Positions 1-64,000 of a DNA stretch of 64,000 bases are shown one piece after another. Below the pieces are notes generated by a model. It did not search any database. It saw nothing but the letters and a program-made list of their open reading frames with translations, and was not told where the DNA came from. The stretch is from Halobellus litoreus. GTDB taxonomy: Archaea > Halobacteriota > Halobacteria > Halobacteriales > Haloferacaceae. Location of the stretch: the NCBI RefSeq assembly GCF_024464595.1, contig NZ_JANHAW010000002.1, positions 62,001 to 126,000 of the forward strand, written 5' to 3'. Each line of letters begins with the position of its first letter. Positions within the stretch are counted from its first letter, which is position 1. The translations under genes and the position numbers were made by a program.

Positions 1-231
1 CGCCTCGCGTTGTGTCACGTCGATCCGAAAGACGAGGACGGCTGGCTCCTCGACCGCGTCCGCCCGAGCCGCCCGGAGTGTAGTCTCTCGATAGACCGAG
101 AATCGATCGCCGTCCTGCAGTTCGAGGACGTACCCCAGTCGGTCGTGAGGGAACCGAACGTCGCCGGCGAGAAAATATCGGATAGAGTGGACGGCCGCCC
201 CTGCGAGCGTGAACGCGTGTTGGATCTTCAT
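1..231 (-). CDS. Hypothetical protein, 3' end cut off by window edge
   Basis: A reading frame on the minus strand starts with ATG at 231 and stays open for 77 codons to the window edge. The protein begins MKIQHAFTLAGAAVHSI and continues with FLAGDVRFPHDRLGYVLEL, then an ordinary mix of charged and hydrophobic residues. Codon use is the normal GC-rich haloarchaeal type, which supports a real gene. I do not recognise the family. The overlapping plus-strand frame at 10-297 has an Arg- and Pro-rich product typical of an antisense shadow. Confidence 0.6.
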   Translation of the reverse strand, partial: MKIQHAFTLAGAAVHSIRYFLAGDVRFPHDRLGYVLELQDGDRFSVYRETTLRAARADAVEEPAVLVFRIDVTQREA

Positions 232-626
232 AGCGGACCTTCCGGCCGGCGGCCCGACCGGAGTCGACCGATTGATTCGGGCTACAGCTACAAATAATCG
301 CGCACACCAGATGTCGATAGTCTAACTAGACAGATAGTTGAACGATACGGCGTTCCTCATCTCGCCGAAACGATGCTCGTCTCCCTTCGAAGGAGTGACC
401 GAACGACCGCGAACCCGACTTCAGGGACAAGGCCGGTCATCGAGCCGCGACATCGATTGAGAACCGGCGAACGGCGACACGAGGGCCAGTCGCACCTACA
501 CGAGCGCCGGCGGCCTTCTCGCGAATCGTCCCGGAGTACCCATCGTACTTCTCACATTCTTTCCACTCACAAACACGTGACTGATCGGAAAGTTTTATGC
601 TATGCGGTAACATACTTATAAGGGTT
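232..626. other. Intergenic region, no gene seen
   Basis: This 395-base gap separates the divergent genes at 231 and 627. Small frames here are Arg- and Ser-rich shadows. It should hold the two promoters. An AT-rich stretch around 590-620, including TTTTATG, fits a TATA box for the gene at 627. Confidence 0.5.
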
Positions 627-1793
627 ATGGGGGCTGCCGAGCAGCCGTCGACCGGCGAAAACAAACCGGTTCCTGCTCCGCAGACGGAGACGACGCGTGA
701 GGCGACAGACAGATCGCTTGTGGGAAGGTTCATCGCGAGACGGGCCGTGAACAAAGGGGCGTATATCCAGCTCCGCGCGGAACTCACCGCGGCGCGCCCG
801 GAGTTTGAGCAGTTGGTCGAACAGACTGACGCGGAGGGCGCATCGTGGGTGAAACACGGCCGCGACCTATTCGAGAGGGCAGAGACGAATCTTAGACGGG
901 GTGAGATCGAGGAAGCCTGGCGGGCCCTTCACACCGCAAGGCGGTTCGAGGTCTACGGGCTCGAAGCTCTCGCCGGCCAGACGGCGACCGCGGGCGAACG
1001 ATCGGAACTCCAGATTCGGGCGGGAATCGTCCACGAGGAGGCGCTCGACGAACTCGTCGGCTGGCGACGGCGGGCAGTCGTCGACATCCTTTGCGACGAG
1101 CACGAACAGCTCCGGGCGGGGATCACAGGTCCGGAACTTCGGGCGGCGAGTCGACTCCTGCACGAGCAGTACGAGCGGGTCTATCTGCGCCGCAGTGAAC
1201 GCCAGCGCGAGTTCAATCAGTTGGTCCTGATGGGGACGCTTTCCGGGCTGGCGCTGCTCGTGCTCACCCTGGCTGACTGGTCTCTGGATGCGACGTCGAC
1301 TGCGGGGCTTGCGAGTCTCCTCGGGGAGTTTCTGGCGACGCCGTTCGACGCGAGCGCCGGTGACGTCGCTACCCCCGGGTTCGCCGTGTTTATGACCGTC
1401 GTCGGTGTCATAGGCGCGTCGCTGTTCGGGATTCGAACCCTCCGAAACCAGTCGCTCTCGACGAAGATCCCTCAGCAGATAAACCAACTCACAGTGACTA
1501 GCGCCCGAGGCGTCATCGGCGCGATCTCCGCGCTGCTGTTCTACTTCGTCCTGCAGACCCCACTGCTGACGGACGGGGCAATTCTGGCCGACGGCGTGGT
1601 CTCGGCGCCGATGATGGTCGTCGTCGCGTTCGCCGCGGGATACACCGAGCGTATGGCTCCGAGCGTGGTCGCCAAGGTCGCGTCGATTACCGATACGGAC
1701 GACAGTGACGCCTCGCCACCGAACCCGGACTCGAACCCCGCCACGGCTCCGACGCCGGGATCGAACGAAGAGCAGACTGGAACTGGTCCCTGA
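627..1793 (+). CDS. Haloarchaeal multi-pass membrane protein, function unknown
   Basis: The product is 388 residues from ATG 627 (MGAAEQPSTG); an in-frame ATG at 597 is less likely because the TATA-like stretch lies at about 590-600. Residues 1 to about 190 are soluble, charged and mostly helical, with Arg/Glu-rich segments. Four hydrophobic segments follow at roughly 196-218, 246-271, 295-315 and 325-345, then a short acidic, Pro/Thr-rich tail. No catalytic motif is visible. A cytoplasmic helical domain tethered to a four-helix membrane part is what can be seen; no function can be assigned. It is separated from its neighbours and is probably transcribed alone. Confidence 0.75.
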   Translation: MGAAEQPSTGENKPVPAPQTETTREATDRSLVGRFIARRAVNKGAYIQLRAELTAARPEFEQLVEQTDAEGASWVKHGRDLFERAETNLRRGEIEEAWRALHTARRFEVYGLEALAGQTATAGERSELQIRAGIVHEEALDELVGWRRRAVVDILCDEHEQLRAGITGPELRAASRLLHEQYERVYLRRSERQREFNQLVLMGTLSGLALLVLTLADWSLDATSTAGLASLLGEFLATPFDASAGDVATPGFAVFMTVVGVIGASLFGIRTLRNQSLSTKIPQQINQLTVTSARGVIGAISALLFYFVLQTPLLTDGAILADGVVSAPMMVVVAFAAGYTERMAPSVVAKVASITDTDDSDASPPNPDSNPATAPTPGSNEEQTGTGP

Positions 1794-1829
1794 CCGATGG
1801 CGTCCTCCGACCTAAACACCAATATGTTT

Positions 1830-2236
1830 ATAATTTCTCCTGCCTGGTGCTGGGCTTCGTCAGTCTCAAGACTACTGTGTACGCCGCCGACCTCGATGAG
1901 GACCTGAATGAGTTTGAGACGTCGACCTGGAGTTTCATCGTCAGCGGCTGTCGCTCTCGACGCTGTACTTTATGTACGTCGTCTGGATGGCACTCGTGAC
2001 GAGACGATTCGTGCCCATCCGTTCGCTCGACATCAACCGGGTCGAGATCGTCGCAGTCTATCCGGTTCTCCACCTCGTGGCGACGCTCGTCGGCTACGTG
2101 AGTGCGATGCTCTTCGGTCCGGACGGGTGGCGCGTCCGCGATATCGCAGCACGACACGGCCCGGTAAGAGGCCCGTTCTGGAGGTGGGTGGCTGTTCTGA
2201 ATGTAGGAGGGGTACGGCCACACCGGACAGGCGCGC
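1830..2236 (+). pseudogene. Possible decayed membrane-protein gene
   Basis: No single intact frame is convincing here, but two partial frames on the plus strand look protein-like. One (about 1848-1930) reads LGFVSLKTTVYAADLDEDL, a hydrophobic then acidic segment. A second, in another frame from about 1910 to 2130, reads SLSTLYFMYVVWMALV and later VYPVLHLVATLVGYVSAML, two membrane-like helices. After about 2135 the sequence turns into low-quality Arg/Gly-rich translation. This fits a small membrane-protein gene broken by a frameshift and loss of its end. It could also be chance hydrophobic translation. Confidence 0.3.
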
Positions 2237-3186
2237 TCACTCGAGGTCCAGTTTCACGTGGCTGACTCGCTGTCGAAACGCCGCTTCCAGCGACGCCAGC
2301 GGGAGGGTCTCCCGCTCCAAGTAACGGAGCGTTCGCCGCAGGGCCGGATCGACGCTGGGGGTGAGCAGGAGGTACCCGAAACCGGTCGAGACCGCACGGA
2401 TTCGCCAGTCGACGAAGCGTTCCACCGGCGGCCACTGCGTGTCGACCAGGAGCACCGCGTTGCGCCACGCCAGCGACCGGGCCTCAGAGAGTCCCACGTA
2501 CGTGACGGTCTCGTCGACGGAAGCGAGCCACTCGTCGGCGCGGGTGTAACTGTCTGCGTCGTAAACGTCAGCCACTACGCCCTGGACGACGTCCACCAGT
2601 TGGCGGAGGACGTCGTTGATTCGGTCGTGATCCCGGTGTTTCGCCCGCCTGTCCGGGTCGATTCCGACGTCGCGGAGGGAGTACGACAGGTCGTGATTGA
2701 TGTGGGCGTTGACCCCGAGCAACGCGTCCTGCAGGAACAGCGTCTCGCCGCTCGCAGCGGCCTGAAAGGCGAGTCGCCAGGCTTGGGGGGACGGTAGCCA
2801 GCTCACCCCCGCTCGGCCCCGAGCAGCGCCGTTCGGTACCGCTCCGCGAAGGCGACGAGGTAGTCGCGGACCCACCCGGGAGACTCGAACGCCCCCGATT
2901 CGATGCCACGCTTGACGGTCGCCGTCATTTCCGTGTAGACGGTCAGGAACACTGACCGACGGTCGGAGCGCTGGCGGAAGTATACCTCCGCCTCGCCGAG
3001 GCGGTTGAGAACGTCGTCGACGGATCTGAAGAATCGGCCATCGTCTGGAGCAGACGGTCGTCGGGGGCCCTTCTGGTGAGATTCGACGGGAACCCAGTCA
3101 CCCTGACCGTCACGCTTACCGGGTGCACGGGCCACGGCCCGCAGTTCGGCGAACGTCGGTGCGTAGGTGCGAACGCCGGCCGTCAT
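2237..3186 (-). pseudogene. DUF5995 family gene split by a one-base frameshift
   Basis: The N-terminal part starts at ATG 3186 (MTAGVRTYAPTF) and contains the segment SVFLTVYTEMTATVKRG before stopping at 2803 after LLGAERG. The C-terminal part continues in another frame from about 2812 (VSWLPSPQAWRLAFQAAASG) and holds the family hallmark LFLQDALLGVNAHINHDL, then runs to 2237. The two parts join perfectly if one G is added to the G-run at about 2806-2810, giving ERG-VSWL. DUF5995 proteins are normally one continuous chain of unknown function in haloarchaea and actinobacteria. The break is in a homopolymer, so either a true frameshift or a sequencing error is possible. Confidence 0.8.
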
Positions 3187-3305
3187 AGCGATTCCGGTAG
3201 ACGGAGCCGGGAGGTCACTGCGGCACTATCCGCCCGCACCGTTGCGTAGAGGGAGGGCCGTCCGTTGTGGGAGTGACAGTGACCGCCTGACGATGAAACT
3301 CGGGG

Positions 3306-3923
3306 TCACGCTCCTCCTGCGTCGACAGACCGGTCGGTCGAGTCGGTGACCGTGGCCACCTCGTCCGGAGAGAGGTGGGTATATTCGACGCCCTCCTCGT
3401 TCATAATGACCTGTATCTCGTCCATCCCGTACTCGACGTCGAGGCCGTACATCGAGACGTGGGCGTCGGGGTGTTCGCTCGGCTCGGTCTCGAAGTGCGC
3501 GCTGAGTTCGATACCGCCGTCGTCGTGGAGATAGCCCCGGATGTGGACCTGCCACCACTCGTAGGGTTTATCCTCGTGGTATTCGACGCGTCGAAGGTTG
3601 AGCACCTCGCCGAGGTAGTTGTAGGACAGTTCCCAACCGGGTTCGAAGTGGTTGCGGCCGAACAGGCGGACCACCTCGGGCTTGGTCATATCGACCAGAT
3701 AGGCCGGCGTCTCACTGCGCGGGCGCGTGAAGAACGTCTTGCGGATCCACCACAGCGAATGGCGCAGGTTTCGCAACGGCGCGCGGTGAATCGTCCGGAG
3801 CCGGTCGAGAATCGTATACGCGGGCTCGAACTGGGACTGCGTGACCGATCCGAAGGGGAGCACATCCCAGAGTCGGTCGGCCAGAGTCTCCCCGCCCCTG
3901 TGTCCGTCACTTCTACTTGTCAT
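3306..3923 (-). CDS. Conserved haloarchaeal hypothetical protein
   Basis: The product is about 205 residues when started at ATG 3923 (MTSRSDGHRGG). An in-frame GTG lies at 3938, but an AT-rich TATA-like stretch at 3944-3956 sits about 25-30 bases before 3923, which fits a leaderless start there. The protein is soluble, with aromatic-rich segments such as GWELSYNYLGEVLNLRRVEY and WWQVHIRGYLHDDGGIELS, which suggest a beta-rich fold, and an acidic C-terminus. No known domain or catalytic motif is recognised. It stands alone between the DUF5995 remnant and mutY. Confidence 0.7.
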   Translation of the reverse strand: MTSRSDGHRGGETLADRLWDVLPFGSVTQSQFEPAYTILDRLRTIHRAPLRNLRHSLWWIRKTFFTRPRSETPAYLVDMTKPEVVRLFGRNHFEPGWELSYNYLGEVLNLRRVEYHEDKPYEWWQVHIRGYLHDDGGIELSAHFETEPSEHPDAHVSMYGLDVEYGMDEIQVIMNEEGVEYTHLSPDEVATVTDSTDRSVDAGGA

Positions 3924-4062
3924 GCGAACGATTAGCACTGAGCGAATATGAATTTACGCTGGTCCTCTCACGAGCCCGATGCCGAGAATCACCCGAGTTC
4001 CCGGGACAATGCAGTCGTCTATACCGTTCTGGATTACCGTCGACAGTGCGTGACGACGACGA

Positions 4063-5004
4063 TTAACTCCGAAGGCGAGCGATTGTCTCGTCTCCGGTCT
4101 CTTCGACCTCAACTAGTCCATCATCGGCCAACTCCTCAAGTAGCTCTCGAAGCCATTCGCGTCCGTGCTCGCCGTCCGGCGTATAGTCGACGCGAATACG
4201 GTGTCCGAGTGTGTCGAGGCCCATCTCGTCGTGTTCGCCGAGGAATCGAACCACACGCCCGCGGAACTGTCGCCGACTGCCATCGAAGGTCGGCTGGGTC
4301 GGAACGTCGGGCGCGGTGAAGTCGCCGGTCCCGTAGGCGTGACACCACTGTCGCCAGGGACACCCGGCCTCGTCACAGCGCGGCGTCTTCCCGCAGGCGA
4401 CGCCCCCGAGTTCCATAATCGCGTTGTTCCAGACCCGTGATTTCCCCTCGGGCATCAGTCCCGCCGCGACTCGCTCGAACGCCGCGTCGTCGTCCTCGAC
4501 GTCGAACGCGCGGTAAAGCACGCGCTTGACGTTCGTATCGACGACGGCATCGCCGTTGTTGAACGCGAAGGAGGCCACCGCGTTCGCCGTGTACGGTCCG
4601 ACGCCCATCAGTTCGGAGAGTTCCGCCGGCGACTCCGGGAAGTCACCGTCGTACTCCTCGATCACCTGTCCGGCGGCCTCGTGGAGGTACTTCGCGCGGT
4701 TGTTGTAGCCGAGGGAGTGATCGCTCCAGAAGGCGACGACGTCGGCCCGGTCGGCCGCGGCGAGGACCTCGGCGGTCGGCCAGCGGTCCAGGAAGTCGTG
4801 CCAGGCGTCGATGACGCGGTCGAGTTGCGTCTGTTGGCTCATCACCTCCGAGACGAGGATCTCGTAGGGATCGTCGGTCTCGCGCCAGGGGAACGATCGG
4901 TGATCGGCTTCGTACCACGACACGAGCGCGCCGCGGACGGCGTCGATGTCTCCGTCTCCGATTCCCTCGACGCCATCGCTCCGATCACCCTCCTCGTCGG
5001 TCAT
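4063..5004 (-). CDS. mutY: A/G-specific adenine DNA glycosylase (MutY)
   Basis: This enzyme removes adenine mispaired with 8-oxoguanine or guanine in base excision repair. From ATG 5004 it has 313 residues. The N-terminal segment SEVMSQQTQ holds the family catalytic Glu (residue 53). The helix-hairpin-helix is LMGVGPYTANAV (about 132-143), followed by the catalytic Asp in VVDTNVKRV (156). Four cysteines at about 204, 210, 215 and 221 should hold the [4Fe-4S] cluster; spacing is CX5CX4CX5C rather than the common CX6CX2CX5C. There is only a short C-terminal winged-helix-like part and no NUDIX-like domain. An upstream extension to 5187 is Arg/Pro-rich and not part of the protein. Confidence 0.93.
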   Translation of the reverse strand: MTDEEGDRSDGVEGIGDGDIDAVRGALVSWYEADHRSFPWRETDDPYEILVSEVMSQQTQLDRVIDAWHDFLDRWPTAEVLAAADRADVVAFWSDHSLGYNNRAKYLHEAAGQVIEEYDGDFPESPAELSELMGVGPYTANAVASFAFNNGDAVVDTNVKRVLYRAFDVEDDDAAFERVAAGLMPEGKSRVWNNAIMELGGVACGKTPRCDEAGCPWRQWCHAYGTGDFTAPDVPTQPTFDGSRRQFRGRVVRFLGEHDEMGLDTLGHRIRVDYTPDGEHGREWLRELLEELADDGLVEVEETGDETIARLRS

Positions 5005-5167
5005 CACTCGAAGGTGGGACCGACCGGGTTTGTGGATTCTGGTCGGCGTCGACGGCTCCCACCGGAGTCGACCAACCCTCTCCGGCGTCGGCGATCGGGC
5101 CCGACGAGCGACGGCCAGACCGACCGAGACGAAAGTCGTTTGCCCGCGTCGCCCGAGAGGGAGAGGT

Positions 5168-5491
5168 ATGAGTCTCGACGAACTCACGGAAGACGTAGAA
5201 ACCGCTTACAGCGACGTCGACGAGGAGCAGTCCGTCTCGCTGGATCGGGAGACGCGTCACGAACTCGCGATGCTCGCGGCGGCGTTCGGGACCGACGACA
5301 CCGACGAACTGCTCCGGCGGGCGGTGCACCTCCTGTTTCAGACGACCGTCGACCGCGGGACGCTCGATTTCCACCTGCGGCAGGGCTACGACGTGACCTA
5401 CGACGAGTATCTCTCGGGGATGACCTTCGAGGAGATGACCGGGCAGGACCAGTATCCCCAGCGAGACGACGAACGCCGGTATCAGATGTAA
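5168..5491 (+). CDS. Conserved haloarchaeal small protein
   Basis: The protein has 107 residues from ATG 5168 (MSLDELTEDVETAYSDV), divergent from mutY. It is strongly acidic and mostly helical in appearance, with the segment ELAMLAAAFGTDDTDELLRR and a C-terminal region DVTYDEYLSGMTFEEMTG. The middle resembles a short helical regulator or antitoxin-like fold, but there is no clear DNA-binding motif and no toxin partner next to it. I do not recognise a named family. Confidence 0.75.
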   Translation: MSLDELTEDVETAYSDVDEEQSVSLDRETRHELAMLAAAFGTDDTDELLRRAVHLLFQTTVDRGTLDFHLRQGYDVTYDEYLSGMTFEEMTGQDQYPQRDDERRYQM

Positions 5492-5519
5492 CCGCGTCCG
5501 AACCCCCCTCCGACGAGCG

Positions 5520-5527
5520 TTTATATG
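5520..5527 (+). promoter_or_regulatory. TATA box of RNA-like element A
   Basis: TTTATATG lies exactly 30 bases before the GTG that opens element A. The same spacing (30 bases) occurs at the element near 50.69 kb, and a 28-base spacing at the one near 38.98 kb. The position fits an archaeal TATA box that starts transcription at the element's first bases. Confidence 0.6.
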
Positions 5528-5549
5528 CGATCGGGCGGCCATCCTTCCC

Positions 5550-5690
5550 GTGCGCTGACGCTGGCCTCGCGTCGGGCGCGGTTGTTCGGCACGTCGACGC
5601 GGGGGACGGTCGTCGTCGCGGGCGCGGGCGGGTCGCGCTTCGGCGTCGCGAGCGGTGTGCCGACTGTTCGCCCATTCTGCGACCCGCTTC
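5550..5690 (+). ncRNA. Candidate structured RNA, element A
   Basis: This stretch has no plausible ORF but closely matches the stretch at 50692-50826. Shared parts are the GTGNNCTGA opening (5550-5558), a block of about 36 bases at 5567-5602 that differs from its partner by three bases and one gap, and the closing segment GTGCCGACTGTTCGCC (5657-5672). TCGGCAC (5586-5592) can pair with GTGCCGA (5657-5663), and inside that CGACGC (5595-5600) can pair with GCGTCG (5643-5648). It has its own TATA box. Downstream, a small hairpin CCGCT/AGCGG lies just before the bolA promoter. Function is unknown; a known RNA family cannot be excluded. Confidence 0.55.
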
Positions 5691-5732
5691 CGGAGCGGAG
5701 ACCTTTATCCGTCGGAGACTCCGATAGCGAGT

Positions 5733-5993
5733 ATGGACACCGACGAGGTCGAACGACGGATCGAGGCCGAGATACCGGACGCCGAGGCGGACGTCACGCT
5801 GCCCCGGGTTCCCGACGAGGACCACGAGGACGCGCACTTCGCCGCCGTGATCGTCTCACCGGCGTTCGAGGGGAAGTCCCTCGTCCAGCAGCACCAGATG
5901 GTCTACGACGCCCTCGGCGACGCGATGACGACGGAGATCCACGCGTTAGAGATGCAGACGTTCACGCCCGAGGAGTTCCGAGAGCGGAGCTGA
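5733..5993 (+). CDS. bolA: BolA family protein
   Basis: The product is 86 residues from ATG 5733 (MDTDEVERRIEAEI). The segment FAAVIVSPAFEGKSLVQQHQ followed by MVYDALGDAM and EIHALEMQTFTPEEF is the typical BolA fold and its conserved helix-turn. BolA-type proteins work with monothiol glutaredoxins in iron-sulfur cluster handling or act as stress regulators; the exact role in archaea is not settled. A TTTATCC box at 5704-5710 gives a leaderless promoter, so a longer frame starting at 5655 is rejected. The gene converges on the K+ channel gene, 29 bases away. Confidence 0.88.
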   Translation: MDTDEVERRIEAEIPDAEADVTLPRVPDEDHEDAHFAAVIVSPAFEGKSLVQQHQMVYDALGDAMTTEIHALEMQTFTPEEFRERS

Positions 5994-6022
5994 CCGGACG
6001 CCACCCCTCCTTCGGTCCGCGC

Positions 6023-7657
6023 CTACCCGAACAGGCGCTCGAACTCGCGGACGCTTTCGTCCGTTCCGGCGACGACGAGCCTGTCGTCCACTTCGATCCG
6101 AGTGTCCGGCCCGACGTCGGTCACAACGCCGCCGTCGCGCTCGATGGCCACGACGGTACTGCCGGTTCGCGCGCGGATATCGACGTCCTCGATCGTACGA
6201 CCGACGATCTTCGGCGCGCCCATCCGGACGACCTCCACCTGTTGATCCAGCGAAAGCACGTCGCGGTCCTGGAGCACCCGCGAAGCGATCATCCGGCCAG
6301 TAACCGTCGCCAGCGATAGGACGTAGTCTCCGCCGGCACGGAACGTCTTCGGGATGCTCGGCGCTTTCTCGACGCGGGCGACGATCTCGGTTTCGGGTGC
6401 CAGATCGCGGACCACGAGCGTCGCGAACTCCGTCGTCGTGTCGTCAGGGAGCGCGAGCACCACCGTCCGGGCCTCGCTGATTCCAGCCTCCTCGAGCGTC
6501 TCGACTTCGGTCGCGTCGCCGACGACGTCGACGCCGTCTTCGTCAGTCCGATCGACGGTCGTGTGCGGCACTCCGGCGTCTTCGAGCGTCGCGGCGACGG
6601 TCCGTCCCACTTGCCCGTACCCGACGACGATCGTTTGTCCCGTCCCGAACTGCCGGAGTCCAGCCTGGGTCATCGCGAGGAGGCGGTCGAGCTGTTCGGG
6701 GTGTCCAGAGACGAACAGCACCGTTCCGGCGGACAGTTCGTCGTCGGGCGTCAACTGGGCCGTGAACTCGCCGTGGAACCACGCACCGATCACGTTGACG
6801 CCCGTCTCCTCGCGGATTCCGCTGTCGGCGAGCGTGCTCCCGACGAGGCTGCTCCCGTGGTGGATCGGGACCTCCGCGAGCTCCAGGTCCTCCCCCACTT
6901 CGACCGCTTCGTCGATCTCCGCCGTCAGCGCCGTCGTCACTTTGGCGGCGAGGCTCTCGCCGAGCAACGACCGCGGCGAGAGGACCTGATCGGCCCCCGC
7001 CAGTCGGTGGTACCTCGCACGCGCGGGCTCTTCGACGACGCTGAGGACCGAAACGTCGTCGTCGAGCTCCCTCGCGGCGAGGACGATGCTCGCGTCGACC
7101 TGATCGTCGCCGTCTGCCACCAGTGCCCGGGCGTCTGAGAGTCTCGCCCGCGCCAGCCCGTCGGTCGATTCGGGGTCCGCTCGAATCACGCGCTGGCCGT
7201 TGTCGTACAGTTCGGCGGCCTGGGTTCGATCCGGCTCGACGATCACGTACGGCACGCCCTGCGATTCGAGTTCCGTCGTGAGCGCGTCGGCGCGCGACGT
7301 GTACGAACAGATCACGACGTGGTCTTCGAGGGCCTCATCGAGCGCTTTGGGAACTGTCGTCGAGAACGCGTCTTCCAGGAACGGCGTCGCCAGGACCGGT
7401 AACGCACCGATCAGAAGCGCCATTCCGACCAGATCCATCACGATGATGAACACGTTCATCTGGGGGCTCGTCCACGGTGCGTCCCCGCCGAACCCGGTCG
7501 TCGTGAACATCTCCACGACCACCTGCAGGGAGTGTAGCAGGGTGACCGGGTCCCCCTCGTACACGCGCATCCCGAACTGGTAGGACACCGCAGTCAAGAG
7601 CATCACTGCCGCGAGAAACGCGGTGTATCCGACGACTCGACGTCCCCACGCGTTCAC
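6023..7657 (-). CDS. Two-helix K+ channel-like protein with two RCK units
   Basis: The protein has 544 residues from a GTG at 7657. The N-terminus has one helix (about residues 9-29), a pore-loop-like segment with TTTGFGGDAPW (about 52-62) and a second helix (about 68-92). Two cytoplasmic RCK units follow. The first Rossmann fold begins at VVICSYTSRADAL and has lost the usual GXGXXG, while the second, IVVGYGQVGRT, keeps it; each is followed by an RCK_C-like domain. This is the plan of archaeal MthK-type channels with a duplicated RCK part in one chain. It should pass K+ across the membrane under ligand control, consistent with the high-potassium cytoplasm of haloarchaea. Ligand and selectivity are inferred. 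Confidence 0.87.
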   Translation of the reverse strand: MNAWGRRVVGYTAFLAAVMLLTAVSYQFGMRVYEGDPVTLLHSLQVVVEMFTTTGFGGDAPWTSPQMNVFIIVMDLVGMALLIGALPVLATPFLEDAFSTTVPKALDEALEDHVVICSYTSRADALTTELESQGVPYVIVEPDRTQAAELYDNGQRVIRADPESTDGLARARLSDARALVADGDDQVDASIVLAARELDDDVSVLSVVEEPARARYHRLAGADQVLSPRSLLGESLAAKVTTALTAEIDEAVEVGEDLELAEVPIHHGSSLVGSTLADSGIREETGVNVIGAWFHGEFTAQLTPDDELSAGTVLFVSGHPEQLDRLLAMTQAGLRQFGTGQTIVVGYGQVGRTVAATLEDAGVPHTTVDRTDEDGVDVVGDATEVETLEEAGISEARTVVLALPDDTTTEFATLVVRDLAPETEIVARVEKAPSIPKTFRAGGDYVLSLATVTGRMIASRVLQDRDVLSLDQQVEVVRMGAPKIVGRTIEDVDIRARTGSTVVAIERDGGVVTDVGPDTRIEVDDRLVVAGTDESVREFERLFG

Positions 7658-7791
7658 GGGATGAAAACGGGCGGGGAGTATCTTAAACCGTCGGGATCTC
7701 CGACAGAACCGAGAAACGGCGTGACTCTCTCGGGATTCGCCGGCGGATCGAACCGACGGGTTTTACGCGCTCGCCAGCCCTCGCTCCGAGT

Positions 7792-9201
7792 ATGTCAGAC
7801 GACGAGTACCGCATCGAGCGGGACAGCCTCGGAGAGATGCAGGTGCCGAGAGACGCCTACTGGGGCGCACAGACCCAGCGGGCCATCGAGAACTTCCCCA
7901 TCTCGGGTATCGCCTTCGGACGCCGCTTCGTCCGGGCGCTCGGAGTGGTGAAGAAGGCCGCCGCGCAGGCGAACCGCGATCTCGGACTCGTCGACGACGA
8001 GATTGCCGACGCCATCGTCGCGGCCGCAGACGAGGTCATCGCCGGCGAGCACGACGACCAGTTCCCGGTCGACGTCTTCCAGACCGGATCGGGGACCTCC
8101 TCGAATATGAACGCCAACGAGGTCATCGCTAACCGCGCCGCCGAAATTATGGGCGAGTCGATCGGCGACCGCGCCGTCCACCCGAACGACCACGTCAACT
8201 ACGGCCAGTCCTCGAACGACGTGATCCCGACGGCGATGCACGTCTCTGCGCTGGAGGCCGTCCAGAAGGATCTGATCCCGGCGCTCGAAACGCTCGCGGC
8301 GTCGCTCGAAGCGAAGGAAGACGAGTTCGACGGCGTCGTCAAGACCGGTCGCACGCACCTGCAGGACGCCACCCCGATCCGACTCGGCCAGGAGTTCGCG
8401 GGCTACCGCACGCAGGTCGAGAAGGGAGTCGCCCGCGCGGAGACCGTCAGCGACCACCTTGGCGAACTCGCCCTCGGCGGCACCGCCGTCGGGACGGGGC
8501 TCAACACGCACCCCGAGTTCCCCGAGCGCGCCGCCGACTACATCTCCGCGGAGACGGGCCTCTCGTTCCGGCCGGCGGACAGCCACTTCGAGGCGCAGGC
8601 CGCCCACGACGCGATGAACGAGGCCCACGGCGCGCTCCGCACGGTCGCGGGCTCGCTGAACAAGATCGCGAACGACCTCCGACTCCTGGCCTCGGGGCCG
8701 CGAAACGGCCTCGGCGAGATCGAACAGCCCGAGAATCAGCCCGGGAGTTCGATCATGCCCGGCAAGATCAACCCGGTCGTCGCGGAGGCGGTCAACCAGG
8801 TCCACAAGCAGGTCGTCGGCAACGACGCCGCCGTCGCCGCGGGCGCTGCGGAGGGACAGATCGATCTCAACCTCTACAAGCCCGTCCTCGCGCACAACTT
8901 CCTGCAGTCGGCCGACCTGCTCTCGAACGCCGCCGAGGTGTTCGCCGAGCGCTTCGTCGCGAAGCTCGAAGCCAACGAGGAGGTCTGCGAGGCGCAGGTC
9001 GAGCGGTCGATGGCGCTGGCGACGGCGCTGAACCCGACGATCGGGTACGACAAGGCCAGCGAGGTCGCGAAAACGGCCCTGAAGGAGGACAAGACGGTGC
9101 GGGAAGTCGTCGTCGAGAAGGGCTACCTCACGGAGACCGAGGCCGACGAGGTGTTGAACCCCGAGTCGATGACGCACCGCGGTATCCTCGGCGAGGACTG
9201 A
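7792..9201 (+). CDS. fumC: Fumarate hydratase class II
   Basis: The enzyme interconverts fumarate and malate in the citric acid cycle as a cytoplasmic homotetramer. The 469-residue chain is full length for class II. It contains the fumarase/aspartase signature GSSIMPGKINPVVAEAV (about residue 320), the motif FQTGSGTSSNMNANEV near residue 100 and TGRTHLQDATPIRLGQE near residue 185. These are the three conserved regions that form the composite active site. The TTTTACG stretch at about 7762-7768 is a candidate TATA box at the expected distance from ATG 7792. It appears to be a single-gene transcript. Confidence 0.96.
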   Translation: MSDDEYRIERDSLGEMQVPRDAYWGAQTQRAIENFPISGIAFGRRFVRALGVVKKAAAQANRDLGLVDDEIADAIVAAADEVIAGEHDDQFPVDVFQTGSGTSSNMNANEVIANRAAEIMGESIGDRAVHPNDHVNYGQSSNDVIPTAMHVSALEAVQKDLIPALETLAASLEAKEDEFDGVVKTGRTHLQDATPIRLGQEFAGYRTQVEKGVARAETVSDHLGELALGGTAVGTGLNTHPEFPERAADYISAETGLSFRPADSHFEAQAAHDAMNEAHGALRTVAGSLNKIANDLRLLASGPRNGLGEIEQPENQPGSSIMPGKINPVVAEAVNQVHKQVVGNDAAVAAGAAEGQIDLNLYKPVLAHNFLQSADLLSNAAEVFAERFVAKLEANEEVCEAQVERSMALATALNPTIGYDKASEVAKTALKEDKTVREVVVEKGYLTETEADEVLNPESMTHRGILGED

Positions 9202-9339
9202 CCGCCGCAGTCGTTCAGACTGGCATACTCCGTGCGCGGCCGTTTTCAGATCCATCCGTACGCAACCGTTTCCGGCCCCGTCCCCCGTCGCGGTCGTCGC
9301 CGGACGTACGCTTTTGCCCGTGCGACCGTATGCGGACGT

Positions 9340-10107
9340 ATGGCGGGTCCGAACCCCGATGAACTGCTCGCGGTCGTCGATCGGTTCCCGACGCCGCCCG
9401 AATCGGACCGATTCGACCGCGCCGACGAACTGCTCGACGGCACGTACAGCGCGATGGCGGACTCGTGGTACCCGGAGCTACAGCGCCGCGCTGCGGCGTA
9501 CGCCGACGGCGACGTTCTCCGCGAGTCGGTGCTCGAACACGTCGAATCGGTCCCCTCCTTCCGGCTCTCGGAGGGGGCGACGCCGTTGCCCCGATCGCGG
9601 GAGGCGCTCGCGAGGGCCGCCGCCACGCTCGATTCCGTCTCCGAAGTCTCGGCGTGGTACGCCGACCTGTGGACGATGCTCGCCGACACCCGCGACGGTC
9701 TGTCCCTCTTCGAGCGAGTCCTCCACGACTTCGGCTACGCGGCGGCGCACGTCCTCTTTCTCGGCGCGTCATCGCCCGAACAGGTGGTCCGTCGACTCCG
9801 CTGGGCGTATCGGGCCGTGGGGGTCCGGATCGACGAAACGGCGTCGGAGGCCGGAACCGAACGGACGGCGTTCACCTGTCCGTACCGCGACCTCGCCGCC
9901 GGGAGTCGCGGACAGCGGTGGGTCTGTCACGAGAAACTGGACCGCGTCGACGACGGGTACGTGACCTACCTGCGAGAGGGCGGAATCGACTACCAGCGAC
10001 CGCGAGGCTGTCCCGACTCCGAGCGATGCTACTCGTCGGTCGCGCGGGACGGCCCCCGCCAGTGGTGGCCGAAGACGTCGCCGGCGACGGTCGAGAGCGG
10101 ACCGTGA
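9340..10107 (+). CDS. Conserved hypothetical protein with C-terminal Cys cluster
   Basis: From ATG 9340 (MAGPNPDELLAVVDRF) the protein has 255 residues. The N-terminal 160 residues are mainly helical. The last 70 contain four to five cysteines in FTCPYRDLA, WVCHEKLDRVDDGYV and GCPDSERCYSSV, a spacing that could hold a metal or iron-sulfur cluster, though this is not proven. The gene ends in GTGA, in which the start codon of the next gene (methyltransferase) overlaps the stop, so the two are co-translated. The family is not recognised; the pairing with a methyltransferase is the only functional hint. Confidence 0.75.
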   Translation: MAGPNPDELLAVVDRFPTPPESDRFDRADELLDGTYSAMADSWYPELQRRAAAYADGDVLRESVLEHVESVPSFRLSEGATPLPRSREALARAAATLDSVSEVSAWYADLWTMLADTRDGLSLFERVLHDFGYAAAHVLFLGASSPEQVVRRLRWAYRAVGVRIDETASEAGTERTAFTCPYRDLAAGSRGQRWVCHEKLDRVDDGYVTYLREGGIDYQRPRGCPDSERCYSSVARDGPRQWWPKTSPATVESGP

Positions 10108-10796
10108 CGCCGAGCGATTCGACGAACGGACCCGCGCCGTTCGACCTCGACGCGGCCAGTCGGATCCGGCGGGAGTACGGCGCGTGGGCACCGATCTACG
10201 ACTGGTTCGCGCGCTCGACGGCCTCGGTCGGCGGCGTCCGCGACGGCTGCGTGGCCGCGCTCGACCTCGAACCGGGCGACACCGTCGTCGATTTCGGCTG
10301 CGGTCCCGGCGTCAACTTCCCCGCGCTACGGGAAACCGTCGGTCCCGACGGCCGCGTCGTCGGCGTCGACGTCACCGGGCCGATGCTCGAACGGGCGCGC
10401 GGACTCGTCGAGCGACGCGGCTGGGAGAACGTCGCCGTGGTGCAGGGCGACGCCACGAGACCGCCGGTTCGATCGGCCGACGGCGTCCTCTCCACGTTCG
10501 TGACGTCCCTGTTCGCGGATCCGTACGCGGTCGTCTGTACGTGGTGCGACCTCGCGGACCACGTCGTCGTGACTAACTTCGCACCACACGGGGGACGCGC
10601 AGCCAACGCCGCGCTCTGGGGGTTCGCACAGTTGAACGCCCGCCTGTTCGACGTCGAGGCGGGCGATCCCCTTCGGCAACTCCAAGCCCGAACGGCCGAG
10701 TCCCGACGGGCGCTCGTCGACTGCCTCGATTCGGTCGTCTACCGGGACTACCTGTTCGGAACGATCCGCCTGCACGCCGGGTATCGGGCGGATTGA
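10104..10796 (+). CDS. Class I SAM-dependent methyltransferase
   Basis: The 230-residue product starts at GTG 10104, overlapping the previous stop by four bases (GTGA). The SAM-binding fold is clear: motif I VVDFGCGPGVNF (about residues 59-70), the acidic loop VVGVDVTGPMLERAR and motif II-like VVQGDATRPP. This resembles Ubie/Coq5-type small-molecule methyltransferases. The substrate is unknown. Coupling with the preceding Cys-rich protein suggests a joint pathway. A much longer in-frame extension upstream to 9465 runs antisense-like through the preceding gene in another frame and is Arg/Pro-rich, so it is rejected. Confidence 0.88.
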   Translation: MTPSDSTNGPAPFDLDAASRIRREYGAWAPIYDWFARSTASVGGVRDGCVAALDLEPGDTVVDFGCGPGVNFPALRETVGPDGRVVGVDVTGPMLERARGLVERRGWENVAVVQGDATRPPVRSADGVLSTFVTSLFADPYAVVCTWCDLADHVVVTNFAPHGGRAANAALWGFAQLNARLFDVEAGDPLRQLQARTAESRRALVDCLDSVVYRDYLFGTIRLHAGYRAD

Positions 10797-10904
10797 GTGG
10801 ACGTCGCGGCGCGAGCCCGATTCCCCGAAAGCGCGTTCGCCGCGGGTCGTCCACACTCGTTCGAGAATCGATACGTTGATACTGGCATTCGTCGAAATCC
10901 GCGT

Positions 10905-11069
10905 ATGCAGGGACTTCAGTACAACCGCGACCGCGGTCGGGACCTCCTAGAGTGCCGACACTGCGGCGCGACGTTCCCCGAAGGCAGGGCGACGACCGAC
11001 GGTTGGCACTACGCCTGTCCGGAGTGCGACGAGGGAAGCGGCATCGGCGACGGCCTCCGTCGGCTGTAG
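10905..11069 (+). CDS. Small two-CXXC zinc-finger micro-protein
   Basis: A 54-residue protein from ATG 10905 (MQGLQYNRDRG) containing CRHCGATFPEGRATTDGW and CPECDE, two CXXC pairs that should bind one zinc ion. Small one-domain zinc-finger proteins are a known abundant class in haloarchaea, with roles in stress, biofilm and lipid phenotypes in some cases; this one is not individually recognised. The upstream part of the frame (from 10797) has no promoter-like support, and the gene follows the methyltransferase by about 110 bases. Confidence 0.75.
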   Translation: MQGLQYNRDRGRDLLECRHCGATFPEGRATTDGWHYACPECDEGSGIGDGLRRL

Positions 11070-11248
11070 CGAATCTACCGGGAAAACGCCGTCCCGACCG
11101 TTCGCTTCGAGTGGTCTCTAGCCGTAACGGCCGTGTGGTATGTGACCTATTGTGTCGCGGTCGCTCTTGACGCAATCGACCGCAGGGAGTCGGTCCCCTC
11201 GCCGCGGACTGAATCATTTTTTACGCCGGGAGTGCGCACTCACTCGTA

Positions 11249-13117
11249 ATGACCGCGTACGACTACGACGATCTCGGCCTCGTCGCGGGCCTCGAGATCC
11301 ACCAGCAACTCGACACCGCGACGAAGCTGTTCTGTCAGTGTCCGACCGACGAGCGCGACCCCGATTCGGCGACGCGCTCGTTCACGCGCTACCTCCACCC
11401 GACGAAGAGCGAACTCGGCGAACTCGACGAGGCCGCCCTCGAAGAGAGCCGCGTCGACCGCGAGTTCGAGTACCTCGCCTACGACTCGACCTGCCTCGTC
11501 GAGGAGGACGAGGAGCCGCCGCACCGCCTCGACGCGGAGGCACAGGAGGTCGCCCTCCAGATCGCGGAACTCCTCGATATGGAGCCGGTCGATCAGGCGC
11601 ACGTGATGCGAAAGCTGGTCATCGACGGATCGAACACCTCTGGGTTCCAGCGGACGTCGCTCGTCGCTCAGGACGGGGAAATCGAGACCGGCGACGGCCC
11701 CGTCGGCGTCGAGGACCTGCTGCTCGAAGAGGAGTCGGCCCAGCGCGTCGAGGAGCGCGACGAGGGGGTCACTTTCTCGCTGGACCGACTGGGCGTCCCG
11801 CTCGTTGAGATCGGGACGCGCCCCGACATCGACTCCCCCGAGCAAGCGCGTGAGGCCGCCGAGACGATCGGAATGCTGCTCCGCTCGACCGGGTCGGTCA
11901 AGCGCGGCCTGGGGACGATCCGCCAGGACGTGAACGTCTCCATCGCCGAGGGCGCGCGCGTCGAGATCAAGGGCGTGCAGGCGCTCGATCAGATCGACGA
12001 GATCGTCCGCCAGGAGGTCGGCCGCCAGGTCGAACTGCTCGACGTCCGCGACGAACTCCGCGACCGCGGTGCCGCCGTCGGCGACGTCGTCGATGTCTCC
12101 GAGGTGTTCGAGGGGACCGACTCCGGCGTGATCAGCGGCGCGCTCTCGGGCGGCGGCTCGGTGATGGCAGTGCCGCTCTTCGGGTTCGACGGCCTCGTCG
12201 GCCGCGAGATCCAGCCGGATCGTCGGCTCGGGACCGAACTCTCGGACCACGCGAAGCGCCACGGCGCGGGCGGCATCTTCCACACCGACGAACTGCCGGC
12301 CTACGGCGTGACCGAAGACGAGGTCGACGCGCTGCGCGACGCCGTGGACGCCGGCGAAGAGGACGCTGTCGCCATCGTCGCCGCCGGAGCCGAGACCGCG
12401 GAACTGGCTATCGATGCCGCGGCAGCGCGCGCGGAGACCGCGCTCGACGGCGTCCCCGAGGAGACGCGCGGCGCGAACGAGGACGGGACGACGCGCTACC
12501 TCCGACCGCTGCCCGGCGCGGCGCGGATGTACCCCGAGACGGACGTCCCGCCGGTCGAACTGTACCCCTCGGCCGTCGAGACGCCGGAACTGCTGACCGA
12601 GAAGGTCGAGCGCTACCAGGACGAGTTCGGACTCGATGCGGGCCTCGCAGAGCAGGTCGCCTACGGCCGCCGGATGCCCTTGTTCGAGCGCGCCGTCGAC
12701 GAGGGCGTCGACGCGACGTTCGCGGCCGGTCTGCTGGAGTCGACGCTCACGGAACTCCGTCGCGACGACGTCGCCGTCGAGCGGCTGACCGACGAACACC
12801 TCCTCGCGGTGATGCGCCTCGTCGAGGACGGCGAGTTGGCGAAGGAGGGCGTCGCCGACGTCCTGGGAGAACTGGCGGCCGATCCCGACCTCACCGCCGC
12901 GGCGGCCGTCGAGGAGGCCGGGCTCTCGGGCGTCTCCGAGGCCGAAGTCCGCGACGCGGTCGTCGAGGTCGTCGAGCGGAACGCCGAGCAGGTCGACGCG
13001 GAGGGAATGGCGGCGTTCTCAGGTCTGATGGGCGAGGCGATGGGCGCGCTTCGCGGCAAGGCCGACGGCGAAATCGTCAGCGACGTGCTCCGCGAGGAGA
13101 TACAGAAGCGCTCCTAA
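11249..13117 (+). CDS. gatE: Glu-tRNA(Gln) amidotransferase subunit E
   Basis: GatE works with GatD to convert Glu-tRNA(Gln) to Gln-tRNA(Gln), the archaeal route to glutaminyl-tRNA. The 622-residue chain begins with the GatB/E kinase-like domain (LVAGLEIHQQLDTATKLFCQ, with the family cysteines), followed by the conserved GTIRQDVNVSIAEGARVEIKG region near residue 225, an inserted archaeal-type domain and a C-terminal helical and YqeY-like tail that binds tRNA. A T-run with TTTTTTA at about 11217-11224 lies 25-30 bases before ATG 11249 and fits a leaderless promoter. GatD is not in this window. Confidence 0.96.
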   Translation: MTAYDYDDLGLVAGLEIHQQLDTATKLFCQCPTDERDPDSATRSFTRYLHPTKSELGELDEAALEESRVDREFEYLAYDSTCLVEEDEEPPHRLDAEAQEVALQIAELLDMEPVDQAHVMRKLVIDGSNTSGFQRTSLVAQDGEIETGDGPVGVEDLLLEEESAQRVEERDEGVTFSLDRLGVPLVEIGTRPDIDSPEQAREAAETIGMLLRSTGSVKRGLGTIRQDVNVSIAEGARVEIKGVQALDQIDEIVRQEVGRQVELLDVRDELRDRGAAVGDVVDVSEVFEGTDSGVISGALSGGGSVMAVPLFGFDGLVGREIQPDRRLGTELSDHAKRHGAGGIFHTDELPAYGVTEDEVDALRDAVDAGEEDAVAIVAAGAETAELAIDAAAARAETALDGVPEETRGANEDGTTRYLRPLPGAARMYPETDVPPVELYPSAVETPELLTEKVERYQDEFGLDAGLAEQVAYGRRMPLFERAVDEGVDATFAAGLLESTLTELRRDDVAVERLTDEHLLAVMRLVEDGELAKEGVADVLGELAADPDLTAAAAVEEAGLSGVSEAEVRDAVVEVVERNAEQVDAEGMAAFSGLMGEAMGALRGKADGEIVSDVLREEIQKRS

Positions 13118-13222
13118 CCGAGTCGGCGGGACGTAGCGAACGCGTTCGGGCACTTCGTGCGCCATTATGTGATCTGATATCTGGCACCGAAGGGTTTTCA
13201 CCGTGCTCGTCAGCGTGCGTGT

Positions 13223-15136
13223 ATGGCAGAGGCGACCGGCAACACCGCGGCGGAGGCAGGGCTGGGGGACGGGGTGCGCGGGACGATCAGGGAGATCATC
13301 AAGTACACCCCGAGCGGCTACTCGATCCCGGACGAGTCGTGGCGTCGTCGCCACCGCAACATCGTCATCCTCCTCGTGGCGCACATCCCGCTCCTCTTCG
13401 CCCTCGGGATGTACGAGGGCACGGACTCGTTCACCGGTGCGACGATCCCCGGAACCCCGCTCTCGCAGATCCTGCTTCGGGTGGGCGTGCTCGGGGCTAT
13501 CGCCGCGCTAGCGAGTTGGCCCAGACTCGGGCGGCGAACGCGGACGACGCTCGCGACGGTCGGACTGGCGACGGGATCGGCGATACTCGTCTACTTCTCG
13601 GGGGGCTACATCGAGGCGCACTTCCACTTCTTCGTCGTTATGGGCGTCGTCGCCATTTACGAGGACTGGCTCCCCTTCCTCGTCGGGATCGCCTACGTCG
13701 CGATCCAGCACGGCGTCTTCGGGATGCTGAACCCCAGTGCGGTGTACAACCACGCCGCCGGTGCCAACAACCCCTTCGTGTGGGCGGGCATCCACGCGAC
13801 GTTCGTGCTGGCGCTGTCGGCCGCGCTGATGGCCAACTGGTACTCCATCGAACGATCCCGCGAGGAGACCCGAAAGCAACTCGCCGAGACCGAGGAGGCC
13901 GAGGCGCTGAAGGCCGAGGCCGAGAAGCGACAGCGGGAGGTCGAACGACTGAACGAGCATCTCGAAGCGAAGGCCGACGCCTACAGCGCGACGATGGCGC
14001 GCGCGGCCGACGGTGAACTCGGTGTCCGACTCGACGCCGAGAGCCAGAGCGAGGCGATGACGCAGATCGGCGAGGCCTACAACGAGATGATGACGGAGAT
14101 GGAATCGGCGATGTCCGACATCCAGACGTTCGCCGAGGAGGTCTCCGCCGCGAGCGAGGAGGCCAACGCCGGGGCCGGCGAGGTCAAGCAGGCGAGCGCG
14201 GAAGTCAGCGAGGCGATCCAGGAGATCTCGAGCGGGACGACCGACCAGCGCGAGATGCTCGAAGAGGTCTACGGAGAGATGACGGACCTCTCGGCGACCG
14301 TCGAGGAGGTCGCGGCGTCGGCGGAAACCGTCGCGGAGACCTCACACCAGACGGCGGAGGTCGCCGAGGCCGGCGAATCGACCGCCCGACAGGCGATCGA
14401 CGACACGCGGGGCGGCCAGACCGCGATCGACTCGACGGTCGACCACGTCGAGCGCCTCGACGAGCAGATGGCGGAGATCGGCGAGATCGTCGAACTCATC
14501 AGCGACATCGCCGAACAGACCAACCTGCTGGCGCTGAACGCGAACATCGAGGCCGCTCGCGTCGGCAGCACGGGCGGCGGGGGCAGCGGCGACGGGTTCG
14601 CGGTCGTCGCCGACGAGGTCAAGCAACTGGCCGAGGAGACCCAGGAGTCGGCCAACGACATCGAGGAACTGATCGAGGAGACGCAGGCGCAGACGGCGCG
14701 GACCGTCGAGGAGGCGCGGACCGCCGAGGAGCATATGCAGGAGGGCGTCGAGGCCGTCCAGGACGTGCTCGACGCGTTCACGCAGGTGGTCGAGAACACC
14801 GACGAGACCGACAGCGGGATCCAGGAGATCAGCGGGGCGACCGACGATCAGGCGGCGAGCGCGGAGCACGCCGTCTCGCGCGTCGAGGAGGTGGCCGAGA
14901 TCAGTCAGCGCACCGCCGACGAGGCCGAGAGCGTCTCCGCGGCCGCCGAGGAGCAGGCGGCGTCGATCTCGCAGGTAAGCTCGAACGTCGAGTCGCTGGC
15001 GACCCAGGCCGAGAAGCTCCAGTCGCTGGTGTCGGACTTCGAGGTCAGCGGGACGGGGTCCGAACCGCCGGCCGGCGGTCCCGGCGCGGGCGCGGGCGAG
15101 AGCGTCGCCGTCGGCGACGGCGGACGCTTGGAGTAA
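13223..15136 (+). CDS. Haloarchaeal transducer (methyl-accepting chemotaxis protein)
   Basis: The 637-residue protein has about six hydrophobic segments in the first 215 residues, with [17 protein letters not shown] in the fourth to fifth and several His residues there. A short linker, an acidic coiled coil and a long signalling domain follow. The tip motif [18 protein letters not shown] is the CheW/CheA contact region, followed by a Gly/Ser-rich insert and [14 protein letters not shown]. Glu/Gln-rich methylation helices flank it. It should pass signals to CheA. The membrane domain resembles haloarchaeal transducers that sense membrane-related or bound-ligand signals; the stimulus is unknown. 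No che genes lie nearby. Confidence 0.92.
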
Positions 15137-15286
15137 CCGAGCTACTCGATCGGGAGCAGTACCGTCGACGCTCGTTCTTTAGCCAGGTCATAGAGGTTCG
15201 AGACACAGTCTTTGTTCCTCTGTGGATTTGAATCTCGCCGCGGGTCCACAGAGAAGAGGAAGCCGAACTCCTTCTGGGTCCCTTGG

Positions 15287-15295
15287 TTTTAAATA
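15287..15295 (+). promoter_or_regulatory. TATA box of the channel-like gene
   Basis: TTTTAAATA is centred about 30 bases before ATG 15321, the right place for a leaderless archaeal promoter. It supports the internal ATG over the upstream start at 15222. Confidence 0.6.
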
Positions 15296-15320
15296 CCCAA
15301 AATGTGACAACTTGGAATCA

Positions 15321-17576
15321 ATGCTGACTGTGCCCCTCATTCTGGAATCCCCGGGTCTGATTCCGTGGCTGGTTTTCTTTCTGTACGCGATTTTGCTGGT
15401 CGTTGGACTGTACTACCTCTCTCGGACGTTCATCCAGTATCGAATCGTCTACGGGCACCTTGACGACCTGTTCAGGTTCCTCACTTCACTCCGCATCTGG
15501 AGTATCCGCTATCGGAAATCCTACACCATCGCCGTCGTTCTGGTTTTGACCGGAATTTTCCTGGGGTTAGTGTATGCGGCCGAAATGCTACACGTCACGT
15601 TCTACGGGACGGATCCGGTCTTCAGCGGTCCAGTCGACTATTTTCGTTGGCTGTCGGTATTCGTCATTAGCGGCCTGCAGATGGGTGAGTATCCCCGGAG
15701 TTTACTTGCGTTCGTTCTGTCAGGGGTGTTTCCCCTGTTTGTCATCGGTTCCGTGTTAAGCATCGTCAGACTAACCTCGGAGGGGGCTCACGAGGCTCTC
15801 GTCACGAGAATGGCCGAGGGCGAGATTTCGCCGTACCGCGTGGTCATTTTGAATTATCAGGAGGAATACGATGAATTCGTTCGCTCCGTGCTCAGTCACT
15901 CCACGGCATTCGTCGTCCTCTTCGCGAAAGACGATCACATACAGGACGCGAGGAGTTTTGTCGAGGGCATCGAACAGACCGACGGGCGTGAGTACCGGAC
16001 CCACATCGAACACCTCTCGTACTCCAGTGACGTGCTCTTTGAGCAGTACAGCGTCCTGCAGAGTGACGAACTCTACATTTTCCCCGACGCCGAGAGCCGC
16101 ACCGATTACGAGAATCTCCGACTTATCACCCGTCTCAACGAGGAGGTCAAGGACCGCGAGCAGAGTCCCTACCGATCAGCGGAGCCCCCGAACGTCATCT
16201 GGATGACCGACAGTCGCAAGCTGTCCGGTGTCGCGAAGAACCTCGAACCGACGACGTTCAAAGAAAATCTCCACGCGATGAGTTTCCAAGACGACGTCCG
16301 TGATCTGGTCCGCGCGAACACGAACGAGACAATAACGGAACTTGAGCAGTATTACAACTTCTCCGACGAGGAGGTCCCCCCCTGGATCGAGGGGTACCCG
16401 CTGGAGAACTACACGTTCAGGCCGAATCCACTCACCGAGGAAGAACTCGATGCCCTCGACGAAATCAAAGACTACCGGGTGCGGATCGGATCGAATTCGG
16501 TCGAGTCGGTCCAGCAGGGTCAACTCGCAGCGATGCGAGACAGGGTTCTGAATTCGATCCGGGATCGGTTGCAGACCGAGCGAGCAACGAACCCGCCGGA
16601 TCGAGTCGGGCTGTTTTTCGGCCTCCTGACAGAGAATGCGAACGCGTCGATACCGATCGATCTCCATTCGGCGTACCTGAGCCAGCAGATGGAGACGACG
16701 ACCGACGCCATTCAACTTCGGAAAACGGAGAACGTCTCGGCCCCTGATGACCGCCGGAGCTCCGGCGGAAACATCTTTATCGTGAACTACAACTCGAAGA
16801 TCAAGGACTTCGCCCTCTCGTTCGAAGACTACGAATCGAGCAGTGAGCGCTACCTCACGATGTACACTTCCGAGAACCAGATCACACCGGACAGCACTTC
16901 ACGTACTAACTTCGTGGAGTACCGTTCGATGAACGACCTTCTCGATATGCTGTTCAACGAAACTGAGCGGAGTCCACACCGTGTCAGGCCCGGCGACACG
17001 ATCATCCTCCTGCTGGATTACACTATTCCGAGCCCGAAAATCAACGTCCTGCGCGTGCTGGACGCGATCGACGATAAACTGAATGCCGATTCGACCGATG
17101 TCGATCACAACGAGGTGTTCCTCGCCGTTGAATCGGACCTCGAATCGGGGAACGAAGAATACCGCTATCTGGCGGTCGACAAGATACTCGAGACGCAACT
17201 CACCCAGCGGTTGTTCCTCCATAACCTCGTCCAGATGCGGACGAGTGATGTCGTCACGAATCTGATTCAGGAGGGGAAAATCACCCGAGAGGAAGCGTTC
17301 GGCTGGGCAGTCAACACGGCGTACTATTTCAGGGAGTTCCGGATCGACTCCTGTAAGGACCCGAAAACTGGCGATCGAGAGGACGAGCCGGTGACCGGAC
17401 CGATCACGGATATCGTCGAAGAATGGCAAGATAACAGCCAGCGGAACCCCCTCCCGTTCACCACGTTCTCCCTCCATCGTGATGAGGAACACGGGATCTC
17501 TGTCGAGTTACACGAGTTGCGCCGAGATCTTGAGGTGACTGAGAATCAGTTTTTGGTCTCATTCCCGCGGATGTAG
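15321..17576 (+). CDS. CASTOR/POLLUX-like channel protein with tandem RCK-like domains
   Basis: From ATG 15321 the product is 751 residues. Three clear hydrophobic helices lie at about residues 13-35, 67-90 and 127-150, with a pore-loop-like stretch containing GLQMGEYP just before the third. Two long cytoplasmic units follow: one starting near residue 171 (YRVVILNYQEEYDEF) and one near 483 (GGNIFIVNYNSKIKDFALSF), each with a Rossmann-like strand but no classical GXGXXG. This resembles the CASTOR/POLLUX family of ion channels with degenerate RCK domains, but the match is by architecture only. The gene is less GC-rich than its neighbours and ends five bases from the convergent permease gene. 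Confidence 0.6.
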   Translation: MLTVPLILESPGLIPWLVFFLYAILLVVGLYYLSRTFIQYRIVYGHLDDLFRFLTSLRIWSIRYRKSYTIAVVLVLTGIFLGLVYAAEMLHVTFYGTDPVFSGPVDYFRWLSVFVISGLQMGEYPRSLLAFVLSGVFPLFVIGSVLSIVRLTSEGAHEALVTRMAEGEISPYRVVILNYQEEYDEFVRSVLSHSTAFVVLFAKDDHIQDARSFVEGIEQTDGREYRTHIEHLSYSSDVLFEQYSVLQSDELYIFPDAESRTDYENLRLITRLNEEVKDREQSPYRSAEPPNVIWMTDSRKLSGVAKNLEPTTFKENLHAMSFQDDVRDLVRANTNETITELEQYYNFSDEEVPPWIEGYPLENYTFRPNPLTEEELDALDEIKDYRVRIGSNSVESVQQGQLAAMRDRVLNSIRDRLQTERATNPPDRVGLFFGLLTENANASIPIDLHSAYLSQQMETTTDAIQLRKTENVSAPDDRRSSGGNIFIVNYNSKIKDFALSFEDYESSSERYLTMYTSENQITPDSTSRTNFVEYRSMNDLLDMLFNETERSPHRVRPGDTIILLLDYTIPSPKINVLRVLDAIDDKLNADSTDVDHNEVFLAVESDLESGNEEYRYLAVDKILETQLTQRLFLHNLVQMRTSDVVTNLIQEGKITREEAFGWAVNTAYYFREFRIDSCKDPKTGDREDEPVTGPITDIVEEWQDNSQRNPLPFTTFSLHRDEEHGISVELHELRRDLEVTENQFLVSFPRM

Positions 17577-17581
17577 AAAAG

Positions 17582-19012
17582 TCAGTACGGTCCGATGAGA
17601 ATCGAGAGCAGCACCCAAGCGAACACGAGAAACAGGCCGACGGAGAGGCCAGTGAACAGGAAGTGGGTTATCCCGTACCGGACCAGATCCGATCGATCCG
17701 GGAACGACATCTCGTCGTGAAACTCCGGATATACCTTTCGCTGGCGTAGTCGATGGATGCGGATCTGATTGAACCAGAGCAGTCCCGCCAGTGCGCCGAC
17801 CTGTGTCACGTATGTCCCGATGTTTAGTCCAGTCAGCGACGCCTGCACGAGAATGATCTCGGTGACGTCCGACGTGAACTCGATTTGCGAGAAGACCGTC
17901 GCCACGAGGGCTGCGGCGGGGAGATCGTTGAATATGTTCACTATCACGCCGGACCCGAGGACTCCGAACACTGCGGATCGGACCGGACTCCCGACGAAAA
18001 AGTTCTCGATGATCGGGATCAGAGTCCCACTCACGAATGCTGTCTGGCCGAAGGCTTCAGCGAACGTAAAGAACGTCATCCCGAAAAAAAAGACGCCGTA
18101 TGGAAGCCGCTTGATCGCGCCCGAGACGGGTTCCTCGTGTTCGCTGGAACGCATCCAATACCCAATCGCGATAAGGATACTCGGAACCGCACACCAGTAC
18201 AGTGACGCCTCAAAGAACGTCACGACAGCCACGAACGCTACGAATAGCCCGAAAATGACGATCCAGTCCCGCATCTGCCTCGTGAAATACGGTTCGGGCA
18301 CTTCCTGTGGCATCGTGTACTCGTTCTGAATTTCAAGGTAATTGAACAGTCGCGAATCGGCCCGGGAGATATCAAGCATCCTGCTAATCAACAGGAACGA
18401 CGACCCGAAGGCGGCGACTGCGGGAACGAACATCAGCGCCAGATACTCAAAGAAGTTGATCGCCAACTCCTCTGCGACGATAATATTCGTCGGTGATCCG
18501 ATGAGTAATCCCATCGACAGCGTGTTTGCTGCGACGAATTGGGAGAGCAAGAGAGGTTTCGTGTTCTTGACTCCGGCTTGGAAACAGATCTCGACGATGA
18601 TCGGCGTCACGACGAGAACGACGATATCGTTCGTCGTAAAGAACGTAACCGCGGATGTCATCGTGAACATATAGAGGACTAGTCTCCGGGACTGCCCCTT
18701 ACAGAGCTCCACGATCTTGTACGCGAGATATCGAAAGAATCCCGACGCTCCCAGCCCCTCGGACATAATGCCGAAAGAAAAAATGAGAATGATGATGTCG
18801 AGTTTCTCGGCAAAGGCCGTCCTGATTGCCGAACCCTGGATTGCCTCCAGCCCCAGCGCGAGTATAAACGCAATGACTGGAACCCACCAGTCCCTGTCGA
18901 TCCCGAATCGCTCTCTCAGCCGAATCTCCACCCCTGCCCGGTGATCTGTGACAATAGTTAACACAGACAATATTGTCAGAATAAGAATAATTACGGCGTC
19001 AGATGATGCCAT
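17582..19012 (-). CDS. ArsB/NhaD-type ion transporter
   Basis: A 476-residue polytopic membrane protein from ATG 19012 with about 11-12 hydrophobic helices. The segment TFFTTNDIVVLVVTPIIVE and the C-terminal half repeat VNIFNDLPAAALVAT form the pair of Asn/Asp-containing half-helices of the ion-transporter superfamily (ArsB, NhaD, SLC13). The substrate could be arsenite, an organic or inorganic anion, or Na+/H+; it cannot be read from sequence, and no arsenate reductase or ArsR gene is nearby. Codon use is AT-richer than the surroundings, as in the convergent channel gene. An upstream GTG or ATG (19048) is possible but less likely. Confidence 0.8.
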   Translation of the reverse strand: MASSDAVIILILTILSVLTIVTDHRAGVEIRLRERFGIDRDWWVPVIAFILALGLEAIQGSAIRTAFAEKLDIIILIFSFGIMSEGLGASGFFRYLAYKIVELCKGQSRRLVLYMFTMTSAVTFFTTNDIVVLVVTPIIVEICFQAGVKNTKPLLLSQFVAANTLSMGLLIGSPTNIIVAEELAINFFEYLALMFVPAVAAFGSSFLLISRMLDISRADSRLFNYLEIQNEYTMPQEVPEPYFTRQMRDWIVIFGLFVAFVAVVTFFEASLYWCAVPSILIAIGYWMRSSEHEEPVSGAIKRLPYGVFFFGMTFFTFAEAFGQTAFVSGTLIPIIENFFVGSPVRSAVFGVLGSGVIVNIFNDLPAAALVATVFSQIEFTSDVTEIILVQASLTGLNIGTYVTQVGALAGLLWFNQIRIHRLRQRKVYPEFHDEMSFPDRSDLVRYGITHFLFTGLSVGLFLVFAWVLLSILIGPY

Positions 19013-19716
19013 TGTGTACTGTTTTGGGGTGTTTAGGCGACAGCACATCCCGACCGAATTATTTCAGGGATGACCGATCAGGGGCTTGTTTTCCCATTCG
19101 TTACTAATAATTTTCGCTCTGCTAGCAATTATGCGCCTCCATCTCCCCGATGATGACCTCGAAGTGTCGCATCGAATAGATTTCTCTGAGGCGCTCAGAG
19201 AAGGAGACCGGCCCCGCTCGGGGGTCGGAGATAGCGCTGAACTTACAGAAATTTTTCATTATCCGGGGGCCGCCAGTTTTAGGTCCACGGGACGCGGTCC
19301 AGAACGGCTTGTGGGACTCGTAGTCGAAGAGAAAGGTATCGTCGTCGTTTCGCCGACGCAATAAGCAGTGACCGGGTGCGATCTCATCGTCGCTCTCGGA
19401 CCGCAACGGGCGTGGCGTCTCGCATCTATCGCAGGATGGCGGACAACAACGCGGCTACACTACCAGGTTCCGTGGCCGAGATTGGGAAACCATTTGATAA
19501 TAACAGCGTTGACCCCAGTCAGAACGGAACAGCTGTACTGGACGACCCTCCGGATTTGAGTCTGAGGGCGTAATAGGAGGCATTTCTAGGAATCTCGGCT
19601 ACAAGGACGTCCCCCGACCGGGGCGACCGACCAGAGGCGCGACGTTATGATCGAAGAGGTCGTTGACCGCAGGTGCAGCGGACATCTGACGAATGTAGAC
19701 ACAAGGGGTGGCGGAG
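19013..19716. other. AT-richer gap without a clear gene
   Basis: This stretch of about 700 bases between the permease and trmJ holds only small frames. A 94-codon minus frame (19122-19406, with SFSERLREIYSMRHFEVIIGE) and a 65-codon plus frame (19376-19573) look slightly protein-like but match nothing I know. The base composition is lower in GC than the flanks, like the permease gene. It may be the worn edge of a transferred segment or hold unrecognised small genes. Confidence 0.45.
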
Positions 19717-20541
19717 TCAGTCGCGACGCGGTCGGGCAGTCGGTTCGGAGCCGGCGTCCGCGTCGGCATCGTCGGTGTGGTCGCCGAACGTTCGGTCCCC
19801 GAGGAGGTCGTTCGCGCGCCGAAAGATGCCGGTGAGGGTGGTGATCTCCCGCTCGGTCGGGTGCGCGCGGCCGAGCAGCCGTCGCAGCATCACGTTCGTC
19901 TTCTCGCGTTTGTGCGCCCGATTGTCGATGGATCGATGGAACTCCTCGAAAAAGTCGTAGAAGCGGTCGATCTCGGCCTCCGAGGCGCGCTCGCGCTCGA
20001 CGTCCGGCAGTTGCGTCTCCTCGACGGTCAGCGTCCGGAGTTCGTAGAACAGGATCGTGGCCGCCTGTCCGAGGTTCAACACCGGATAGTCGCCGCTCGC
20101 GGGGATCGAACACACTTCGTCGAGCCGTTTCAACTCCGCGTTGTCGAGGCCGGTCCCCTCGCGGCCGAAGACGAGCGCCGTCTCCGTCTCCACGGTTTCG
20201 AGGCTCTCCCGGACCTCCACAGGCGTCTTGAACGGGAACCGCACGTGCTTGCGGCTGTCCTCGTTGGTGATCGCGGTCGTCCCGATCGTGTGGTAGTTCT
20301 CGACGACCTCCTCGAAGGTCACTTCGTCGGCGTTCGGGAGGACGTCCTCGCGGGCGTGGCCGGCGAAGCCGTACGCCTCCCCGTCCTCGTCGAGTTCGGG
20401 GGGATCGACGAGCTTCAGGTCCGAGAGCCCGAAGTTCTTCATCGCGCGGGCGATCGTGCCGACGTTTCCGGGGGTTTTCGGCTCGACGACGACGACGACG
20501 GGCTCGCGGCTGCGTGTCGGGTCGGTGCTCTCTCCCGACAT
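19717..20541 (-). CDS. trmJ: TrmJ-type tRNA 2'-O-methyltransferase (SPOUT family)
   Basis: The 274-residue SPOUT protein starts VVVVVEPKTPGNVGTIARAM, the usual TrmH/TrmJ opening, and carries LVFGREGTGLDNAEL (motif 2) and IPASGDYPVLNLGQAATILFY (the trefoil-knot SAM site, motif 3). Archaeal TrmJ methylates the 2'-O of cytidine 32 in tRNA. A helical C-terminal extension with charged residues and an acidic tail follow. Its ATG at 20541 comes directly after the stop of the upstream protein (20542-21123), so the two form one operon. Confidence 0.88.
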   Translation of the reverse strand: MSGESTDPTRSREPVVVVVEPKTPGNVGTIARAMKNFGLSDLKLVDPPELDEDGEAYGFAGHAREDVLPNADEVTFEEVVENYHTIGTTAITNEDSRKHVRFPFKTPVEVRESLETVETETALVFGREGTGLDNAELKRLDEVCSIPASGDYPVLNLGQAATILFYELRTLTVEETQLPDVERERASEAEIDRFYDFFEEFHRSIDNRAHKREKTNVMLRRLLGRAHPTEREITTLTGIFRRANDLLGDRTFGDHTDDADADAGSEPTARPRRD

Positions 20542-21123
20542 CTACTTCGTGGGGTAGTCGCGGCTGAGATCGACGTCGCCGAGCGACGGCGCGTCCTCGC
20601 CCTCCTCGACGGTCGTGATCTCGCCGGTCCTGAGGTCGATCCGCTTGCGCTCGCCCTCGTAGTTCTCGTTGAGCCGGCGGTTGAGTTCCGCGGGGTCCGG
20701 CGGCGTCGGCAGCGTGTCGGGGTCGGTGTCGACGTGTTCGAGGCCACCGTAGCCCTCCGGCGCGCGGTTACCAGCCGCGAACCACTCGTGGAACCGGTCG
20801 CGGAAGGTCTCCGTCCCCGCGGCCTCCTTCCCGCCCTCCTCGCGGAACCAGTAGAGGAAGTCCGCCTCGTGGTCCGAACACAGCAGCACCTCCTCCATCG
20901 GTTCGCCGTAGACGATCTCCGCCTGGTTCGAGCGGCGCTTCTCCGCCTCCCCGTGGACGAGATAGCAGGCGTCGCAGGGCTTCTCCTGGAGGTACGTCAG
21001 GCGGATGAGTCGCTTCCGCGTGTCGTCGGGCACCGAGTCGAGCGCGCGGAACTCGCCGTCGTCGGTGAACACCTCCTCCTCGTCGAAGCGCCAGCCGCGG
21101 AGACCGATGCTGACTTTGGCCAT
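20542..21123 (-). CDS. Conserved haloarchaeal hypothetical protein, Cys/His-containing
   Basis: This protein of 193 residues starts at ATG 21123 (MAKVSIGLRGWRFDEEEVF). Its middle has CDACYLVHGEAEKRR and EVLLCSDHEADFLYWFRE, a Cys2-His-Cys-His arrangement that could bind zinc. The C-terminal third is acidic and Pro-rich. It is transcribed with trmJ with no spacer, which suggests a function in RNA metabolism, but this is inference. The very long frame continuing upstream of 21123 over the rqcH gene is an antisense artefact. Confidence 0.8.
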   Translation of the reverse strand: MAKVSIGLRGWRFDEEEVFTDDGEFRALDSVPDDTRKRLIRLTYLQEKPCDACYLVHGEAEKRRSNQAEIVYGEPMEEVLLCSDHEADFLYWFREEGGKEAAGTETFRDRFHEWFAAGNRAPEGYGGLEHVDTDPDTLPTPPDPAELNRRLNENYEGERKRIDLRTGEITTVEEGEDAPSLGDVDLSRDYPTK

Positions 21124-21255
21124 TAGCGGACCGTAGCGCGTCGGTAAATAAAAGGAGCGCGTCTCGGCGGACGGCTGGGTCGAGCTGATCGCCGTGGGCC
21201 GCAGCGGAGCGACCGGAACGTGCGGCTTTTCCTTCCCCCGCGAGAACGGAGGGCT

Positions 21256-23388
21256 ATGGACCCGAAGCGGGAACTCACGAGCGTCGACCTGGCCGCCCTC
21301 GTCACCGAACTGAACCGGTACGAGGGGGCGAAGGTCGACAAGGCCTACCTCTACGGCGACGACCTGCTCCGCTTCCGGATGCGCGACTTCGACCGCGGTC
21401 GCGTGGAACTGATTTTGGAGGTCGGCGACACGAAGCGGGCGCACGTCGCCGATCCCGACCACGTCCCCGACGCGCCGGGGCGGCCGCCGAACTTCGCGAT
21501 GATGCTGCGGAACCGACTCTCCGGAGCAGACTTCGCGGGCGTCGAGCAGTTCGAGTTCGACCGCATCCTCGTCTTCGAGTTCGAGCGCGACGACGAGGAC
21601 ACGAGGATCGTCGTCGAACTGTTCGGGCAGGGCAACGTCGCCGTCCTCGACGAGACCGGCGAGGTCGTCCAGAGCCTCGAAACCGTCCGGCTGAAGTCCA
21701 GGACGGTCGCACCGGGGGCGCAGTACGAGTTCCCCTCCTCGCGGCTGGACCCGCTGACGGTCGGCTACGAGGCGTTCGTGCGGAATATGGCCGACTCCGA
21801 CACCGACGTCGTGCGGACGCTCGCGACGCAGTTGAACCTCGGCGGCCTCTACGCCGAGGAGGTCTGCACCCGCGCGGGCGTAGAGAAGACGACCCCGATA
21901 GGGGACGCCACCGAAGAGGAGTTCCGCGCGCTCCACGACGCGCTCGACGACCTTCGGACCAGACTCCGCTCCGGGGAGTTCGACCCCCGCGTCTACGTCG
22001 ACGACGACGGTGCGGTCGTCGACGCGACGCCGTTCCCGCTGAAGGAACACGAGCGGGAAGGACTCGACAGCCAAGCCTACGACTCGTTCAACGAGGCGCT
22101 CGACGAGTACTTCTACCGACTGGAGACCGAGGAGGCGTCCGAGGCGGAAGAGCCGGGGAGCGCGCGCCCGGATTTCCAGGCCGAGATCGAGAAGAAAAAG
22201 CGAATCATCGACCAGCAGGAGGGCGCGATCGAGGGGTTCGAACAGCAGGCCGAGACCGAGCGCCGCCGCGCCGAACTGCTGTACGCGAACTACGACCTCG
22301 TCGACGAGGTGCTCTCGACCGTTCGCGAGGCCCGCGGGAACGGCGTCCCGTGGGACGAGATCCGCGAGACGCTCGACGCGGGGGCCGAACGGGGGATCCC
22401 GGCGGCCGAGGCCGTCGTCGACGTCGACGGCGCGGAGGGGACAGTCACGATCGAACTCGACGGCACCGACGTGGAAGTCGACGTCGACGACGGCGTCGAG
22501 AAGAACGCCGACCGCCTCTACACCGAGGCCAAGCGGATCGAGGAGAAGAAGGAGGGCGCGCTCGCGGCGATCGAGAACACGCGGGAGGAACTCGAAGCCG
22601 TCAAGAAGCGGCGCGACGAGTGGGAGGCCGACGAGGGAGACGACGAAGGTCAGACGGAGGAAGCGGACGGAGACGACGAGGCAGAGTTCGAGGACCGCGA
22701 TTGGCTCGCGATGGAGTCGATCCCGATTCGGCGCTCCGAGGAGTGGTACGAGCGGTTCCGCTGGTTCCACACGGCCGACGGCTTCCTCGTCATCGGCGGC
22801 CGCAACGCCGATCAGAACGAGGAGATCGTCACCAAGTACCTGAACAAGCACGACCTGTTCTTCCACACGCAGGCCCACGGCGGCCCGGTGACGATCGTGA
22901 AGGCGACGGGGCCCTCCGAGCCCTCCGAGGCGGTCGAATTCCCCGAATCCACGAAGGAGCAGGCCGCTCAGTTCGCCGTCTCCTACTCTTCGACCTGGAA
23001 GGAGGGTCGATACGCCGGCGAGGCGTATATGGTGACGCCCGATCAGGTGTCGAAGACCCCGGAGTCCGGCGAGTACATCGAGAAGGGCTCGTTCGTCATC
23101 AGAGGCGATCGGACCTACTTCAGAGACGTCGCCGCCGAAGTCGCCGTCGGAATCCAGTGCGAAGGCGAGACCCGGGTGCTCGGCGGTCCGCCGGCGGCGA
23201 TCGAGGACCGCGTCGCGACGTCGATCCGTGTGCAACCCGGCCGCTATGCTCAGAACGACGCCGCGAAGATGCTCTACCGGGAGTTCAAAGACCGGTTCAC
23301 AGACCAATCGTTCCTCCGGAAAGTTGCCAGTCCGGACAAGATCCAGGAGTTCCTGCCGCCGGGTGGGAGCGAGATCGTCGACGAGTGA
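21256..23388 (+). CDS. rqcH: RqcH/NFACT family ribosome quality control factor
   Basis: The 710-residue protein from ATG 21256 has the NFACT order: N-terminal NFACT-N (about 1-200), a helix-hairpin-helix and coiled-coil part rich in Glu/Lys/Arg (about 305-470), an acidic linker and the C-terminal NFACT-R domain with VIGGRNADQNEEIVTKYL and HDLFFHTQAHGGPVTIVKA. Archaeal and bacterial RqcH binds stalled large ribosomal subunits and recruits tRNA for C-terminal tailing of nascent chains. Archaeal members lack a known partner here. It is transcribed opposite to the trmJ operon; a TTTTCC stretch lies about 25 bases upstream. Confidence 0.92.
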   Translation: MDPKRELTSVDLAALVTELNRYEGAKVDKAYLYGDDLLRFRMRDFDRGRVELILEVGDTKRAHVADPDHVPDAPGRPPNFAMMLRNRLSGADFAGVEQFEFDRILVFEFERDDEDTRIVVELFGQGNVAVLDETGEVVQSLETVRLKSRTVAPGAQYEFPSSRLDPLTVGYEAFVRNMADSDTDVVRTLATQLNLGGLYAEEVCTRAGVEKTTPIGDATEEEFRALHDALDDLRTRLRSGEFDPRVYVDDDGAVVDATPFPLKEHEREGLDSQAYDSFNEALDEYFYRLETEEASEAEEPGSARPDFQAEIEKKKRIIDQQEGAIEGFEQQAETERRRAELLYANYDLVDEVLSTVREARGNGVPWDEIRETLDAGAERGIPAAEAVVDVDGAEGTVTIELDGTDVEVDVDDGVEKNADRLYTEAKRIEEKKEGALAAIENTREELEAVKKRRDEWEADEGDDEGQTEEADGDDEAEFEDRDWLAMESIPIRRSEEWYERFRWFHTADGFLVIGGRNADQNEEIVTKYLNKHDLFFHTQAHGGPVTIVKATGPSEPSEAVEFPESTKEQAAQFAVSYSSTWKEGRYAGEAYMVTPDQVSKTPESGEYIEKGSFVIRGDRTYFRDVAAEVAVGIQCEGETRVLGGPPAAIEDRVATSIRVQPGRYAQNDAAKMLYREFKDRFTDQSFLRKVASPDKIQEFLPPGGSEIVDE

Positions 23389-23545
23389 GGGTGCGCCCAG
23401 AAAATAATAATTTCTGACACTTTACGGTTGGATTACGGCAGATAAGCCATCTATGTTTATCTCCGATGACAGCGTACTGATTAGTCTGAGCGAGCTCCGT
23501 CGAAACGGTGTCAGACGACGCCGACGGCATCGCTCGGTGATCACG

Positions 23546-24265
23546 ATGATACAACAGTCACTGCAGTACCTCCGGAACGACGAAGAGCAATGGGTAAGGA
23601 CCGTTCTCATCGGCGGCATTCTCAGCCTCTTGAGCGTCCTCATCGTCCCCTCGTTCCTCGTCCTCGGCTATCTCGTCCGGGTCGTCCGTGGAACGATGCA
23701 CGAGAACGAACAACCGCCGGTCTTCGACGAGTGGGGCGACCTGTTCGTCGACGGTCTGAAGGCCTTCGTCGTGGCGTTCGCGTACAGCCTGGTGCCGGGA
23801 ATCATCGCCGCCGTCGTCATCGGCGGTAGCGTCCTCTCGTTCGTCGTGGGCGGGGGGTCGGAATCCGCCAGTCTCGTGGGTCTCGGGATGGCCGGCCTCT
23901 TCGTCGGCGGGTTGCTCGCGTTCGTGCTGAGCCTGCTGGCCGCGTACGTCATACCGGCGGCCGTCGCCGCCTTCGCGGAGACCGACAGACTCGGCGCGGC
24001 CTTCTCCGTCGGCGAACTGCGTCCGGTACTGACCTCGGGAACCTACGCCACCGCGTGGGTCTACGGCATCGCGCTCATCCTCGCGGCCAGTCTGATCGCG
24101 GGCGCGCTGAACGCCGTCCCGGTCATCGGAACCGTCGCGGGCGCCTTCATCGCGTTCTACGCCGCGGTCGCGGCCTACTACCTCATCGGTCACGCGTGGG
24201 GCGAACTCCGCGACGTCGAGGTCAGCGAACGCGACGATACCGTCGGTGAGTCGCCGGCGGTCTGA
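23546..24265 (+). CDS. DUF4013 membrane protein
   Basis: The 239-residue protein from ATG 23546 (MIQQSLQYLRNDEEQW) is a paralogue of the next gene. It has about five to six hydrophobic segments and the shared opening WVRTVLIGGILSLLSVLIVPSFLVLGY followed by DEWGDLFVDGLKAF, typical of DUF4013. Function is unknown for the family; members occur in tandem in haloarchaea. Longer frames starting at 23453 add an Arg-rich tail that does not align with the paralogue. Confidence 0.85.
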   Translation: MIQQSLQYLRNDEEQWVRTVLIGGILSLLSVLIVPSFLVLGYLVRVVRGTMHENEQPPVFDEWGDLFVDGLKAFVVAFAYSLVPGIIAAVVIGGSVLSFVVGGGSESASLVGLGMAGLFVGGLLAFVLSLLAAYVIPAAVAAFAETDRLGAAFSVGELRPVLTSGTYATAWVYGIALILAASLIAGALNAVPVIGTVAGAFIAFYAAVAAYYLIGHAWGELRDVEVSERDDTVGESPAV

Positions 24266-24433
24266 GACGGCCGACGGCACGGGAGCGGAACGCTCTCGGG
24301 GCCGAGCTCCGAGAGGTGGGCTTCACTCACCTGTAACTATTCTCTGGTAATTTTTCTGGTGTCGGCGGAGTCGGTCGATTGACCGATCACCTATGCGCAA
24401 GAATTACTTGTTTGGATCGTGAGATCCGATTCG

Positions 24434-25132
24434 ATGCTGTCAGATGCCCTGTCCTACCCGCTGAACGGTGATAGCTGGCTCCGAACGATTCTCGTCGGCG
24501 GCCTCCTGAGTCTGCTCACGGTGTTCGTGATCCCGGTATTCTTCCTCCAGGGATACTACGTCCGGATCCTCCGAGGCGCGTCGACCGGGGGGACCGATGC
24601 ACCCGAGTTCTCCGACTGGGGCGACCTGCTCGTCGACGGACTGAAACTGTTCGCGGTGAACCTGCTCGTCTCGCTCGTCGTCTTCGTGGCGATGTTCGCG
24701 GTCGCCGCCATCTTCGGGGCGGGATCGCTCCTCTCGGGGGCCGGGCCCGCGGCCGATCCCGGATCGGGTGGCGGGGGGATCTTCGCGGTCTTCGGCGCGG
24801 TCGGGTTCCTCCTGTTCCTCGCGATCGTGCTGGCGATCGGCTACGTGGCGCCCGGGATGTTCGCGAACTTCGCTCGAGAGGACTCCATCGCGGCGGCGTT
24901 CGACGTCTCGACGGTCGTCGCCGGCGTGACGACGAGCGAGTACCTGGTCGCGTGGGTACTCGCCGTCGTCGTCGGCCTCGTCCTCGGGACGATCGCGAGT
25001 CTCCTCAGCATCGTGGTCGTCGGCATCTTCGGCCTCTTCTACGTCCAGGTCGTCACGTACTACCTGTTCGGCCGCGGGTTCGCCGACGGCCTCGACGAGA
25101 AACGGGGCGGCGCGGCGGCGACGACGTACTGA
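24434..25132 (+). CDS. DUF4013 membrane protein, paralogue
   Basis: A 232-residue protein from ATG 24434 (MLSDALSYPLNGDSW) whose alignment to the preceding paralogue fixes the start; a GTG at 24419 is possible. The same plan is present: SLLTVFVIPVFFLQGYYVRIL, then FSDWGDLLVDGLKLF, then several Gly/Ala/Val-rich membrane helices. A Gly/Pro-rich loop (GPAADPGSGGGG) is specific to this copy. It converges on the DUF3592 gene. The duplication and divergence of two DUF4013 genes in a row suggest a paired or heteromeric membrane complex, which is inference. Confidence 0.85.
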   Translation: MLSDALSYPLNGDSWLRTILVGGLLSLLTVFVIPVFFLQGYYVRILRGASTGGTDAPEFSDWGDLLVDGLKLFAVNLLVSLVVFVAMFAVAAIFGAGSLLSGAGPAADPGSGGGGIFAVFGAVGFLLFLAIVLAIGYVAPGMFANFAREDSIAAAFDVSTVVAGVTTSEYLVAWVLAVVVGLVLGTIASLLSIVVVGIFGLFYVQVVTYYLFGRGFADGLDEKRGGAAATTY

Positions 25133-25147
25133 GCCGCTCGGCAGCCG

Positions 25148-25633
25148 TCAGGATCTGAGCACCGACACGACGCCGAAGAGTGCGAACAGTCCGCCCACTC
25201 CGATCACTTTCATCGGCGCGGTCGACTCCTCTGCCTTGAGGAAGCCCGCCGCGGGCGCGTTCGGGTCGACGTAGGCCGTCACGCGTTCGCCCTCGCCGTA
25301 CCCGTCGAGGACCGAGCGCGCCGCGCTTTCCGTGTCGAAGTTCGACTGCGTCGACGCCGGATACACGTCGGTTCCGGTGTAGTTCGCGCCGTCGTATCGG
25401 TAGCGGAACTCGACTGTCGGGTGGTATTCGACGCCGCCGCGACGCGAGGACGATTCCTCGACACCCGTTTCGACGACCGTCGCGTCGACCTCGACCGCGT
25501 TCGCGACGGCCTCGGACTGTTGGGTGTAGTCGTAGCCACCGTAGCCGGCGACGGCGACGCCGACGACGATCATCAGGAGGGCGAGACGTGTGGAGTCGGG
25601 TCCGTCGCTGCCGATGGAGAGATTCAGGGCCAC
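25148..25633 (-). CDS. DUF3592 membrane protein
   Basis: The 161-residue protein starts at GTG 25633. It has one N-terminal helix (LALLMIVVGVAVAGYGGY), an extracytoplasmic beta-rich domain with VEYHPTVEFRYRYDGANYTG and VYPASTQSNFDTESAA, and one C-terminal helix near the end. This is the common DUF3592 layout, of unknown function. A TTTTAAAAA stretch 23-31 bases upstream of the GTG supports a leaderless promoter. The gene converges on the DUF4013 paralogue pair. Confidence 0.85.
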   Translation of the reverse strand: MALNLSIGSDGPDSTRLALLMIVVGVAVAGYGGYDYTQQSEAVANAVEVDATVVETGVEESSSRRGGVEYHPTVEFRYRYDGANYTGTDVYPASTQSNFDTESAARSVLDGYGEGERVTAYVDPNAPAAGFLKAEESTAPMKVIGVGGLFALFGVVSVLRS

Positions 25634-25655
25634 GAGAGGTGGTGATCGGTCGAGG

Positions 25656-25664
25656 TTTTAAAAA
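25656..25664 (-). promoter_or_regulatory. TATA box of DUF3592 gene, possibly two-way
   Basis: TTTTAAAAA lies 23-31 bases before the DUF3592 start at 25633. It is symmetric, so it might also drive rightward transcription from about 25690 into the hairpin cluster. Confidence 0.5.
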
Positions 25665-25711
25665 TCCCCCGTTCGGAGGACGTGCGCGGAACAATTCTTC
25701 AATCGATACCA

Positions 25712-25847
25712 CCGCCGACGAACGGCCGGAGGCCGTGAGTCGGCGGCATTTTTCCCTCCGCCGTGAGACGCGAAGCGTCTCACGAGCCTTGCTTCGCTTC
25801 GCTCAGCAAGACAGGTTTTTGCGCGGCGGGGTCCCACAGACCCCGCC
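25712..25847. repeat. Cluster of four consecutive hairpins
   Basis: In the gap between the divergent DUF3592 and pelA genes there are four hairpins in 136 bases. The first pairs CCGCCGAC (25712-25719) with GTCGGCGG (25739-25746) and inside that ACGGCC (25722-25727) with GGCCGT (25731-25736). The second pairs GTGAGACGC (25763-25771) with GCGTCTCAC (25775-25783). The third pairs CTTGCT (25788-25793) with AGCAAG (25805-25810). The fourth pairs GGCGGGGTC (25825-25833) with GACCCCGCC (25839-25847). T-runs follow the first and third. No ORF is plausible. Could be an unrecognised small RNA gene or a mobile-element relic. Confidence 0.6.
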
Positions 25848-25893
25848 GTGGAAAAAGGTGGATGTTTAGGCCCCGGACCTCGGAGAACTGGGT

Positions 25894-26961
25894 ATGCGAA
25901 TTTCGAGTCGCGGCCACGGCGAGGAGGGTCGCGAGCGGATGACACTCGTTCCCGAGAACGTCGACGACCTCTGGCACCTCTCGCACGTCCTCGAATCGGG
26001 CGACTTCGTCTCCGGCGACACCACGCGTCGGATCCAGCGCGACGACGAACAGCTCAGAGACACCGGCGGCCAGCGCGAACACCTCTTCGTCACGATCGAA
26101 GTCGACGACGTGGAGTTCGCGCGCTTCGCGAACCGCCTGCGCGTCGGCGGGGAGATCGTCGACTGTTCCCGGGAGGACCAACTCGGTCACCACCACACGA
26201 TAAACGTCGAGGAGCACGACGAGGTCACGATCGAGAAGCACTTCAAGCCCGATCAGGTCGAGCGGATCGAGGCGGCCGAGGAGGCCGCAGAGAACGCCGA
26301 CGTCGCCATCGCGACCGTCGAGGAGGGCGAGGCCCACATCCATACGGTCGCACAGTACGGCACCGAGGAGCGCTTTTCCTTCACCGCGCCGACCGGAAAA
26401 GGCGAGTACGCGCGGCCGCGGTCGGAACTGTTCGCCGAGTTGGGGAAGGCGCTCGCCCGGATGGACGTCGACGCCATCATCCTCGCGGGGCCGGGGTTCA
26501 CGAAACAGGACGCCCGCGACTACATCGAGGAGAACCACTCGGAGGTCGCGGACCTCCTCACCGTCGTCGACACCGCGGGCATCGGCGACCGCGGGGTCCA
26601 CGAGGTGTTGAAACGCGGCGCGGTCGACGAGGTACAGACGCAGACGCGAATCTCGAAAGAGGCGTCGCTCCTCGACGACCTGATGGAGGGCATTGCGACG
26701 GGCGAGAAGGTCGCTTACGGCATCGACGAGGTCGCCGAGGCCGCGGAGTTCGGCGCCGTCGAGACGCTGCTCGTCCTCGACGACCGGCTGCGACGGGAGC
26801 GGCAGGGCGACGGCGACTGGGAGGTCGACGTCAACGAGGTCATCCAGACGGTCGAGCGCAAGGGCGGGGAGGTCACCGTCTTCTCCGGGGAGTTCGACCC
26901 CGGTCAGCAGTTGCGGAACCTCGGCGGGATCGCGGCGCTGCTGCGGTACCGACTCCAGTAA
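25894..26961 (+). CDS. pelA: Pelota, ribosome rescue factor
   Basis: Archaeal pelota (355 residues) recognises ribosomes stalled in the A site and, with aEF1A and ABCE1, frees them. The chain has the N-terminal Lsm-like domain ([20 protein letters not shown] at the start), a central eRF1-like domain with the stretch [19 protein letters not shown], and a C-terminal domain ending in [15 protein letters not shown]. It lacks the GGQ loop of release factor eRF1, as expected for pelota. A GATGTTTAGG box about 25-30 bases before ATG 25894 is the likely promoter. The gene converges with the GH13 gene. Confidence 0.95.
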
Positions 26962-26991
26962 TTTGGGGCGTCTTTCGCCAATGCACCGCCG

Positions 26992-28710
26992 TCAGAGCCG
27001 GTATACGACGGCCTCGTAGGGCTCGAAGGACCGTTCGACCGGCGTGGACGACGTCCCGTAATTGGAGCACAGCGGCGTCGCGTCAGCCAGTTCGAGGTCG
27101 GCGTCGGGATCGAACGCGGCCGACTCACCCGACCAGTTGAGTACGATCAGCAGGCGCTCGTCGTCGAGCGTGCGTGTGTAGGCGTAGATCTGTTCGTCGT
27201 CGGGGAGCAGGAGGTCGTAGTCGCCGTAGACCAGCGCGTCCTCGCGGTGCCGGAGGTCGATGAGTCGCCGGTAGTGGTGCCAGATCGAATCCTCGTCGGC
27301 GCGCGCCGCCGCGACGTTGATCTCCGAGTAGTTCTCGTTGACGCCGAACCACGGCGTGTCGATGGTAAAGCCCGCGTGTTCCTCGTCGGACCACTGCATC
27401 GGCGTCCGCGCGTGGTCTCGGCTGACGTAGTTCACGAACGCCCGCAGGTCCGCGAAGGAATCCGCGCGGCCGTCATCGATGGCGTCCTCGACGGCCCCGA
27501 TCGTCATCGGGTCGTCGAGCTCCGCGAGACTGTCGAACTCGTCGTTCGTCATCCCGATCTCCTCGCCCTGGTACACGAACGGCGTCCCGCGGGTCGTAAG
27601 CAGGAACGTCGCGAGCAGTTTCGCGCTCTCGACGCGGTAGGCGTCGTCGTCGCCGAACCGCGAGACGATCCGGGGCTGGTCGTGGTTGCCGAGATACTGA
27701 GCGGTCCAGTCGTCGCCCAGTTCCGTCTGCCAGCGGCTCATTATCTCCTTGAACTCGACGAGGTCCCACTCGCCCCACTCGGTCGGGTCGAACCGCCCGC
27801 GCGGACTCACGTCGACGTCCATATGCTCGAAGTGGAGTATCATATCCAGCCCGTCCCCGTCCGCGCCGAGGTACTCGCCCGCCATATCGACGGTCGTGTC
27901 GGCCATCTCCGCGACGGTCATCACGTCGTAGTTCGAGAACGTCCGGTCGTACAGTTCCCGGAGGTACTCGTGTATTCTCGGTCCGTGGCCGAACACCTCG
28001 ATGCCGGTGGGTTCGCGGTCGGCTGTCCCGTCGGGGAGTCCCTCGGGCTTCGAGATGTAGTTGATCGCGTCGACGCGGAACCCGTCGATGCCCTTCTCCA
28101 GCCACCACTCCACGAGGGCGGCGATCTCGTCGCGCACGTCGGGGTTGCGCCAGTTGAGGTCCGGTTGCTTCTCGTCGAAGAGGTGGAGATACCACTGCCC
28201 GCGCACGTCGTCGTAGGTCCAGGCCGACCCGCCCATGAACGACCCCCAGTTGTTCGGCGGGACGGGGTCGCCGTTGCTGTCGGTCCCGCCGTCGCGCCAG
28301 TAGTAGTAGTCCCCGTAACCGTCTGCCCGTCGGCGGGACTTTTCGAACCACTCGTGTTCGTCGGAGGTGTGGTTCACCACCAGATCCATCAGCAGCCTGA
28401 TGTCGCGGTCGTGTAGCTCAGCCAGGAGCCGCTCCCAGTCCTCGATCGTTCCGAACTCCGCGGCGATCGATCGGTAGTCGCTGATGTCGTACCCGTTGTC
28501 GGCCTGCGGCGACTCGTACACGGGACAGAGCCAGACGACGTCGACGCCGAGCGCGTCGAAGTACTCGACCTGCTCGGTGATGCCCGGGATGTCGCCGACG
28601 CCGTCGCCGTCGCTGTCGTTGAAGCTCCGCGGGTACACCTGGTAGACGACCGCCTCTTTCCACCACTCCCGGTCAGTCGCGTCAGCGTTTCGTGAGCTAT
28701 CAGCAGTCAT
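26992..28710 (-). CDS. GH13 alpha-glucosidase (oligo-1,6-glucosidase type)
   Basis: This 572-residue cytoplasmic enzyme should hydrolyse alpha-glucosidic bonds in short oligosaccharides such as isomaltose or maltose. It carries WWKEAVVYQVYPRSF at the N-terminus, DLVVNHTSDEHEWF (region I), DGFRVDAINYISKP with the catalytic Asp nucleophile (region II), VAEMADTTVDMA with the acid/base Glu position (region III) and YLGNHDQPRIVSRFGDD (region IV), all regions of family GH13. No signal peptide is seen. It is alone in its strand segment and not in a visible sugar-uptake operon. Confidence 0.93.
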   Translation of the reverse strand: MTADSSRNADATDREWWKEAVVYQVYPRSFNDSDGDGVGDIPGITEQVEYFDALGVDVVWLCPVYESPQADNGYDISDYRSIAAEFGTIEDWERLLAELHDRDIRLLMDLVVNHTSDEHEWFEKSRRRADGYGDYYYWRDGGTDSNGDPVPPNNWGSFMGGSAWTYDDVRGQWYLHLFDEKQPDLNWRNPDVRDEIAALVEWWLEKGIDGFRVDAINYISKPEGLPDGTADREPTGIEVFGHGPRIHEYLRELYDRTFSNYDVMTVAEMADTTVDMAGEYLGADGDGLDMILHFEHMDVDVSPRGRFDPTEWGEWDLVEFKEIMSRWQTELGDDWTAQYLGNHDQPRIVSRFGDDDAYRVESAKLLATFLLTTRGTPFVYQGEEIGMTNDEFDSLAELDDPMTIGAVEDAIDDGRADSFADLRAFVNYVSRDHARTPMQWSDEEHAGFTIDTPWFGVNENYSEINVAAARADEDSIWHHYRRLIDLRHREDALVYGDYDLLLPDDEQIYAYTRTLDDERLLIVLNWSGESAAFDPDADLELADATPLCSNYGTSSTPVERSFEPYEAVVYRL

Positions 28711-28804
28711 AACGAATACGTCCCGAGATGCGGCGTCTCCGCATCTGTCTTCTGATGGCCGTCGGGACAGCCCGAGTCCGACGTCACTCGAACGCGAGGC
28801 TCGC

Positions 28805-29803
28805 TCACTCGCCCGTGAGCGCTTCGCTCCCCGGGGCGAAGTCGATCGTCTGTCCCAGCCCGGCCTCGTTGGCCTTCTCGTAGAGGAGGTACGCGCCGGC
28901 GACCGTCTCGATACCGGTCCCGCCGCTGTCGAAGACGGTGATCTCGTCGTCGGACGTCCGACCGGGCGCGTTGCCGGCGACGACGTCGCCCAGTTCGGCG
29001 TGGACGTGGTCCTCGTCGACGATTCCGGCCTCCAGTGCGGCCAGGAACGAACCGGCGTCCTGGTGGACCCGCTCCTTCAGGTCCGGGACGTACGTGGCTC
29101 GCCGGATGGTCTCGGCGTCGAGTTCGCGCTTGTCTCGATCGTACTGCCCCATCGCGGTCACGTGCGTCCCCGGTTCGAGGACGTCGCCGTCGAAGACGGG
29201 CTCGCTCGCGTTCGTCGCCGTCACGACGACGTCCGCGCCCTCGACGGCGGCGGCGGCGGAGGCGACGGCGGCGACGCTGGCGTCGAGACGGCGGTCCATC
29301 TCGCCCGCGAACGACTCGCGGTGCTCCTTCGTCGGCGAGAACACCCAGACGGTTTCGAGGTCTCGGACCGTCGCCAACGCGCGCAACTGTCCCCGGGCCT
29401 GCGCCCCGCTGCCGATGATCGCGGCGGACGACGCGTCTTCGCGCGCGAGTTCGTCGGCGGCGACGGCCCCGGTTGCGCCCGTTTTGAAGGGGTTCATACT
29501 CGCGCCGTCGACCATCGCGATCGGCGCGCCCGACTCGGCGTCGAACAGCGGCGTGGTGAACCACGCGTCCGACGCGCCGAAGCCGGCGCTGTACATATAT
29601 CCGCCCATCGCGCCCGTGTCCGGCAGCAGGGCCGCGTAGGTGGTGAAAAAGCCCGGCGGCTCGGCGTTCGTGAGTTTCGTCCGCGGCTCGGCCGGTGCGC
29701 CCTCGCCGCGCTGTCGGTATCCGTCGCGAACGGCGTCCACGAACTCCGCGGGGGTCGCGAGGCCGTCGACGTCCGCGCTCGTCAGGAACAGCGTTTCGGT
29801 CAT
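28805..29803 (-). CDS. Ornithine cyclodeaminase / mu-crystallin family
   Basis: From ATG 29803 (MTETLFLTSADVDGL) the 332-residue protein belongs to the ornithine cyclodeaminase/alanine dehydrogenase/mu-crystallin family, NAD(P)-dependent enzymes acting on amino or imino acids. The cofactor fold shows AAIIGSGAQARGQLRALA (about residue 130), an acidic strand end later, and the conserved GASMNPFKTGATGAVAADEL segment with the substrate-binding Lys. Which reaction it catalyses (ornithine cyclodeamination, alanine dehydrogenation or ketimine reduction) cannot be decided. No amino-acid operon surrounds it. Confidence 0.85.
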   Translation of the reverse strand: MTETLFLTSADVDGLATPAEFVDAVRDGYRQRGEGAPAEPRTKLTNAEPPGFFTTYAALLPDTGAMGGYMYSAGFGASDAWFTTPLFDAESGAPIAMVDGASMNPFKTGATGAVAADELAREDASSAAIIGSGAQARGQLRALATVRDLETVWVFSPTKEHRESFAGEMDRRLDASVAAVASAAAAVEGADVVVTATNASEPVFDGDVLEPGTHVTAMGQYDRDKRELDAETIRRATYVPDLKERVHQDAGSFLAALEAGIVDEDHVHAELGDVVAGNAPGRTSDDEITVFDSGGTGIETVAGAYLLYEKANEAGLGQTIDFAPGSEALTGE

Positions 29804-29991
29804 GTGCCCCGGTTCGACAGCCAATCGTAAGAACGTGCGGAAACCTGCAGGTCACCGGATCGGCGGTTCGGAGCGACGACCGATGCGCTCCGCACGCACA
29901 GACCAGATTTCGGAAGCAGTACTCCGCGAAGACGACAGAGAGAACGGACGGCGAACGGGGCTTCCGTGACGGATGCGCTCGTGTCGGCCGC

Positions 29992-30228
29992 TCAATCGGC
30001 GTTCGGGAACTGGCCAGTTTTCTGGGTCTCGCCGGTATCGAACTCCGGTCGGGAGCTCCCACTCACGGGCGCGCGAACGAAGAGGGCGTGGCCGACGACT
30101 CCGGCAGCGACGGCGGCGGCGATGGGAACGGCTTGCGTGAGCGTGAGACTGGTCTGCATCAGACCGCCGGTGAGGCCGAAGAGCGTCAGCGGAATGAGGC
30201 CGAGGACGTAGTCGTAGTACCTTGTCAT
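29992..30228 (-). CDS. Small membrane protein, haloarchaeal
   Basis: The protein has 78 residues from ATG 30228 (MTRYYDYVLGLIPLTLFG). Two hydrophobic helices (about residues 7-26 and 30-50) are followed by a polar Ser/Thr/Glu tail. Short proteins of this kind starting MTRYYDYVL are widespread in haloarchaea and have no assigned role. A TATAATT stretch at about 30256-30263 lies some 30 bases upstream of the start; the frame reaching to 30483 runs through the divergent promoter region and is rejected. Confidence 0.7.
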   Translation of the reverse strand: MTRYYDYVLGLIPLTLFGLTGGLMQTSLTLTQAVPIAAAVAAGVVGHALFVRAPVSGSSRPEFDTGETQKTGQFPNAD

Positions 30229-30421
30229 AATGTGTTCAGTACTACGTGCGTACATCATATAATTGTTTCCCGTAGCCCATTGAATGATTTCTAGTTGGTC
30301 TTCAGTTGGTTTCTCATAAGTTATTAGACGAAGTCGCGAGAGAACGTCTCTGACACGTAATCTCGTGGGGAGCGAGGGCGACATCGGTGCGTTGAATTGC
30401 CCGCTACTCGGAGATGCGGAC

Positions 30422-31756
30422 GTGAACTCGAACGATCGGTCGATCGTCGCGTTGGTGATGCTGGCCCACGGGATGGTGCACACCTACGAGCTCTCGATCC
30501 CGATCTTCGTCTCGATCTGGTTGACCGAGTTCGAGACTCTCTCGCTCGGCATCGTCGAGGTCGGCGTCACCGAGGCGACGCTGGGGCTCGTCGTGACCGC
30601 GGGATACGGGCTCTTCGGCGTCGGCGCGCTCCCGGGCGGCGTGCTCGTCGATCGAATCGGCTCCGCCCGGCTCATCACGCTCTGTCTGTTCGGAATGGCC
30701 GGATCGTTCGTGCTCTTGGGGCTCTCGCCGAATCTGCTCGTCGTCGCGCTCGCGCTCTTGCTCTGGGGCGCCGCGGCGAGCGTCTATCACCCGGCCGGGC
30801 TCACGCTGCTCTCGAAAGGCGTCGCAGAGCGGGGCACGGGCTTCGCGTACCACGGCATCGCCGGCAACGTCGGAACCGGGCTGGGCCCGCTTCTGACCGC
30901 GATCCTGTTGCTGTTCGTCGACTGGACGGTCGTCGCGGTCCTCCTCGCGCTGCCGGCCCTCGCCGCCGGCGTGTATGCGACGCATGCACGGTTCGACGAA
31001 ACGGCGGCCGTCGACGACGGAACCGACGCCGATGCCGACTCACGAGACGGCTCCGGGGACGACAGGGCCAACACCGGCGTCGCGTCGCTCGCCGAATTCA
31101 CCGTCGAAACTCGGCGGCTCTTCGTCGGCGCGTTCGCGCTCGTGTTCGTGGTCGTGATGGCCTCCGGACTCTACTACCGCGGCGTCCTCACGTTCCTGCC
31201 GAACCTGCTGGAATCGCTGCCCGGGTTCGAGCCGATCCCGTTGACCGCGGCGCTCCCGACCCCCGTCACCGACGCGCTCGGCGTCCAACCCGGCTCCGAG
31301 CGCGCAATCAACCCCGAGCGGTACTTCTACTCGGGGCTACTCATCGTCGGCGTCTTCGGGCAGTATCTCGGCGGGAAGCTCACAGACCGGATCCCCGTCG
31401 AGGCCGGCCTGGCGGGCGGATTCGGCCTGCTGGCGGTCTTGGCGCTGATCTTCCTGCCGGCGGCGAACGCCGGGCTCGGTCCGCTCCTCGTCGTGGGTGC
31501 GGTACTGGGCTGTGCGCTCTTTCTCGTCCAGCCGTTCTACCAGGCCACCGTCGCGGAGTACTCTCCGGCGGGGACGCGCGGGCTCTCCTACGGCTTCACG
31601 TACCTGGGGGTGTTCGGCGTCGGCGCGCTCGGCGGAGCGATCGCCGGGACGATCCTGACGTACGCGACGCCCGGGGCGCTCTTTCTCACGCTCGCCGCGT
31701 TCGGCGCGACCGGCTCGGGCGTCGGCGTCTACCTCCTGCGGCGGCGATCGGGCTGA
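30422..31756 (+). CDS. MFS transporter
   Basis: The carrier has about 444 residues from GTG 30422 (NSNDRSIVALVMLAHGMVH); a GTG at 30365 is possible. Twelve helices are arranged as two six-helix halves, with a long acidic central loop (DDGTDADADSRDGSGDDRAN, after residue 200). The first half has GYGLFGVGALPGGVLVDRIG, the motif A-like loop of the major facilitator family. The substrate cannot be read from sequence. The N-terminal HGMVHTYELSIPIFV is a conserved feature of this haloarchaeal subgroup. Divergent from the small membrane protein gene, with both promoters in the 193-base AT-richer gap. Confidence 0.82.
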   Translation: MNSNDRSIVALVMLAHGMVHTYELSIPIFVSIWLTEFETLSLGIVEVGVTEATLGLVVTAGYGLFGVGALPGGVLVDRIGSARLITLCLFGMAGSFVLLGLSPNLLVVALALLLWGAAASVYHPAGLTLLSKGVAERGTGFAYHGIAGNVGTGLGPLLTAILLLFVDWTVVAVLLALPALAAGVYATHARFDETAAVDDGTDADADSRDGSGDDRANTGVASLAEFTVETRRLFVGAFALVFVVVMASGLYYRGVLTFLPNLLESLPGFEPIPLTAALPTPVTDALGVQPGSERAINPERYFYSGLLIVGVFGQYLGGKLTDRIPVEAGLAGGFGLLAVLALIFLPAANAGLGPLLVVGAVLGCALFLVQPFYQATVAEYSPAGTRGLSYGFTYLGVFGVGALGGAIAGTILTYATPGALFLTLAAFGATGSGVGVYLLRRRSG

Positions 31757-31841
31757 GACGCAGGCATCGGCGAGACAGGGCAGCAGTCAGTTCGTAGCGA
31801 TCAGGAACGGATCCACCCTCAGCGTGCCGTCGCGGGTGTCA

Positions 31842-32264
31842 TCACCCAACGATTTTGAAAAAGAGCCACCGACCGGCGACCAGCGCGACCGCGCCCGTGA
31901 GTAGCATCACGACGCCGAACGTGACCTGAAACCCGCCCGGGAACAGCGGCGACGCGCGGAGCGCGAATCCGACGACAGCGGCGGGAACCCACGCGCGGAC
32001 CGCGAGCGGGATCGCCGCCTTGGCCGACTCGGCCGCGCCGGCGGAGTAGGCCCCGATCAGCGGCGCGGCGACGGCCCAGCCGACGAGGAAGGGGACGAGC
32101 GTCAGCAACCAGCCGACGGGGTCGGCGGTGAGGTAGTCGACGCCGTTGTGGTTGATCACGCCGATCGTGAGGACGGCCGCGAGCGCCAACACGTCGGCGA
32201 CGGCGAGGGGGGCCGCGCCGGCGTCGATGCGTCGAGCGAGGAACGACTCCTCCGAAGTTGACAT
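31842..32264 (-). CDS. DUF3054 membrane protein
   Basis: The 140-residue protein has four hydrophobic helices, with the conserved segment VLALAAVLTIGVINHNGVDYL in the first. DUF3054 occurs widely in haloarchaea and actinobacteria and has no known function. It is transcribed leftwards. The SAM methyltransferase further right (32386-32982) is on the same strand, about 120 bases away, so it may be in the same transcript. Confidence 0.85.
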   Translation of the reverse strand: MSTSEESFLARRIDAGAAPLAVADVLALAAVLTIGVINHNGVDYLTADPVGWLLTLVPFLVGWAVAAPLIGAYSAGAAESAKAAIPLAVRAWVPAAVVGFALRASPLFPGGFQVTFGVVMLLTGAVALVAGRWLFFKIVG

Positions 32265-32385
32265 ACGCGACGATTCGGACGCTCCCTAATGGCTCTCTCG
32301 GATTCGATCCGCGACGTCGTCCCCCGTCGACGTCGTCCGTCGCCGCCGCCGTTGCTTCCCGCCGTCGTCGTGGCCGGTGACCGCG

Positions 32386-32982
32386 TCACGCTTCCGGTGG
32401 GATACGCCCCACGACGACGTACTCGAAGCCGTCGCGGACGATCCGCGCGTCGAAGCCGGCCGCAGCGACGGACTCGCAGAGTTCCGCGGGCGTCCAGAAC
32501 GTCGAGTCGAACCCGACCAGTCGCTCGGCAGCGACGAGCGACCGCCCGCGAAGCCCGCGCGGGTGGAACTCCTGGACGACCACCACCCCGCCGGGGCGGA
32601 CGACACGCGCGGCCTCCGAGAGCCCCGCGGCCGGGTCCGGAAGGTGATGCAGCGCGTCGACGACGACGGCGGCGTCGACGGCGTCGTCACCGACGGGAAG
32701 CCGTCCGGCGTCGCCTCGAATGACCTCGTGACCCGACTCGCGGGCGCGTTCGAGCATCCCGGCCGAGGCGTCGACGACGACGGGATCGATCCCGATTTTT
32801 CGGAGCCCCCGCGAGGCGCGGCCGGTCCCGCCGGCCAGGTCGAGCACGCGGTCGATCGGCCGGTCGGCGAACGCGAACGCGTCTCGGAACGGGCCGACCC
32901 GCGCGGGCGGCATCGCGACGTCGTACAGCCGGGCCAGTCGATCGAAGAAGCGCACGTCGCCGGGACCGAAACGGGAGGACAT
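32386..32982 (-). CDS. Class I SAM-dependent methyltransferase
   Basis: Compact methyltransferase of 198 residues. Motif I is RVLDLAGGTGRASRGL (about residues 45-60), followed by VVVDASAGMLERARE and later VVVDALHHLPDPAAG, the usual positions of motifs II and III in Ubie-type methyltransferases. The opening KFGPGDVRFFDRLARLYD-like pattern (FGPGDVRFFDRLARLYDVAM) is shared by many haloarchaeal members of this group, which act on unknown small molecules. Not in an obvious pathway context. Confidence 0.88.
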   Translation of the reverse strand: MSSRFGPGDVRFFDRLARLYDVAMPPARVGPFRDAFAFADRPIDRVLDLAGGTGRASRGLRKIGIDPVVVDASAGMLERARESGHEVIRGDAGRLPVGDDAVDAAVVVDALHHLPDPAAGLSEAARVVRPGGVVVVQEFHPRGLRGRSLVAAERLVGFDSTFWTPAELCESVAAAGFDARIVRDGFEYVVVGRIPPEA

Positions 32983-33059
32983 ACCCCGCGTTCGTCAGGG
33001 AGCGAAAAGGAACTATCGCACCGCCGAACTCTTGGGACCGCCCGTCGTAGACCCTCGGG

Positions 33060-33737
33060 ATGGAGTTTCTCGTCCTCGGGTGGCCGCCGGACGGCCCCTC
33101 CCTTCGGTTGGATTACCGGCACTTCGCCTACGCGGGGAAGTTCGTGATGTCGAACACGGGGAAGGCCGTCGTCCGCGAGACGGACGAAGAGGACGGTTCA
33201 GTGATCTTCGACTCCGGAGACGGCTGCATAGTCGACGCGGGTGACGACACTGAATTCGACGCCGAAGACGACAGCGGACCCGGCGCGGGGGACGACTACG
33301 ACGCCAGCGTCGTCGCCGCGCTCGCGTTCAACGCGGATCGGACCGACGAGGCGACCCTGTGGTACCGCTACATCACCGTCCACTCGGCGGCGAAAGGGGC
33401 GGCCATCGGCCCGCGACTGGCCGCGTTCGTGGCTCCCCGTGCCGCCGAACGCGGCTACGAACGGCTCAGAATCGCCGTCAACAACCCGTTCGCCTACGAG
33501 GCGATGTACAAGGCCGGCTTCGAGTGGACGGGGGCGGAAACCGGCGTCGCGGAACTCGTGCTCGAACGGCCGGCGAACGGATCGCCGGACACGCGGCTAC
33601 GGGACGCGGACGTCGACTCCTATCGGGCGGGGCTCGACCGGTTTCGAGAGCGGGACCTCGGCGATCCCGAGGCGTCGTTTCTCAGCGAGCGAATCGGTTC
33701 CGGACTCCCGGCTCCCTGTGACGTTCCCGGGGCCTAG
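33060..33737 (+). CDS. GNAT-like acetyltransferase
   Basis: A 225-residue protein beginning [19 protein letters not shown]. The central part has a long acidic insert (residues 60-80, [20 protein letters not shown]) and a GNAT-like fold with [20 protein letters not shown] (acetyl-CoA loop position) and [20 protein letters not shown] (the conserved NPFA and final Tyr-containing helix). It would acetylate an amine of unknown identity. The start at 33060 overlaps no other gene; the divergent methyltransferase starts at 32982. Some haloarchaeal relatives are annotated only as hypothetical. Confidence 0.75.
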
Positions 33738-33870
33738 CGACGACGCGAGAACGCGGTCCCGACTCGCGGCCGTCACGCCAAGCCGGCCCGTGGCCCGCCG
33801 AGTCCAGAGCCCCCCTCGAACCGAGGGTCGACCCCGAGGATTAAATCGGCGGCCGACCGAAGAGCTAGCG

Positions 33871-34851
33871 ATGGGAAACGCAGATCTACGGAGTCTGGCG
33901 GTGCTCTCCGACGTCTCATTCGAGGAGGTCGCCGGCAGCGTCGTCGCCGTCGACGCCCACAACTGGCTGTACCGCTACCTGACGACGACGGTGAAGTTCA
34001 CGCGCGAGGAGGCGTACACGACCGCGGCGGGCGAGGAAGTGGCGAACCTGATCGGGCTCGTGCAGGGGTTGCCGAAGTTCTTCGAGCACGACCTCGTCCC
34101 GGTGTTCGTCTTCGACGGCGGGGTGACGGAGTTGAAAGACGACGAGGTGGCCGAACGACGCGAGGCGCGGGAGCAGGCCGAGGCCAAGCGGCAGGCGGCC
34201 GAAGAGCGCGGCGACGCCGTCGCCGCCGCGCGACTGGAGGCTCGGACCCAACGGCTGACGAGCGTGATCCACGAGACGACGCGGGAACTGCTCGAACTGC
34301 TCGACGTGCCGGTGATCGAGGCCCCCGCGGAGGGCGAGGCGCAGGCCTCGCATATGGCGCTCCGCGGCGACGTCGACTACGTCGGCAGCGAGGACTACGA
34401 CACGCTGTTGTTCGGCGCCCCTTACACGCTCCGGCAACTCACCTCGAAGGGCGATCCCGAGTTGATGGACCTCGAAGCGACGCTCGCCGAGCACGAGATC
34501 ACCCGCGAGCAACTCGTCGACGTGGCGATCCTCTGCGGCACCGACTTCAACGAGGGGATCTCCGGCGTGGGGCCGAAGACGGCGCTCTCGGAGATCCGCG
34601 AGCACGGGGACCTCTGGGCCGTCCTCGATGCCCGCGACGCCTCCATCGCGGACGCCGACCGGGTCAGAGCGCTCTTCCTCGACCCGCCCGTCACCGACGA
34701 CTACGCGTTCGATACCGACATCTCGCCGGACGTCGAGGCCGCGAGGGCGTACGTCACCGAGGAGTGGGCGGTCGACGCCGACGAGGTCGCCCGCGGGTTC
34801 GAGCGCATCGAGTCCTCGCTCGTCCAGACCGGTCTCGACGAGTGGACCTGA
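33871..34851 (+). CDS. fen1: Flap endonuclease FEN1
   Basis: FEN1 trims 5' flaps in lagging-strand replication and long-patch repair. The 326-residue protein from ATG 33871 shows the N-nuclease domain ([14 protein letters not shown] with Asp28), VFVFDGG with its metal Asp, the I-nuclease motif [24 protein letters not shown] and the [16 protein letters not shown] helix-hairpin-helix. The C-terminus ends VQTGLDEWT, a PCNA-interaction motif that stops at Thr where an aromatic residue is usual. A GATTAAAT box at 33838-33845 lies about 25-30 bases upstream. An in-frame extension to 33241 is a Thr/Arg-rich shadow of the acetyltransferase. Confidence 0.95.
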
Positions 34852-34960
34852 CCGCGCGTTCGCGTGACCCCCGCCGCCCGGACAAACCCGGTACGATAAC
34901 TCAAATGCGCATTCCACCTTTCCCAATCGGTTTAGTGCCGTCGCCCGAAGGTCTGATTCG

Positions 34961-35566
34961 ATGCGTCGCCGCCGCCTCCTCTCGTCCGCCACCGCCCTCG
35001 TAGTCGGCTGTCTGAGCGGATGCCTTTCGCTGTCGTCGGGCGGTTCTCGCGCGTCCCAGACGCCGGAGCCGCTGCCGACGACCGGCGATGGGTCACTCAC
35101 CGACTTCGACGCCGGGGAGCCTTTCGAACGCCGACGCGTCGGTGAGGCCGCCGCGGAGATGCACCACCGCGCCGTGGTCTGGAACGACGACGCCGACCGC
35201 CGATCGATCCGCGTCCGCCTCCGCGAACTGGAAAGCGACGAGACGCCACTGGATCTGACGCCGACCTTCCCGGCGTACGGTTCCCTCCAAATCGACGTGT
35301 TTCGACCCGCCGACTACGTGCTGGACGTGTCTCCGCCGTCAGAGTCGAGCCGGAGGCTGGGGATCCGGCGAGACTTCGTCGACTGCAACGACTCGGCGAC
35401 TCACGTCGCGGTTCGTCCCGACGGCAGTGTCAGAGCGCGGGTGATCTCGACAGTCCGCGCGTGCGAGGCCGCTTCACCGACGCCTGAGGGAGACTCGACA
35501 GCCGCAACCCCTGCTGGAACCTCGGCATCGTCGACGGCGCAGGCGACGGACGAACCCAGCGAGTGA
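34961..35566 (+). CDS. Lipoprotein, likely Tat-exported
   Basis: The 201-residue protein begins MRRRRLLSSATALVVGC, a twin-arginine type signal, followed by a lipobox-like LSGC at about residue 21, so it is probably exported folded and anchored by a lipid. The mature part has an acidic beta-rich domain containing VRLRELESDETPLDLTPTF and FVDCNDSATHVAVRPDGSV. The C-terminal 35 residues are Thr/Ser/Ala/Glu-rich, typical of a surface linker. The function is unknown. The gene lies downstream of fen1 by 110 bases and has no partner. Confidence 0.78.
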   Translation: MRRRRLLSSATALVVGCLSGCLSLSSGGSRASQTPEPLPTTGDGSLTDFDAGEPFERRRVGEAAAEMHHRAVVWNDDADRRSIRVRLRELESDETPLDLTPTFPAYGSLQIDVFRPADYVLDVSPPSESSRRLGIRRDFVDCNDSATHVAVRPDGSVRARVISTVRACEAASPTPEGDSTAATPAGTSASSTAQATDEPSE

Positions 35567-35641
35567 TCGAGCGAACGCGACGTCGGGCGGTCCGTCGCTC
35601 TGCACGGTAGCTTTTTGTCCCGTCGCCGTCCCTCGTTCGGT

Positions 35642-36964
35642 ATGTCCGTTCTCGGGATGGGACGCTCGCGCCTCTCGTGGTGGGCGGTCGGCCTCGCTCT
35701 CGGAGCGGCGCTGGCGTACGTCGTCTACTCGTTCGTCGGGACGTTCGTCTTCGGGCTCTTCATCTACTACGCGACCCGGCCGATCTACCGCCGGATCAAG
35801 ACGCGGATCCGACCGCCGAGCCTCGCCGCCGCGGTCGCGTTGTTCGTGTTGGCGCTGCCGGCGCTCCTGCTCATCACCTACACTGGCGCGGTCGCCGTTA
35901 GCGAACTGGTCAGATTGACCAATCAGGGGCTGTTCGACCTGTCTCAGTACCCGATTTCCGAGGATCAACTCGCCAGGCTGACCGACTTCGAGCGAGTCCT
36001 CGAGTTCGAACTCCAAGCGATTACCGTTCCCCGAATTCAGCAGCTACTCTCGTCGATCGGGTCCGCGGGCAACGCCGTCGCGTTCGTCGGTATCGGTCTC
36101 GTCCACCTGTTCGCGATGATCGCACTGGCGTTTTACCTGCTGCGGGACGGGCGAACCCTCTCGCGGTGGGGCCGCGCACGGATCGCCGACGACAAGGGCG
36201 TCCTGGAGGCCTTCCTCGGGGCCGTCGACCGCGACCTGACGAAAATCTTCTTCGGGAACATCCTCAACGCGGTGCTCACCGGGACGATCGGCGTCGTCGC
36301 GTACTCGCTGCTCAATCTGGCTTCCCCGCCCGGCGTCGCCATCCCCGCTGCGGCGCTCGTCGGACTGATGGCGGGGATCGCGAGTCTCATTCCGGTCGTG
36401 GGGATGAAACTCGTGTACGTCCCCGTGGCGATCTACATCGGCGTCACCTCCTACCTCGTCGACCCGACGACGCTGTGGTTCACGGCTGTCTTCGTGGCCC
36501 TGTCGTTCGTCGTCGTCGACACCATTCCGGATCTCGTGCTCAGACCGTACATCTCGGGGCGGAACCTCCACGTCGGGGCGGTGATGATCGCCTACACGCT
36601 CGGCCCGCTGCTCTTCGGGTGGTACGGAATCTTCCTGGGGCCGATCATCCTCGTACTCGTCGTGAACTTCGCGCGTCACGTGCTCCCGGTGTTGATCCAA
36701 CGGGAGTCACTGGTCCCGTTCGCGGTCGATCCGGGCGTGGAGACGTCCATCGATGCCACCGGATCGTCGCCCGCGGATTCGAGAGCCGTCGCCGACGGGT
36801 CGAACTCGGTGGCGGACGACGGTGGAAGCGAACCGGAGACGCGTGAAAAGTCGGATACGGCGGGCACGTCGACGAACGGCGGGACCGAGACGGACGGTGG
36901 CTCGCCAGCATCAAGCGCCACCGGTGGGTTCGAGTTCGGTGCCGATCTCTCCGACCGCACCTGA
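35642..36964 (+). CDS. AI-2E family membrane protein
   Basis: From ATG 35642 (MSVLGMGRSRLSWW) the protein has 440 residues, about eight membrane segments and the AI-2E family pattern: YYATRPIYRRIKTRI after the first helices, a helix-rich central domain, and the LIPVVGMKLVYVPVAIY and LRPYISGRNLHVGAVMIAYT segments in the C-terminal half. Family members export signalling molecules or act as transporters of unknown substrates. The last 80 residues are a disordered Ser/Thr/Gly/Glu-rich tail. A CTTTTTG box at about 35610 precedes the start. It converges with the PadR gene, nine bases away. Confidence 0.88.
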   Translation: MSVLGMGRSRLSWWAVGLALGAALAYVVYSFVGTFVFGLFIYYATRPIYRRIKTRIRPPSLAAAVALFVLALPALLLITYTGAVAVSELVRLTNQGLFDLSQYPISEDQLARLTDFERVLEFELQAITVPRIQQLLSSIGSAGNAVAFVGIGLVHLFAMIALAFYLLRDGRTLSRWGRARIADDKGVLEAFLGAVDRDLTKIFFGNILNAVLTGTIGVVAYSLLNLASPPGVAIPAAALVGLMAGIASLIPVVGMKLVYVPVAIYIGVTSYLVDPTTLWFTAVFVALSFVVVDTIPDLVLRPYISGRNLHVGAVMIAYTLGPLLFGWYGIFLGPIILVLVVNFARHVLPVLIQRESLVPFAVDPGVETSIDATGSSPADSRAVADGSNSVADDGGSEPETREKSDTAGTSTNGGTETDGGSPASSATGGFEFGADLSDRT

Positions 36965-36973
36965 AGCGGCGAC

Positions 36974-37270
36974 TCAGTCGTCGATGCCGTCGAAAGAGAC
37001 GTTGATGTACGTGCTCTCCCAGTCCTTTCGCGCGGCGATCTCCCGACGGCCGCGTCGCGTGAGCGTGTAGTAGTTCGTTCGTCGGTCGCGCTGTCCCTTG
37101 TCGACGAGTCCCTTCTCGACGAGCGTGTCCAGATTCGGGTAGAGCCGTCCGTGGTGGATCTCCTTCTCGTAGTACTCTTCGAGTTCCTCTTTGATTGCGA
37201 GACCGTGCGGTTCGTCGAGACCGGCGATCACGTACAGCAAGTCGCGCTGGAATCCTGTCAGGTCGTACAT
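36974..37270 (-). CDS. PadR family transcription regulator
   Basis: A small regulator of 98 residues with a winged helix. It shows MYDLTGFQRDLLYVIAGLDEP, the recognition region GLAIKEELEEYYEKEIHHGR and LYPNLDTLVEKGLVDKGQRD, the usual PadR pattern. It lacks the long C-terminal dimerisation helix of classic PadR, as many haloarchaeal members do. The target is unknown; the adjacent AI-2E gene is convergent, so it is not obviously its partner. Confidence 0.88.
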   Translation of the reverse strand: MYDLTGFQRDLLYVIAGLDEPHGLAIKEELEEYYEKEIHHGRLYPNLDTLVEKGLVDKGQRDRRTNYYTLTRRGRREIAARKDWESTYINVSFDGIDD

Positions 37271-37625
37271 CTGCTGATTCTACTCGTATATTAGTGTTCT
37301 CCAAAATAAACATATCGACCTCTGTCGCGGCTCGCGTGCCCGCTGGCGCGGTGAGCAGAGTTAGCCGTTCGATGAAGGGTTGCCGTACATATCTGCCATT
37401 TTACGTCTTCGCAGTCAATTACCAAATATGTCTTTTTTCCTATAAAATTGGTCACCGTCTCGACCGACGTTCCTCCGAACACGGGCGGCTAGCGGACGTC
37501 GACGACCCGGTTCGAGCGCGAAGACCCGGATTCGATGAGAACGATCGGTGGGCAGACGACGAAAGGTTCGATCCGGATTCGAGCCGTGCCTTCGGCTCTC
37601 GAATTCGTCGGTCCGGGAAAAGGAA

Positions 37626-37708
37626 GCAAGCCGCGTGAAAAGCACGCGGATGCTTGCCGCCCTGAATTGGTCCCCGCTGACGCTTCGGCCCTCCAAAGCG
37701 AAGCGTCA
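37626..37708. repeat. Pair of hairpins, possible mobile-element end
   Basis: The first hairpin pairs CCGCGTG (37631-37637) with CACGCGG (37643-37649) across an AAAAG loop, extended outward by AAGCA with TGCTT. The second pairs TGACGCTTCG (37678-37687) with CGAAGCGTCA (37699-37708), ten bases on each side. They look like the hairpins often left at IS200/IS605 element ends in haloarchaea, but no transposase or TnpB remnant is visible. Confidence 0.45.
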
Positions 37709-37729
37709 CCTGACACTAACCGACTGCTG

Positions 37730-37741
37730 TATATAAATATA
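37730..37741 (+). promoter_or_regulatory. Strong TATA-like box
   Basis: TATATAAATATA follows the hairpin pair directly. It lies about 90 bases before the zinc-protein ATG at 37826, so it would give a leader of about 60 bases or serve a small transcript; another weaker TTTTCTT box lies at -30 of the gene itself. Confidence 0.4.
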
Positions 37742-37825
37742 CCGGCTCCGAAGAGCGGTGGACGCTTCCTTCCAACTGGCTTCGGTCGCGACGCGCTTTT
37801 CTTCGCGCGGCGGACAGTTCGGTAT

Positions 37826-38539
37826 ATGCGCATCCGTGGTCGCCGCCGCTGCAAAGACTGCGGCCGAGAGTGGTCGTACTTCGAGCTGGGAACCGTCACG
37901 TGCCCGGACTGTGGGAGCCTGCGGAGCGTCGGGAGTGGAGAGCGGGAGCAACACACCGATAGCGCCGTCGAACTCGACCTCTCCACGCACCGCGCCGCAC
38001 TCGACGAGCACACCGACGTCGGGGACGTCGCCGAGGAGGTGAAGACGACCCTTCGAGACTACGTTCGACAGCGCGGTTTCGTGCGCGGCGGTGAGCTCCT
38101 GACAGTCGACGACACGGTCCTCGCGGCCGCGGAGCTGCTTCACGCCGTCGACGTCTTCGACCGAGCTCGAGACCCCGACGACGCGGCTCGCCTGTACGTC
38201 CTGGAACTGCTTCGGGGCGCCGACAGCGGCGACCGTCCGGATCCGTCGTCAGTCCCCGACTCGATGACCGCCGCGCGCGGGCTGGCGTACGCGTCGGTGC
38301 TCTCGACGTTCTGTTCCGACCTCGGAACCTGGCTCGACGACAACCCCGATCCGGCCGCCGGACGCGTGCGCGAGACGATCGCCACGCACGTCAAACGCGT
38401 CGAGGCGATACACGGCGACGTTCCGGTAGCGGAGTCCGAGGCGCTCGTCACCGCCGCCCGCGACCTTGTGACGTACCTCGCCGACGGCGACGAGGCGTCG
38501 CTTTCGACGGCCCGTGACCGACTCGCTCGGCTCGGATGA
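37826..38539 (+). CDS. Zinc-ribbon protein, haloarchaeal DUF7117-like
   Basis: From ATG 37826 the protein has 237 residues. It opens with a zinc ribbon, MRIRGRRRCKDCGREWSYFE and CPDCGSLRSVG, two CXXC pairs. The rest is an acidic helical domain with ARLYVLELLRGADSG and ATHVKRVEAIHGDVPVAESE that I do not link to a known activity. Such zinc-ribbon proteins are common in haloarchaea (the DUF7117 group by memory, not checked). An upstream extension to 37535 is rejected because it runs through palindromes with atypical residues. Confidence 0.75.
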   Translation: MRIRGRRRCKDCGREWSYFELGTVTCPDCGSLRSVGSGEREQHTDSAVELDLSTHRAALDEHTDVGDVAEEVKTTLRDYVRQRGFVRGGELLTVDDTVLAAAELLHAVDVFDRARDPDDAARLYVLELLRGADSGDRPDPSSVPDSMTAARGLAYASVLSTFCSDLGTWLDDNPDPAAGRVRETIATHVKRVEAIHGDVPVAESEALVTAARDLVTYLADGDEASLSTARDRLARLG

Positions 38540-38621
38540 GACGCTGCGGCACCGTCGCCCCGACGAGAACCGACGACCCGACGACAACCCATTTATCCGA
38601 CCGCGACGCACCTCTCCGCCG

Positions 38622-38858
38622 ATGGGCGATCAGTTCGACCAACACGCCGTCCGCCACCGGATGAAGCTCCTCCGGTCCGACGGGGACGTGACGCTGTACG
38701 AAAACCGCGACGGGGTCGAATGCCCCGCCTGCGGGGAGCCCTTCTCCCGGGTCCTGCTCACCGAGCGCCGGGCGCACTCCTTCGACCTCACCGACGCCGC
38801 GCGTCTCTGTGTCTCCCGAGAAGACAGTCGTCTCGTGGTGTGTACGCACGGAAACTGA
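38622..38858 (+). CDS. Small CPXCG zinc protein (flagella-cluster-like DUF7385)
   Basis: A 78-residue protein from ATG 38622 (MGDQFDQHAVRHRMKLLR). It contains TLYENRDGVECPACGEPF, a CPXCG motif, and a single further Cys in ARLCVSRED, enough for a metal site on dimerisation. Short proteins of this form (RHRMKLL, LYENR, CPACG) are widespread in haloarchaea and are sometimes named flagella cluster proteins. A TTTATC box at 38591-38597 lies about 25-30 bases before the start, so the translation is leaderless. Confidence 0.72.
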   Translation: MGDQFDQHAVRHRMKLLRSDGDVTLYENRDGVECPACGEPFSRVLLTERRAHSFDLTDAARLCVSREDSRLVVCTHGN

Positions 38859-38944
38859 CGCGCTGTGCCGGGATTTCGGCACCGACTGACGCGCTGCAGC
38901 GCTCCGTCGGCTCCGATCGGGACGGACCGCAGCGCGGCCGGACG

Positions 38945-38952
38945 TTTTTACG
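38945..38952 (+). promoter_or_regulatory. TATA box of RNA-like element C
   Basis: TTTTTACG lies 28 bases (from its TTTA) before the GTG that opens element C. It corresponds to the boxes of elements A and B. Confidence 0.55.
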
Positions 38953-38974
38953 CCAGGACGAGACCACACCCGGC

Positions 38975-39070
38975 GTGACCTGAACGCGGGCCGCGACGGT
39001 CACGGCGGGTGCGCGGCGCGCCGTCGCGGCCGAAGCGGGACTGCGCCGCCTGTTCGCCACCGTCGTCAGC
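38975..39070 (+). ncRNA. Candidate structured RNA, element C
   Basis: This gap sequence opens with GTGACCTGAACG (38975-38986), which differs by one base from element B. It ends with CTGTTCGCCAC (39050-39060), identical to B. The middle differs: GGCCGCGACGG (38989-38999) is an exact 11-base inverted repeat with CCGTCGCGGCC (39021-39031). In addition GTGACC (38975-38980) can pair with GGTCAC (38998-39003), overlapping the first stem, so two foldings compete. No ORF is plausible. It lies downstream of rtcB on the opposite strand. Confidence 0.5.
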
Positions 39071-39102
39071 CACGCCCACGTGTCGCGATCGACGAGCCGC
39101 GC

Positions 39103-40620
39103 TCAGCCCTTGATGTTGCAGACGGGGAACGTCCGGGCGACCTTGTCGCCGATTCCCAACTCGTCGGAGACGCGAACGACCTCGTCGACGTCCTTGTAGA
39201 CGCCCGGCGCCTCCTCGGCGACCGTCGCGCCCGACTGCGCCTTCACGTAGATCTTCTCCTGATCGCGGAGTTCGTCTCGGACCGTCTCGCCCCAGTACTC
39301 GTTCTTCGCCTGCGTCCGACTCATCGTCCGACCGGCGCCGTGCGCCGTCGACCCGAAGGACACCTCCAGAGAGCGCTCGCCGCCGCGGAGGACGTACGAA
39401 CCGGCTCCCATACTGCCGGGGATGATGATCGGCTGGCCCACGTCGCGATAGGTGGCCGGCAGTTCCGGTCGGCCGGCGGGGAACGCGCGCGTCGCGCCCT
39501 TCCGGTGGACGTAGAGCTCCCGCTCCGCGCGATCCACCGCGTCGTCGGGCGCGGCGGGTCGACCGTCGTCGTCGACGCCGACCTCGTGCACTTCTTTCTT
39601 CCCGATGTTGTGCGCGACGTCGTAGAGCAGTTCCATCTCCATCGACTCCCAGTCGCGGTCGAAGACCCGCTCGAAGACGCGCCGAGTCCGGTGCATAATC
39701 AGCTGCCGGTTCACCCACGCGAAGTTGATCGCGGCGCACATCGCCCCGTAGTACCTCTCGGCCAACTCCGAGCCCGCGGGAGCGGCCGCCAGTTCCTTGT
39801 CCGGAAGCTCGGCGAGGAGATCGGCGTGCTCCTGTTCGATCCGTCGGAGGTAATCCGTACAGATCTGGTGACCCAGGCCGCGGGACCCACAATGGATCAG
39901 GACCACGATCTGATCGGCTTCGAGTCCAAACTCCGCGGCGACCTCCGGGCGAAAGACGTCGGTGACGCGCTGGACCTCCAGGAAGTGGTTCCCGGAGCCG
40001 AGGCTGCCGATCTGGTTCTTCCCGCGGTCCTTGGCCTTCTGCGAGACCGCGTCCGGGTCGGCGTCGGGCCGCATTCCCTCGTCCTCGCAGTGTGTGAGGT
40101 CCTCCTCGACGGCGTACCCGTGTTCGAGCGCCCAGTCGACGCCGCGATCAAGGATCTCTTCGAGCGTGTCGCGGTCGGATTCGACGATGCCGCCGCCGCC
40201 GAGTCCCGACGGCACGTTCGCGAAGAGGGCGTCGACGAGTTCCTCCTCGTGGCCGACGACGTCGTCGTAGGTCAGGTTCGTCCGCATCATCCTGACCCCG
40301 CAGTTGATGTCGTAGCCGATCGCCCCCGGCGAGATACAGCCCGTCTCCACGTCCGTCGCGCCGACGCCGCCGACGGGGAACCCGTAGCCCTGGTGCCCGT
40401 CGGGCATACAGATCGCGTGATCCGCGATCCCCGGCAGATGCGTCGCGTTTCTGAGCTGCTGGAGGGTCTTGTCGTCGCCGATCTGTTCGAGCAGCGCGTC
40501 GCTGGCGAGGACGCGCGCGGGGACGTTCATCTCCCCCTCGCGTGGAATCTCCCAGACGTACTCTCGGACTCGTTCCAAGCGGATGCCGCCGTATTCGCGG
40601 ACGTCCCGATTGTCGCTCAT
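39103..40620 (-). CDS. rtcB: RtcB tRNA-splicing ligase
   Basis: RtcB joins RNA ends with 2',3'-cyclic phosphate and 5'-OH, used in archaeal tRNA splicing and RNA repair with GTP and Mn2+. The 505-residue protein has the full set of motifs: HAICMPDGHQGYGFPVGG, AIGYDINCGVRMMRTNL (metal Asp and Cys), LIHCGSRGLGHQICTDYL and FGSTAHGAGRTMSRTQAK. The C-terminal GVYKDVDEVV and PVCNIKG are also family features; the family's His nucleophile lies in the AHGAGR region. Transcribed alone. Element C is in its downstream gap. Confidence 0.97.
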   Translation of the reverse strand: MSDNRDVREYGGIRLERVREYVWEIPREGEMNVPARVLASDALLEQIGDDKTLQQLRNATHLPGIADHAICMPDGHQGYGFPVGGVGATDVETGCISPGAIGYDINCGVRMMRTNLTYDDVVGHEEELVDALFANVPSGLGGGGIVESDRDTLEEILDRGVDWALEHGYAVEEDLTHCEDEGMRPDADPDAVSQKAKDRGKNQIGSLGSGNHFLEVQRVTDVFRPEVAAEFGLEADQIVVLIHCGSRGLGHQICTDYLRRIEQEHADLLAELPDKELAAAPAGSELAERYYGAMCAAINFAWVNRQLIMHRTRRVFERVFDRDWESMEMELLYDVAHNIGKKEVHEVGVDDDGRPAAPDDAVDRAERELYVHRKGATRAFPAGRPELPATYRDVGQPIIIPGSMGAGSYVLRGGERSLEVSFGSTAHGAGRTMSRTQAKNEYWGETVRDELRDQEKIYVKAQSGATVAEEAPGVYKDVDEVVRVSDELGIGDKVARTFPVCNIKG

Positions 40621-40675
40621 ACGTCATCTTACCACGTCCGCCGAGGAAAGCATTCCCTTCGTGCGCGGTCGAGCC

Positions 40676-41788
40676 TCAGTCGTCCGACCGAACCGACGTC
40701 GACGGCGGCTCGGGGGTCGATCGCCGATCGCGCTCCCGGATCCACGCGTCGAACGACAACGGACCGGCACCGGTCACGAGCAGCGCCGAAGCGAGTCCGA
40801 AGAGCGAGAGGTGTGCGAGGATCGGGTCGTCTGGGAGGCCGAAGAGGGTCGTGGTGAAGAGGAGGAACGCGACGCCGGAGGCCGCCCGGACGAACACGCC
40901 GAACACGAGGACGGTCCCGACCGCCGCCTCGGTCAGGCCCGCGCCGACGACCCACAGTTCCGGGCTGACCGGAACCACGGCAGTCAAGTTGTACTTCGCG
41001 ACGACCGCCGTCGCGTCGCCGGGGTTCATCAGTTTCTGTGCGACGCCCAGATAGACGAAGGAGACGCCGAGCCCGACGCGAAGCACCACGGGAACCAGCG
41101 CCGTGTACGGCTCGACTCGACGGACGAACGGTACGGCGACCGCGCGGTAAAACGGATCGATGCGGGAGTATGCGGTCTCCGCGTCAGCGAGCTGTGAGAC
41201 CACGTGGTCGGCGCTCGGACGGCCGCCGCCGACGAGCGCGATCGCGATGAACGCCGGAACGTACTCGAACGCGAGAAACAGTGCCGGGGAGAAGAGCAGA
41301 CCACCGAGATACGAGAGCAGTCCGAGAAAGGCGACGAGTCGCGTCCCGAACCCGAACAGGAGCAAGAAACCGACGGTGATGCCGAAGAGGCGGACGAACG
41401 TCGGCGATCCGAGCGTGACGACGGGAGAAAAAAAGTACCCGGAGAAGCCGGCACCGACGAGGGGAAGTCCGACGCTCAGCCGGAGGAGCCACGGGAGCAG
41501 GTCGCGATACCCCCGGACGGTCTCCCGAAACACGGCGATGTCGCGACGCAGTGGACGGAGTCGTAGATAGCCCAGCGCGGCGAGCAGACTGGCCGTCCCG
41601 CCGACGCCGAGCACGGCGAGGTTCAACGGGTCCGTCAGCGCCTCGACGAGAAACGCCACGACGGCGACGGGGTCGCTTCCGGGCGTGACGTACCGGACGT
41701 GAGCGCTCGCCCGACCTGCAAGGCTCGAACCCACAATCAGTACTGCGAGAACCGACGCAGCGCGGCCGATCGTGCGTGATACATTCAC
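40676..41788 (-). CDS. DoxX-like membrane protein
   Basis: The 370-residue protein has an N-terminal signal-like helix (VLAVLIVGSSLAGRASA), then about nine hydrophobic segments. The C-terminal half has VVLRVGLGVSFVYLGVAQKL followed by AVVAKYNLTAVVPVSPELW, a typical DoxX four-helix unit; the N-terminal half looks like a second, less conserved unit (LLRLSVGLPLVGAGFSGYFF). DoxX proteins belong to quinol oxidase or redox-linked systems in some archaea, but the role here is unknown. The gene lies 40 bases from DUF5799 and may share its transcript. Confidence 0.82.
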   Translation of the reverse strand: MNVSRTIGRAASVLAVLIVGSSLAGRASAHVRYVTPGSDPVAVVAFLVEALTDPLNLAVLGVGGTASLLAALGYLRLRPLRRDIAVFRETVRGYRDLLPWLLRLSVGLPLVGAGFSGYFFSPVVTLGSPTFVRLFGITVGFLLLFGFGTRLVAFLGLLSYLGGLLFSPALFLAFEYVPAFIAIALVGGGRPSADHVVSQLADAETAYSRIDPFYRAVAVPFVRRVEPYTALVPVVLRVGLGVSFVYLGVAQKLMNPGDATAVVAKYNLTAVVPVSPELWVVGAGLTEAAVGTVLVFGVFVRAASGVAFLLFTTTLFGLPDDPILAHLSLFGLASALLVTGAGPLSFDAWIRERDRRSTPEPPSTSVRSDD

Positions 41789-41828
41789 GGCTGGACCTCC
41801 ATCTTACGAACTCGCTGCGCGGGTGGGA

Positions 41829-42284
41829 TCACTCCTGGTAGGCGATCCGGACCTGCTCCCACTTGTTCTTCGATTCCAGATGCGTCTGCAGGGCGTCGGC
41901 GTACGCCTGCGTCAACCGTTTGGCGGCGTCGATGCGCTCCTGGTCCGATCCCGTGCTCGTCCCGTTTCCGAGACCCAGGGCGCCCTTGATCTGGTCGACG
42001 ACGCCCCCTGAGGACCCGCCGGACTTGTCGTCTCCGGGCGCACCGCCCATCTGTGCCATCTGCGAGCGGACGTTTTCCAACTCCGGCATAATCTGCGGGA
42101 GCTTCTCGGTGTCGGCGACGATCCGCGCCCGCTCCGGGTCGTCGGCGTGTTCGATGTCCAGTTCTGTCGCGGTCATGATGAGTCCCCACTCCTGGCTCGA
42201 GAACTCCGAGTTCTCGACCTGGTCGGAGAACTCACGGTCGACAGCCATTCGGTCCCCGACGATGCTGTCGGTCCAGTCTGCCAT
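41829..42284 (-). CDS. DUF5799 family protein
   Basis: From ATG 42284 (MADWTDSIVGDRMAVDREF) the protein has 151 residues. It shows SSQEWGLIMTATELDIEHAD, then ELENVRSQMAQMGG, an acidic Gly/Ser linker and a helical C-terminus KRLTQAYADALQTHLESKNKW. This is the DUF5799 layout of haloarchaea, a family of unknown function. An upstream frame to 42326 would overlap the promoter region of the divergent HAD gene. It probably shares a transcript with the DoxX gene downstream. Confidence 0.85.
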   Translation of the reverse strand: MADWTDSIVGDRMAVDREFSDQVENSEFSSQEWGLIMTATELDIEHADDPERARIVADTEKLPQIMPELENVRSQMAQMGGAPGDDKSGGSSGGVVDQIKGALGLGNGTSTGSDQERIDAAKRLTQAYADALQTHLESKNKWEQVRIAYQE

Positions 42285-42370
42285 ACGCTCCCGTAGGTCA
42301 GTCGTCGGTTTGAGCGTTTCCCTCACCCGCCGAGGAGTGCGTTTTTATCGGCGGAGGTCAGGGAGTACGT

Positions 42371-43654
42371 ATGGACCGGTACGACCTCCTCTACAGGCTC
42401 TACGAGGAGTACGAGACGGACACGCTGCGGGATCTGCAGAACTTCGTCGACCTCTTTCCGCCCGTCGACTCCCGCGTCGCTCTCGAGTACTGGGAGGACG
42501 CGAGCGACGAACTGGCGGCGCAGAAAGACGACATCGCGCAGTCATTCGCCGCGGGCGAGACGCTCGCGAACATCGCCGCTCGCGCGACCAGAGAGCAGAC
42601 GTTCACCGCGCTGGACCTCCACTCGAAGTACGGCCGATCGGTGAACGCGCTCGTACTCGACGTCGACGAGACGCTCCGCTCGGCGGGGCAGACCGACAAC
42701 GAGATCCCGCGCGAGACGTTGCATCTCCTGACCCAACTCCACGAAACCGGCGTTCCGATCGTCATCTGCACCGGGCAGACCCTCGAAAACGTGAAGGGAT
42801 TCATGATCCAGGGCCTCGGGACGGAGTTGGTCCACTCGGGGTCGTTCAGCATCGTCTACGAGGCCGGGACGGGCGTGTTCACACCCGGCCACGGGTCGGA
42901 CACGAAGCGCCTGTTGTACGAGACGCTCGACGAAGAGATCCAGGAGATCTTCTCGCTGGTCCGCTCGCGGGTTCTCACCGCCGCGCCGGCGGAGCTCCGC
43001 CGCTCGCTGCACCTCCAGGGCAACGAGTTCAACGTCACGCTCAAGCCGAACTTCGACGTCGGTAGCGACGCCGCCGAGGAAGTCATCGACGAGGGGTTAG
43101 TGTACCTCATCGATCTGCTCGGACGCGCCGTCGTCGAGACGGTGGAGGGAGTCGACGACGTGGGAATCGAGGTGCGAGACGTCGAGGCCCAGGAGGGCGA
43201 CCGTCCGACGGACTGGGCGCGGGCGTACTACTCGGACGCTGATCCGGAGATCGCCGAGGTGCTCGCCGGCGAGGACGCGACGCCGAACTGCGGGGTCGAC
43301 GCCGTACCGGTGGCCGTCCGAGCGCGCTTCGACCGGATCGACGTCGGGTACTACCACGCCGACGCCGCCGAGATCGGCTCGCTGGACCTCGACAAGCCGA
43401 CCGGCGTCACCGAGGCGCTCGACGTCCTGGCTATCGACGACCCGTTCGTCTTGGTGATGGGCGACAGCAAGTCCGACCTCCGGGTGATGGAGTGGGCCGC
43501 GGACGCCGACGCCGGACTCGCGGCGGCGCCGAGACACGCCTCGGACTCGGTCCTCTCGCACGTTCGCTCGACGGACGAACTCGTGTACGAACCCGGCGAT
43601 GCCGGGTCGATCCTGCGGACGGTCTCGGTGTTGAACCAACTCGCGGAGTGGTAG
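42371..43654 (+). CDS. HAD superfamily hydrolase (haloarchaeal, trehalose-phosphatase-like)
   Basis: The 427-residue protein has an N-terminal helical region, then HAD motif I NALVLDVDETLRSAGQ (catalytic Asp pair), motif II IVICTGQTLENVKGF and, near the C-terminus, VLVMGDSKSDLRVMEW (motif IV, metal Asp). Between them lies a large cap domain with RRSLHLQGNEFNVTLKP. It should be a phosphatase for a small phosphorylated compound; the cap resembles sugar-phosphate phosphatases but this is uncertain. It is divergent from DUF5799, 86 bases away. Confidence 0.82.
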   Translation: MDRYDLLYRLYEEYETDTLRDLQNFVDLFPPVDSRVALEYWEDASDELAAQKDDIAQSFAAGETLANIAARATREQTFTALDLHSKYGRSVNALVLDVDETLRSAGQTDNEIPRETLHLLTQLHETGVPIVICTGQTLENVKGFMIQGLGTELVHSGSFSIVYEAGTGVFTPGHGSDTKRLLYETLDEEIQEIFSLVRSRVLTAAPAELRRSLHLQGNEFNVTLKPNFDVGSDAAEEVIDEGLVYLIDLLGRAVVETVEGVDDVGIEVRDVEAQEGDRPTDWARAYYSDADPEIAEVLAGEDATPNCGVDAVPVAVRARFDRIDVGYYHADAAEIGSLDLDKPTGVTEALDVLAIDDPFVLVMGDSKSDLRVMEWAADADAGLAAAPRHASDSVLSHVRSTDELVYEPGDAGSILRTVSVLNQLAEW

Positions 43655-43682
43655 GGCTGTCGCGCTCCGGCCCGACTGTCCG

Positions 43683-43988
43683 CTACACGTCGGCGTCGTC
43701 GGGGATCTCCGCGGCTTCGTCGTCCGCGACTTCGACGCCGAAGTAGCCGGGTTCGTCCCCGACCGGATCGTTGATCACCAGCTCTTCGGCGTGCACCATC
43801 AACCAGGGGATCGTCCACGCGACGACCCGGTCTTCCGTGTCGGCGTCGAGTTCGACGTCCGGATCGAGCCCCTGGAGCAGGCGAGCGATCTCCGGGACCG
43901 TGTACATTAACTCCGGATCGAGCACCTCGTCGGGGTCGTACAGTCGATAGGGGTACAGCGTCTCGAACGTCTCCTTCCGTTTGGGCAT
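43683..43988 (-). CDS. Small haloarchaeal conserved protein (DUF5827-like)
   Basis: The 101-residue protein from ATG 43988 (MPKRKETFETLYPYRLYDPD) contains MYTVPEIARLLQGLDPDVEL and IPWLMVHAEELVINDPVGDEP, then an acidic tail. I place it with the DUF5827 group by memory of the MYTVxEIxRLLQG pattern; this needs checking. The middle resembles a short helix-turn-helix, but this is weak. It converges on the HAD gene and is divergent from folP. Confidence 0.72.
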   Translation of the reverse strand: MPKRKETFETLYPYRLYDPDEVLDPELMYTVPEIARLLQGLDPDVELDADTEDRVVAWTIPWLMVHAEELVINDPVGDEPGYFGVEVADDEAAEIPDDADV

Positions 43989-44110
43989 ACGCTCCCGTTG
44001 TCGTCGACGGGCAAAGTATCGGTGGATGCGTCCCCAGCGTTCCGGCTGACGCACCGCCTATGAAACTGTTATGGCCGACAGTATATGTGCCAGCCGTCCT
44101 TGGTTCGAGT

Positions 44111-45379
44111 ATGCGAACTGTGGACGCTGCCGGGCTGGAGATCGGCGACGAGCACCCGCCGCGGATTATGGGGGTCCTGAACGTCTCGAAGGAATCGCCC
44201 TACGACCCGAGCGTCTTCGACGACCCGGGGGAGGCGGCCGCCTACGTCGACCGCGAACTCATCGACCAGGGCGCGGACATCGTCGACGTCGGCCTCGAAT
44301 CGGCCAACAAGCGCTTCGGGGTGCTCTCGGCCGACGCGGAACTCGAACGCCTCGACACGGCGGTCGAGACGCTACAGAGCGTCTCCGGAGACGCCGTCTT
44401 CTCGATCGAGACCCGCTACCACGAGGTCGCGGACGAAGCGCTCTCGCGGGGGTTCGATATGGTGAACGACATCTGCGGGTTCGCCGATCCCGAGATGCCG
44501 CGGGTCTGTGAGGACTACGACGTCGCGGTCGCGAAGATGGCTTCCCCGCCGGATCTCACGGCCCCCGGCGCGGTCGAGTCGGTCGACTGGGCGGCGCGGA
44601 GCGCCGCCGAACGGGAGCGTAGCCGCGGCTACGCGGACGACATCTACGACGCCCTCGCACTCAACGGCTTCACGGACAAGACGATCGTCGACCCGGCGTT
44701 CGGCGGCTGGTCCGAGGAGAAGACGCTCGAAGACGACAAAGAGACGTTCCGGCGGCTCCGGGAGTTCCGCGGGTTGGGCTATCCACTCCTCGTCTCGATC
44801 AACCGCAAGAACTTCCTCCGCGAGGTCACCGGCCGATCGACCGAGGAGGCGCTGCCGGTCTCGCTGGCGGCGACGTCGATGGCGGTCGAACGCGGCGCAC
44901 ACGTGATCCGGACGCACGACGTCGAGGAGACCCGAGACGCCGCCTACATCGGGCACGAGTTCGCTCGCTCCCGACTCAGCGGATCGAGCGGCGGCCGCGA
45001 CGCCGGCGACGTGTCCGTCGAGGAACTGGACGTGACGACGACGCGGGAGGCCGCGCGACACCTCGACCGGATCGGTTGCGACGACTCAGCGGCGGTCGCG
45101 GCGGACGCCGTCGTTCGCGTGATCGAACTCTCCGGACTCTCGGATCCGGCCGTCGGGGCGCTCTCGACCGCCGCGGTCGAGACCGGCGTGACCGTCGTCG
45201 CCGAGGGAGCGACCGAGAAACGCGTCGCCTCGGCCGACGGAGGCGAACCGTCCACCGGCCGACGCGTGCTCCTCTTCGGGACGCCCCGTGGGCTCTCGGG
45301 CCTCGAAGCCGCAGTCGGCGACGACGGCGGCGACGCACTGTCCGACGCGCTGGGCACGATCGCTGCGGCCGTCGAGTGA
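44111..45379 (+). CDS. folP: Dihydropteroate synthase with C-terminal extension
   Basis: FolP joins 6-hydroxymethyl-dihydropterin diphosphate to p-aminobenzoate. From ATG 44111 the protein has 422 residues. The TIM-barrel part (to about residue 285) shows RIMGVLNVSKESPYDPSVF, GADIVDVGLESANKRFG, MVNDICGFADPEMP, TIVDPAFGGWSEEKT and SINRKNFLREVTGRS. The last residues of the barrel are RTHDVEETRDAAYIGHEF. About 130 further residues (from 295) form an extra domain rich in Val/Ala/Asp with GTPRGLSGLEAAVGDDG that is not part of usual FolP. It lies upstream of mptE, the preceding pathway enzyme, on the same strand. Confidence 0.93.
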   Translation: MRTVDAAGLEIGDEHPPRIMGVLNVSKESPYDPSVFDDPGEAAAYVDRELIDQGADIVDVGLESANKRFGVLSADAELERLDTAVETLQSVSGDAVFSIETRYHEVADEALSRGFDMVNDICGFADPEMPRVCEDYDVAVAKMASPPDLTAPGAVESVDWAARSAAERERSRGYADDIYDALALNGFTDKTIVDPAFGGWSEEKTLEDDKETFRRLREFRGLGYPLLVSINRKNFLREVTGRSTEEALPVSLAATSMAVERGAHVIRTHDVEETRDAAYIGHEFARSRLSGSSGGRDAGDVSVEELDVTTTREAARHLDRIGCDDSAAVAADAVVRVIELSGLSDPAVGALSTAAVETGVTVVAEGATEKRVASADGGEPSTGRRVLLFGTPRGLSGLEAAVGDDGGDALSDALGTIAAAVE

Positions 45380-45741
45380 CTCCAGACTGAAGTCGTAGGG
45401 GCCCCGCCTCGGCGGCCTGTGAGAAGCGGCCGCGTTCACCTCCCGATTCCGACGCAAAGTGGCTTTCTTTGCTTCCGGTACTGGACGGATGCCTCGGTTT
45501 CGAGCGTCAGACACCGTGTACCCCCCTGTCAGACGCGATCGAACACGGGAAAGCTTATGACAGATCGATTGAAACCGGAAAAGTGGAAGCCGGGAGGGCA
45601 CGCGGGTAGGGGTACTTGGTGCCATTCCGGCTCACGCCGTAACGACCGAGAGCGACAGCTATAGAGCGCTTGCCACGCACTGCGTACCCGAAGGCACGCT
45701 CCCGGACGATGGCGCGAGTGAACACGGACACACGCTCTCCT
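45380..45741. other. Gap between folP and mptE; possible micro-ORF or RNA
   Basis: The 362 bases between two genes of one pathway hold no clear gene. An AAGCTTATG stretch at about 45551 opens a 35-codon frame MTDRLKPEKWKPGGHAGRGT to about 45664, with WCHSG near its end; it may be a micro-protein. Small hairpins (GCAAAG/CTTTGC near 45460; GGCAC/GTGCC near 45598-45625) are present but weak. A G-rich part around 45590 is untypical of intergenic DNA here. Confidence 0.4.
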
Positions 45742-46437
45742 ATGAACTTCGAACGCTGGAATCCGATCTACGAATCGATCCTCGGAGACTTCGGCTATCC
45801 GAGAGACGGTGACGAGCGCGCTCGCGACGTCATCAGCGAATATGCGGAGCCGTTCGACTTCGAGCGCCTCGACTGCGCGGGCGACGCCGTCGCCGTCGTC
45901 GGCGCCGCGCCGTCGCTCTCGGCGGCGGTCGACCGCGTCGCCGACGCCGACCGGGTGTTCGCCGCGTCGACGGCTGCGGACGTCGTTCGAGACGCCGGTT
46001 ACGAAGTCGATCTGCTGGTGACGGACCTCGACAAGAACCCCGAGACGGCGCTGGAACTGACCCGCGAGGGCGTTCCCGTCGCGGCGCACGCCCACGGCGA
46101 CAACGTGCCGCTGGTCCGAGAGTGGGTCCCGCGGTTCGAGGCGACGCATATGATCGCGACGACGCAGGCCGAACCCGTCGACGCCGTCTACAACTTCGGC
46201 GGCTTCACCGACGGCGACAGGGCGGCGTTCCTGGCCGACGCGCTCTCGGCGGCGGAACTCCGGTTCGTGGGGTGGGACTTCGACGATCCGACCGTCGACG
46301 CGGCGAAGGCGAAGAAACTCCGGTGGGCCGAGCGACTGCTCCACTACCTCGAACGACGTCGCGGCGAGCGGTTCTCGGTCCTCGACGGCCGACGCGACGG
46401 CATCGATCCGATTCCGCTCGATCGCCCCGAGAGCTGA
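45742..46437 (+). CDS. mptE: 6-hydroxymethyl-7,8-dihydropterin pyrophosphokinase MptE
   Basis: MptE is the archaeal enzyme that transfers diphosphate from ATP to 6-hydroxymethyl-7,8-dihydropterin, giving FolP its substrate. The 231-residue protein from ATG 45742 (MNFERWNPIYESILGDFGYP) shows VAVVGAAPSLSAAVDRVADAD (the DUF115 nucleotide loop), VFAASTAADVVRDAGYEVDL with LLVTDLDKNP, and HAHGDNVPLVREW with QAEPVDAVYNFGGFTDGDRA, which match the family's motifs. Length and motifs are typical. It follows folP by about 360 bases on the same strand. Confidence 0.95.
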   Translation: MNFERWNPIYESILGDFGYPRDGDERARDVISEYAEPFDFERLDCAGDAVAVVGAAPSLSAAVDRVADADRVFAASTAADVVRDAGYEVDLLVTDLDKNPETALELTREGVPVAAHAHGDNVPLVREWVPRFEATHMIATTQAEPVDAVYNFGGFTDGDRAAFLADALSAAELRFVGWDFDDPTVDAAKAKKLRWAERLLHYLERRRGERFSVLDGRRDGIDPIPLDRPES

Positions 46438-46494
46438 ACCCGTCCGCACTCGCGCCGCCGACACGTTGACGGCGGGGGCGTTCTTCCGACCGAT

Positions 46495-47961
46495 ATGGAG
46501 ATTCACTGGCATCGGCGGGACCTCAGACCGACTGACAACCGGGCGCTCGCGGTCGCGTCGGGGGCGGTGGACGCGGACGACGCCGGGTCCGCCGAAGACG
46601 AGCACGACGCCGATTCGGACTCCACCGCGACGTCGGGACCTGTCGTCCCGGTGTTCGTCTTCGACGACGACGTCCTCGAACACGCCGGCGACGCCCGCGT
46701 TCGGTACCTCCTCGACGCGCTCGCGGAACTGCGCGCGTCGTACCGCGAGCGCGGATCGGACCTAGTCGTCGCCCGCGGCGGCCCGGCGTCAGTCCTCCCG
46801 GATCTCGCGGCCGAGTACGACGCGGACCGCGTCGTCTGGAACAAGGACTACTCGGGACTTGCGCGCGAGCGCGACGCCGAGGTGCGCCGCGCGCTCAACG
46901 CCGTCGACGTCGATCGGGCCTCGTTTCACGACGCCATCTTCCACGAACCGGGATCGATCACGACGAACGAGGGCGAGCACTACTCCGTCTACACCTACTT
47001 CTGGAAGAAGTGGCGCGACCGAGAGAAGCCCGACCCGATCCCGGCACCCGATCCCGACGCGCTCGCGGCCGTCGACGGCGACGACCTCCCGACGATCGCG
47101 GAACTGGGGTTCGAAGAGCCGCAGGCCGATGTCCAGGCAGCGGGGACCGAACCCGCCCGCGAGCGACTCACCGAGTTCTGTGCGGACGGCATCTATCGCT
47201 ACGCCGAGGATCGGGACTACCCGACCCGCGACGGCGTCTCCCGCCTCTCGACGGACCTGAAGTTCGGCACGATCGGGATCCGCGAGGTGTACGCCGCGAC
47301 CGCCGAGGCGCGGGAGCACGCCGCCGCCGACGCGGTCGAGTCGGTCGAGGAGTTCCAGTCGCAACTCGCCTGGCGGGAGTTCTACACGCACGTGCTGTTC
47401 TTCAATCCCGAAGTCGTCTCCGAGAACTTCCGCGAGTACGAGCACGAGATCGAGTGGCGGAACGATCCCGAAGAGTTGCGGGCGTGGAAGGACGGCGAGA
47501 CCGGCTACCCGATCGTCGACGCGGGAATGCGGCAGCTGAAGGCAGAGGCGTATATGCACAACCGCGTCCGGATGATCGTCGCGTCTTTCCTCACTAAGGA
47601 CCTGCAGATCGACTGGCGGGAGGGCTACGACCACTTCAGGGAGTTCCTGGCCGATCACGACACCGCAAACGACAACGGCGGCTGGCAGTGGGCGGCCTCG
47701 ACGGGGACGGACGCCCAGCCGTACTTCCGGATCTTCAATCCGATGACGCAGGGCGAGCGCTACGACCCAGACGCGGAGTACATCAAAGAGTACGTCCCCG
47801 AACTTCGCGACGTCGATCCCGACCTGATCCACGAGTGGCACGAGCTGTCGCCGACCCAGCGTGCGCGAACGGCCGGGGAGTACCCCGAACCGATCGTCGA
47901 CCACGGCGAGCGGCGGGAAGCGGCGCTCGCGATGTTCGAGGCCGCCCGCGGCGACGAGTGA
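46495..47961 (+). CDS. phr: Deoxyribodipyrimidine photolyase (class I type)
   Basis: Light-dependent enzyme that splits cyclobutane pyrimidine dimers with FADH-. The 488-residue protein starts HWHRRDLRPTDNRAL, with an acidic insert of about 25 residues (DADDAGSAEDEHDADSD) that is probably a halophile adaptation. The antenna domain ends before LSTDLKFGTIGIREVY. The FAD-binding C-terminal domain has LAWREFYTHVLFFNPEV, IVDAGMRQLKAEAYMHNR, SFLTKDLQIDW and NGGWQWAASTGTDAQPYFR. These mark a class I CPD photolyase rather than a plant-like cryptochrome. It stands alone. Confidence 0.95.
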   Translation: MEIHWHRRDLRPTDNRALAVASGAVDADDAGSAEDEHDADSDSTATSGPVVPVFVFDDDVLEHAGDARVRYLLDALAELRASYRERGSDLVVARGGPASVLPDLAAEYDADRVVWNKDYSGLARERDAEVRRALNAVDVDRASFHDAIFHEPGSITTNEGEHYSVYTYFWKKWRDREKPDPIPAPDPDALAAVDGDDLPTIAELGFEEPQADVQAAGTEPARERLTEFCADGIYRYAEDRDYPTRDGVSRLSTDLKFGTIGIREVYAATAEAREHAAADAVESVEEFQSQLAWREFYTHVLFFNPEVVSENFREYEHEIEWRNDPEELRAWKDGETGYPIVDAGMRQLKAEAYMHNRVRMIVASFLTKDLQIDWREGYDHFREFLADHDTANDNGGWQWAASTGTDAQPYFRIFNPMTQGERYDPDAEYIKEYVPELRDVDPDLIHEWHELSPTQRARTAGEYPEPIVDHGERREAALAMFEAARGDE

Positions 47962-48099
47962 GGGGATTCGAGCGGAGTAAAACTGTCCCGCGTTCCACGT
48001 ACCCGTTTACGGTTACGCGCCCGGCCGAACGTACCGTGTTACCACACCTCTCTTAACGTTTAACAGGAATCCGTCCGTGTAATGGAACGGAGGCCAAAT

Positions 48100-48699
48100 A
48101 TGAGCTACGAACTCGATCCCCTTCCGTACGACTACGACGCCCTCGAACCGCACATCTCCGAGCAGGTCCTGACGTGGCATCACGACACGCACCACCAGGG
48201 CTACGTGAACGGCTGGAATTCGGCCGAGGAGACGCTCGAAGCGAACCGCGACGCGGGCGACTTTTCCTCTTCGGCCGGAGCGATCCGGAACGTGACCCAC
48301 AACGGCAGCGGTCACATCCTCCACGACCTCTTCTGGAACTCGATGTCGCCGGAGGGCGGCGACGAGCCGAGCGGTGCGCTCGCCGACCGAATCGAGGAGG
48401 ACTTCGGCTCCTACGAGGCCTGGAAGGGCGAGTTCGAGGCCGCAGCGTCCAACGCCAGCGGCTGGGCGCTCCTCGTCTACGACTCGTTCTCGAACCAGCT
48501 GCGCAACGTGGTCGTCGACAAGCACGACCAGGGCGCACTCTGGGGCAGCCATCCGGTGCTCGCGCTGGACGTCTGGGAGCACTCCTACTACCACGACTAC
48601 GGTCCGGCCCGCGGCGACTTCGTCGAGAACTTCTTCGAGGTCGTCGACTGGGAGGAGCCCAGCGCCCGCTACGAGCAGGCCGTCGAACTCTTCGAGTAA
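48100..48699 (+). CDS. sod: Superoxide dismutase (Mn/Fe type)
   Basis: The enzyme converts superoxide to oxygen and hydrogen peroxide in the cytoplasm. From ATG 48100 (MSYELDPLPYDYDALEPH) the chain has 199 residues, the usual length. The metal-binding pattern is present: HISEQVLTWHHDTHHQGYV and later ALDVWEHSYYHDYGPARGDF, with GSGHILHDLFWNSMSPEGGDEP in between. The Gly and Trp positions around the metal match Mn-type haloarchaeal enzymes. An extension to 48082 is possible but the family start is at MSYELD. TTAACGTTTAACAG upstream may hold a TATA box. Confidence 0.95.
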   Translation: MSYELDPLPYDYDALEPHISEQVLTWHHDTHHQGYVNGWNSAEETLEANRDAGDFSSSAGAIRNVTHNGSGHILHDLFWNSMSPEGGDEPSGALADRIEEDFGSYEAWKGEFEAAASNASGWALLVYDSFSNQLRNVVVDKHDQGALWGSHPVLALDVWEHSYYHDYGPARGDFVENFFEVVDWEEPSARYEQAVELFE

Positions 48700-48735
48700 G
48701 CGACGCTCGGCGACGAAGCGCGTCGTACACCCCGA

Positions 48736-48745
48736 TATTTTTTAG
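48736..48745 (+). terminator. T-rich run after sod
   Basis: TATTTTTTAG follows the sod stop by about 40 bases. Archaeal transcripts often end in such T-runs without a hairpin. Confidence 0.35.
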
Positions 48746-48827
48746 CGTCCCGCACTGTCCAGCCGTTGCTGAAATCTGAATCTGAGCCTTGCGTAGTCTT
48801 TTGATTCCGGGCGAACAGCAAACGGGT

Positions 48828-49613
48828 ATGGCCCTCCAACTCGGCCGATCGTTCATCGACGGTATCAGACGGGTGCTCTCCCGAACCGGCGGCGTGCTGT
48901 TCGCCGCGCTGTTGGCCTTGCAGATTCTCCTCCAGACCTCGGTCAACACGGCCGTCATCGGGTTTCTCCCACCCGAAGCGGCGGCGCAGACCCAGGAGAC
49001 GCTGGGACTGACGCTTCCGATCTCGGGGACCGTTGCGACCGCCCTCTTCCTCCTCGTTGCGATCCTCAGCGCCACGTATTTCGTCGTGCTTGCCCGGGGG
49101 ATCACGCGACCGATGTCCGAACTCGCGACGTTCCCGCGGGAACTGTACACGCGTCGGATCGGGCGGGCGACCCTCTCGGTGATCGGCGGCGGCATCGTGG
49201 TCAGCATCGCGGTGACTATCGGTCTGGTGTTCCTCTTCCTCCCGGGAATCTACCTCGGAGCGTGCCTCCTGTTCTTCTTCTTCGAGGTCGCGATCGAGGA
49301 CGAACGCGCCATCGGCGCGATCAAGCGCAGTTGGAATCGAACGAAGGGGAACCGGCTGAAACTCGCGGTCATCGTCCTGCTCAGCGGCGTCATCGGCGGT
49401 ATCGTCGGCGTGCTGGCGACGGTGTTCGACCTCGCCGGGGCACCGGTCGTCGGCGACCTGGTGACGAACACTGTCAGCACCCTCCTGTTCGTCGCGCTCT
49501 ACGGCATTATCGCGGACGCGTACGTGCAGATCCGAGGAGACGACCCCAGCGGCCCCGGCGGTTCGGGAGCCCGCAGTCCGGTCGATAGCGGCGCCCGAGC
49601 CGACCATCGGTAG
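48828..49613 (+). CDS. Integral membrane protein, glycerophosphoryl-diester-phosphodiesterase-membrane-domain-like
   Basis: The 261-residue protein from ATG 48828 (MALQLGRSFIDGIRRVLSR) has six hydrophobic segments. The last half carries VSIAVTIGLVFLFLPGIYLG, CLLFFFFEVAIEDERAIGAI and KRSWNRTKGNRLKLAVIVLL, a pattern (long helix, conserved ED..AI, K/RSW) typical of an uncharacterised membrane-domain family widespread in haloarchaea and bacteria. No catalytic residues are seen. A Gly/Pro/Ser-rich tail ends the chain. It is alone in its transcript, followed by cspA. Confidence 0.75.
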   Translation: MALQLGRSFIDGIRRVLSRTGGVLFAALLALQILLQTSVNTAVIGFLPPEAAAQTQETLGLTLPISGTVATALFLLVAILSATYFVVLARGITRPMSELATFPRELYTRRIGRATLSVIGGGIVVSIAVTIGLVFLFLPGIYLGACLLFFFFEVAIEDERAIGAIKRSWNRTKGNRLKLAVIVLLSGVIGGIVGVLATVFDLAGAPVVGDLVTNTVSTLLFVALYGIIADAYVQIRGDDPSGPGGSGARSPVDSGARADHR

Positions 49614-49723
49614 CGATTCTGCAGGCTCGGAGCCGCGCGAAACCGGGGCGCAGATCGAATGACAGTCGTGGTACCGCGACCCGCGCAAGTCTTATCCCCG
49701 AACGCGGTTTACGTTTGTTTGCA

Positions 49724-49918
49724 ATGGCAAACGGTAAGGTTGACTTCTTCAACGACACTGGCGGCTACGGTTTCATTTCGACGGACGACTCTGACGACGA
49801 CGTGTTCTTCCACATGGAGGACGTTGGCGGTCCGGACCTCGAAGAGGGGCAGGACGTCGACTTCGAGATCGAATCGTCCCCCAAGGGACCGCGCGCGACG
49901 AACCTCGTTCGCAACTAA
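49724..49918 (+). CDS. cspA: Cold-shock domain protein
   Basis: A single cold-shock OB-fold of 64 residues. MANGKVDFFNDTGGYGFIST holds RNP-1 (GGYGFI) and VFFHMEDVGGPDLEEGQDVD holds RNP-2 (VFFHM); the C-terminus is KGPRATNLVRN. Such proteins bind single-stranded RNA or DNA and act as RNA chaperones. The reading frame opens at 49715 with MFA before MANGK, but the family start is at MANGK, so 49724 is used. An AT-rich promoter stretch with TTTACG precedes it at about 49700. Confidence 0.96.
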   Translation: MANGKVDFFNDTGGYGFISTDDSDDDVFFHMEDVGGPDLEEGQDVDFEIESSPKGPRATNLVRN

Positions 49919-50092
49919 TACCGACTTCGGTCGCCTCACGGCGACGGTAGACGGAACACAATTTTCCCGAGTTCACTCGGGTGATTTCGACGCCGACGAA
50001 CCCTCGGTCCGCAACTCGGAGTGAGTTCTCGACCGGCTGTCTCGGGGAGAGAGTCCGAAACGCTCAGTTGTACGGCCGACGTTCGACCGCCT

Positions 50093-50620
50093 GTGACTGC
50101 CGAGCGCGACACGGACGAGCGCGGCGACGACCCCCGCGACCGAGACGTACGAGAGCGGGAGCCCCGAACCGGCGTGTTCGTCGTCTCGACGGACGCCGAA
50201 CGCCGGGCTGCGTTCTCGATCCGCCGGGAGGTCTTCGTCGACGAACAGGGCGTCGACGAGGGTATCGAGTGGGACGAGCACGACGAACCCGGGGCGGACG
50301 CGACCCACTTCGTTGCCTACGACGACGGCGACGTCGTCGGCGCGGCGCGGTTCCGAGCCGTCGACGCAGACGCCGACGAATCGGCGACGGGCAAGGTCGA
50401 ACGCGTCGTCGTCGCCGCCGACAGACGCGGCGAGGGTTGGGGCCGTCGCGTGATGGACACCGTTGAGTCACACGCTCGCGAGGCTGGGTTCGATCGACTC
50501 GAACTCCACGCGCAGACGCCCGTGCAGGAATTCTACGAAACGCTCGGATACGAGGCCTACGGCGACGAATTCGAAGAGGCGGGAATCCCGCACGTCGAGA
50601 TGGCGAAAGCGCTGTCGTAG
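50093..50620 (+). CDS. GNAT acetyltransferase, ElaA-like
   Basis: From GTG 50093 the product has 175 residues. It has the ElaA/GNAT pattern AFSIRREVFVDEQGVDEGIE near the N-terminus, HFVAYDDGDVVGAARFRAVD, the acetyl-CoA loop KVERVVVAADRRGEGWGRRV and the C-terminal FDRLELHAQTPVQEFYETLG. It should acetylate a small amine or protein N-terminus; the substrate is unknown. The first 25 residues are a disordered Arg/Asp stretch and the true start may be later. It is followed by RNA-like element B. Confidence 0.82.
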   Translation: MTAERDTDERGDDPRDRDVREREPRTGVFVVSTDAERRAAFSIRREVFVDEQGVDEGIEWDEHDEPGADATHFVAYDDGDVVGAARFRAVDADADESATGKVERVVVAADRRGEGWGRRVMDTVESHAREAGFDRLELHAQTPVQEFYETLGYEAYGDEFEEAGIPHVEMAKALS

Positions 50621-50661
50621 CGCCTGCGGTTCCGCGAACCGCAAATCGAGAACGGCGAACG

Positions 50662-50669
50662 TTTATCAG
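50662..50669 (+). promoter_or_regulatory. TATA box of RNA-like element B
   Basis: TTTATCAG lies exactly 30 bases before the GTG of element B, the same distance as in element A. Confidence 0.6.
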
Positions 50670-50691
50670 CGATCCCGGGACCAGCACCCCC

Positions 50692-50838
50692 GTGATCTGA
50701 ACGCCACCCCGCGTCGGGTCGCGGTTGCTCGGCACGTCGGCGCGGGACAGAGCCGACGCTCCCGCCGTTGCTGCCGTCCTCAGCGCCGGCGATGCCGTCG
50801 ACCTGCGGGTGCCGACTGTTCGCCACGGCAACGCGACC
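50692..50838 (+). ncRNA. Candidate structured RNA, element B
   Basis: This intergenic stretch opens GTGATCTGAACG (50692-50703), carries the central block matching element A (50711-50746) and ends CTGTTCGCCAC (50816-50826). TCGGCAC (50729-50735) can pair with GTGCCGA (50809-50815), and GTCGGCGC (50736-50743) with GCGCCGGC (50783-50790, one G-U pair). In the equivalent helix of element A one base pair is A-U instead of G-C, a compensatory change. A 5' hairpin GTGATC (50692-50697)/GGTCGC (50717-50722) is also possible with two G-U pairs. It lies between a GNAT gene and the convergent elp3 stop. Confidence 0.6.
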
Positions 50839-50844
50839 CGGAAG

Positions 50845-52554
50845 TCACGACAGCGGCTTGGAGACGTACGGCCCGTCCTGGTGGTAGCCGAGCTTCTCCC
50901 GGTAGTACTCCCGCGCGCCGATGCCGGAGATGATCGCGAGTTTCCCGTAGCCGGCATCGGCGGCGAGTTCCTCCGCCCGGCGGATCAAGCGTCGCCCGTA
51001 GCCCCTGTGCTGCCACTCGCCCTCGCCGCTGCCGATGCCGGCCTCGCTCCCGTAGACGTGGAGTTCCCGGACGATAGCCGCGTCCGTCAGTTCTCGACGG
51101 ACCGGGTCGTTCGGGAATCGGAGCCGACAGAACCCGACGAGCAGATCCTCGACGGGGTCCTCGAACGCGAGGAAGTGCTCGGTCCCGCCGGCGACGTCGT
51201 AGGTCGTCACGTTCAACTCGACTCGCTCGGGGTCGGGGTCGGCCTCGTTCATCCCGGCCTCGCGGGCACGGATGTCTCGGAGGTCGATCCCCTTCTCTTC
51301 GGCCCGCTGCGCGGCGAGCTGCCGGAGGTTCGACTTCCAGACGCCGGCGTCGATGAAGTCCGCGGGGATGTCGCGTTGGACGCGCTGCAGTCGCGTGTAC
51401 TCTGGGATCATCCCCATCACCTCGCTCACGATCTCGGCGGCCTCCTCGTTGCCCAGCGGCTCGAACTCGTCGCGCCGCCACTGATCGTAGACACGCGTCC
51501 CGCGAACGACGAGCGTCGGGTAGATCTTGAGGTAGTCCGGGCGGTACTCCTCGCGCTCGAACAGTTGCCGGAAGTCCTCGAGGATCATCTCCTTCGTCAT
51601 CCCCGGTTGTCCCGGCATCATATGGAAGCCCACTTTGAAGCCGGAATCGCGGAGCCTGCGGTTCGCGTCGATCGACGCCTGCACGCCGTGACCGCGGTGC
51701 ATCTCGCGATTGATCCGCTCGTAGGTCGTCTGAACGCCGACCTCCACTTTGGTCGCGCCCAGATCCAGCATCCGGTCGATCTGCTCGGGATCGCACCAGT
51801 CGGGCTTCGTCTCGAACGTCGTGCCGATGTTCCGGATGTCGGCCGTCTCGTTCTCGGTGATCACGTCTTCGACGTAGCGGAACTCGACGTCCTCGGGGTC
51901 CGGCTTGAACGACTGATCCTCCGCTGGCGAGGGCTCGGAGTCGAGGTCGTAGTCGTTCAACGCCTCCAGGGCGCGCTTGACGAACCACTCCTGGTAGTCG
52001 TGGCTGCGCGCGGTCATCGTCCCGCCCATCAGGATGAGTTCGACTTTGTCGACGGGGTGCCCGATGTGTCGCAGCTGTTCGAGGCGGAGCGTCACCTGTC
52101 CGTAGGGGTCGTACTCGTTCTGCTCGCCGCGCGCTGCGGCCGGTTCGTGGCCCGTGTAGGACTGCGCGGAGTCGAACTCCGAGGCCGGACCGCCCGGACA
52201 GTAGAGGCACTTCCCGTGCGGACACATCTGCGGCGAGGTCATAATCGCCACCGGGGAGACGCCCGAAGCGGTTCGGACGGGCTTGCGCTGGACGACCTCC
52301 TTGACCTCCTCGCGTCGACCCTGCGGCGCGTGCTGGAGGATCTCCGCGTTCTTCGGGACCTTCGGCGAGGAATGCGTCGAGCAGGCGTCGAGCTTCGCGG
52401 ACTCCAGATCGTCGCGTCCGACGTCGCCGTCCAGGATCCGCTGAACGAGGTCCTCGCAGGTGCGTCGGAACGCCTCGGTCTCCGTCGGGTCTGATTCCCC
52501 CTCTGACCCGGGCTCGGGATCGGCGTCGGCGCTCACCGGCGAAGCACCTCCCAC
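50845..52554 (-). CDS. elp3: tRNA uridine-34 acetyltransferase Elp3
   Basis: Archaeal Elp3 makes the carboxymethyl-type modification of wobble uridine 34 in tRNA using acetyl-CoA and SAM. The 569-residue protein has an N-terminal helical and tRNA-binding part, the radical-SAM region with CPHGKCLYCPGGPASEFDSA holding the cluster cysteines (CX4CX2C), GGTMTARSHDYQEWF and MPGQPGMTKEMILEDF, and a C-terminal GNAT domain with YGRRLIRRAEELAADAGYGK and REYYREKLGYHQDGPYVSK. Length fits archaeal Elp3. The start at 52554 may be about 18 bases later (GTG). Element B lies in its downstream gap. Confidence 0.96.
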   Translation of the reverse strand: MGGASPVSADADPEPGSEGESDPTETEAFRRTCEDLVQRILDGDVGRDDLESAKLDACSTHSSPKVPKNAEILQHAPQGRREEVKEVVQRKPVRTASGVSPVAIMTSPQMCPHGKCLYCPGGPASEFDSAQSYTGHEPAAARGEQNEYDPYGQVTLRLEQLRHIGHPVDKVELILMGGTMTARSHDYQEWFVKRALEALNDYDLDSEPSPAEDQSFKPDPEDVEFRYVEDVITENETADIRNIGTTFETKPDWCDPEQIDRMLDLGATKVEVGVQTTYERINREMHRGHGVQASIDANRRLRDSGFKVGFHMMPGQPGMTKEMILEDFRQLFEREEYRPDYLKIYPTLVVRGTRVYDQWRRDEFEPLGNEEAAEIVSEVMGMIPEYTRLQRVQRDIPADFIDAGVWKSNLRQLAAQRAEEKGIDLRDIRAREAGMNEADPDPERVELNVTTYDVAGGTEHFLAFEDPVEDLLVGFCRLRFPNDPVRRELTDAAIVRELHVYGSEAGIGSGEGEWQHRGYGRRLIRRAEELAADAGYGKLAIISGIGAREYYREKLGYHQDGPYVSKPLS

Positions 52555-52658
52555 AGTCGCGGCGAAGAGCGGTTCATTACCAATTTCTCGTCCCGTTTCG
52601 GGGTTAAGCGTGTCGCTCCGCAGGATCGTGAACGCGTCGAACGACGGCGTGGCCGAGT

Positions 52659-54803
52659 TCAGAGCTGGTCGACGACGGCCGCGGCGACGGCGTCGACGAC
52701 GTCCTCTCGCGCGCCGGAGAGGAACTCCACGCGGTTCTGTCGGATGCCGACGGCCGTGATTCCGCCCTCGGGGACGGCGTCACTGGCGTCGGCCGCAGCG
52801 GTCCGGACGTCGACGCCCTCGGCGCGGACGAACAGCTCGTCCGTGGAGTAGACGATCGTCGCCACCCGGTCGTCGTCGGCCCGGCGGTGCAGCGCGTCCG
52901 CGAGCAGCGACGTCGGCGGGAAGTCGAAGCGGTGACTGTAGGAGTCGGCGTCGAGGACGGCGACCGAGACGCCGTCGACCTCCCGGGTTTCGAGGTTCGC
53001 TTCGGCGGTCTCGACCTCGTCGTCGAGTTTGATCCGGAACTGCTCGGAGACATGACCGGCGAGGCCGCCGTCGTCCTCGAACAGCAGGTCGGTGATGAGC
53101 TCGCGTTTGTCCTGGTAGGACTGGTAGTAGGCTTCCAGCGCGACGGCCTCGCGGAGCTTGCGAGTCCCGTCGGCGCCGTAGCCGGCCTCGCTCGCGAGGT
53201 CGACGTACGCCGCCGGCGTCTCCTGCCAGTAGCTCACCGCGGGGAGGTGCGCGAGGTCGTCGCTCGCGTCGGCGTTGACGGCGGCCGCGAGGTTCGCACC
53301 GAGCGCACCAGTCGAGAGGCCCGAGGCGTCGACGTCGGTGAGGCTCGGCGAGACGAGGACGCTCGCCTCGTCGACGATTTCGGTGTCGACCGCGTCGGCG
53401 TCGACGACGACCCGGGACGCCCCGTAGACGCCGAGGAGTCCGAGGCCGTCGAGCGAGTCCGTGGTGCCGCCGACGCCGACGAGAACCACGAGCGGCAGTT
53501 TCTCGTCGTGGCGCTCGTTGTCCTGCAGCATTCGCGTCACGTCGTTGGTCGCGGCGTCCATCCCGTAGACGGGATCGTCGAGCGGCCGTCGGGTGAAGAA
53601 GTGGTACTCGGCGTCCGCGCGGGCGTGCTCCTCCCGGATGAGCGGCAGCACCGCGCGTTCGATGGCCGCGCCGGCGACGTAGCCGTCGGCGGTAGCGGCG
53701 TGGCGGACGACGATCGGTCGCGACTGCAACACGGCGGTCCGGATCGCTTCCGCGGCGTCCGCGAGTTGATCGGTGACGGCCTCGACCGCCTCGTCCGCCG
53801 CGAGCGGCTCGACGGTCTCCGGACGAGCCTTCTCCGAGAGCGCGTCTTCGAGCCGGGTTTCGACGGTCGCGGCCTCGTCTCCGGAGAGAGCCGTCAACTC
53901 CTCGGTTTCGACCTGCAGTTCGCCGCGTCGGAGTTCGACCTCGCCGTCGAGTCTGACGACGTCGCCCTCGTCGACCTCGGGGTACGCGCGGACGCCGGCT
54001 TCGACGAACGCCGCGCAGTCGACGACGGCCGTCTCGTCGCGGACCTCGAAGATGGTCGGCCCGCCGGTCTGACGCGCTCCGACGACCTCTCCTTCGATCC
54101 GGACGCGTTCGCCAACGCGGTCGCCGAGGGAGTCGACGGTGACGCGCTCGGGCGCTTCGACTTCCGTCGGTTCCTCGTCGTCGGTTGTCGCGTCCGATTC
54201 GGACGCCTCCTCGAACTCGAACTCGGTCTCCGCGTCCGCTTCCTCGGTCGTTTCGGTGACCTCATCTCCGGACGCCTCACTGGCGTCCACAGAGTCGCCA
54301 TCGTCGTCCGGGCGTTCGGTTTCCGTTGCTGCCGACGTGGAAGCCGACTGTTCGGTGTCCTCGGTCGAATCCGTCCCGTTGCCGACACGGGATTTCGTCG
54401 AGATCCCCTTCGGCGTCTTCTTGACCGGCGTGGGACCGTCGTCGGCGGAGCCGTTGTCGATCGGTTCGCCGTCGTCGTCGCCGTCGGGGTCGTGGACGCG
54501 CGCACCCCGGAACTCCGACTCCGACTGACGAATCGACCAGCCGAGATCGATGTTCCCGTTGCTCCGGACGTTCTTCACCTGGACGAAGACGGTGTCGCCG
54601 GACTCCCAGTCGAGGCTCTCGAGGCGACGGTCGAGTTCGCTACGGTGCAGGAGCCCGGTCACTCCGGGCGCGAGGTCGACGAAGACGCCGAAATCCGCGA
54701 ATCCATCGACGGTACCCTTGTAGTACCGCCCCGGCGTGAGCTGCTTCGGGGAATCTCCCCGGAAATCGAACCAGACGTCCTCGTCGTGCGTAATCCAATC
54801 CAT
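52659..54803 (-). CDS. RecJ-like DHH protein with S1 and OB domains
   Basis: The 714-residue protein has an N-terminal S1-like domain (GRYYKGTVDGFADFGVFVDL, about 26-45), a long acidic disordered linker (about 100-230, many Asp/Glu/Thr), an OB-fold (RVRIEGEVVGARQTGGPTIF) and a DHH phosphoesterase core from about 360. The core has RHAATADGYVAGAAIERAVL, where the usual His-Asp opening is changed, then LVVLVGVGGTTDSLDGLG and VVVDADAVDTEIVDEA, and ends with a DHHA1-like domain. It probably cleaves single-stranded DNA or RNA ends or acts as an accessory replication factor, as archaeal RecJ homologues do. Enzymatic activity is uncertain because of the changed motif. Confidence 0.85.
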   Translation of the reverse strand: MDWITHDEDVWFDFRGDSPKQLTPGRYYKGTVDGFADFGVFVDLAPGVTGLLHRSELDRRLESLDWESGDTVFVQVKNVRSNGNIDLGWSIRQSESEFRGARVHDPDGDDDGEPIDNGSADDGPTPVKKTPKGISTKSRVGNGTDSTEDTEQSASTSAATETERPDDDGDSVDASEASGDEVTETTEEADAETEFEFEEASESDATTDDEEPTEVEAPERVTVDSLGDRVGERVRIEGEVVGARQTGGPTIFEVRDETAVVDCAAFVEAGVRAYPEVDEGDVVRLDGEVELRRGELQVETEELTALSGDEAATVETRLEDALSEKARPETVEPLAADEAVEAVTDQLADAAEAIRTAVLQSRPIVVRHAATADGYVAGAAIERAVLPLIREEHARADAEYHFFTRRPLDDPVYGMDAATNDVTRMLQDNERHDEKLPLVVLVGVGGTTDSLDGLGLLGVYGASRVVVDADAVDTEIVDEASVLVSPSLTDVDASGLSTGALGANLAAAVNADASDDLAHLPAVSYWQETPAAYVDLASEAGYGADGTRKLREAVALEAYYQSYQDKRELITDLLFEDDGGLAGHVSEQFRIKLDDEVETAEANLETREVDGVSVAVLDADSYSHRFDFPPTSLLADALHRRADDDRVATIVYSTDELFVRAEGVDVRTAAADASDAVPEGGITAVGIRQNRVEFLSGAREDVVDAVAAAVVDQL

Positions 54804-54890
54804 TGAGAGAGTACAGTGTGTCGCGCCTAAAACGATTGTCGAATTCCTGCGCTCCGGGTGTGCATCCGTCTCACGGTCGCGTTCCGTCCG

Positions 54891-55493
54891 TCAGATCAGT
54901 CCGGCGGCCCGGAGAACGGCCTCCCCGGCGTCGAGACCGCCGAACGCGGAGCCGAAGAGCAGCGTCGCCGGGACGGCCCCGGCGGCGAGGGCGCGGACGG
55001 TCGTCGTCCCGTGCACTTCCCGGAGGCCGATCACGAGCAGCGCGCCCCCGTAGAGTGCACAGACGAGTCGCAGCGCCGGCCAGGGGAGACCGGCGACGAC
55101 GCACGGGGCCGTGGCGTAGGCGACGACCTGAACTGTCTCGCTCACGCCCGCCCGGTCTCGAACCGCGACGATCAGGATGACCGTCTGCAACGCGGCGGTC
55201 AGGTGCAGCGCCGCGGGGGCGACGACGAGCGCCACGGCGGCGAGCGCGAGCGCGACCGACACGGTTCGACCGCCGGCCAGCGCCGGAATCCGCTCGGGGG
55301 CGAACGCGAAGAGCCCGATTGTGTAGGCCACGGCGACGACCACGGCGAAGACCAGCCCCGGTGCCTGATCGCCCGGCGCGACGCCGTTCCTGAAGAACTG
55401 TTGCGGCCTGACGAGGACTTCGACCCACGCACGCAGGAGCCCGCGCGGTCCGCGCTCGCGGCCGCCGTCGGGATTCTCGACCCAGGTGGTCAC
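54891..55493 (-). CDS. Yip1-family membrane protein
   Basis: A 200-residue protein with five hydrophobic segments. The opening RGLLRAWVEVLVRPQQFFRN and the GVAPGDQAPGLVFAVVVAVA region are typical of the Yip1 family, with a run of Ala/Val/Leu-rich helices afterwards. The function in archaea is unknown; the family acts in membrane traffic in eukaryotes. It lies downstream of thymidine kinase, ten bases away, and is probably co-transcribed. Confidence 0.8.
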   Translation of the reverse strand: MTTWVENPDGGRERGPRGLLRAWVEVLVRPQQFFRNGVAPGDQAPGLVFAVVVAVAYTIGLFAFAPERIPALAGGRTVSVALALAAVALVVAPAALHLTAALQTVILIVAVRDRAGVSETVQVVAYATAPCVVAGLPWPALRLVCALYGGALLVIGLREVHGTTTVRALAAGAVPATLLFGSAFGGLDAGEAVLRAAGLI

Positions 55494-55503
55494 GGTGTGT
55501 GAA

Positions 55504-56091
55504 CTACTCGCGGCGAAGCGTATGACAGTTCCGGCACCGGGCCTCGTAGGACTCCTCGGCGCCGACGACGATGGTCGGATCGTCGACGTGGGCGGGTTCG
55601 CCCTCGACGAGCCGCTGGTTCCGCGTCGCCGGCTCGCCGCACTGCGAGCAGATGGCCTGCAGTTTGTCGACGTACTCCGCGACGGCCATCAGTTGGGGCA
55701 GCGGCTCGAACGGCTCGCCCCTGTACGTCTGGTCGATTCCCGAGACGACCACCCGGCGGCCGTCGTCGGCGAGGCGCTGACAGACGTCCACCAGTTCCGG
55801 GCCGAAGAAGTTCGCCTCGTCGACCGCGACGACGTCCTCGCCGTCGAGACGCTCGCGGATCTCCCAGACCCCCTCGCCCTCGCTGGGAACGACGGCGGCG
55901 TTCCACTGCCGACCGACGTGTGACCCGACGGTCGTCTCCCCGTAGCGGTCGTCGACAGCCGGTTTGAACGCGGCGACCTCCTGACCCGCGATCTCCGCGC
56001 GCCGGAGGCGACGGAGGACCTCCTCGGTCTTTCCGGAGAACATCGACCCCGTGACGACCTCGATCCAGCCGCTGTTCGTGATGGCGTGCAT
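55504..56091 (-). CDS. tdk: Thymidine kinase
   Basis: Phosphorylates thymidine to dTMP with ATP in nucleoside salvage. The 195-residue protein has the P-loop WIEVVTGSMFSGKTEEVLRR, VAVDEANFFGPELVDVC (the DE(A/Q) metal and catalytic region), VVVSGIDQTYRGEPFEPLPQ (lasso region) and zinc cysteines CSQCGEPATRNQRLV and CRNCHTLRRE. These are the complete type II features. The gene is followed by the Yip1 gene. Confidence 0.96.
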   Translation of the reverse strand: MHAITNSGWIEVVTGSMFSGKTEEVLRRLRRAEIAGQEVAAFKPAVDDRYGETTVGSHVGRQWNAAVVPSEGEGVWEIRERLDGEDVVAVDEANFFGPELVDVCQRLADDGRRVVVSGIDQTYRGEPFEPLPQLMAVAEYVDKLQAICSQCGEPATRNQRLVEGEPAHVDDPTIVVGAEESYEARCRNCHTLRRE

Positions 56092-56213
56092 ACGACGTTC
56101 GAGCGCGGTGGAGGCACAAACCGTTGTCCATTCGTTCGGGAGCCCCGAAACCGGTAGGAGGAATCGCCGTCAGCCGGAGGACGGTACGGGCCGATATCTC
56201 CCCCAATCCACTC

Positions 56214-56477
56214 CTACGCTTCCGGGGTGATCCACGCCAGCGTGTCGCCGCGCTCGAACTCGTCGTCTTCCGCTTTGACGATCTCGGCTATCGTCCCACT
56301 GGCCGGCGCGAGCACGTCGATGCTGACCTTCTCGATCTGGATCTCACAGACGCTCTCTCCTTCCTCGACCGTCGCGCCTTCCCGGACGAACCAGTTGACG
56401 ACGATCCCCTCGTCGCTGTCGGCCTCGTCGGCCCACTCGTCGGCGGTCACCGGAACGCGGTCGTCGGTTCCGCTCAT
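56214..56477 (-). CDS. Stand-alone lipoyl domain protein
   Basis: The 87-residue protein is a single biotinyl/lipoyl domain. It contains GIVVNWFVREGATVEEGESV and CEIQIEKVSIDVLAPASGTI, with the target Lys in IEKVSID, and ends with GDTLAWITPEA. An 87-residue carrier with no acyltransferase core would work with E1 encoded directly upstream; it could be the swinging arm of a complex whose E2 core and E3 are elsewhere, or a partner of another enzyme. It starts four bases after the E1 beta stop and is the third gene of the operon. Confidence 0.88.
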   Translation of the reverse strand: MSGTDDRVPVTADEWADEADSDEGIVVNWFVREGATVEEGESVCEIQIEKVSIDVLAPASGTIAEIVKAEDDEFERGDTLAWITPEA

Positions 56478-56481
56478 CTGG

Positions 56482-57498
56482 TCACTGCGTCCTCCGGACG
56501 GCCGCGGCGATGTCGTCGACGTCCGGGACCACCTCGTTCTCCATCGGCCGCGAGTACGGGATCGGCACGTCAGGGAGCGCGACGCGCTCGACCGAATCGA
56601 GCGCGGCGAGCGCCTCGTCGGCGACGCTGGCGACGATCTCGCCCGTCACGCCGTAGGAGCGGTAGTCCTCGTCGACGACGACGAGGTTCCCCGTCTTCTC
56701 GACCGACTCGACGATGGTGTCGGTGTCCAGCGGGACGAGCGACCGCAGGTCGACGACCTCGGCGTCGATCCCGTCGTCGGCGAGGTCCGCTGCCGCCTCC
56801 AGCGCCCGGTGGACGTGCAGGCCGAGCGTCACGATCGTGACGTCGTCGCCGTCGCGCTTCACGTCGGCGCTGCCGAACGGGATCGTGTAGTCGGTCTGTG
56901 GGACGGGCGTCTTCGGCCCGTCCGGGGCGGGGAGCCAGCCGATCCCCATCAGGCGCTTGTGGAACATATAGAGGACGGGGTCGTCGTCGCGGATGGCGTT
57001 GTGCATCAAGCCCTTCGCCTCGTAGGCGGTCGAGGGAACGACGACTTTCAGCCCGGGGACGTGGGCGAAGGTGCCGTACAGCGTCTGGGAGTGCTGGGCG
57101 GCGTCGTTGTAGGTGCCGCCGACGGCGGCGGTGAGCACCATCGGCACAGAGACGTTGCCGCCGCTCATATAGGTGTTCTTGGCCATCTGGTTGTAGATCT
57201 GATCCATCGCGACGCCGAAGAAGTCGACGAACATCAGTTCCGCGATGGGCCGCATTCCCTCCTGAGCGGCCCCGACCGCCGCTCCCAGATACGCGGTCTC
57301 GCTGATCGGGACGTCCATCACCCGGTCGTAGCCGAACTCCTCGCGGAGGCCCTCCGTCGAGTCGAAGATGCCGCCGTAGTCGGCGACGTCCTCGCCCATG
57401 TAGAACACCTCGTCGTTCTCCCGCATCTCGTGGGCGATGGCCGAGACCATCGCCCTGCTCATCGTCAGGTCGCGGGTCTCGCCGCTGGCGTCGGACAT
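56482..57498 (-). CDS. 2-oxoacid dehydrogenase E1 component, beta subunit
   Basis: The beta subunit of an E1 of the pyruvate/acetoin/branched-chain 2-oxoacid type binds thiamine diphosphate with the alpha subunit. The 338-residue protein shows SRAMVSAIAHEMRENDEVF, YMGEDVADYGGIFDSTEG, FVDFFGVAMDQIYNQMAKN and SGGNVSVPMVLTAAVGG, and the C-terminal transketolase domain VTIVTLGLHVHRALEAA and VVVDEDYRSYGVTGEIVASV. Its ATG overlaps the stop of the alpha gene by one base (TGATG). The oxoacid used cannot be inferred. Confidence 0.94.
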   Translation of the reverse strand: MSDASGETRDLTMSRAMVSAIAHEMRENDEVFYMGEDVADYGGIFDSTEGLREEFGYDRVMDVPISETAYLGAAVGAAQEGMRPIAELMFVDFFGVAMDQIYNQMAKNTYMSGGNVSVPMVLTAAVGGTYNDAAQHSQTLYGTFAHVPGLKVVVPSTAYEAKGLMHNAIRDDDPVLYMFHKRLMGIGWLPAPDGPKTPVPQTDYTIPFGSADVKRDGDDVTIVTLGLHVHRALEAAADLADDGIDAEVVDLRSLVPLDTDTIVESVEKTGNLVVVDEDYRSYGVTGEIVASVADEALAALDSVERVALPDVPIPYSRPMENEVVPDVDDIAAAVRRTQ

Positions 57499-58544
57499 CA
57501 GTCGTCACCCCCTGCGACGTCGAAGTCGGGTTCGCTGTCGGTCACGCCGCTCGGTGGATTCACGAACATATCCTCGTATGCGTCCGCCGGGTCCGGTTTC
57601 GGCTGCTCTTTGGCCCACGCGATCGCCGCCTCGACCCGCTCGTGGGACTCTTCGCGGATCGATTCCATCGTCTCGTCGTCCACGCCGTAGTCGCGGAGGT
57701 CCGCCTCCAGTCGCTCGATGGAGTCGCGTGCGAGAGCCGCGTCTTGGTCCGCTTCCGGCCGATAGGTCTGGGGGTCTCCCATAAAGTGGCCCATCCGACG
57801 GTGCACCTGCACTTCGAGGACCGTCGGTCCGTTGCGGTCGCGGGCGCGGCCGATCGCCTCGCCGGCGACCTCGTAGATCTCGACGGCGTCGTCGGCGTCG
57901 ACGCGGACGCCGGGCATCTCGAACCCGTCGGCCCGATTCGCGCCGTTCTCGACGTCGGTGACGCGTTCTTTGGGCATACTGATCGCCCAGTCGTTGTCCT
58001 CGATGACGAAGACGACCGGGAGATCGAAGACCGCCGCGAAGTTCAGCGACTCCAGGAACGCGCCCTGGTCGATCGCGCCCTCCCCGAGGTACGCGACGGC
58101 GACGCTGTCCTCGTTTCGCTTCTTCGCCGCGAGGCCCGCGCCGGCGGCGGGGGGACAGCCCTCGGCGATGATCCCGCTGCAGGCGAAGTGGACCTCGGGG
58201 TCGAACAGGTGCATATGTCCGCCCTTCCCCTTTCCCAGTCCCGTCTGCCGGCCGAAGATTTCGGCGGTCATTCGCTGGAGATCCACGCCCTTCGCGATGG
58301 CGACGTGGTGGGGCCGGTGCGGCGCGGTCACCGCGTCGTCGTCGCGGAGGTGCTGGCAGACGCCCGCGGCCGCCGCCTCCTGTCCCGCGGCGAGGTGGAG
58401 TTCTCCGGGAATCGGCCCGGCCGAGATGTCGAAGGCCGGCTGTTTGCCCTCCAGATACTCCTCCTGCAACCGCTCCTCGTAGTGGCGAGCGGTCACCATA
58501 TTCTCGTACATCTCCGTTAAAACGGTCCTGCTAACTCCTGCCAT
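57498..58544 (-). CDS. 2-oxoacid dehydrogenase E1 component, alpha subunit
   Basis: The alpha subunit of the E1 pair has 348 residues. It contains GQEAAAAGVCQHLRDDDAVT, the phosphorylation-loop-like PHRPHHVAIAKGVDLQRM, GKGKGGHMHLFDPEVHF and the thiamine diphosphate motif GEGAIDQGAFLESLNFAAV to FVIEDNDWAISM. The order E1 alpha, E1 beta, lipoyl protein forms one operon, led by this gene. A TTATAGTT box at about 58570-58577 is a clear TATA element 26-33 bases before ATG 58544. Haloarchaea carry several such clusters of uncertain substrate; no E2 acyltransferase or E3 lies in this operon. Confidence 0.95.
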   Translation of the reverse strand: MAGVSRTVLTEMYENMVTARHYEERLQEEYLEGKQPAFDISAGPIPGELHLAAGQEAAAAGVCQHLRDDDAVTAPHRPHHVAIAKGVDLQRMTAEIFGRQTGLGKGKGGHMHLFDPEVHFACSGIIAEGCPPAAGAGLAAKKRNEDSVAVAYLGEGAIDQGAFLESLNFAAVFDLPVVFVIEDNDWAISMPKERVTDVENGANRADGFEMPGVRVDADDAVEIYEVAGEAIGRARDRNGPTVLEVQVHRRMGHFMGDPQTYRPEADQDAALARDSIERLEADLRDYGVDDETMESIREESHERVEAAIAWAKEQPKPDPADAYEDMFVNPPSGVTDSEPDFDVAGGDD

Positions 58545-58567
58545 ACTGAATACAACTATTTGACAGG

Positions 58568-58577
58568 TATTATAGTT
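58568..58577 (-). promoter_or_regulatory. TATA box of the E1 operon
   Basis: On the minus strand this reads AACTATAATA, at the expected 25-33 base distance from the E1 alpha ATG at 58544. Confidence 0.6.
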
Positions 58578-58800
58578 AAGGATAGGCGATGGAGATCGGT
58601 CACGGCAGTCGTCGAGTGCCGAAACGGACTCTCACGGGGCGGAGCGGCCGCGGTGGACGGATCACCGCCGTCGGGTCACTGACGTTCCGCGACCCTCGGA
58701 GTGACGAGTGATGGTGGGTTCACGCCGCCCGTCGATCACACAGGGCGGATCTGCTACCCAAGGATTCAACTGGCGCTCTCAATTACGACCCGGCTGAACA

Positions 58801-59082
58801 GTGTCGCCCGCATTTATCCTACTGGGTCTTATGGCCGTCGCGCTCCTCGGAGTCGGGTACGTGCTCGTGTTTCGCGTCGATACCGCGCTCGCGTTACAGG
58901 AACGGTTCGCGGAGGTGGCTAGTTGGAAACCCCCCTCGGAAGACCCCGAATACTACGAGGAGATGCGCCCGCACCGACGAGCAGTGTTCCGGCTGGGCGG
59001 CACCGTCGTGCTCGCGGTCGGTGGGGTGTTGCTCGCGATGTGGATATACGGCACGTTCGTCCTCGGATCGGTTTCGCAGTGA
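58801..59082 (+). CDS. Two-helix membrane protein, haloarchaeal
   Basis: The 93-residue protein starts at GTG 58801 (SPAFILLGLMAVALLGVGYV). One helix (about 4-24) is followed by an acidic loop with WKPPSEDPEYYEEMRPHRRA and a second helix (about 66-88). This layout is found in small haloarchaeal proteins of unknown role. It is divergent from the E1 operon with 256 bases between them and has no neighbour in the same transcript. Confidence 0.72.
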   Translation: MSPAFILLGLMAVALLGVGYVLVFRVDTALALQERFAEVASWKPPSEDPEYYEEMRPHRRAVFRLGGTVVLAVGGVLLAMWIYGTFVLGSVSQ

Positions 59083-59287
59083 GAGATGCCCCGGGATCGT
59101 CGAAATTGATCCCTGGCCGTCTGCAGCGGTTCGCGTGTTCGCCCTCGGGTGCTCGGGGGTGGAGGGCACAGACGTGTGCCTGTTGCCGGGGTAGTAGCAC
59201 TCGTTCCAGCCGACAGTACGGTTTTCACCGTTTCGTAGCTACTTTGCGAAGAAACGAAGCGTGTGGGAACCCTCTACGACACCGCCA

Positions 59288-60022
59288 ATGAACACCTACG
59301 TCGGCGTCGACGGTTGTCCGGAGGGGTGGATTGCAGTGGTGTACTCGGACACGGATTTCGTGGGGGCGTGGTTCTACGAAGACGTCTCCGATCTCTGGGA
59401 GAGCCACGCCGATGCCGAGCGGATCCTCGTCGACGTCCCGATCGGGCTTCGCGAGAACTCCAGTGATCCACGGGAGTGTGATGCAGCCGCGCGTGACGTA
59501 CTCAAGCCCGATCGATACAGGAGCGTCTTTCCAACCCCGGTGCGGCAGGCAGCCCGCCAGGACTCCTACGAGGACGCCAAGGAGAAACAGGAGGAGCGAA
59601 CCGACGGGAGCCTGAACCGGCAGACGTGGGGCATCACGCCGAAGATCGACGAGGTCGATCGGTTCCTTCTGGAAAACGAAGCTGCTCGCGGCGCGATACG
59701 GGAGGCACATCCCGAAGTCTGCTTCTGGGCGTTCGCCGGTGAAGAGATGGCGTACTCGAAGACCAACGATGGAGCGCGAGCCTTCTGGGAGCGAGTCGCC
59801 GTTCTTCGGACGCTCGAGGAGGACGTGTACGATCACCTCTGGGAAGTCGGAACCGGAGACCTCGGTGGCTCGCCATCGACTGACGACGTCGTCGACGCCT
59901 TCGCAGTCGCGCTGACCGCCCGCGGCGACGGAGACGGTCTCGAAACGCTTCCGGATGATCCCGAGGAAGACGAAGCAGGTCTCCCGATGGAGATGGTGTA
60001 CCGACCGAAGCCGAGGGCGTAG
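59288..60022 (+). CDS. DUF429 family protein
   Basis: From ATG 59288 the protein has 244 residues. It begins MNTYVGVDGCPEGWIAVVY, the DUF429 opening with an Asp in an RNase H-like position, and has ERILVDVPIGLRENSSDPRE and AIREAHPEVCFWAFAGEEMA and, near the end, STDDVVDAFAVALTARG with the last acidic residue. DUF429 is predicted to be an RNase H-fold nuclease-like protein of unknown substrate. The N-terminal extension to 59261 is not needed. It is alone in its transcript. Confidence 0.88.
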   Translation: MNTYVGVDGCPEGWIAVVYSDTDFVGAWFYEDVSDLWESHADAERILVDVPIGLRENSSDPRECDAAARDVLKPDRYRSVFPTPVRQAARQDSYEDAKEKQEERTDGSLNRQTWGITPKIDEVDRFLLENEAARGAIREAHPEVCFWAFAGEEMAYSKTNDGARAFWERVAVLRTLEEDVYDHLWEVGTGDLGGSPSTDDVVDAFAVALTARGDGDGLETLPDDPEEDEAGLPMEMVYRPKPRA

Positions 60023-60421
60023 CCGACGCAAACGACTCGTGTACTTCTGTGAGGGGCAGAAGGCTTCTTCCCAACATTCCAGATCCGTATCCACGGGCGA
60101 ACTGACGCCCGAGGATTCCGAGAGGGGACCGATCATCTTCATCGACGAGCCGTGCCGAGCGTACGGGATCGACCCGCACGACTGCTCCCGTCCAAAGGAA
60201 TCCGGACCACTGACACGTGAGAAGCGCTCCACGCCGGAGCGAGCTACCTGTTGCGGTCGACTCCCCACAGACGATCGAGAACGTCCCGACGTGGCTTCGG
60301 GACTGACGTTTCAGGCGGGATCGACGTCCTACTCTGAACCGGTTCGGCGGACGACGGCGATCGTTTCCTCCTCCCCGGTAGTCCCCGAAACAGGTTTCAG
60401 AATCGCCCGTTCCCAGTAGGT
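60023..60421. other. Intergenic region without a clear gene
   Basis: The 399 bases between DUF429 and RidA hold no convincing gene. A plus-strand frame continuing from within DUF429 in another reading frame contains the stretch RGPIIFIDEPCRAYGIDPHD, but its start is Arg-rich and no homology is recognised. A minus-strand frame containing MKMIGPLSESSG is equally uncertain. The last 50 bases contain the RidA promoter region. Confidence 0.4.
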
Positions 60422-60817
60422 ATGGAACGCCGTCGAATCGCCTCAGGCACAGAGTGGGAATCGAAGGTCGGGTACTCTCGAGCGGTCCGGGTCGGCTCAC
60501 AGATCCACGTCTCCGGGACGACCGCGACCGACGACGAGGGCGACGTCGTCGGCGAGGGCGATCCCGCCGCGCAGACCAAACAGGCCCTTGCGAACATCGA
60601 AGCCGCCCTCAGGGAGGCCGACGCGTCGCTCGACGACGTCGTCCGCACCCGGCTGTTCGTCACCGACATCGAGGACTGGGAGGCGATCGGGGACGCCCAC
60701 GGCGAGTACTTCGGTGACGTCCGACCGGCGACGAGTATGCTGGAAGTGAGCCGGCTGATCACCCCGGAACTCCTCGTCGAGATCGAGGCCGTCGCCGTCG
60801 TCGACGACGGGTCGTAG
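60422..60817 (+). CDS. RidA/YjgF family protein
   Basis: The 131-residue protein belongs to the RidA family, which deaminates reactive enamine/imine intermediates of amino acid metabolism. It shows SRAVRVGSQIHVSGTTATDD, QTKQALANIEAALREADASL, TRLFVTDIEDWEAIGDAHGE and RPATSMLEVSRLITPELLVE. The usual catalytic Arg lies in the RPATS segment, slightly changed from the common RPARSA. The gene is alone. Confidence 0.9.
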   Translation: MERRRIASGTEWESKVGYSRAVRVGSQIHVSGTTATDDEGDVVGEGDPAAQTKQALANIEAALREADASLDDVVRTRLFVTDIEDWEAIGDAHGEYFGDVRPATSMLEVSRLITPELLVEIEAVAVVDDGS

Positions 60818-60999
60818 CGACCCGCAGCACGATCGAAACCCCTCCGATCCCCGTTCCACACCGCATCACGTAGTGAAACGCTGCAGTCAGCGACCACGAC
60901 AGACGAGACGCCCTCACGACGTAGTTTGGTTCTCTCCGATCGGGTCACCGTCGGGGCGACGAACTGCACGGTCCCCGCTCACCGCCACCGAGCACACGA

Positions 61000-61932
61000 T
61001 CAGTTCGATCGATCGGGTGCCTGCGCGCGTCCGGCCCGTTCGGTTGCCTCGATCATCGTTCCGATGGTGCGCTGAACGTCGTCGTTCCGGAACGCCGAGA
61101 GAAGTCCGAACAGGCCGACTCGGCGGTCGTTCGTCTCGTCGGTGAACGCGCTGACCCCGGCGTCGACCGTCTCGACGACCTGCGGGTCGCTCGCGCGCTC
61201 GACGACGTCCGCGGCCTGCCCTAACTGCGTGCCGAGTTGGTAGTACTCCTCGGTGCTGCGGTCGGCGGCGTCGCCGAACCCATCGAGAAGTGCGAGAAGC
61301 CCGTGAAGGGTCTCCATATTTTCGCCCAGCGCGACGAGCGTCTCGACCGACTCCGCGCGGTCGAACGCCGTCGCGAGCCGGCGAACGTCCGCACGTGCCG
61401 CCTCGGCGGCCGCCTCGTCCTCGGGGGCCACGTCAGCAAGTGCGTCGCTGGTCACCTCGAGCGTCGCCAGCAGATCGAGGAACGTGTCGGTGTTGTCGCC
61501 GAGCCGGCGCAACAGAACCAGCGTCTCCTCGCGCTCGAACGCCATTCGAAGTTCCGCGATCTCACCGCGGTTCTCGGCGGCGACGGTGCGTAACTCGGGG
61601 ACGAGCTCCGTCGAGAGGTCCTGCGCGACGACGACCAGGTCGAGCAGGTCCGCCAGCGCGTCGGCGTTGTCGCCGACCTGTTCGACGAGTTGCATCGTCT
61701 CCTCGTTCTCCAGCGCGGTTCGCAGGTCCGCCAGCGGCTCGCGGTTCTCTTCGACCGCCGTCCGGAGCTCCGGTACCAGGTCGTCGCCGAAGCCCCGGAC
61801 GACCGACAGCAGGTCCAGGAGCGCGATCAGGTCGTCGGCGTGCGCGTCGACGCGGGCGGCCACTGCCTGGATATCGCCTTCTCCATCGGGGCCAGTCGCC
61901 ACCGCACTCGCGTCGGATGGTGTCTCACTCAT
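61000..61932 (-). CDS. DUF1641 family protein, second copy
   Basis: The 310-residue protein is built of repeated helical units with the pattern VEQVGDNADALADLLDLV, RRLGDNTDTFLDLLATLE and VALGENMETLHGLLALLDG, typical of DUF1641 proteins. The C-terminal part has VGLFGLLSAFRNDDVQRTI, where a similar LLGALRDPEVK occurs in the other copy. It starts four bases after the stop of the SQR-like gene and is the last gene of the operon. DUF1641 proteins accompany membrane oxidoreductases and are thought to be accessory; the function is unknown. Confidence 0.88.
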   Translation of the reverse strand: MSETPSDASAVATGPDGEGDIQAVAARVDAHADDLIALLDLLSVVRGFGDDLVPELRTAVEENREPLADLRTALENEETMQLVEQVGDNADALADLLDLVVVAQDLSTELVPELRTVAAENRGEIAELRMAFEREETLVLLRRLGDNTDTFLDLLATLEVTSDALADVAPEDEAAAEAARADVRRLATAFDRAESVETLVALGENMETLHGLLALLDGFGDAADRSTEEYYQLGTQLGQAADVVERASDPQVVETVDAGVSAFTDETNDRRVGLFGLLSAFRNDDVQRTIGTMIEATERAGRAQAPDRSN

Positions 61933-61936
61933 CGGC

Positions 61937-63112
61937 TCAGGGAACCGGGTCGTAGCCGCGCATCCAGACGTTCCAGTACAGCGACGGGATCACGTTCACG
62001 TCGAGGATCCAGTTGAGCCGGCTCACGATCGGCGCGGAGATTGAGTCCTCGTAATCGAACTCCGCGATCATCGCCTTGCCTTGCTCGACGAGGATCGGAC
62101 AGGCGGTGTAGCCGTCGTAGTCGGCGACCAGCGACCGGTCCTCGAGGTACCGCTCGACGTTGTCGACGACGACGTGGGACTGCTTGCGCGCGGCCGAGGC
62201 GGTCCGCGAGGTAGGCACGTCGGCGTTGTCACCCAACGCGAACACGTTCGGGTACGTCTCGTGCTGGAGCGTGTGGTCGTCGACGGAGACGTACTCACCG
62301 CCGTCGGTCAGCGGCGAGTTGTCGACGACGAACTCGTGGCCGTATTGGGGCGGCACCGGCGCATACAGGTCGTACTCGAGCGCGTCCCCCTCCTCGGAGT
62401 GGACCGTCCGGCTCTCGTAGTCGACTTCGGAGACGGTGAACTCGGGGACGAACGTGATGTCGCGCTCGTCCCAGATCTCCGCGATCCGCTCCTGGTACGG
62501 CGCCTTCGGCCCCGTGCCGAACACCTCCGAGCCGGGCTTCGTCATCACGAGTTCGGCGTCCTCGCGCACACCGCGCTCGCGGAGGTACCCCTCCATCAGC
62601 ATCGTGAGCTTCAGCGGCGCGCCGCCGCACTTGATCGGCGTGTCCGGGACCGTCACCAGGAACCGTCCGCCGTCGAATTCGTCGACGGCGTCACCCAGTG
62701 CCCGCGCCGCGGAGGCGTGATAGAACGGATAGACCGAATCCGTTCGGTTCCAGCCCTCGAGCATCCCCGGCACCGATCCCGGGCGACGGTCGTTCCCGAC
62801 CGCGGAGACGAGGACGTCGTACTCGTAGGTCCCCGACTCTCCGGCGACGGTCCGGTCGTCCGGATCGATCCCGACGACCTCGTCGTGGACGAACGAAATC
62901 TCGTCGTGGAGCAACTCGCGCGTGTCGCGCTGCTGCTCGTCGAGGTCCATATAGTCGAAGGGGATCAGGTAGTACGCGGGCTGGTAGCTGTGCGTCCGAC
63001 GCTTGTCGATCACTGCCACGTCGGCGTCGATGCGCCGACGGAGCGCGTTCGCCGTCATCGTCCCCGCGGCGCCGCCGCCGAGGACGAGAACGGTGGGTCG
63101 TGTTGCTGTCAT
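61937..63112 (-). CDS. Sulfide:quinone oxidoreductase-like FAD protein
   Basis: The 391-residue FAD-dependent oxidoreductase is related to sulfide:quinone reductases and type II NADH dehydrogenases. It shows VLVLGGGAAGTMTANALRRR (FAD Rossmann), LIPFDYMDLDEQQRDTRELL, PIKCGGAPLKLTMLMEGYL (a Cys that matches an SQR active-site position), VFALGDNADVPTSRTASAA (second FAD motif) and YTACPILVEQGKAMIAEF (second Cys). Only two of the three classic SQR cysteines are visible, so its electron donor may differ from sulfide. It is the third gene of the operon. Confidence 0.85.
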   Translation of the reverse strand: MTATRPTVLVLGGGAAGTMTANALRRRIDADVAVIDKRRTHSYQPAYYLIPFDYMDLDEQQRDTRELLHDEISFVHDEVVGIDPDDRTVAGESGTYEYDVLVSAVGNDRRPGSVPGMLEGWNRTDSVYPFYHASAARALGDAVDEFDGGRFLVTVPDTPIKCGGAPLKLTMLMEGYLRERGVREDAELVMTKPGSEVFGTGPKAPYQERIAEIWDERDITFVPEFTVSEVDYESRTVHSEEGDALEYDLYAPVPPQYGHEFVVDNSPLTDGGEYVSVDDHTLQHETYPNVFALGDNADVPTSRTASAARKQSHVVVDNVERYLEDRSLVADYDGYTACPILVEQGKAMIAEFDYEDSISAPIVSRLNWILDVNVIPSLYWNVWMRGYDPVP

Positions 63113-63131
63113 AGTTCTGTGTACTCGGTCG

Positions 63132-63794
63132 TCATTCGTCGTTCGGTCCGTCTACGGCGGTGCCCACGGTTCCGATCCCGCGGGCGACCGCGACGAGGTA
63201 CCCCATCCCGGCCTTGACCTCGGGATCCCGCAACGCCCCGAGCAGGCCGACCGGACCGATCGGCTCGGCCTCCTCGGCGCCGGCCGCACCGACGCCCTCC
63301 AGCATCCGAACGAGCCCGCGGCGCACCTCGTCGTCGGCGGCCGTGTCGGCGATCTCGCCCATCGAGGTCCCGGTCGCGGCGACCGTCTCGACCATCTCGT
63401 CGTCCATCGCATCAGTCAGTAGCGCGACCGCGTCCGCGATCTCGGTGAGCCGGTCGAGCGTGCCGCTCCGCTGGAGCGTCGCGACGCGTTCTACGGCGTC
63501 GGCGAGGTCGTCGCCGTTCCGGCCCACGGCCGAACTGAGCTCGACCGTTTCCTCACCGGCGAGTTCCGTCGCGACCAGCCCGAGCGTCGTCGCGTCGCTC
63601 GTGAGCGACTCGACCATCTCGTCGTCAAGGCTGTCCGTCACGAGCGCAAGCGCGTCGAGAAGCGCTGACAACTGGCCAGACTGCTTCAGCAGTGCGGCGA
63701 CGGTCTCGGGGTTGTCCGCGATCGCCTCGCGGATCGCCGGCGGGACCGGCTCCGTCTCGGCGGCCGCGCCGTCTTCCTCGTCGGTCGCGCTCAT
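63132..63794 (-). CDS. DUF1641 family protein, first copy
   Basis: The 220-residue protein from ATG 63794 is a shorter DUF1641 protein with VAALLKQSGQLSALLDALAL, RVATLQRSGTLDRLTEIADA and VGLLGALRDPEVKAGMGYLV. It overlaps the stop of the upstream SQR-like gene by one base (TGATG), so they are translationally coupled. Together with the second pair downstream this gives SQR-DUF1641-SQR-DUF1641. It is likely a membrane-associated helper of the oxidoreductase; this is inferred from the pairing. Confidence 0.88.
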   Translation of the reverse strand: MSATDEEDGAAAETEPVPPAIREAIADNPETVAALLKQSGQLSALLDALALVTDSLDDEMVESLTSDATTLGLVATELAGEETVELSSAVGRNGDDLADAVERVATLQRSGTLDRLTEIADAVALLTDAMDDEMVETVAATGTSMGEIADTAADDEVRRGLVRMLEGVGAAGAEEAEPIGPVGLLGALRDPEVKAGMGYLVAVARGIGTVGTAVDGPNDE

Positions 63795-64000
63795 CACAAC
63801 ACCCCGCGGGCAGTCAGCCAGTACGACTGGTTGTAGCCGAGCTTCGACCAGTGGATCAGCTTCGAGGGCGGCTTCGGCGTCGGCTCCGACTCGTAGTCGA
63901 AGGCGATGTAGGTCGCCTCGTCCTCGCCGCTCTCGATGAAACAGACGGTCTTGCCGTCGTACTCCGTGGTGGGGCGCTGACCGCGGACGACGCTGGCCAG
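63794..64000 (-). CDS. SQR-like oxidoreductase, C-terminal end only (runs off window)
   Basis: The 68 visible residues read from the window edge to the stop at 63794: VRGQRPTTEYDGKTVCFIES, then YIAFDYESEPTPKPPSKLIH, and finally WSKLGYNQSYWLTARGVL. The TVCFIESGEDEATYIAFDYE segment with its Cys and the C-terminal YWLTARG are shared by SQR-type flavoproteins. It is a distinct paralogue of the protein at 61937-63112. The gene starts outside the window and leads the operon. Confidence 0.8.
   Translation of the reverse strand: MASVVRGQRPTTEYDGKTVCFIESGEDEATYIAFDYESEPTPKPPSKLIHWSKLGYNQSYWLTARGVL

Follow-up and report, generated by a model that had tools for sequence, protein, structure and literature searches.

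A multicopy family of haloarchaeal pseudoknot RNAs with a conserved start-stop reading frame at the 5' end and a possible role in ribosome docking

The 64,000-nt stretch of the Halobellus litoreus genome analysed here (the window) contains three related intergenic elements on the forward strand, A (5550-5672), B (50692-50826) and C (38975-39060). Element A precedes a BolA gene, B sits between GNAT and Elp3 genes, and C sits between a DUF7385 gene and RtcB; the gene families that adjoin the three elements differ from one another. The positions of the elements, their common closing sequence and the TATA-like boxes in front of them had been recorded in a first-pass annotation of the window, and all were correct on direct reading of the sequence. 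Element C lies tail-to-tail with the RtcB RNA ligase gene (39103-40620) and B with the gene for an Elp3-type tRNA modification enzyme (50845-52554); these RNA-related neighbours are possibly a matter of chance.

Element A is preceded by a TATA box, TTTATAT (5520-5526), whose first T lies 30 nt 5' of codon 1 in agreement with the family-wide spacing, and by the CCA of an RCCA box (5539-5541; positions -11 to -9), recognized from the sequence and its conservation in the family. The predicted RNA 5' end coincides with a minimal open reading frame (ORF), GTG-CGC-TGA (5550-5558), assigned from the sequence and by family comparison. For the remainder, fold and covariation predict a pseudoknot, in which the 5' strand of stem S1, CCTCGCGTCG (5565-5574), pairs with the 3' strand CGACGCGGGG (5595-5604), and the 5' strand of stem S2, TCGGCAC (5586-5592), located inside the S1 loop, pairs with GTGCCGA (5657-5663); the variable loop L3 (5605-5656; alignment and fold) is expanded to 52 nt, and the element closes with the conserved 3' tail CTGTTCGCC (5664-5672; sequence and alignment).

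The same order of features, assigned on the same kinds of evidence, is found in the other two elements. Element B comprises a TATA-like box TTTATC (50662-50667), the CCA of the RCCA box (50681-50683), the minimal ORF GTG-ATC-TGA (50692-50700), S1 (50708-50717 paired with 50737-50746) with the S2 5' strand (50729-50735) in its loop, the S2 3' strand (50809-50815) and the tail CTGTTCGCC (50816-50824). Element C comprises a TATA-like box TTTTTA (38945-38950), the CCA of the RCCA box (38964-38966), the minimal ORF GTG-ACC-TGA (38975-38983; sequence and covariance search), S1 (38989-38999 paired with 39021-39031), the S2 strands GCGGCGC (39013-39019) and GCGCCGC (39043-39049), and the tail CTGTTCGCC (39050-39058).

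With element A as query, blastn gave 43 matches in the H. litoreus genome (3.86 Mb), and 40 stretches were collected and aligned. A covariance model of the promoter and 5' half (R1), built from these own-genome members, detected 51 strong copies (E<1e-9), with a clear gap between E=8.5e-10 and the next hit at E=0.003; significance within the window was reached by A (E=2.6e-24), B (5.9e-27) and C (9.9e-14) alone. In view of the 43 blastn matches and 51 covariance hits, the likeness of A, B and C is not due to chance, and a prokaryotic small RNA with 51 strong copies in a single genome is unusual. No tRNA or tmRNA was detected. An Rfam match to a known RNA would have spoken against a new family, as had been pointed out in the first-pass annotation; Rfam 15 gave no gathering-threshold match for the window region or for a compact Haloferax member, and only chance-level hits (E up to 10) were obtained. 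Literature searches returned no described haloarchaeal multicopy RNA family and no archaeal minimal ORFs. The elements, here termed start-stop RNAs, are almost certainly a real structured RNA family, which appears to be undescribed; judged from sequence comparison, A, B and C represent copies of a haloarchaeal standalone small RNA gene of about 80 nt that is longer in Halobellus.

The covariance search proposed in the first-pass annotation was extended to other haloarchaeal genomes and found many further members. Model R1 gave matches at E<=0.001 in 94 of 119 genomes of the taxonomic family and in 173 of 243 genomes of the Halobacteriales. Weak hits in one family (f7; E ~1e-3 to 1e-5) resemble compositional background in the sensitive search, and the prevalence count was therefore restricted to E<=1e-6, which leaves start-stop RNAs in at least 133 of the 243 sampled Halobacteriales genomes; three genomes of family f7 (G202, G294 and G316) contain clear members. 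With a full-length covariance model (R2), applied to a phylum-wide sample of 247 genomes, matches were confined to the Halobacteriales (strong in 24 of 43), and none was found in the approximately 204 genomes outside this order. Carriers recognized by a pattern of pseudoknot and tail only include Haloferax, Haloarcula, Halorubrum, Natronomonas, Halobellus, Haloglomus, Halomarina, Haloarchaeobius, Halegenticoccus and Salinigranum. Each of the Haloferax genomes searched has two strong copies, at the low end of a range that extends to the 51 of H. litoreus.

The fold common to the family is a compact H-type pseudoknot with an S1 of 9-11 bp and an S2 of 7 bp, the latter formed by the S1 loop and the 3' end. 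Loop L1 is usually 11-12 nt long with a core GCGRNNGY, L3 measures 26-146 nt in most Halobellus copies and mostly about 7 nt elsewhere, and the 3' tail follows the consensus CTG-YYN-GC (CTGTTCGCC-like). The stem sequences have been largely rewritten between genera with the pairing preserved; even within the window, S1 and S2 of element C differ from those of A and B at many positions, yet they are fully paired. Among 53 diverse sequences, 93.6% of the alignment cells at the predicted pairs were paired (S2, 98.6%; 0/500 shuffles), with double compensations in 15 of 17 pairs and 134 doubly compensated cells, as against 30 +/- 4.9 after shuffling (0/500 shuffles reached the observed number); when the partner was moved by one column, pairing fell to about 30%. 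The compensatory changes thus go beyond the shuffled control, as is expected of a structured RNA family. The block of about 36 bases shared by A and B, which had been noticed in the first-pass annotation, is indeed shared; it is the first stem of the pseudoknot together with its loop, not a plain repeat. The proposal of dispersed structured RNA genes with promoters of their own also held, through the covariation, the fixed TATA distance, the mostly convergent downstream genes and the order-wide occurrence.

Known classes of small RNA were considered for the family. C/D box sRNAs carry C (RUGAUGA) and D (CUGA) boxes near both ends, which form a K-turn; this class was rejected for the 5' GTGATCTGA, which varies to GTGACGTAG, ATGCTCTAA and others, for a 3' end without a C/D pair, and for the lack of an Rfam hit. 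H/ACA sRNAs carry an ACA box near the 3' end and a hairpin with a pseudouridylation pocket, and were rejected for a tail (CTG-YYN-GC) without conserved ACA and for the H-type pseudoknot fold. Pairing of the tail with the loop was rejected by eye, with a variable tail (TTCG, TCAG, TCCG) facing a constant loop GCG. Some own-genome copies (among L009-L046) have L3 hairpin modules in common, e.g. the GAGCGGCCGCCAGT module of L015, L019, L032 and L035, and these modules look as though they had been exchanged between copies.

The best conserved part of the RNA is its 5' GTGNNCTGA, which constitutes a minimal ORF of a start codon, one free sense codon and a stop codon. Of 186 distinct members, 164 start with GTG and 18 with ATG, T standing at +2 in all 186 and G at +3 in 182; the third codon is a stop in 182 members (TGA 154, TAG 16, TAA 12) and never TGG; and the second, for which 30 different sense codons were seen, varies freely at each of its three positions. 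Positions 1-3 and 7-9 have a high relative entropy, positions 5-6 and 10-15 a low one, and position 4 (mostly A) lies in between. Under column independence, and with relatedness ignored, about 14.5 TGG codons would be expected at codon 3 in the first 127 parsed members, and the test for a minimal ORF gave a Fisher p of 3e-16 (members treated as unrelated). The TAA and TAG codons occur in 12 distinct codon contexts over many genera, hence the stop changes arose repeatedly. A later, independent set of start-stop RNAs had the stop at codon 3 in 60/60. A model that also covers the 5' end is biased towards members in which the ORF is kept, and this bias was addressed with a set collected by pseudoknot and tail only, blind to the 5' end, in which the stop was found at codon 3 in 32/36 members and at codon 4 in two more.

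Single loci follow the same rule. Two Halegenticoccus members contain one inserted codon followed by TGA, with the start-to-stem distance unchanged. At one orthologous locus in Haloferax the sequence reads GTG CGT TGA or GTG CGA TAG, with the codons swapped and the stop retained, and at a second locus it reads GTG CTG TAA, GTG ACG TGA or ACG ATG TGA, again with the stop retained; in the two Haloferax species in which codon 1 is ACG, codon 2 is ATG and is directly followed by TGA. Exceptions are the four of 186 members that are without a stop at codon 3, two of which (Natronomonas) are without any near stop, the four of 186 members with ATC, ATA or GTC as codon 1, and in addition one member with GTG ATC TGC and one Haloferax copy with ATT CTG TGA. 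The two Natronomonas members (L192, L211) read GTG CTC GAC TCG with promoter and pseudoknot intact.

Comparison of the members thus makes it very probable that selection acts on the minimal ORF as an ORF. The first-pass annotation had correctly noted a 5' GTG-NNC-TGA common to A, B and C; it missed its meaning as an ORF at the codon level, as well as the pseudoknot, and its statement that no ORF was plausible did not hold, for the codon statistics of the 186 members identify this very triplet of codons as the selected ORF. Noncoding RNAs are usually told from coding RNAs by the absence of a conserved ORF; in start-stop RNAs, otherwise noncoding, an ORF of the shortest useful length is what is conserved best.

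Each member has its own TATA box, the first T of which lies 30-31 nt 5' of codon 1 in nearly all members scored, a distance to be expected for transcription that starts at codon 1 itself. The RCCA box at -11 to -9 was present in all genera seen (176 of the 186 distinct members have C at -11, and 160 have A at -9), and is possibly the site for a dedicated regulator or a TFB variant. The box is G+C-rich where haloarchaeal promoters usually carry an A/T-rich element. A strict TATA plus RCCA pattern occurred in the H. litoreus genome at family members only (10/10); as it was not found at other genes of this genome, it gave no hint of a wider regulon. The single promoter type throughout suggests that the set of start-stop RNAs is probably co-regulated.

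Leaderless translation is the main route of initiation in haloarchaea, and we know of no RNA that is dedicated to it. In H. volcanii, 72% of the protein-coding transcripts are leaderless (PMC4983044), and toeprints of complexes resembling 70S initiation complexes were mapped to +15/16 (PMC6104027). In start-stop RNAs, the S1 5' strand ends 25-26 nt from the start codon in 111/127 members, and the first S1 base lies at about +16/+17 counted from the first base of the start codon (about 15-16 nt after it). The stretch from the 5' end to the pseudoknot would therefore exactly accommodate a ribosome with the start codon in its P site; this agreement of S1 with the published toeprint, which is drawn from sequence positions, is the main support for the reading that we prefer.

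We propose, with a probability of roughly 0.55, that a start-stop RNA, as a standalone RNA, takes up a ribosome at its leaderless start-stop ORF and keeps it positioned against the pseudoknot. From the features above we infer transcription, ribosome binding and a physiological role as follows. The transcript would begin on the start codon, and a ribosome would initiate at this GUG or AUG without a leader. As long as the start codon occupies the P site, the leading edge of the ribosome would touch the first S1 base pair; one elongation step at most would then bring the stop codon into the A site, with the mRNA entry channel blocked by the pseudoknot. Such an RNA might thereby park the ribosome or control its release, and thus could sequester or meter ribosomes. 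With tens of copies in some genera, the family might act in trans, docking ribosomes as a decoy or braking translation; alternatively, the docked ribosome might serve as a platform for some function of the exposed loop (GCGRNNGY) and the tail. Against docking count the exceptional members listed above and the fact that 88% of the members have a GUG start, despite the weak translation published for leaderless GUG starts, e.g. 2.6% of AUG in one test (PMC4983044). Confidence in any specific physiological role is low. A new class of small RNA, defined by a leaderless minimal ORF, whose paralogues hold ribosomes for a co-regulated tuning of the free ribosome pool or of leaderless translation, can be suggested only tentatively; if true, haloarchaea would possess a co-regulated RNA system for this tuning. 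Haloferax is genetically tractable and has its two copies at fixed loci, and a clean double deletion is feasible.

Components of this proposal have counterparts in known systems. Two-codon minigenes (E. coli/lambda) and eukaryotic AUG-stop uORFs hold ribosomes or peptidyl-tRNA, and like start-stop RNAs they have the stop directly after the start or after one codon; unlike these synthetic, phage or mRNA-leader elements, the ORF of start-stop RNAs forms the conserved 5' terminus of a structured RNA that stands alone and occurs in many copies. Recoding sites, such as those for retroviral stop-codon readthrough, consist of a stop, a spacer of about 7 nt and an H-type pseudoknot that faces the entry channel of the ribosome; start-stop RNAs have these parts in the same order, with the pseudoknot predicted to lie at the channel; the latter, however, have no conserved downstream coding frame, and their inserted codon keeps the start-to-pseudoknot, not the stop-to-pseudoknot, distance. 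The ribosome-associated ncRNAs of H. volcanii, rancRNA_s194 and Hts4, are associated with polysomes and inhibit translation in vitro (PMC6104027, PMC8938821); s194 binds the 50S subunit, and BLAST found it in no other haloarchaeon (PMC3956466). Many untranslated small RNAs of H. volcanii show ribosome occupancy (PMC12482152); neither for these nor for s194 and Hts4 does the description mention a family with a minimal ORF. Start-stop RNAs resemble s194 and Hts4 as small intergenic haloarchaeal RNAs of 70-100 nt, and are predicted to act likewise; compared by description only, s194 and Hts4 differ in that they were described individually, and that neither a family nor a conserved ORF or pseudoknot has been reported for them. 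Possible members of the start-stop family among the H. volcanii sRNAs would be Hts4, IG1.7/htsf242, H225.2R and hts10.

The main rival to docking is an insulated noncoding RNA, whose pseudoknot and tail work apart from translation and whose early stop only protects the fold from leaderless ribosomes. A structured RNA that starts with GTG would need such protection in an organism with leaderless translation, and the members without a canonical start (ATC, ATA, GTC or ATT, including four of the 186) keep the stop. Yet the loss of the start TG would suffice for insulation, while T at +2 is invariant and G at +3 nearly so; two Haloferax orthologues gain an ATG at codon 2 upon the loss of codon 1; and S1 begins at the edge of the ribosome. 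We consider insulation possible and rather unlikely.

It is more doubtful still that the 5' GTGNNCTGA is a motif for protein binding or transcription initiation that merely resembles a start-stop ORF. The RCCA box at -11 is an extra conserved element in the promoter region of the family, and the form GTG ACG TAG recurs often, both of which would suit such a motif; it would explain neither the interchange of TGA, TAG and TAA with TGG absent, nor that of GTG and ATG at the start, nor a codon 2 that is free at all three positions, nor the in-frame stop retained after a codon-sized insertion.

It is very improbable that the element regulates the downstream gene in cis, as a leader, riboswitch or attenuator whose leader peptide is encoded by the minimal ORF. 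Minimal ORF and structure do resemble an attenuator, and the downstream gene is co-directional in a minority of 22/82 loci (loci of 3-8 kb counted); it is convergent in 60/82, which contradicts such a leader for most members, and the BolA gene next to A has its own TATA box and start. The convergent downstream genes and the varied neighbours, including those of A, B and C, indicate a standalone element. A dispersed, MITE-like mobile or parasitic repeat, suggested by a copy number that can reach about 50 in a single genome, is equally improbable, since the copies are diverged yet structurally compensated, no match was found in collections of plasmids, phages and viral contigs, Haloferax holds just two strong copies at fixed loci, and two loci, with neighbours of the HAD-type hydrolase and YcaO families, are syntenic between H. 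litoreus and Haloferax (identity of the neighbouring proteins, 65% and 51%), which points to long vertical retention and argues against recent mobility.

Three genomes with the same genus label (G005, G104 and G109) yielded zero members and far fewer first-look candidates in the R1 search; these genomes may be compositionally different, or may have lost the family.

Follow-up and report, generated by a model that had tools for sequence, protein, structure and literature searches.

A GNAT acetyltransferase gene (50093-50620, plus strand) precedes element B and an Elp3-type gene (50845-52536, minus strand) follows it in a stretch of 64,000 nucleotides of Halobellus litoreus DNA, which we analysed at its full length and refer to as the window. 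The initial annotation described B, together with a similar element A, as an RNA composed of two nested helices and possibly a hairpin at the 5' end, and every sequence quoted for B was found where it had been placed. The features that we assign to B and to its relatives in the window, namely A and a diverged third copy C, are as follows.

50662-50691, plus strand: predicted promoter of copy B, conserved among copies, with the TATA box TTTATCAG (50662-50669), CGA, GGGACCA with its CCA at 50681-50683, and a pyrimidine at position -1
50692-50700, plus strand: two-codon open reading frame GTG-ATC-TGA of copy B, at the predicted transcription start
50708-50716, plus strand: 5' strand of helix H1 of copy B, CCCGCGTCG (from covariation)
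50721-50727, plus strand: conserved loop motif GCGGTTG of copy B (from sequence conservation), whose GCG may form three base pairs with CGC of the 3' motif
50729-50735, plus strand: 5' strand of helix H2 of copy B, TCGGCAC, originally described as part of an outer helix (from covariation)
50738-50746, plus strand: 3' strand of H1 of copy B, CGGCGCGGG, containing the CGGCGC originally assigned to an inner helix (from covariation)
50747-50808, plus strand: hypervariable loop of copy B, a segment that is usually hairpin-capable and differs between orthologues
50809-50815, plus strand: 3' strand of H2 of copy B, GTGCCGA (from covariation)
50816-50824, plus strand: conserved 3' motif of copy B, CTGTTCGCC, where conservation stops
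5520-5673, plus strand: copy A, with the TATA box at 5520, GTGCGCTGA at 5550-5558, H1 formed by 5566-5574 with 5595-5603, and H2 formed by 5586-5592 with 5657-5663
38943-39060, plus strand: diverged copy C, with GTGACCTGA at 38975-38983
38990-38998 with 39022-39030, plus strand: H1 of copy C, GCCGCGACG pairing with CGTCGCGGC
39013-39019 with 39043-39049, plus strand: H2 of copy C, GCGGCGC pairing with GCGCCGC

Copies of the element and search models

A BLASTN search of the same genome with element B as the query yielded 43 matches. The copies align from the TATA box to CTGTTCGCC, that is, from 50662 to 50824 in copy B, and conservation is absent outside this block. A covariance model built from 36 copies of this genome (R1) gave 51 matches in it at E < 1e-5, and a broader covariance model (R2), applied to fetched loci, also gave 51, the weakest of them with an E value of 5.5e-5; a second half-match in L045 and a weak second match in L063 were excluded from the copy count. 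Judged by its sequence, element B belongs to a structured RNA gene family with 51 copies in a Halobellus-like genome, and A, B and C are the members located in the window. No match to any of the 4227 families of Rfam 15 was found at the gathering threshold across the window that holds the three copies, and a tRNA search of the window found none.

Two alignments were used in the structural analysis: 1) alignment A1, which contains 36 of the 41 copies first found, with L019, L024, L026, L039 and L045 omitted on account of long loops or a failed parse, and 2) alignment A5, which contains 61 of 62 selected diverse homologues, L115 having been omitted by hand. Among 179 copies submitted to structural parsing, three had no parse and 11 of the remaining 176 were set aside as weak, which left 165.

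The predicted fold

In copy B, CCCGCGUCG pairs with CGGCGCGGG to form H1, upstream of the helix first described as inner, and UCGGCAC pairs with GUGCCGA to form H2. As predicted from the alignments, the two helices cross and the fold is an H-type pseudoknot, which rules out a nested two-helix hairpin. Across the family H1 spans 8-11 bp and H2 about 7 bp, while the loop between the two 3' strands is hypervariable, ranging from 6 to 104 nt in the 165 parsed copies, and is followed by the constant tail CUGUUCGC. This loop also accounts for the unequal spacing of the 3' strands in A and B, which had been regarded as a weakness of the match. The motifs GCGGTTG and CTGTTCGC are strongly conserved in sequence and lie outside the helices. 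In L026 (1465-1673) the loop of 105 nt contains a long near-perfect hairpin with the ends ATACTGATTACTCTC and GAGAGTAATCAGTAT, resembling a small inserted palindromic element.

The pairing is well supported by covariation. In the 36 copies of A1, 98.8% of the cells are paired and eight pairs are changed on both sides; the alignment exceeded all 500 shuffles in each of five measures. In the 61 diverse copies of A5, 92.7% of the cells are paired and 15 of the 19 pairs show changes on both sides (9 of 9 in H1 and 6 of 7 in H2). Cells with both-side changes number 165 in A5, compared with 48.0 (sd 5.5) in shuffled alignments, which ignore the tree, and 25-36 in six slid versions; the paired sites change together among homologues, as the initial annotation had anticipated for a genuine RNA structure. 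Copy C likewise differs from B by compensatory changes in both H1 and H2. By contrast, the three-pair extension GCG/CGC showed no covariation in the 61 diverse copies and was set aside as a conserved outer pairing.

With respect to the individual helices, the outer one proved sound. Pairs of TCGGCAC and GTGCCGA at this spacing occur at two places of the window, one in A (5586-5663) and one in B (50729-50815), compared with 0.02 expected from shuffled sequence; in the 36 copies of this genome 99.6% of its cells are paired with four of the seven pairs changed on both sides, and in the diverse set the corresponding values are 97.4% and six of seven. The inner helix CGGCGC/GCGCCG is not a conserved pairing: 13 of 40 copies have a six-base partner in the loop, compared with 4.4 when the loops are shuffled, and 27 have none, so that pairing of CGGCGC with the variable loop is possible as an alternative in some copies. 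Nor is the double change reported between A and B the relevant one, since the CGGCGC strand pairs instead with CCCGCGTCG, where the pair is U-A in A and U-G in B and hence altered on one side. The 5' hairpin GTGATC/GGTCGC can form in 4 of 40 copies, compared with 4.25 expected by chance. Consequently, what stands of the original proposal is an RNA structure revealed by compensatory change, with strong covariation; the nested arrangement of two helices and the 5' hairpin do not, the helices being crossed.

Oppositions of G-U and of A-C within the helices number 20 and 0 in A1 and 42 and 21 in A5. This excess of G-U points to an RNA made from the strand on which the copies are read, and we think that the weaker ratio in A5 is partly due to alignment slippage.

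Genomic context and inheritance

Seventy-one copies with called neighbours (40 in this genome and 31 in others) are intergenic; five of these touch the end of a gene that converges on them or overlap it by 1-11 nt. Among the 40 copies of this genome, 25 have a downstream gene on the opposite strand, and in the other 15 it is on the same strand and nearly always more than 50 nt away. The neighbouring genes of different copies are unrelated to one another, those annotated around the three copies of the window being GNAT, Elp3, BolA, TrkA, RtcB and DUF7117. A guide RNA of the TnpB/IscB-associated type would adjoin a tnpB or iscB gene, and neither is among the genes annotated around these three copies. 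A 5' leader or riboswitch was rejected given the opposite orientation of the downstream gene in 25 of 40 copies, including B, which precedes the minus-strand Elp3-type gene. More generally, a cis-acting terminator, insulator or leader of a neighbouring gene would agree with the frequent position of copies near the 3' end of a convergent gene, but the mixed downstream orientation, the distance to the genes on the same strand, the unrelated neighbours and the presence of a complete promoter of its own make such a role very improbable. We also observed that copy C ends 42 bp upstream of the RtcB ligase gene (39103-40620 of the window), and that an RtcB-like reading frame lies, by eye, a few genes away from the copy in L253 (genus g19 locus).

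Of 25 copies taken from other genomes of the genus, 17 match one of this genome's 40 loci over long stretches of flank, and the family is evidently inherited vertically at fixed intergenic loci. The site of B and the adjacent Elp3-type gene are common to L185, L187 and L191 (flanks shared on both sides) and to L085 (downstream flank). Orthologues retain the promoter, the start and stop codons and the pseudoknot and differ in the spacer, the loop and the 3' flank; a guide RNA that uses any of these three segments was rejected because orthologues do not conserve them.

About 50 dispersed copies, and about 70 identical nt shared by L012 and L018, would also be expected of mobile DNA of the MITE-like or SINE-like kind that carries a promoter and a hairpin by chance. 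We consider this reading barely probable: 17 of 25 copies occupy the same loci in other species and share flanks with a locus of this genome, conserved element ends are absent apart from the promoter and CTGTTCGC, no terminal inverted repeat was seen, and the helices in A1 covary with G-U and without A-C oppositions. A MITE or other transposable element was rejected on these grounds. As to L012 and L018, they are unlinked copies of this genome and their orthologues differ, and their identity suggests gene conversion between RNA genes. In L189 and L013, the RNA gene is inverted within the same gap of two related genomes.

Distribution among genomes

Matches to R1 were found in 182 of 293 Halobacteriales genomes and in 57 of 87 genera, which are lower bounds with ten candidates scored per genome. 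Within the genus, 11 of 16 other genomes match R1 with 19-59 copies each, and the RNA was not found in genomes G001, G008, G010, G012 and G016. Five chosen genomes of other genera contain 36, 18, 5, 3 and 2 copies by R2. In a draw from the whole phylum 33 of 294 genomes match, one of which, G333, lies outside the order; its match is marginal (E 6.8e-4) and was taken as chance. An exact-pattern scan of named genomes yielded 40 loci, of which 35 are haloarchaeal (Halorubrum, Halobellus, Haloparvum, Halopenitus, Halobium, Halorussus, Haloglomus, Natronomonas and one labelled Halobacteriales alone). All 35 match R1; the five bacterial loci match neither R1 nor R2 and were discarded. An exact-pattern scan of viral contigs found none, a blastn search of phage records found none, and plasmid records gave one, of Halobellus limi, with three places, a second query finding none. 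Copy number ranges from 2-3 to 59 per genome, which fits no simple dosage model.

The CCA-box promoter and its gene set

The weak matches of R1 are protein genes that carry the promoter of the RNA. A search with the promoter consensus, allowing three mismatches, found 41 sites in the genome and none with the reversed control, and most CCA-box sites in the genome belong to RNA copies. When a weight matrix with flexible spacing was combined with a following ATG or GTG, A, B and C were the sole sites in the 64 kb window. The same matrix places a site at the start of the ATPase gene and/or the DUF7310 gene in 28 of 30 orthologous ATPase loci and misses the NucS-N gene, where the spacing is longer. 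The protein-coding targets are the following.

DUF7310 coiled-coil gene
T2SSE-type ATPase gene; the next gene weakly matches T2SSF (24.8 bits, cut-off 25.2)
DUF7283-DUF7284 operon
Gene for a DUF7382 protein
Gene for a NucS-N and zinc-ribbon protein, adjoining a Hel308-like helicase
DUF7857 gene, with a MinD-like ATPase gene after it
Short reading frame ahead of an RPA-like gene

Another gene found through weak model matches (L218) encodes a short hydrophobic protein with no Pfam family. The CCA-box protein loci are L216 (G000:C2:806000-825000) and L217-L221. Sequence comparison supports a promoter class that includes T4P-type ATPase, pilin-like, ParA/MinD-like and ssDNA-binding genes, the protein genes being leaderless as predicted. 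Haloarchaea are known for gene exchange, and from its protein families the CCA-box gene set looks like an undescribed DNA-uptake or exchange regulon; our search of the literature found no support for this functional reading. As in the CCA-box operon, a coiled-coil protein and a secretion ATPase with a Cys-rich N terminus occur together in archaeal T4P clade 4F (PMC4858521), to which the operon may be assigned; the accessible text of that account makes no mention of an RNA.

The RNA and the ATPase are both present in 157 of 293 genomes, the RNA alone in 25, the ATPase alone in 39 and neither in 72, in a table that assumes both draws of 293 genomes to be identical and is confounded by kinship, G+C content and completeness. 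In G030, G061 and G126 the ATPase is present and the RNA was not detected, and the respective loci (L230, L232 and L228) keep the CCA-box promoter, which suggests that the protein part of the set is independent of the RNA. Because RNA copies hold most of the CCA-box sites of the genome, one could also suppose that they act as DNA, their promoters serving as decoys that titrate the regulator of the regulon. This supposition leaves the covarying helices and the start and stop codons unexplained, and we give it a very slim chance.

The two-codon reading frame

In copy B the GTG begins 30 nt downstream of the first T of the TATA box. A TATA box at this distance is the usual archaeal placement for a start site, and from the spacing we predict that transcription starts at the GTG; by extension, transcription should start at the GUG-NNN-stop of each copy. 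Protein genes with the same promoter have their start codon, ATG or GTG, at this offset or very close to it, so the start codon of the RNA is predicted to occupy a leaderless position.

Start and stop codons were tallied by model alignment after two duplicate rows had been removed, which reduced 196 copies to 194 distinct ones. The start position is occupied by GTG in 182 copies and by ATG in seven (189 of 194 in all), the stop position by a stop codon in 190 of 194 (TGA 165, TAG 19, TAA 6), and 185 of 194 copies have both and hence the sequence of a two-codon minigene. TGG was observed once at the stop position compared with 17.3 when the last two stop-codon columns are shuffled independently (minimum 11 in 10000), a comparison that counts sequences and not events. 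The three stop codons replace one another within orthologous loci, and the middle codon is variable, occurring in 21 kinds and being mostly a Thr or Ile codon. The nine copies that miss the strict read-out of start and stop are L212, L199, L256, L261, L187, L176, L167, L035 and L041, the last of which does so solely through an alignment gap. The stop is lost in L187, an orthologue of B, and the start is gone with the stop kept in two of the 51 copies of this genome, L199 and L212; the frame would thus be dispensable in some copies. L261 (1501-1613) reads ACG-ATG-TGA, where the start is shifted by one codon and directly abuts the stop. As the length of the frame hardly varies, there is still some chance that GUG-NNN-stop is a fixed sequence motif rather than a frame. 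Pairing of GTGATC with the 3' end of 16S rRNA was considered and rejected by eye, because GTGACC and GTGACG, which together are commoner, fit worse.

H1 starts 14-18 nt after the first base of the GTG, or 5-9 nt past the stop, in the 165 parsed copies, which would put its beginning approximately at the entry side of a terminating ribosome. Retroviral readthrough sites consist of a stop codon, a short spacer and an H-type pseudoknot, all of which this family shares. In contrast to those sites, the loop lengths of the family are not multiples of three and a conserved downstream frame is impossible, so readthrough into a longer protein is unlikely, and we rejected it.

The bar genes of phage lambda are two-codon minigenes that drain tRNA or ribosomes. 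If the present frame did the same, it could slow growth while the regulon is active, and the presence of up to 59 copies per genome, the prevalence of Thr and Ile at codon 2 and the accessible report that toxicity among E. coli minigenes is greatest for two-codon frames (PMC8708949) would agree with such a function. Against it, codon 2 varies among 21 kinds, GUG starts are weak, a covarying pseudoknot would be superfluous and some genomes have 2-3 copies only, and we therefore regard a drain as improbable. Two-codon minigenes in bacterial leaders, such as that of axe-txe, similarly consist of a start codon, one sense codon and a stop, and according to the accessible text of PMC8708949 they influence a downstream gene in cis or become toxic on over-expression. 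In this family, by contrast, an autonomous structured RNA is predicted to carry the frame at its 5' end, where many genera conserve it.

Proposed function and comparison with known systems

We propose that the RNA of this family acts in trans within the CCA-box regulon by means of a putative ribosome-engaged 5' end. The joint reading of the family as a large paralogous set of autonomous non-coding RNA genes with a leaderless start-stop and a trans-acting role in the regulon is, in our estimation, evenly poised between right and wrong. According to the proposal, the RNA would be transcribed from its own TATA/CCA-box promoter with its 5' end at the GUG, and a 70S ribosome would load on this 5'-terminal GUG, read one codon and terminate, with the pseudoknot located on the mRNA entry side. 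Engagement of the start-stop may give the 5' end protection and/or serve as a read-out of translation status, and it would keep ribosomes from unwinding the pseudoknot, which together with GCGGUUG/CUGUUCGC could form the binding surface for a partner; the weak GUG start would keep the engagement brief.

Brief docking of this kind is favoured by results from two organisms. Leaderless transcripts make up 72% of the protein-coding ones in Haloferax volcanii, where GUG is a weak start in the leaderless context (accessible part of PMC4983044), and in E. coli 5'-terminal AUGs bind 70S ribosomes, an engineered AUGxxxUGA partially restoring expression of ptrB (accessible part of PMC4965119). The latter construct has the same layout as the frame described here, with a start codon at the very 5' end and a stop as the third codon; it differs, as far as the accessible account goes, in being engineered on a protein-coding mRNA, in having AUG in place of GUG and in lacking a pseudoknot.

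The main rival to a ribosome-engaged 5' end retains the same RNA gene family and pseudoknot but has the RNA bind one of the proteins of the CCA-box regulon as a scaffold or regulator, for instance a protein from the pilus or DNA-handling machinery; the start-stop would then be a mere shield inherited from a leaderless promoter, at which arriving ribosomes leave at once. The conservation of GCGGTTG and CTGTTCGC outside the helices, the promoter shared with the protein genes of the regulon and the preference for the weak GUG are all consistent with a shielded scaffold, which we nevertheless hold to be unlikely, given that a 5' end free of start codons would suffice for it and 189 of 194 copies retain a start codon, ATG or GTG. 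Returning to the engaged 5' end, its most specific form is a dedicated, often high-copy haloarchaeal start-stop RNA in which a nine-nt two-codon gene parks or counts ribosomes against the pseudoknot, as the RNA arm of a T4P-type DNA-uptake or exchange regulon; we offer this form as speculation and rate it rather unlikely. If true, it would represent a class of RNA that joins an mRNA-like 5' end with a non-coding function. Few structured RNA gene families of haloarchaea would be more numerous than this one, so far without a covariance model, and it would provide both a natural test case for 70S initiation at a leaderless GUG with immediate termination and a handle on a conserved, unexplored regulon of pilus-type ATPase, pilin-like, ParA/MinD-like, NucS-N and RPA-like genes.

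Two known types of RNA were compared with the family and rejected. HDV-like ribozymes are nested double pseudoknots with a P3 hairpin between the 5' strand of P2 and the 3' strand of P1, and the junction between the 5' strand of H2 and the 3' strand of H1, at 0-4 nt in the 165 copies, leaves no room for P3. Box C/D guide RNAs have box C (RUGAUGA) near the 5' end and box D (CUGA); the 5' motif here is RTG-NNN-stop, its TAG and TAA variants break CUGA, and there is no Rfam match.

A literature search found no description of the RNA family or of the CCA box, with supplements and most subscription papers beyond its reach. We consider the RNA class new, with the caveat that three small RNAs of Haloferax volcanii, H225.2R, hts10 and htsf359 (PMC3956466), may be single members, the comparison being one of descriptions. 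Like the copies described here, these three are intergenic; the accessible part of that report describes for them no structure, start-stop or multi-copy family, and it records them in 19, 18 and 12 other haloarchaeal genomes, respectively.
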